From Gemmataceae bacterium (GTDB lineage: Bacteria; Planctomycetota; Planctomycetia; Gemmatales; Gemmataceae), in assembly GCA_947490035.1 (NCBI GenBank), contig CANLGS010000028.1, forward strand, positions 1 through 14,611: a stretch of 14,611 bases of DNA, in the 5' to 3' direction. The notes under the pieces were generated by a model, which saw only the letters and a program-made list of their open reading frames with translations, ran no database searches and was not told the DNA's origin. The first letter of the stretch is position 1. Each line of letters begins with the position of its first letter. The translations under genes were made by a program, and so were the position numbers. Below are positions 1 to 14,611 of this stretch, piece by piece.

Positions 1-101
1 AGGCATGGTGTCAGCGGGGTGGGGACGAGGTTCTCTTGCGGTCTGCTTGTGGCGATCACGCCACGGTGTCGGCTCGCCGGACGAACTCGGCGGCTGCACC
101 C
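1..101. repeat. 101-bp direct repeat, copy 1
   Basis: This stretch recurs at 1102-1202 with one mismatch (T at 48, G at 1149), so 100 of 101 positions agree. The match stops abruptly after a CGGCTGCACCC motif, and the sequences then diverge completely. The left limit is unknown because the window starts here. Short reading frames starting in it are identical in both copies for 28 codons and then diverge, so I do not treat them as genes. The near identity suggests recent duplication or a mobile/dispersed element end. Confidence 0.95.
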
Positions 102-161
102 AACACGTATTCGGACTCGCACGGCGCGGCCCCGAAGGGTCGGCGGTGGACCGGGGTCTTG

Positions 162-279
162 CGTGCAGATCGACGCCGACGTAGGATGCGGCGGTGGCCG
201 TCAGGTAACGCATGGCGAAGGTCTCCAGGGGTTCCGCGGGGCGAACGACGCCCCGCAAAGAGTAAACCGGAACCTTCAT
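162..279 (-). pseudogene. Possible IS110-type transposase N-terminal remnant
   Basis: Read on the minus strand from the ATG at 279, a frame of about 39 codons gives a sequence containing RYLTATAASYVGVDLHAR. The YVGVDLHAR part resembles the first catalytic-Asp block (DEDD nuclease) at the N-terminus of IS110-family transposases. After this block the frame continues into low-complexity Arg/Pro/Ser codons with no transposase resemblance, so at most a short 5' fragment is present. The call rests on one short motif and may be chance. The remainder of 1-408 holds the direct repeat and an attC-like palindrome, and I see no intact gene there. Confidence 0.22.
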
Positions 280-282
280 CAG

Positions 283-377
283 TATCCAAGCGCTGCAGCA
301 GACGGCGGGGCACGATAGGTTTCTGGGGGTTCGTAGCTCACCGGTGCCCCGCCGCTGCTGAGCTGGGTCGTTCGGCG
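283..377 (+). other. attC-like recombination site 1
   Basis: An imperfect inverted repeat pairs 296-313 (CAGCAGACGGCGGGGCAC) with 344-360 (GTGCCCCGCCGCTGCTG), with one extra base in the left arm. Outside it, the left side reads CCAAGCGCTGCAG and the right side reads TGAGCTGGGTCGTTCGGCG. This layout matches an integron attC: a left simple site, a stem with an extrahelical base, a variable loop, and a right GTTRRRY-type core, here GTTCGGC at 370-376. The left core is degenerate. The site ends about 31 bases upstream of the SnoaL-like ATG, as expected for the head of a cassette. The attC reading is inference; the inverted repeat is directly visible. Confidence 0.55.
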
Positions 378-408
378 ACAATCAACAACAACGGAAGGAG
401 TAAGTGTC

Positions 409-1005
409 ATGCGATGGGTGATTCCAAGCACGCACGCAGTGTTTTCTCGGTGTGCCGCGGCGATGGTGGTCTTCCTGGCAACCCATATCCAGGCGGTCGC
501 GGACGATCCGGTTAAGAAAGCAGCCATCAACGAAGCAGAGGTCAACGCCGCGCAGCAGGCGTGGTGCGATGGGCTGGTGAAGATCGGGAAGGTGCATAAG
601 GACGGGGGCGACTACAAAGCCGTGGCGAGCGAACTCATCGATGATCTCTACGACTACAAAGAGGGCAAAGTGTTCTTCAAGCCTACTTTGGCATTCGGCA
701 AGAATACCTTCCGAAATACCAGGGAAGGCGCACTCTCGTACTTCATCGGTGGGAACAAGGACTTTCCCGAGGACACCGGTTTTGCCCTGAAACACTGGGT
801 GAAAGTGCGCTACGACAACAATGCGGCGGAGAATGGCATTCAGATTCATGGCGACATTGCTATCACGATGGGGAATGTGTACTGCACGAACGCCAAGGGT
901 GAGGAAGTCACGGTGGACAAGACGTTTGTGTTTCGACGGTGCAAGGATGGCAAGCTGCGGCTGTGCGTGCACAAATCGGCACTGCCGTTTGAACCGAGCA
1001 AGTAA
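409..1005 (+). CDS. Secreted NTF2/SnoaL-like protein
   Basis: This gene encodes 198 residues. The first 31 or so form a Sec signal peptide: a short basic start, a hydrophobic core AAAMVVFLATH, and likely cleavage after AVA before DDP. The mature part resembles a family of small secreted proteins with an NTF2/SnoaL-like cone fold, with blocks such as AQQAWCDGLVKIGKV, GGDYKAVA, FKPTLAFG, GNKDFPEDTGFALK, HGDIAITMG and TVDKTFVFR. Members are often auto-annotated as 'phosphoribosyl-AMP cyclohydrolase', but I see no HisI zinc-site motif and would not transfer that name. The start is supported by GGAAGGAG at 393-400, 8 bases before the ATG. Its substrate or role is unknown. It lies directly downstream of attC-like site 1, so it may be an integron cassette gene. 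Confidence 0.85.
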   Translation: MRWVIPSTHAVFSRCAAAMVVFLATHIQAVADDPVKKAAINEAEVNAAQQAWCDGLVKIGKVHKDGGDYKAVASELIDDLYDYKEGKVFFKPTLAFGKNTFRNTREGALSYFIGGNKDFPEDTGFALKHWVKVRYDNNAAENGIQIHGDIAITMGNVYCTNAKGEEVTVDKTFVFRRCKDGKLRLCVHKSALPFEPSK

Positions 1006-1101
1006 CCGCAAAGAGCGGAATGAACCGTGCCGAACCCGTATAAGGTTCCGGAAGTCAAGAGAAAAAATGTCCCAGTCCACAGCTTTTGTTGAGATCAACA
1101 A

Positions 1102-1202
1102 AGGCATGGTGTCAGCGGGGTGGGGACGAGGTTCTCTTGCGGTCTGCTGGTGGCGATCACGCCACGGTGTCGGCTCGCCGGACGAACTCGGCGGCTGCAC
1201 CC
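1102..1202. repeat. 101-bp direct repeat, copy 2
   Basis: This is the second copy of the repeat at 1-101. It lies in the gap between the SnoaL-like gene and the BrnT toxin gene. A small palindrome (TTTGTTGA-GA-TCAACAAA, about 1085-1102) sits directly at its left edge. Its right end, GCCGGACGAACTCGGCGG followed by CTGCACCC, resembles the left arm of an attC site, but no convincing right arm follows; a degenerate candidate is the GTCGTTGAC stretch near 1229. The rest of the 1006-1287 gap holds nothing else I can identify. Confidence 0.95.
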
Positions 1203-1287
1203 GACGGAAGCGGGAGGAGCGGGTTCAGTCGTTGACTCCCGCGTCTCACGCTGCGATGATGACTCCGCACCGGGGCGGAGAGCGGGC

Positions 1288-1503
1288 ATGGGCTTCGAGT
1301 GGGATGAGGACAAGGCCAGCGCCAACGAGGCCAAGCACGGCGTCTCGTTTGCCGAAGCGTCGTCCGTCTTCGGCGATCCGCTGGCCGTCACGTTCGACGA
1401 CCCGCTGCACTCGGCCGATGAGGACCGTTACCTGACCATCGGCCTGTCGGCGGCGGGCCGGGTGCTGATCGTGTCGCATACCGACCGCGGGGCCGCCACC
1501 TGA
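1288..1503 (+). CDS. brnT: BrnT-family toxin, truncated by an in-frame TGA
   Basis: The 71-residue product starts MGFEWDEDKASANEAKHGVS and continues with FGDPLAVTFDDP and RYLTIGLSAAGRVLIVSHTD. This is the classic BrnT pattern (RelE-like ribonuclease toxin of type II toxin-antitoxin modules). The family normally runs to about 90 residues. Here the frame meets TGA at 1501-1503, but the same frame continues after it as VISARVASRGERKGYEDGN up to a TAA at 1573-1575. That tail is exactly the conserved BrnT C-terminal block (consensus roughly R-I-I-S-A-R, then E-R, then Y-E). A single C-to-T change of CGA to TGA would explain this. The toxin is therefore probably inactive unless read through. The start at 1288 follows GGAG at 1277-1280. 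The full-length frame would overlap the antitoxin start by 23 bases, the usual tight coupling. Confidence 0.8.
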   Translation: MGFEWDEDKASANEAKHGVSFAEASSVFGDPLAVTFDDPLHSADEDRYLTIGLSAAGRVLIVSHTDRGAAT

Positions 1504-1552
1504 GTCATCAGCGCGCGAGTGGCCAGCCGCGGCGAGCGCAAAGGATACGAGG

Positions 1553-1771
1553 ATGGCAACTACCCCCGAGCCTAACGATGACCTGCTACCGGAGTACGAC
1601 CTGTCGCAGCTGCGCGGCGGCATCCGCGGTAAGCACTACGCGCGATACCAAGCCGATCCACCGAGGGTAGTCCGGCTGGACCCGGACGTGGCGGCGGCGT
1701 TCCCGACCGAGGCAGCGGTGAACGCGGCGCTTCGGCTGTTGGCCGAGGTCGCTCGCCGCCAGTCCGCGTAG
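1553..1771 (+). CDS. Antitoxin of the BrnT module
   Basis: This 72-residue acidic small protein has the pattern LLPEYDLSQLRGGIRGKHYARY, then VRLDPDVAAAFPTEAAVNAAL. The pattern is shared by a widespread antitoxin family encoded next to BrnT-like or other small toxins. By analogy it binds and neutralises its toxin and autorepresses the operon. The start is set by AAGGA at 1541-1545, 7 bases before the ATG. Its start lies inside the 3' end of the intact-length brnT frame, so the two genes are translationally coupled. It appears full length with no disruption, so it may be an orphan antitoxin if the toxin is dead. Its stop is 10 bases before attC-like site 2, as for an integron cassette. Confidence 0.75.
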   Translation: MATTPEPNDDLLPEYDLSQLRGGIRGKHYARYQADPPRVVRLDPDVAAAFPTEAAVNAALRLLAEVARRQSA

Positions 1772-1781
1772 CGAAGGCACA

Positions 1782-1893
1782 CCGCCCCAGGCGCTGCACC
1801 GGACCCGGCCACGTCCGCTGTTTCCCGTAGCTCACTGGTTCCTGTGTTCGCGGCGGGTGTCGCGGCCGGGCAGGTGAACTGGGTCGTTCGGCG
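1782..1893 (+). other. attC-like recombination site 2
   Basis: The inverted repeat pairs GCACCGGACCCGGCCACG (about 1796-1813) with CGCGGCCGGGCAGGTGA (1861-1877), with mismatches. The left end reads CCGCCCCAGGCGCTGCACC and the right end TGAACTGGGTCGTTCGGCG, ending in the GTTCGGC core at 1886-1892. The last 15 bases (1879-1893) are identical to 363-377 in site 1. GCGCTGCA (1791-1798) recurs at 290-297, and both loops contain GTAGCTCAC. At about 110 bp it fits the attC size range. It begins right after the antitoxin stop. With site 1 it would bracket a cassette-like segment of about 1.5 kb. Confidence 0.6.
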
Positions 1894-1973
1894 GTTGCAC
1901 CCCTTCGCGGAACACTTCTTTCCGCGTCGTCGTTCGGGTTCGTGCCCGGAGGGTGGTTCCTCCTGACCGTGTC

Positions 1974-2002
1974 TTGCGGCCACCCACACGCGGGGGTATA
2001 TT
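1974..2002 (+). promoter_or_regulatory. Sigma70-like promoter, probable leaderless start
   Basis: TTGCGG at 1974-1979 and TATATT at 1997-2002 are separated by 17 bases. The -10 box ends 6 bases before the ATG at 2009, so transcription would begin at or next to the start codon. No Shine-Dalgarno sequence precedes that ATG, which fits leaderless translation. This is a sequence match only. Confidence 0.4.
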
Positions 2003-2008
2003 GCAGCC

Positions 2009-2230
2009 ATGATCCTCATCCGCTTTCCTAACATCGAAGCCAAGCGGTCGGCCCTGGCTCAACTCGCGGGCCGGTTCAGCTTCAAGAGTTGGGCGAGCGG
2101 GGAAATGCTCGTACCCGAAGACGCCTTGCCGTTCCTGGCGGTCCAAGGTGTCGCCTTCTCCGTCGAGGGGCCGGCCACTTATGAGCAGAATGGTTCGGCG
2201 CTTCGAGGTGCTGCTCCCGCTGAGGTTTAA
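2009..2230 (+). CDS. Small conserved planctomycete protein, function unknown
   Basis: This 73-residue protein starts MILIRFPNIEAKRSALAQLA, followed by GRFSFKSWASGEMLVPEDAL and GVAFSVEGPATYEQN. I recognise the pattern as a short protein recurrent in planctomycetes, but no function is known to me. There is no signal peptide or membrane segment. A promoter-like -10 box lies just before the ATG and no ribosome binding site is visible, so the mRNA may be leaderless. Its 3' end overlaps the next gene by 50 bases in another frame. The two are probably expressed together and could act as a pair. The size and overlap recall toxin-antitoxin modules, but no toxin fold is visible. Confidence 0.65.
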   Translation: MILIRFPNIEAKRSALAQLAGRFSFKSWASGEMLVPEDALPFLAVQGVAFSVEGPATYEQNGSALRGAAPAEV

Positions 2231-2501
2231 CGACGGCACGCCCGTCCCCGAAGCGGCGGTCGCCGGCACGCTCATCGAGTTCGAGGAGCGGTTCGGGGCC
2301 GTCTCGTGCGAAACCCAGACGATCCGCGGGCACTGGCGGGCCGACGGGCACAGCTACCGCGACGACCTGATCCGCGTGTTCGTGGACGTGCCGGACGCGC
2401 CCGAAAGCCGCGAATACTTCGTCGCGTGTAAGGAACGGCTCAAGACCCGTTTCCAGCAACTCGACATCTGGATGACCACCTACCTGATCGAAGTGTTGTA
2501 A
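2181..2501 (+). CDS. Conserved hypothetical protein
   Basis: This 106-residue protein starts MSRMVRRFEVLLPLRFNDG, continues with FEERFGAVSCETQTIRGHW, DDLIRVFVDVPD and ends with RFQQLDIWMTTYLIEVL. The pattern belongs to a conserved small-protein family of unknown function, and the body appears complete. The start at 2181 is chosen over the upstream ATG at 2148 because GAGGGG lies at 2165-2170 and the family normally begins close to the RFEVLLPLRFNDG block; ATG 2190 is also possible. It overlaps the preceding gene by 50 bases and ends 109 bases before the convergent stop of the minus-strand dehydrogenase-like gene. I see no terminator of note in that gap. Confidence 0.7.
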   Translation: MSRMVRRFEVLLPLRFNDGTPVPEAAVAGTLIEFEERFGAVSCETQTIRGHWRADGHSYRDDLIRVFVDVPDAPESREYFVACKERLKTRFQQLDIWMTTYLIEVL

Positions 2502-2610
2502 ACCCGCGGGCGATGTTCGAGCGCGAGAGACGCACGACACCGCTCCGCGGCCCACGCTCCGCGCCGGCCTCACGGCGGCCGGCTACGGAAGGCAATCAAC
2601 GCAAGCCCCG

Positions 2611-4683
2611 TCACTTCGCGAAGCGGTAGATGCCCTTCCCGGTCGCGCTGAAGGTCATGAAGTACATCTCGCCCTGCTCGTCCTCGCCGAACGACAGGAT
2701 CGGCTTCGCCGGGTCTTGGATCGGCCGGTTCGCGGTCACGCGCTTCGCGGTCTCGTCGTACTTCAGCGCCCAAATCTTTGACGAGACGTAGTCCGCGTAC
2801 ACGTAGTGCCCGGCCAGTTCCGGCAGCGCCTTGCCGCGGTACACGCCGCCGCCGGTGATCGACTTGCCGATGTCGTGGTGGTACTCCCAGATCGGGTCGA
2901 TCATGTCCTTGTTCTGGCTGACGCCCTTCGGCCCGAACGGGTGGAGCGATTCGCGCAGGCTCCAGCCGTAATTGCCGCCCTTTTCGATGAGGTTGATCTC
3001 TTCGTAAAGGTTCTGGCCCACGTCCGCGGCCCACAGCTTGCCCGTCCCCCGGTCGAAGCTCATGCGCCACACGTTGCGGATGCCGTAGGCCCAGATTTCC
3101 CCGCGCGCGCCCTTCTTATCCACGAACGGGTTGTCCTTCGGGATCGCGTAGTTCTTCCCCGCGTCCTTCTTGTCGATGTCGAGGCGGAGAATCTTGCCGT
3201 ACAGCACGCCGAGGTTCTGGCCGTTCTCCTCCGGGTCGCCGCCCTTGCCGCCGTCGCCGTGGACGACGTACAGGAAGCCGTCTCGCCCGAAGCACACGGT
3301 TCCGCCGTCGTGGTTCCAGAACAGCTTTTTCTCGAACCGGATGATTTGCTCTTCGGAGGCCGGGTCGAGCTTCGTCGGGTCGGTCTTACTCAGCCGGAAC
3401 CGCGACACCACGTTGACGCTGTCTTCCTTCTTCGGCGTGTAGAAGACGAAGACCTCGCCCGTCTCCTTGAATTTCGGGTGGAAGGCGACGCCGAGCAGCC
3501 CTTCTTCGTTGGTCTTGTCGTCGTACTTCACGCGGTCCTGGATGTCGAGGAACACCTTCGTCTCGGTGGCCTTCTGGTCGTTGGCGAAGACGTGAATCGT
3601 GCCCTGTTGGATGGCGACGAAGACGCGGTTGCTGCCGTCGCCGGCGTGCGTCAGCACGATCGGCCGCAGCGGGTTCGGCTTGCCGGTGCTGGTCTCGGCG
3701 CTCCACCCGGCCCACTTCAGGTCGGGGAACGCGATTTCCGTCTTCAGCGGCAGTGGGCTGAAGTCGATCGGCGCGCCCGGCACCTGCGCGGGAATCGCGG
3801 TGAGCGTGCCGCCCTTCATGTCGGGCACGAGGATGTTCTTGCCGTCGGCGGAAAGGCAGGTGTCCGCGGCCGACTTGAAGCCTTCGGCCACGAGCAGCGG
3901 CTTGTCGCCGGGCCGCGCGATGACGAACAACTTGCCGGTCTTCCAACTGGAAATGAACAACCGGCCGTAGTGGTCCCACGTGAGGCCGTCGGCGCCGTCG
4001 ATGCCGTCCGCGATCTTCTCGCTGGTGCCGTCGATCAGTTTGACACGATAGATGACGCCCGAACCGAAGTCGGCGAGGATGACGTGCGACGCGCCGTCCA
4101 TCGCGAGGCCGTTGGGGGTATGCAGGCCGGGCAGCTTCTTCGCGTCAACGAGGAGATCGACCTTGAGTTCACCCTTCGGGACCGGCGGCGCCTTGCCCTT
4201 CGGCATCGGCGGGGGCGTGATGCGGAACACCGCACCGCCGGCGCCCTTGCGGTCGCCGGAGTCGCTGACGAACACGATGCCGCTTTCCGGGTCCACCACG
4301 ATGTCGTTGAGGAACTGCGGCGGGACGGGGAACTTCGCGGCGTCCGCGTACACTTCCGCCTTCGCCGGCTTCGCGGTCAGGTCGATGCGCAGCACCTTCG
4401 TCTTGTCCGCGACGTACAGCCACTTCTGGTAGATGGCGATGCCCTTGGGGTCGTCAAGCCCAGCGACGAGCGTGGTGGCTTTACCGCCTTCGACGACGGC
4501 GATGGAACCGTCGCCGTCCTTATCGAACTCGCCGATGACGGAGACGTAAATCTTGCCGTCCGGCCCGACGACGACCGATTCCGGGTTCACAAGCCCTTCG
4601 ATCATGGGCTTGGGCAGTTCCGCGGCGCCGGCGGAAGCCGGTCCGACGAGCAGGAGGAAGGCGAGAGAGAGGTAGCGCTTCAT
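2611..4683 (-). CDS. Secreted two-propeller protein: SMP-30/NHL-like plus glucose/sorbosone dehydrogenase domain
   Basis: This gene encodes 690 residues with a Sec signal peptide (MKRYLSLAFLLLVGPASAGA). Residues about 25-310 look like an SMP-30/strictosidine-synthase-type beta-propeller, with repeated blades such as ESVVVGPDGKIYVSV, PNGLAMDGASHVILADFG and GLTWDHYGRLFISS. Residues about 330-690 match the PQQ-dependent aldose (glucose/sorbosone) dehydrogenase propeller. Typical motifs are EEGLLGVAFHPKF, NHDGGTVCFGRDGFLYVVHG near residue 455, YGIRNVWRMSFD, DVGQNLYEEI and GGNYGW. Known members oxidise sugars in the periplasm with PQQ. Substrate and cofactor use here are inferred. The fusion of two propellers makes it about twice the length of a simple sugar dehydrogenase. 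The ATG at 4683 lies downstream of a promoter-like pair (CACTAT/TTGCCC on the minus strand). It is divergent from the DUF1501 gene. Confidence 0.9.
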   Translation of the reverse strand: MKRYLSLAFLLLVGPASAGAAELPKPMIEGLVNPESVVVGPDGKIYVSVIGEFDKDGDGSIAVVEGGKATTLVAGLDDPKGIAIYQKWLYVADKTKVLRIDLTAKPAKAEVYADAAKFPVPPQFLNDIVVDPESGIVFVSDSGDRKGAGGAVFRITPPPMPKGKAPPVPKGELKVDLLVDAKKLPGLHTPNGLAMDGASHVILADFGSGVIYRVKLIDGTSEKIADGIDGADGLTWDHYGRLFISSWKTGKLFVIARPGDKPLLVAEGFKSAADTCLSADGKNILVPDMKGGTLTAIPAQVPGAPIDFSPLPLKTEIAFPDLKWAGWSAETSTGKPNPLRPIVLTHAGDGSNRVFVAIQQGTIHVFANDQKATETKVFLDIQDRVKYDDKTNEEGLLGVAFHPKFKETGEVFVFYTPKKEDSVNVVSRFRLSKTDPTKLDPASEEQIIRFEKKLFWNHDGGTVCFGRDGFLYVVHGDGGKGGDPEENGQNLGVLYGKILRLDIDKKDAGKNYAIPKDNPFVDKKGARGEIWAYGIRNVWRMSFDRGTGKLWAADVGQNLYEEINLIEKGGNYGWSLRESLHPFGPKGVSQNKDMIDPIWEYHHDIGKSITGGGVYRGKALPELAGHYVYADYVSSKIWALKYDETAKRVTANRPIQDPAKPILSFGEDEQGEMYFMTFSATGKGIYRFAK

Positions 4684-4719
4684 TGCCGGGTGTTCCTCAC
4701 GAGGGTGATGGGTGCGGGA

Positions 4720-4750
4720 ATAGTGTGGCCGGGCGCGGCGTGTTGGGCAA
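4720..4750 (-). promoter_or_regulatory. Promoter-like pair for the dehydrogenase-like gene
   Basis: Read on the minus strand, TTGCCC (4745-4750) is followed after 19 bases by CACTAT (4720-4725), 37 bases before the ATG at 4683. The spacing is slightly long. The -35-like box coincides with the outer end of the long palindrome. Confidence 0.3.
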
Positions 4751-4918
4751 GGGGCGAAATGGAACCACGGCGCGTCGCGAAGGCTTCCCAGGGCGTTGTC
4801 CTGGGCTGAGGAGTGTCACCCTGCCGGGTGCTGACGGGCCGCGGGCTGTATGCCTGCCACTCCTCAGCCCAGGGCGTTGCCCTGGGAAGCCTCCGTGACG
4901 CGCCCATTTCACTTGCCC
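4745..4918. repeat. Long imperfect palindrome between divergent genes
   Basis: The core arms at 4781-4815 and 4858-4892 (35 bases each, AGGCTTCCCAGGGCG to GGCTGAGGAGTG and its complement) differ only in a central GTTGT/AACGC block. Each arm contains a smaller palindrome of the CCCAGGGC-CCTGGG type. Outward, the arms continue imperfectly through GCGCGTC, GAAATGG and GGGCAAG, giving a roughly 174-bp element with a 42-base spacer. It accounts for most of the 314-base gap between the divergent genes. It resembles a dispersed, non-coding palindromic element (MITE- or BIME-like). Reading frames across it are artefacts of the palindrome. Confidence 0.85.
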
Positions 4919-4941
4919 CGGCCGCCGCGCCGCGGCATTAT
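4913..4941 (+). promoter_or_regulatory. Promoter-like pair for the DUF1501 gene
   Basis: TTGCCC at 4913-4918 and CATTAT at 4936-4941 are 17 bases apart, and the ATG is 56 bases beyond the -10 box. The -35-like box is the right end of the long palindrome, mirroring the arrangement on the minus side. Confidence 0.35.
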
Positions 4942-4997
4942 GGGTGAACTGCTACCCCTCCGTCGGCTGACGCCCACGGCTCGCCTGGAACTTTTCC

Positions 4998-6503
4998 ATG
5001 CTGCGCGTACTCGGCAACCCGAAGCGGCTCTGTGACGGCATCACGCGGCGCGACCTGCTCACCGCGGGTTCCGCGCTGGGGCTGACGCTGCCCGCGTTCC
5101 TGCGCGCACATGCGAAGGGCGAGGCGAGCGGGGGGCGTAAGCCCTCCGAGTCTTCCAAGCACGACAAGCACTTCGGGCGCGCGAAGTCGTGCATCCTGTT
5201 GTTTCTGTACGGCTCGCCGAGTCAGCTCGAACTCGCGGATCAGAAGCCTGACGCGCCGGTCGAAGTGCGCGGCGAGTTGAAGTCGATTCGCTCTACGCTG
5301 CCCGGATGCGACGTGTGCGAACTGCTGCCGCACACCAGCCGCGTGATGCACAACGTGACCGTCGTGCGGTCGGTAACGCACAAGTACCCTCTGCACGGTG
5401 TCGCCTATGCGACCACCTCGATTCCCGAGATCGACGCGCCGATCGAACTGGCGCCGCACGACAGCAAGCACTGGCCGTTCATCGGCTCGACGGTTGCGCA
5501 CCTCGAACAGCGCCGCGACCCCGCGACCGCGCGGAAGGCGGTCCCCGACAACATCGCCTTGCCGTTCCCGTTCAGCAGCCAGCGCACCGGCGAGGTTCAA
5601 CGCGCCGGGCCGTATCCCGCGTTCCTGGGTAACCAGTTTTCGCCGCACTTCACGAGCTTCCACGGGAAGGCGACGAAGAAGATCACGAAGACGCTGACCG
5701 ACCGCACCATCGAGTTCGACGAGCCTTACGCGGGCACGTCGCCGGACTCGTACTTCGCGCTGGGCGGCGAGCCTGTGGCCGATCTCACACTCGACCGGAT
5801 GAACACGCGGAAAACCCTGCTCGACCAGATGGAAGACGCGCGGCGGTCGCGCGACGGCACCGACACGCGCGACCACTTCCGCGAGATGGCCTACTCCCTG
5901 ATTAGCTCGCCCGCGGTGCGCAACGCGCTGGACGTGCGCCGCGAGTCGGCGAAGTCGCGCGAGAACTACGGCCACTTCCTGTTCGGCCAGAGCTGCCTCG
6001 CGGCGCGGCGGCTGGTGGAAGCCGGCAGCAAGTTCGTGACGGTGTTCTGGGACGAGTTCGGACTGGCGGGTTCCGGTTGGGACACGCACTGGGAACACTA
6101 CCCGCGCATGCGGAACGAACTGATGCCCGGCTTCGACCGCGGCTTCTCCGGTCTGATTTCCGACCTCGACCAGCGCGGGATGTTGGACGAAACGCTGGTG
6201 ATGGTGTTGAGCGAACACGGCCGCACGCCGAAACTGAACAGCGCGAAGGGCGCGGGCCGCGATCACTGGTCGCAGGCGTACAGCGTGCTGCTCGCGGGCG
6301 GCGGGATCGCGCGCGGCAAGACGATTGGCAAGACGGACAAGATCGGCGGCACCGTGACCGACCGCCCGGTGTCGCCGAAGGACTTGCTGGCGACCGCGTA
6401 CCACCTGCTCGGCTACGACCTGGAGACGACGCTGACGGACAAGACGAACCGACCGGTGTCGATCGTCCCCGGCGGCCAGGTGCTCCGCGACGTGCTCGCG
6501 TAG
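4998..6503 (+). CDS. Tat-exported DUF1501 protein
   Basis: This gene encodes 501 residues. A twin-arginine signal (TRRDLLTAGSALGLTLPAFL, about residues 16-35) marks export in folded form. The rest is a DUF1501 protein, a family very expanded in planctomycetes with an alkaline-phosphatase/sulfatase-like fold. Recognisable blocks are SCILLFLYGSPSQLE near residue 70, HTSRVMHNVTVVRSV, GWDTHWEHY near 360, LDETLVMVLSEHGRTP near 400 and GRDHW near 421. Biochemical activity is not established for the family. Members often sit beside DUF1549/DUF1553 cytochrome-like genes, which are absent here. A weak TGGAA precedes the ATG; the start is supported mainly by the position of the Tat motif. A promoter-like pair lies at 4913-4941. 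It ends 68 bases before the toxin-antitoxin unit. Confidence 0.92.
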   Translation: MLRVLGNPKRLCDGITRRDLLTAGSALGLTLPAFLRAHAKGEASGGRKPSESSKHDKHFGRAKSCILLFLYGSPSQLELADQKPDAPVEVRGELKSIRSTLPGCDVCELLPHTSRVMHNVTVVRSVTHKYPLHGVAYATTSIPEIDAPIELAPHDSKHWPFIGSTVAHLEQRRDPATARKAVPDNIALPFPFSSQRTGEVQRAGPYPAFLGNQFSPHFTSFHGKATKKITKTLTDRTIEFDEPYAGTSPDSYFALGGEPVADLTLDRMNTRKTLLDQMEDARRSRDGTDTRDHFREMAYSLISSPAVRNALDVRRESAKSRENYGHFLFGQSCLAARRLVEAGSKFVTVFWDEFGLAGSGWDTHWEHYPRMRNELMPGFDRGFSGLISDLDQRGMLDETLVMVLSEHGRTPKLNSAKGAGRDHWSQAYSVLLAGGGIARGKTIGKTDKIGGTVTDRPVSPKDLLATAYHLLGYDLETTLTDKTNRPVSIVPGGQVLRDVLA

Positions 6504-6512
6504 CGGCCGACT

Positions 6513-6540
6513 TTGCGAGCGAACCGGCGTGCGCTATAAA
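6513..6540 (+). promoter_or_regulatory. Promoter-like pair for the VapBC45-like unit
   Basis: TTGCGA at 6513-6518 and TATAAA at 6535-6540 are separated by 16 bases, 31 bases upstream of the GTG start. This suggests the unit is transcribed independently of the DUF1501 gene, starting only 9 bases after its stop codon. Confidence 0.4.
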
Positions 6541-6571
6541 CTACGATGCCGGGAATCGCAGAGGGCGAAAC

Positions 6572-7240
6572 GTGAAGACATCTCAACTTGGTCTTGGTTT
6601 GTACGATCTGCGTGAAGGCGCGCGCCTCACGCGACTTGACCCCAAGCGGGTGCGCCGGTGGTTCGTTCCGCCACCGTCGGAGGCGAACCGTAAGCCGATC
6701 TTGACCGCCGATTACCCGCGCGTTCGGGGCGAAATCGCAATCAGTTTTCTCGACCTGATTGACGTGTTCGTGTTCGGCAACTTGCGGGAACACGGCGTGC
6801 CGCTTCAAACGCTTCGCGAGGTCTACGGCCGACTCCAGCGCGACTACAAGCAGAAGCACCCGTTCGCGTTCAACCGACTCGCCACGGACGGGGTCGAGGT
6901 ATTCCTGCGTCTCGCCGACGCGGCCGGGAAAGATCAACTCGTTGAAATTCTCACCAAGCAGATGGTGTTCCCGGACATCATCGAACCGTTCCTGAAGCAA
7001 CTCGACTACGACCCGAACACACACCTCGCAAGGCTCTGGCGCATCGCGGACGGGGTTGTGCTGAACCCCGGTCTCTCGCTCGGTAAGCCGGTCGTTGATG
7101 GAGCGTTCGTGAAGACCGAGGTACTCGCCGACGCATATCACGCGAACGACCGCAACGCGGACGCCGTCGCGCGGTGGTACAACGTCGGCCCGGACGATGT
7201 GATGACCGCCGTCCGCTTTGAAGCGGACCTCGCCGCATGA
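6572..7240 (+). CDS. VapB45-like antitoxin with DUF433 domain
   Basis: I take the start as GTG at 6572, because GAGGG at 6561-6565 lies 6 bases upstream and the conserved sequence begins right after. The longer open frame upstream is the shadow of the DUF1501 gene. The product is 222 residues. The N-terminus (YDLREGARLTRLDPKRVRRW) looks like a MerR-type helix-turn-helix. The C-terminus (LNPGLSLGKPVVDGAFVKTE, then ARWYNVGPDDVMTAVRFE) is a DUF433 domain. Length and domain order match VapB45 of Mycobacterium tuberculosis (239 residues), the antitoxin of a type II system. It should bind the downstream PIN toxin and repress its own promoter. Its TGA overlaps the toxin ATG as ATGA. Confidence 0.8.
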   Translation: MKTSQLGLGLYDLREGARLTRLDPKRVRRWFVPPPSEANRKPILTADYPRVRGEIAISFLDLIDVFVFGNLREHGVPLQTLREVYGRLQRDYKQKHPFAFNRLATDGVEVFLRLADAAGKDQLVEILTKQMVFPDIIEPFLKQLDYDPNTHLARLWRIADGVVLNPGLSLGKPVVDGAFVKTEVLADAYHANDRNADAVARWYNVGPDDVMTAVRFEADLAA

Positions 7241-7650
7241 AGCCACTCGCCTTTCTCTTCGACCGCAACTTCCCGCGCCCGATCGCCCGCATGATCGGGC
7301 AATACGCCGGTGACGAACTGCTCGCGCGCTTTCAGGACGACGACGCCCGGTTCGAGATCGACACGGCGGACGTGGACATCATCCGCACGCTCAGCGACGA
7401 CGAAACCTACCGCTGGGTGTTGATCTCGTGCGACAAGCGGATTACCAGACGCCCGGCGGAAAGGGCCGCGCTCGCAGGCGCGACAATCAAGTTCTTCTAC
7501 TGCGGCAAAGCGTGGTTCGACATGTCCACTCACGATCAGGCGTGGAAGTTCCTCCGCTCGTGGCCGCGCATCGTTGAAGCGGCGGAGAACCACAAGGGTA
7601 AAGTGTTCGAGATCGAAGGCACCAATCTCAAAGTGACTCCGGTAGGTTGA
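7237..7650 (+). CDS. VapC45-like PIN-domain ribonuclease toxin
   Basis: This 137-residue protein starts MKPLAFLFDRNFPRPIARMI. Asp9 sits at the position of the first PIN metal-binding acid, and a second acidic block ISCDKRITRRP has Asp66. It ends with STHDQAWKFLRSWPRI. This resembles the VapC45/PIN-like toxin group (VapC45 of M. tuberculosis is 138 residues), whose members pair with DUF433 antitoxins. It probably cleaves RNA when freed from the antitoxin. The RNA target is unknown. It overlaps the antitoxin stop by ATGA, so translation is coupled. The gene is intact. The next gene starts 4 bases after its stop, which suggests a three-gene operon. Confidence 0.82.
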   Translation: MKPLAFLFDRNFPRPIARMIGQYAGDELLARFQDDDARFEIDTADVDIIRTLSDDETYRWVLISCDKRITRRPAERAALAGATIKFFYCGKAWFDMSTHDQAWKFLRSWPRIVEAAENHKGKVFEIEGTNLKVTPVG

Positions 7651-7654
7651 ACCG

Positions 7655-8521
7655 ATGCCAACTGCTCCCTCCCCGCCGCGACCAGAGTTGGTCGCGCTGC
7701 TCGACGCGATCAAGGACCGCCCGGACGACGACACCCCGCGACTCGTCCTCGCCGACTGGCTCGACGAGCAGGACAACGAACTCGACGCCGAGCGCGCGAA
7801 GAACATCCGCAAGGACATCGCCCGCGCCCGCGGCGCCGCACCGCCCGCGGCCAACATGGTGTTTCGCGTCCAGGCCGCCCTCTTTCAGCGCTGCCTCGGC
7901 CCGCTCGCCGCTCTGCCCATCAGCGGGCACTTCGAGCGCGGGCTGCCGGTGCTGCTCATCGACGGCCCGCGGTTGCTCAAGCCCGACGTGCCGGCGCTAC
8001 TCGCGACCGAAGCGTTCGCGTTCGTTCAGTTCGTCCAACTGACGAACACCGGCGGGCCGCGGATGGAGGCGATGGCCGCGATGCCGGAGTTCCGATCCGT
8101 GCCCGGCTTGAGCGTCCACCCGTTCACGCCGCTCGGCACCGGTTCGGCCGCGAAGTTCTTCAGTTCACCGAACCTGACGGGGCTGCGGCAGATCGACTTC
8201 CGCAGCGTGCAGCCTGGGGCCGTTGGGGTGCAGGCGCTAGCGGCGAACCCGGCGCTTTCCCGGCTCCGCAAACTCGCGCTCGCGCATAACAAACTCGTCG
8301 ATAAGGCGGTCGTCGCTCTCGCCGTCGGCAAACACCTGTCGGGGTTAGAAGTCCTCGATCTGAGTGACAACAACATCGGCGACGCGGGCGCCGAAGCGCT
8401 CGCCGCGAGCGCCGCGTTCCCCAACCTCCGCGTCCTGGGCCTGGGACTCAACCCGCGAATCACCAACCGCGGCAAGCAACTCCTCCGCGACAAGTTCGGC
8501 GACCGCGTAGGGCTGGACTGA
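7655..8521 (+). CDS. TIGR02996 domain leucine-rich repeat protein
   Basis: This gene encodes 288 residues. Residues about 10-52 (LVALLDAIKDRPDDDTPRLV, then LADWLDEQ) are the TIGR02996 'repeat-companion' domain, a hallmark of Gemmata-type planctomycetes. The second half carries ribonuclease-inhibitor-type leucine-rich repeats, such as LRKLALAHNKLVDKAV, LEVLDLSDNNIGDAGAEAL and LRVLGLGLNPRITNRG. These repeats usually bind other proteins. No signal peptide is visible, so it is likely cytoplasmic. The start is supported by GGTAGG at 7641-7646, inside the toxin gene. The 4-base gap after the toxin gene implies co-transcription. Whether it takes part in the toxin-antitoxin function is unknown. Confidence 0.88.
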   Translation: MPTAPSPPRPELVALLDAIKDRPDDDTPRLVLADWLDEQDNELDAERAKNIRKDIARARGAAPPAANMVFRVQAALFQRCLGPLAALPISGHFERGLPVLLIDGPRLLKPDVPALLATEAFAFVQFVQLTNTGGPRMEAMAAMPEFRSVPGLSVHPFTPLGTGSAAKFFSSPNLTGLRQIDFRSVQPGAVGVQALAANPALSRLRKLALAHNKLVDKAVVALAVGKHLSGLEVLDLSDNNIGDAGAEALAASAAFPNLRVLGLGLNPRITNRGKQLLRDKFGDRVGLD

Positions 8522-8590
8522 TTCCCGCGCCCGCCCGCGGCCGGTTGCCGTATCCTGTCACGAACGCACCTTCGCCCGCGGAGTTCTTTC

Positions 8591-9196
8591 ATGTCCGACC
8601 CCATCGACCGCCGCACGCTCGCGACCGCGTTCGCCGCGAGCGTCGTTCTCGGTAGCGAAGCCCTGAGCGCCGAGACCGCGCCGGCGCCGCACACCAAGCC
8701 CACCGAAGCGCCGTTCGAGCGCGACTACCCCAAACCGGGCTTCAACCCAAGCTGGAAGAACCCGCAGATCAACAAGCTGATGGTGCAAGACTTCGTCGTC
8801 TTCGCGCACTTCGACATGGACATGGTGAAGAAGTTGCTCGACCGCGAACCGGCACTGGTCAACTCCTTCATGGACTGGGGCGCCGGCGACTGGGAGAGCG
8901 CGCTGGGCGCCGCGTCGCACATGGGCAACCGGGCGATGGCCGAGTTGCTGCTCGAACGCGGCGCCCGCATCGACATCTTTGCCGCCACCATGATGGGACA
9001 ACTCGACGCGGTGAAGGCGTTCCTCACGCTTCAACCCAAACTCATCGACGCGCGCGGGCCGCACGGGTTCAGCCTGCACTTCCACGCGCAACTCGCCGGC
9101 AAAGACGCCGACAAGATGGTCGAGTACCTGCAATCGGTGAAGAAGATCGACCTGAAGCCCAACCCGTTCCTCAAGAAGCCCGCCGACAAGAAGTAG
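8591..9196 (+). CDS. Exported ankyrin-repeat protein
   Basis: The product is 201 residues. The N-terminus, DRRTLATAFAASVVLGSEAL, is a Tat-like signal (Arg-Arg followed by a hydrophobic stretch), with likely cleavage near LSA-ET. The middle shows ankyrin repeats: VFAHFDMDMVKKLLDREPAL, SALGAASHMGNRAMAELLLE (with RGARID) and FAATMMGQLDAVKAFL. The C-terminus is Lys-rich. Ankyrin repeats mediate protein binding; the partner is unknown. The start at 8591 follows GGAG at 8580-8583. It is the first gene of a same-strand run with the secreted hydrolase and the Tat-exported oxidoreductase, 63 bases before the hydrolase. Confidence 0.85.
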   Translation: MSDPIDRRTLATAFAASVVLGSEALSAETAPAPHTKPTEAPFERDYPKPGFNPSWKNPQINKLMVQDFVVFAHFDMDMVKKLLDREPALVNSFMDWGAGDWESALGAASHMGNRAMAELLLERGARIDIFAATMMGQLDAVKAFLTLQPKLIDARGPHGFSLHFHAQLAGKDADKMVEYLQSVKKIDLKPNPFLKKPADKK

Positions 9197-9259
9197 TTTG
9201 ACGCATACACTCCGGTCGCTTACGCTCCCGGCTCGCCAAGACTCCTTTGGAGATTCTCC

Positions 9260-10171
9260 ATGCTCTCCCGTTTCTTGCTCGCCGCGGTCGCGGTCGTCGC
9301 GCTCGCGCCGTCCGCGTTCGCGCAGGACACCTACACCCGCACCGAGGATGTCATCTACGGCCGCAAGTTCGGCCTCGCGATGACGATGGACGTGTTCGCC
9401 GCGAAGGACAAGGAGAAGGCCAACGGCAAAGGCATCATCTGGTGCGTGAGCGGCGGGTGGCGGTCCGACAAGCCGGGCGGCGTCGGGACCGGCCTCGAGT
9501 TCGTCAACCGCGGGTACACGGTGTTCGCGGTCGTTCACGGCAGCCAGCCGAAGTTCACCATTCCCGAAGTACTCGAAGACATGCACCGCGCCGTGCGGTT
9601 CATCAAACTGAACGCGAAGAAGTACAACGTCGATCCTGAGATGCTCGGCATCGCCGGCGGCTCGGCCGGCGGGCACCTCTCACTCATGCAAGGGTGCGCG
9701 CCGATGCAGGGCAACCCGACCGCGGCAGACCCGCTCAACCGGCTGTCGTCGAAGGTAGCGGCGGTCGCGTGCTTCTACCCGCCGACCGACTTCCTCAACT
9801 ACGGCAAGGAAGGACAGATCGCGCTCGGCGACGGTACGCTGAAAGGCTTCCGCCCGCCGTTCGACTTCTGGGAGCGGGACAAGGAGACGAACAAGCTCGT
9901 GGTGATCGCCGACGAGGAGAAACGCAAGGCGATTGGGAAGCAAATCTCGCCGGTGTACCACGTGTCGAAAGACTCGGCGCCGGCGCTCATCATCCACGGC
10001 GACATGGATTTCCTGGTGCCGATCCAACAAGCCGAACTCGTCATCGCGAAGATGAAGGAGAACAAGGTGCCGTGCGAACTCGCGGTGCGCAAGGGCGCCG
10101 GGCACGGCGGCGCCGCCTTCGCCAACGACGCAAAGGTGCTGGCCGACTGGTTCGATAAGTATTTAAAGTAG
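9260..10171 (+). CDS. Secreted alpha/beta-hydrolase (esterase-like)
   Basis: This gene encodes 303 residues with a Sec signal peptide (MLSRFLLAAVAVVALAPSAFAQ). The fold is an esterase/lipase-type alpha/beta-hydrolase. The nucleophile elbow GIAGGSAGGH puts Ser135 at the active site, HGDMDFLVP supplies Asp250 and GAGHGG supplies His282. The usual HGGG oxyanion block of BD-FAE/acetyl-esterase relatives is replaced by CVSGGWRSD, which could still serve as the oxyanion loop. The substrate is not predictable; relatives act on acetylated or feruloylated polysaccharides. A weak promoter-like pair (TTGACG 9198-9203, TACGCT 9221-9226, 17-base spacer) precedes it, and TTTGGAG lies before the ATG. Its TAG stop lies within the downstream nested palindrome. 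Confidence 0.88.
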   Translation: MLSRFLLAAVAVVALAPSAFAQDTYTRTEDVIYGRKFGLAMTMDVFAAKDKEKANGKGIIWCVSGGWRSDKPGGVGTGLEFVNRGYTVFAVVHGSQPKFTIPEVLEDMHRAVRFIKLNAKKYNVDPEMLGIAGGSAGGHLSLMQGCAPMQGNPTAADPLNRLSSKVAAVACFYPPTDFLNYGKEGQIALGDGTLKGFRPPFDFWERDKETNKLVVIADEEKRKAIGKQISPVYHVSKDSAPALIIHGDMDFLVPIQQAELVIAKMKENKVPCELAVRKGAGHGGAAFANDAKVLADWFDKYLK

Positions 10172-10225
10172 GACAGGCCGCCGGCCTGTCGCACCGAGAA
10201 GAGACAGGCCGGCGGCCTGTCCTAC
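10168..10225. repeat. Nested palindrome (REP/BIME-like), possible terminator
   Basis: Two 23-base arms (10168-10190 and 10203-10225) are exact reverse complements separated by 12 bases. Each arm is itself a near-perfect palindrome of the form GACAGGCC-NNN-GGCCTGTC. The left arm includes the stop codon of the hydrolase gene. There is no T-tract, so it is more likely an mRNA-end stabiliser or dispersed REP-type element than a classical intrinsic terminator. The structure can form one long hairpin or two short ones. Confidence 0.9.
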
Positions 10226-10246
10226 ATCCCTCACGGAACCTCTCTC

Positions 10247-11533
10247 ATGCTCTCCCGTCGTAAGTTCCTGGCCGCGGGCGCCGCGGCGCCGCTCGTGTTC
10301 TCGCGCGCGTCGGCGTTCGCCGCCAACGAGAAGATCAACCTCGGGTTCATCGGCGTCGGCACGATGGGCCGCGGACACCTCGGCGGCTTCCTCAACCGCG
10401 CGGAAGTCGAAGTCGTCGCGGTGTGCGACGTGGTGAAAGAGCGGCGCGACAGCGCGCAGCAGACGATCGAGAAGAAGTACGCGGACCGCATCAAGTCGGG
10501 CGCGTACAAGGGCGTGGCCGCGTTCAACGACTTCCGCGAACTGCTCGCGATCAAGGGACTCGACGCGGTGGTGATCGCGACGCCGGACCACTGGCACGCG
10601 ATCACGTCCGTGCTCGCGGCCCGCGCCGGGAAGCACATCTACTGCGAGAAGCCGCTCACGCAGAACCTCGCCGACGGCCGGTGGATCATCAACGAGGTCG
10701 CGAAGTCGAAGATCGTCTTCCAGACCGGTAGCCAGCAGCGGAGCGAGTTCGGCGGGCACTTCCGCAAGGCGGTCGAGTACGTGTGGAACGGGCGCATCGG
10801 CAAACTCAAGACGGTGCGCATCGGCGTCGGCGCCGCGGCCCGGCCGTGCGACCTCAAGGGCGAGCCGAAGCCCGAAGGCACCGACTGGGACACGTGGCTC
10901 GGGCCGGCGCCGGAGCGCGAGTACAACGCGATCCTGTGCCCGAAGGGCGTTCACAGCGGCTTCCCCGCGTGGCGCAACTACCAGGAGTACGCCGGCGGGC
11001 AGTTGGCCGACATGGGCGCGCACCACTTCGACATCGCGCAGTGGGCGATGAACATGGACACGAGCGGCCCGGTCGAAGTGATCCCGCCGGAGATGAAGAG
11101 TGATCGCGGGCTGAAGTTCGTCTACGCCAGCGGCGTGGTCATGATCCACAACGAGTTCGAGAAGGGGAAGGACGGCAAAGAGATCAAGGCCGACTGCGTG
11201 TTCGAGGGCACCGAAGGCACGATTCTCGTGAGCCGCGGCGGGATCAGCAGCCTGCCCGACACGATCCTGAAAGAACCGATCGGCGAGAAGGAGAAGCGCG
11301 TCTACCCCAGCACGAGCCACCACAAGAACTGGCTGGAGTGCATCGTGAGCGGCAAGGAGACGATCTGCCCGGCGGAGACGGGTCACCGCTCCGCGAGCAT
11401 CTGCCACCTGGGGAACATCGGCTACCGACTCAACCGCAAACTGAAGTGGGACGCGGCGAAGGAGGTGTTCGTGGACGACGAGAAGGCGAACAAGGAACTG
11501 TCGCGCGAGCCGCGCCCGAAGTGGAAGGTGTAA
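10247..11533 (+). CDS. Tat-exported Gfo/Idh/MocA-family oxidoreductase
   Basis: This gene encodes 428 residues. The Tat signal SRRKFLAAG (residues 3-11) is followed by a hydrophobic stretch and probable cleavage near AFAA. A Rossmann nucleotide-binding motif GVGTMG (36-41) opens the NAD(P)-binding domain. VVIATPDHWHA and CEKPLTQNLA (Lys135) are the signature of Gfo/Idh/MocA dehydrogenases. The C-terminal substrate domain contains GGQLADMGAHHFDIAQWAM. Planctomycetes encode many Tat-exported members thought to act on sugars in the periplasm. The exact substrate is unknown. Upstream is a nested palindrome and downstream a strong terminator (11579-11613). It is on the same strand as the hydrolase, separated by 75 bases. 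Confidence 0.92.
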   Translation: MLSRRKFLAAGAAAPLVFSRASAFAANEKINLGFIGVGTMGRGHLGGFLNRAEVEVVAVCDVVKERRDSAQQTIEKKYADRIKSGAYKGVAAFNDFRELLAIKGLDAVVIATPDHWHAITSVLAARAGKHIYCEKPLTQNLADGRWIINEVAKSKIVFQTGSQQRSEFGGHFRKAVEYVWNGRIGKLKTVRIGVGAAARPCDLKGEPKPEGTDWDTWLGPAPEREYNAILCPKGVHSGFPAWRNYQEYAGGQLADMGAHHFDIAQWAMNMDTSGPVEVIPPEMKSDRGLKFVYASGVVMIHNEFEKGKDGKEIKADCVFEGTEGTILVSRGGISSLPDTILKEPIGEKEKRVYPSTSHHKNWLECIVSGKETICPAETGHRSASICHLGNIGYRLNRKLKWDAAKEVFVDDEKANKELSREPRPKWKV

Positions 11534-11536
11534 GCG

Positions 11537-11672
11537 CAGTGGGCAGTGGGCAGTGAGCAGTGAGCAGAAATGCGAAGACCGTGCGACCGCAGTCGCACGG
11601 CTTGTTTCGTTTTACTGGGCTTCTTCTGGCCTCTGTCTTTTCTGCCCACTGCCTACTGTCCACTGCCCACTG
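11537..11672. repeat. Inverted arrays of CAGTGGG-type heptamers
   Basis: The left array (11537-11567) is four heptamers CAGTGGG, CAGTGGG, CAGTGAG, CAGTGAG plus CAG. The right array (11642-11672) is the reverse complement of a similar four-heptamer run (CAGTGGG, CAGTGGA, CAGTAGG, CAGTGGG, CAG). The 31-base arms agree at 27 positions and enclose a terminator hairpin. Comparable GTGGGCA-type runs are, to my knowledge, dispersed in planctomycete genomes. The remaining part of the 388-base gap (11673-11921) shows no gene or clear signal. Confidence 0.85.
11579..11613 (+). terminator. Intrinsic terminator after the oxidoreductase gene
   Basis: A perfect 9-bp stem pairs CCGTGCGAC (11579-11587) with GTCGCACGG (11592-11600) around a 4-base CGCA loop. 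It is followed by the T-rich CTTGTTTCGTTTT. It lies 46 bases after the stop codon, inside the inverted heptamer element. Confidence 0.8.
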
Positions 11673-11921
11673 TTCTCGCAACTCTCATCGTTCATTCATC
11701 CGCTCCGTGGCGGCACATTTTCATATCTCCGGCGCGCCGTTCGGCCGACAGGCCCGGCGGTTTGGCGTGTGTTCCCTTTCCTTCGGCCGTCGTTCTCACT
11801 TCTGGCGGGCAGGTGTGCGGGTTTCTCATAGTCGTGCCTCACTACCCCCTCACGTTCATTGTGTTAGTTGTGTTGGCAGACAAAGATCGCGCGGCTCCGA
11901 ACGGCTCGCCTCAGGAAGACG

Positions 11922-12884
11922 ATGACCAACTTGGACCACTTCGACCGGCTCTTCCTCCTCGTCGCCGTCGGCGTCGGGTTGGTGCTGGTTGCCGGGGTGA
12001 ACCTGGTCGCGGGCACTCGCACCCGGCGCCGGGCGGTGCTGGGAGCGGTCGCCGGTGTCGCGGTCTGCGGGGCGGTCGTCGTCACCCTGTCCGCGTTGAC
12101 GCGGGGCGAACTCAGCGCCCGCGCCGCGGTCCTTCTCGGCGGCGCGGGCGTGGCTGTCACGCTCGCGTCTGCTCTCCTCCGCTCCGCGTGGTTCCATCGC
12201 CGGGCCGCGACCGCGGCCGTGGCCCTCTGGGCGTTCCTCGCCGTCGGCGGCGCGGTTCTCGCCACCACCGCGGTGATCCGGTTCGAGCGCGATGATGCCG
12301 CGCTCGCCGAATCGAACGCCCGAGCTTTCGAGTCCGAACTCGTCTGCCAGCCCACCGAGCAGCCCACCGCCCGCACCCACGCATTGACCGATTGCGGCAC
12401 CCCGATCACGCTCAAGAAGCCGTTCCAGAACACCAAAAACCGGCATAACGGCGAAGGGGGAATCCTCCACGACGCCAAACTGACCGATCAGATGATTCGC
12501 CGCGGCGCGGCAAGCGACGCCTCGAACTGTCACGGGTGGGTCTTCACCGGCGGCCGGTTTCTCCTGTACCTCGAAGATGTGGAAGTCATCCTCCGGGAAA
12601 ACGGGTATGCGGAAGTGCCCGAGCCGCAACCGGGCGACCTGGTGATCTACCGCCAGGGCGGGAGCATCGCACACAGCGCCGTGGTCCGTTACGTGACCGA
12701 GGGGCAGCCGGTGCTAATCGAAGGGAAGTGGGGCACGCTGGGCGTCTTTCTCCACAGTGCCGACAAGTCCGTGTACGGCACCGATTACACGTTCCACCGC
12801 AGCGGGCGCCGCGGTCACCTGCTCGTCGGTCTCGGCGGCGTCAGTCCGGACCCGAACGTCGTCACCCCGGCTGTCACCGAGTAA
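11922..12884 (+). CDS. Membrane protein with papain/NlpC-like Cys-His domain
   Basis: This gene encodes 320 residues from the ATG at 11922, chosen because AGGAAG lies just upstream and the first membrane segment follows directly; an in-frame ATG at 11868 is possible. Four hydrophobic segments lie near residues 10-31, 38-59, 68-86 and 95-119. The C-terminal domain (about 150-320) has DASNCHGWVFTGGRFLLYLE with Cys203, PQPGDLVIYRQGG, IAHSAVVRYV with His251, and LIEGKWG. A Cys, then PGDLV, then a His followed by hydrophobic residues is the pattern of NlpC/P60 and CHAP cysteine peptidases/amidases. I infer a membrane-anchored enzyme of that fold, perhaps acting on the cell wall. The gene is monocistronic and ends at a strong terminator. 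Confidence 0.75.
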   Translation: MTNLDHFDRLFLLVAVGVGLVLVAGVNLVAGTRTRRRAVLGAVAGVAVCGAVVVTLSALTRGELSARAAVLLGGAGVAVTLASALLRSAWFHRRAATAAVALWAFLAVGGAVLATTAVIRFERDDAALAESNARAFESELVCQPTEQPTARTHALTDCGTPITLKKPFQNTKNRHNGEGGILHDAKLTDQMIRRGAASDASNCHGWVFTGGRFLLYLEDVEVILRENGYAEVPEPQPGDLVIYRQGGSIAHSAVVRYVTEGQPVLIEGKWGTLGVFLHSADKSVYGTDYTFHRSGRRGHLLVGLGGVSPDPNVVTPAVTE

Positions 12885-12913
12885 CGCAACCACCGGAACG
12901 AACGAAGCACCGA

Positions 12914-12943
12914 CGCCCGCGGCAACCTGCCGCGGGCGTTTTT
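12914..12943 (+). terminator. Strong intrinsic terminator
   Basis: A perfect 11-bp GC-rich stem, CGCCCGCGGCA (12914-12924) with TGCCGCGGGCG (12928-12938), has a 3-base loop and is followed by TTTTT (12939-12943). It ends the membrane peptidase-like gene. Confidence 0.93.
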
Positions 12944-13019
12944 CGTTATCCAACATTTCGTTTCGGCACGAAGATCATCGGCGGCGTTACTGAGTGCAGA
13001 ACGACACACGGGAGGTTCC

Positions 13020-13508
13020 GTGCGGGATATCCTTGAACAACTGCTCCGCGCGACGGGCGTGCCCAACCCGGAGCGCGCCGAACAACTGTGGGCCGAGTAC
13101 CGCGCCGGCGGGGCCGAGGCGAACACCGCGTTCGCCACCCTGATCGGGTGGTACGGGGGCGCGATCTACTGCCGCATCTGGGGATTCGTGCGCTCCGACG
13201 CGGCCGACGACGTGTTCCAGGAGGTGCTGGTCCGGCTCCACCGCGAGCGGGCGAGGCTGGCGACGTTCGCGCACGCCCTGCGGTGGCTCCACACGGTCGC
13301 GAGTTCGCGGTGCGTGGACGCCCACCGGCGCGAGTCGCGACGAACCGCACACGAGTTGGTGAAGGCGATCTCCGTTGAAAGCTCCGTGCCGCCGGAAACA
13401 CAGTTGGAGTTTCAAGAGGCGCTACGGGTCGGGCTATCGAAGCTCTCGCCCGAGGAACGGGAAGCGGTGGCGCTGGTGTTCCAATTCTATGCCTTCAAAC
13501 TTCCGTGA
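13020..13508 (+). CDS. ECF-type sigma factor lacking region 4
   Basis: This gene encodes 162 residues from GTG at 13020, with GGAGG at 13011-13015. Residues about 35-110 are sigma region 2: FATLIGWYGGAIYCRIWGFV, SDAADDVFQEVLVRLHRERA, then LRWLHTVASSRCVDAHRRES, the -10 recognition helix. A linker leads to LSKLSPEEREAVALVFQFYA. SPEEREAVALVF is the beginning of region 4, where relatives continue with a helix-turn-helix that reads the -35 element. Here the protein stops after FKLP. No region 4 sequence was found in the other frames before the terminator at 13534, so it is truncated rather than frameshifted. It may be a remnant, or a factor or modulator that works without -35 contact. Confidence 0.78.
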   Translation: MRDILEQLLRATGVPNPERAEQLWAEYRAGGAEANTAFATLIGWYGGAIYCRIWGFVRSDAADDVFQEVLVRLHRERARLATFAHALRWLHTVASSRCVDAHRRESRRTAHELVKAISVESSVPPETQLEFQEALRVGLSKLSPEEREAVALVFQFYAFKLP

Positions 13509-13533
13509 AGCGAAAGACGACCGCCCGACGACG

Positions 13534-13570
13534 AAGCCCGCCGGGTCGCGCCGGTGGGCTTTCCCTTTTT
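13534..13570 (+). terminator. Intrinsic terminator after the sigma-like gene
   Basis: An 11-bp stem pairs AAGCCCGCCGG (13534-13544) with CCGGTGGGCTT (13551-13561), with one G-U pair and a 6-base loop. It is followed by TCCCTTTTT. It separates the sigma-like gene from the aminotransferase gene. Confidence 0.85.
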
Positions 13571-13615
13571 CCGCCGCTACAACACCCGGTATTCCCACAC
13601 GCACGGAGTACCGCC

Positions 13616-14611
13616 ATGTCCGATACCGCTTCCGACCCGTGGTTCCAGACGCTGTTCGCCGACCGCATCGGCGGGGCCAACTACGGCAAGGGCACCGACA
13701 TCTACAAGTTCGAGAAGATCAAGCGCGCCAAGCGCAAGGCGATGGCCGAACACCCAGAGCGCAAACTCCTCGACTTCGGCATCGGCGAAAATGATGACAT
13801 GGCCGACCCGACCGTGCGCGAGGCGCTGACGCGCGAGGCCAACAAGGTCGAGAACCGCGGCTACGCGGACAACGGCATCGCCAACTACAAGGAGGCCGCC
13901 GCCGAGTTCATGCAGAAGCAGTTCGGCGTCACCCTCGACCCGGTGACGGAGGTGTGTCACTGCATCGGCAGCAAGCCCGCCTACGCGATGCTCCCGGCGG
14001 TGTTCATCAACCCCGGCGATGTCACGCTCATGACCGTGCCCGGCTACCCGGTCGCGGGGACGTGGACGCGCTACCTCGGCGGCGACGTGGTGCGCCTCCC
14101 GCTGCTGGAGAAGAACGGCTTCTTCCCCGACCTCGACGGCATCGCGGACGACGTGAAGAAGCGCGCGAAGCTGATGGTCATCAACTACCCGAACTCGCCC
14201 ACGGGCGCGGTCGCGACGAAGGACTTCTACAAGCGGGTCATCGAGTTCGCGCACAAGCACAAGGTCGTGATCGTGCAGGACGCGGCGCACATCCTTCTCA
14301 GCTATAAGGCCGAACCGCTGAGCTTCCTTCAAGTGGACGGCGCGAAGGAAGTGGGCGTCGAGGTGCATTCGATGTCGAAGGGGTTCAACATGATCGGCTG
14401 GCGGCTCGGGTTCGTGTGCGGACACCCGAAGATCGTGCAGGCTTACGCCGACGTGAAGGACAACAGCGACAGCGGGCAGTTCATGGCGGTGCAGCACGCC
14501 GCGGCGCAGGCGCTGCGGACGCCGGAAATCCCGGTCGCGGTGCGGACGAAGTACAAGCGGCGGCTTGAGAAACTGGTCGCGGCTTTGAAGCAGGTGGGCT
14601 TCAAGTGCGAG
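13616..14611 (+). CDS. dapL: LL-diaminopimelate aminotransferase-like protein (3' end outside window)
   Basis: The first 332 codons are present and the gene runs off the right edge. The start at 13616 follows GGAG at 13604-13607. It is a fold-type I, PLP-dependent aminotransferase. NYPNSPTG (190-197) has the conserved Asn193, VIVQDAAHILLSY has Asp222 for the PLP nitrogen, and SMSKGFNMIGWRLG has the PLP Lys255 and Arg263. The N-terminal blocks FADRIGGANYGKGTDIYKFE, LLDFGIGEND and GYADNGI, with VPGYPVAG, fit the DapL branch. DapL makes LL-diaminopimelate from tetrahydrodipicolinate for lysine and peptidoglycan and is common in planctomycetes. Another class I/II aminotransferase specificity cannot be excluded. 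Confidence 0.85.
   Translation, partial: MSDTASDPWFQTLFADRIGGANYGKGTDIYKFEKIKRAKRKAMAEHPERKLLDFGIGENDDMADPTVREALTREANKVENRGYADNGIANYKEAAAEFMQKQFGVTLDPVTEVCHCIGSKPAYAMLPAVFINPGDVTLMTVPGYPVAGTWTRYLGGDVVRLPLLEKNGFFPDLDGIADDVKKRAKLMVINYPNSPTGAVATKDFYKRVIEFAHKHKVVIVQDAAHILLSYKAEPLSFLQVDGAKEVGVEVHSMSKGFNMIGWRLGFVCGHPKIVQAYADVKDNSDSGQFMAVQHAAAQALRTPEIPVAVRTKYKRRLEKLVAALKQVGFKCE

Follow-up and report, generated by a model that had tools for sequence, protein, structure and literature searches.

Damaged attC sites and IS1111-type insertions in a probable integron relic from a Gemmataceae genome

The DNA analyzed here (hereafter the window, 14,611 nucleotides, contig C28 of the draft genome) very likely holds the remnant of a Gemmataceae-type integron array in which the pairing between R'' and R' is broken at every attC site, and from which, we infer, cassettes are no longer efficiently excised. 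On what is known of integron biology, IntI would once have placed the cassettes by recombining attC sites folded from the bottom strand, cutting after the G of GTTCGGC. At two sites, attC-A and attC-B, the R''/R' pairing is disrupted because an IS1111-type element occupies the gap between R'' and L'', and at the remaining one, attC-C, because R'' carries three substitutions; excision would thereby have become inefficient and the array frozen. Judged from its sequence the array is probably a frozen integron relic. The new points are the loss of an intact R'' at both sites already described in the window, the remnant of a third attC, and the interruption of the first and third by an IS1111-type element.

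Two palindromes sharing several sequence blocks had been reported in a preliminary description of this DNA, and they are real and correctly placed. The 15-base right end CTGGGTCGTTCGGCG is found at 363–377 and 1879–1893, GTAGCTCAC lies inside exact matches at 333 and 1827, and GCGCTGCA occurs at 290 and 1791. Scanned with up to three mismatches the 15-mer gave two or more matches in 116 of 200 shuffled sequences and alone is not striking, yet both copies in the window are exact. The composite pattern GCGCTGYA-N55..85-GTCGTTCGGC was found at three places in this genome, and its reversed control at none. As had been proposed, a covariance model was run on the window; it was built from 67 sites, all from other genomes, and no window sequence contributed to it. 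Both sites were matched, 282–376 with 68.6 bits [E 2.3e-15] and 1781–1892 with 45.7 bits [E 1.1e-9], these E-values being rough, and the next-best match in the window reached 19.1 bits.

The first of these, attC-A (287–376, plus strand), comprises the L'' half, stem, loop, L' and R' (GTTCGGC, 370–376). The other, attC-C (1781–1892, plus strand), has the same R' at 1886–1892 and an R'' altered to ACCGCCC at 1781–1787; both R' boxes contain the G/TT cleavage triplet. Folding of the bottom strand, also proposed earlier, bore out site 1, which folded better than all 200 shuffles (z -3.62), but not site 2, which did not rise above them (z +0.41, with 125 of 200 shuffles equal or better). The bottom-strand folds of site 1 and of two relatives show a hairpin that is imperfect, some bases on its L'' side having no partner. 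A search of the window at Rfam gathering thresholds gave no match, and we know of no attC family in Rfam. The full R' consensus is GTTRRRY. Both window sites and most of the family, arrays beside IntI included, have C as the fourth base; this departure from the consensus is treated here as a presumed lineage variant.

Among relatives, a site of this family has a complete R'' (GCCGAAC) pairing with R' (GTTCGGC). The spacers do not pair, one arm of the long stem has two bases without partners, and the loop varies. The composite pattern was matched in 21 of 59 genomes, this one included. Since the reversed pattern also gave up to one match per strand in any genome, single matches may be due to chance; those in G015 (18), G006 (6) and G026 (13) lie far above this control and are all lined up in one direction. 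A second pattern, asking for the R''-L'' block with no more than two mismatches, yielded 124 distinct sites, 67 of which were aligned for the model. Their consensus structure contains 24 pairs, 11 of them with double changes. Pairing cells amounted to 95.6%, compared with 79.6% for shuffled alignments, which also gave a covariation score of 0.100 where the real one reached 0.350 (none of 500 shuffles as high in either case); when partners were slid by 1 to 3 columns this score was at most 0.100. Over all five measures of covariation, none of the 500 shuffles was as high on three, while the two weaker ones were reached by 12 and 17 of 500.

At E 0.001 the model found matches in 46 of the 59 genomes, again including this one. 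Because up to 70 candidates were scored per genome, the high counts in G002 (at least 70) and G016 (at least 68) are lower bounds; 15 genomes from other families of the class gave 0 to 2 matches each. The median site spacing is 561.5 bp, and sites run one way in 26 of the 27 loci with several listed sites. In G002 family sites extend over approximately 64 kb of a one-contig genome (C1, 5164154–5228602), which suggests a very large array. The genome from which the window comes has ten model matches at nine places at E ≤1, on contigs C302, C468, C28 (two), C747 (both strands), C640, C263, C347 and C200, the last with E 0.0015. The one on C747 (2224–2319, locus L082) is a near-perfect palindrome, both arms of which resemble the L'-R' half of an attC.

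IntI genes lie next to sites of this family in relatives. Matches to TIGR02249 above its cut-off were obtained in 21 of 59 genomes, and the IntI of G014 aligns over residues 4–313 of 314 with an integron integrase of determined structure [3.5e-89, PDB 2a3v]. Of 25 IntI places examined, fragments included, 16 have a family attC site in the stretch and nine have none in it.

Duplicated units were also sought within the loci compared, where 23 repeat pairs of at least 130 bp and at least 90% identity were found. In three of these, each end of either copy falls no more than five bases from an R' box; the remainder are overlapping, looser or unrelated. A 246-bp unit bounded by R' is present twice in G028 (100% identical). 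In G014 a 332-bp unit stands at two places of the array, each 100% identical to a copy some 1.9 Mb away, and the same array holds a third copy (99.7%). Such R'-bounded duplications in relatives are evidence, at the level of sequence, for units bounded by R'.

The attC identity and orientation suggested earlier, and the Gemmata-like host, are borne out by the one-way arrays, the covariation, the adjacent IntI genes and the cassette duplications in relatives. One could instead regard the palindromes as REP-like or terminator elements spread by a transposase and unrelated to integrons. They are indeed palindromic and repeated, and that at C747 (2224–2319) is scored by the model on both strands; one-way arrays with gene-sized spacing, adjacent IntI, the conservation of unpaired bases on one arm, and duplicated units with ends at R' nevertheless make this explanation extremely improbable.

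Given that the sites are of the attC type, their condition in this genome can be set beside that in relatives. Of 246 model matches, 217 were tabulated for damage (208 from relatives and nine from this genome), leaving out 13 opposite-strand doubles of listed sites, two edge-cut matches and 14 weak matches with E from 1e-4 to 8e-3. Six of the weak matches, five in locus L068 and one in L225, are on the strand opposite to that of the sites tabulated there, and one in L076, at 6009, is without R''. R'' is within one mismatch of the box at 190 of 208 sites in relatives as against three of nine here, the former figure being raised by selection because the model was built from sites with R''; for R' the counts are 199 of 208 and seven of nine. 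Neither window site found by the model has an intact R'' beside its stem. Since R'' has been displaced by an element at site 1 and reads ACCGCCC, with three substitutions, at site 2, both are filed as damaged members of the family. The notion that every R''-less site in relatives reflects an insertion sequence was rejected: L065 fits, with an IS110-type element, while L071 and L076 are without a recognized transposase in the frames listed around their sites.

The element that displaces R'' at attC-A occupies positions 1–286 (minus strand), its far end lying beyond the contig edge. It carries no complete transposase gene; the start of a transposase frame (MRYLTATAASYVGVDLHA, 161–213, minus strand) matches the start of the full-length transposases of G063 and G116, the remainder being missing. 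A Pfam scan of an 83-residue hand translation of the first 260 bases, which leaves the transposase frame after the first residues, gave nothing. The right-hand subterminal repeat CCGGAACCTT is at 267–276. Positions 157–288 recur at 99% identity directly upstream of another attC in the same genome, on C468, and the right end with its junction to L'' is common to all five copies in which it was read. A short but complete copy, roughly 386 bp long, lies on contig C59 of G003. Its ends carry AAGGTTCCGG and CCGGAACCTT, and it is flanked by GCCGAACC before and CCAGGCGCTGC after, the R'' and L'' of one attC.

The left end of this copy and the R'' box before it recur at window positions 1029–1051 and so reveal a third attC, attC-B. 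Only its R'' box (GCCGAAC, 1029–1035, plus strand) is present; the junction is as in G003, G063, G116 and others. It is followed by a second copy of the element (1037–1205, minus strand), of which the left part is retained, with the subterminal repeat AAGGTTCCGG at 1042–1051. Positions 1038–1205 are 83% identical to the G003 copy, and 1102–1205 are 98% identical to 1–104. This 104-bp repeat had been considered as a degenerate attC and was discarded as such, being part of the IS1111-type element. Nothing of this second copy is present beyond 1205, and apart from its R'' box attC-B is missing. The preliminary description was right that its two palindromes are attC sites, but the window contains three attC remnants, none with an intact R'' joined to its stem.

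Full-length copies of 1,851 and 1,855 bp (ends as read) lie between R'' and L'' in G063 and G116. They encode a 347-residue transposase of the DEDD type with pfam01548 (PF01548) and pfam02371 (PF02371) domains, followed by approximately 730 bp of non-coding DNA, and the G063 transposase resembles IS621 [6e-13, PDB 8wt6]. The subterminal inverted repeats AAGGTTCCGG and CCGGAACCTT are likewise IS1111-type features, and by our reading of the junctions the terminal extensions are about 5 and 9–11 bases, the exact ends being approximate. A DNA search with the G003 copy matched seven of 95 Gemmataceae genomes, two of them weakly. In the loci read, all ten left ends with no more than one mismatch follow an R''-like box and all five right ends precede L''; matches with three mismatches are not at R''-like boxes, and among similar loci the left end is missing in L287 and L290 and degenerate in L289. 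With one mismatch allowed, a 17-base right-end pattern gave ten matches in the 59 genomes and its reversed control four. The three exact matches are element ends at attC, whereas the single mismatched one inspected out of seven (on C163) is no such end. An attC of G015 is interrupted almost at this point by another element, which is of the IS110 type and has its two domains split between separate frames.

It might be argued that ordinary mutation or deletion removed R'' from site 1 and that the similar sequence upstream is not mobile, the window copy having no complete transposase gene and running into the contig edge with its left junction unseen. Against this, both junctions are seen around the complete short copy of G003 and around the full-length copies of G063 and G116, and the same right end recurs before a second attC on C468; we consider such a loss very improbable. 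Insertion of an IS1111-type element is the reading adopted here.

Three further observations concern shortened copies. Those at 1037–1205 of the window and at 777–944 of locus L082 (C747) share their last base (...GGCTGCACCC). After it, the copy on C747 continues into AAATCGTTAGGC and then GGCGGAGGG, resembling an R' box and the start of a cassette. In G003 (contig C1250, locus L292, about 1769–1880) the L'' half of an attC comes within some 100 bases after a left end of the element, and a very short copy may exist there.

Turning to the cassettes, the distances given earlier are correct: 31 bases separate the first site from the following gene and 10 bases the antitoxin stop from the second site. 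The first gene (409–1005, plus strand) specifies a secreted-looking protein of 198 residues, with a signal peptide recognized by eye. It had been labeled SnoaL-like, which Pfam does not support, the single match being to DUF6162 [E 0.014], below its cut-off. A search returned 3057 homologs, and among the matches listed 120 carry a precomputed PF27546 assignment, suggesting a protein of this kind. Homologs are present in 16 of 95 Gemmataceae genomes, this one included. Outside the window, three of 15 such loci have a family site nearby and twelve have none in the stretch: the homologs of G090 (79% identical) and G011 (39%) are followed immediately by an attC of the same orientation, the arrangement of a cassette, and that of G026 has a family site about 1 kb downstream.

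The BrnT label given to the next gene (1288–1503, plus strand) held up [PF04365, 3e-21, positions 1–63 of 77]. The frame is shorter than the family length, and family-like sequence continues behind its in-frame stop at 1501–1503. By its position the small ORF at 1553–1771 (plus strand) is a putative antitoxin; it had no Pfam match at 0.1 and no NCBIfam match at 0.01. Downstream of the array, 2611–4683 (minus strand) encodes a 690-residue protein with GSDH and SGL domains and is apparently ordinary chromosome.

The window had also been described as lacking an integrase. No IntI above the TIGR02249 cut-off was found in the genome, the best match [3.4e-21] covering only positions 240–303 of 315; weak matches of this sort mean little because all 14 control genomes also give matches below the cut-off. 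This is not to be called absence, as the draft, 4.67 Mb spread over 754 contigs, has a completeness of 68% and the first site lies close to the start of its contig. Reverse-oriented intI genes have been described in integrons of Spirochaetota and Treponema (PMC9668308, PMC3607928). Similarly, intI is co-directional with the array in 12 of the 16 places with sites; the remaining four differ from those integrons in being divergent, one on the strength of a single 34-bit site.

Consequently there is a substantial, though minority, chance that the integron still has its integrase, located either past the left end of the contig or in the third of the genome that the draft does not cover. A co-directional intI would sit to the left of site 1, the side on which it lies in most relatives' loci, and there the contig ends after 282 bp. 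Two results count against this alternative: the search of the genome gave no IntI above the cut-off, and R'' is lost at six of nine tabulated sites, which is what an array fallen out of use should show. A cluster of attC sites lacking an integrase is termed a CALIN (PMC9668308, PMC12444791). The window resembles one in that two attC sites can be detected at a distance of about 1.4 kb and the contig carries no intI, but with the contig edge so close and the genome 68% complete a CALIN and an integron cut by the edge are not separable.

Planctomycetes have sedentary chromosomal integrons, for which a taxon-specific attC model is available (Ghaly et al. 2021, PMC8352920). These agree with the Gemmataceae arrays in phylum, one-way attC arrays and an IntI of the TIGR02249 family; they differ from the window, whose array is damaged and whose assembly contains no integrase. 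The IS1111 elements ISKpn4 and ISPst6 target attC and have terminal extensions of 7 and 3 bases (PMC11187229). The Gemmataceae element is like them in that it inserts in attC, has a DEDD transposase and subterminal inverted repeats, and carries non-coding DNA behind its transposase gene; its insertion point is set only against their description ("one end"). It is unlike them in its planctomycete host, in having derivatives without a complete transposase gene, and in terminal extensions that look longer than 7 and 3 bases.

Since attC-targeting IS1111 elements, a Planctomycetes attC model and reverse intI have already been described, the parts of this system are of known kinds. A literature search, with most subscription papers outside its coverage, found nothing on Gemmata integrons or integrase or on an inverted integrase in Planctomycetes, and absence from print is not claimed. 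Though each piece is of a known kind, their combination in a little-studied family is informative.

Integron arrays and an attC family are documented across many Gemmataceae, with a covariance model that also detects damaged sites, and attC-targeting IS1111-type elements are shown in a planctomycete family, the papers compared treating other bacteria. A bolder proposal, possible but rather doubtful, is that an IS1111-type lineage in Gemmataceae has specialized on the gap between R'' and L'' of the local attC family, that its short transposase-less derivatives, which retain both ends and some of the non-coding region, move in trans by means of a guide RNA of their own, and that together these lock arrays. 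A conserved block in the element resembles the flanks; word matching for a guide RNA (seekRNA) was at chance, equaled in 434 and 298 of 500 shuffles. The natural transposase-less derivatives could serve to test guide and transposase apart, and the question of whether such an element freezes an array becomes directly testable. If the proposal is true, IS1111-type elements and their short derivatives would be a natural brake on integrons.
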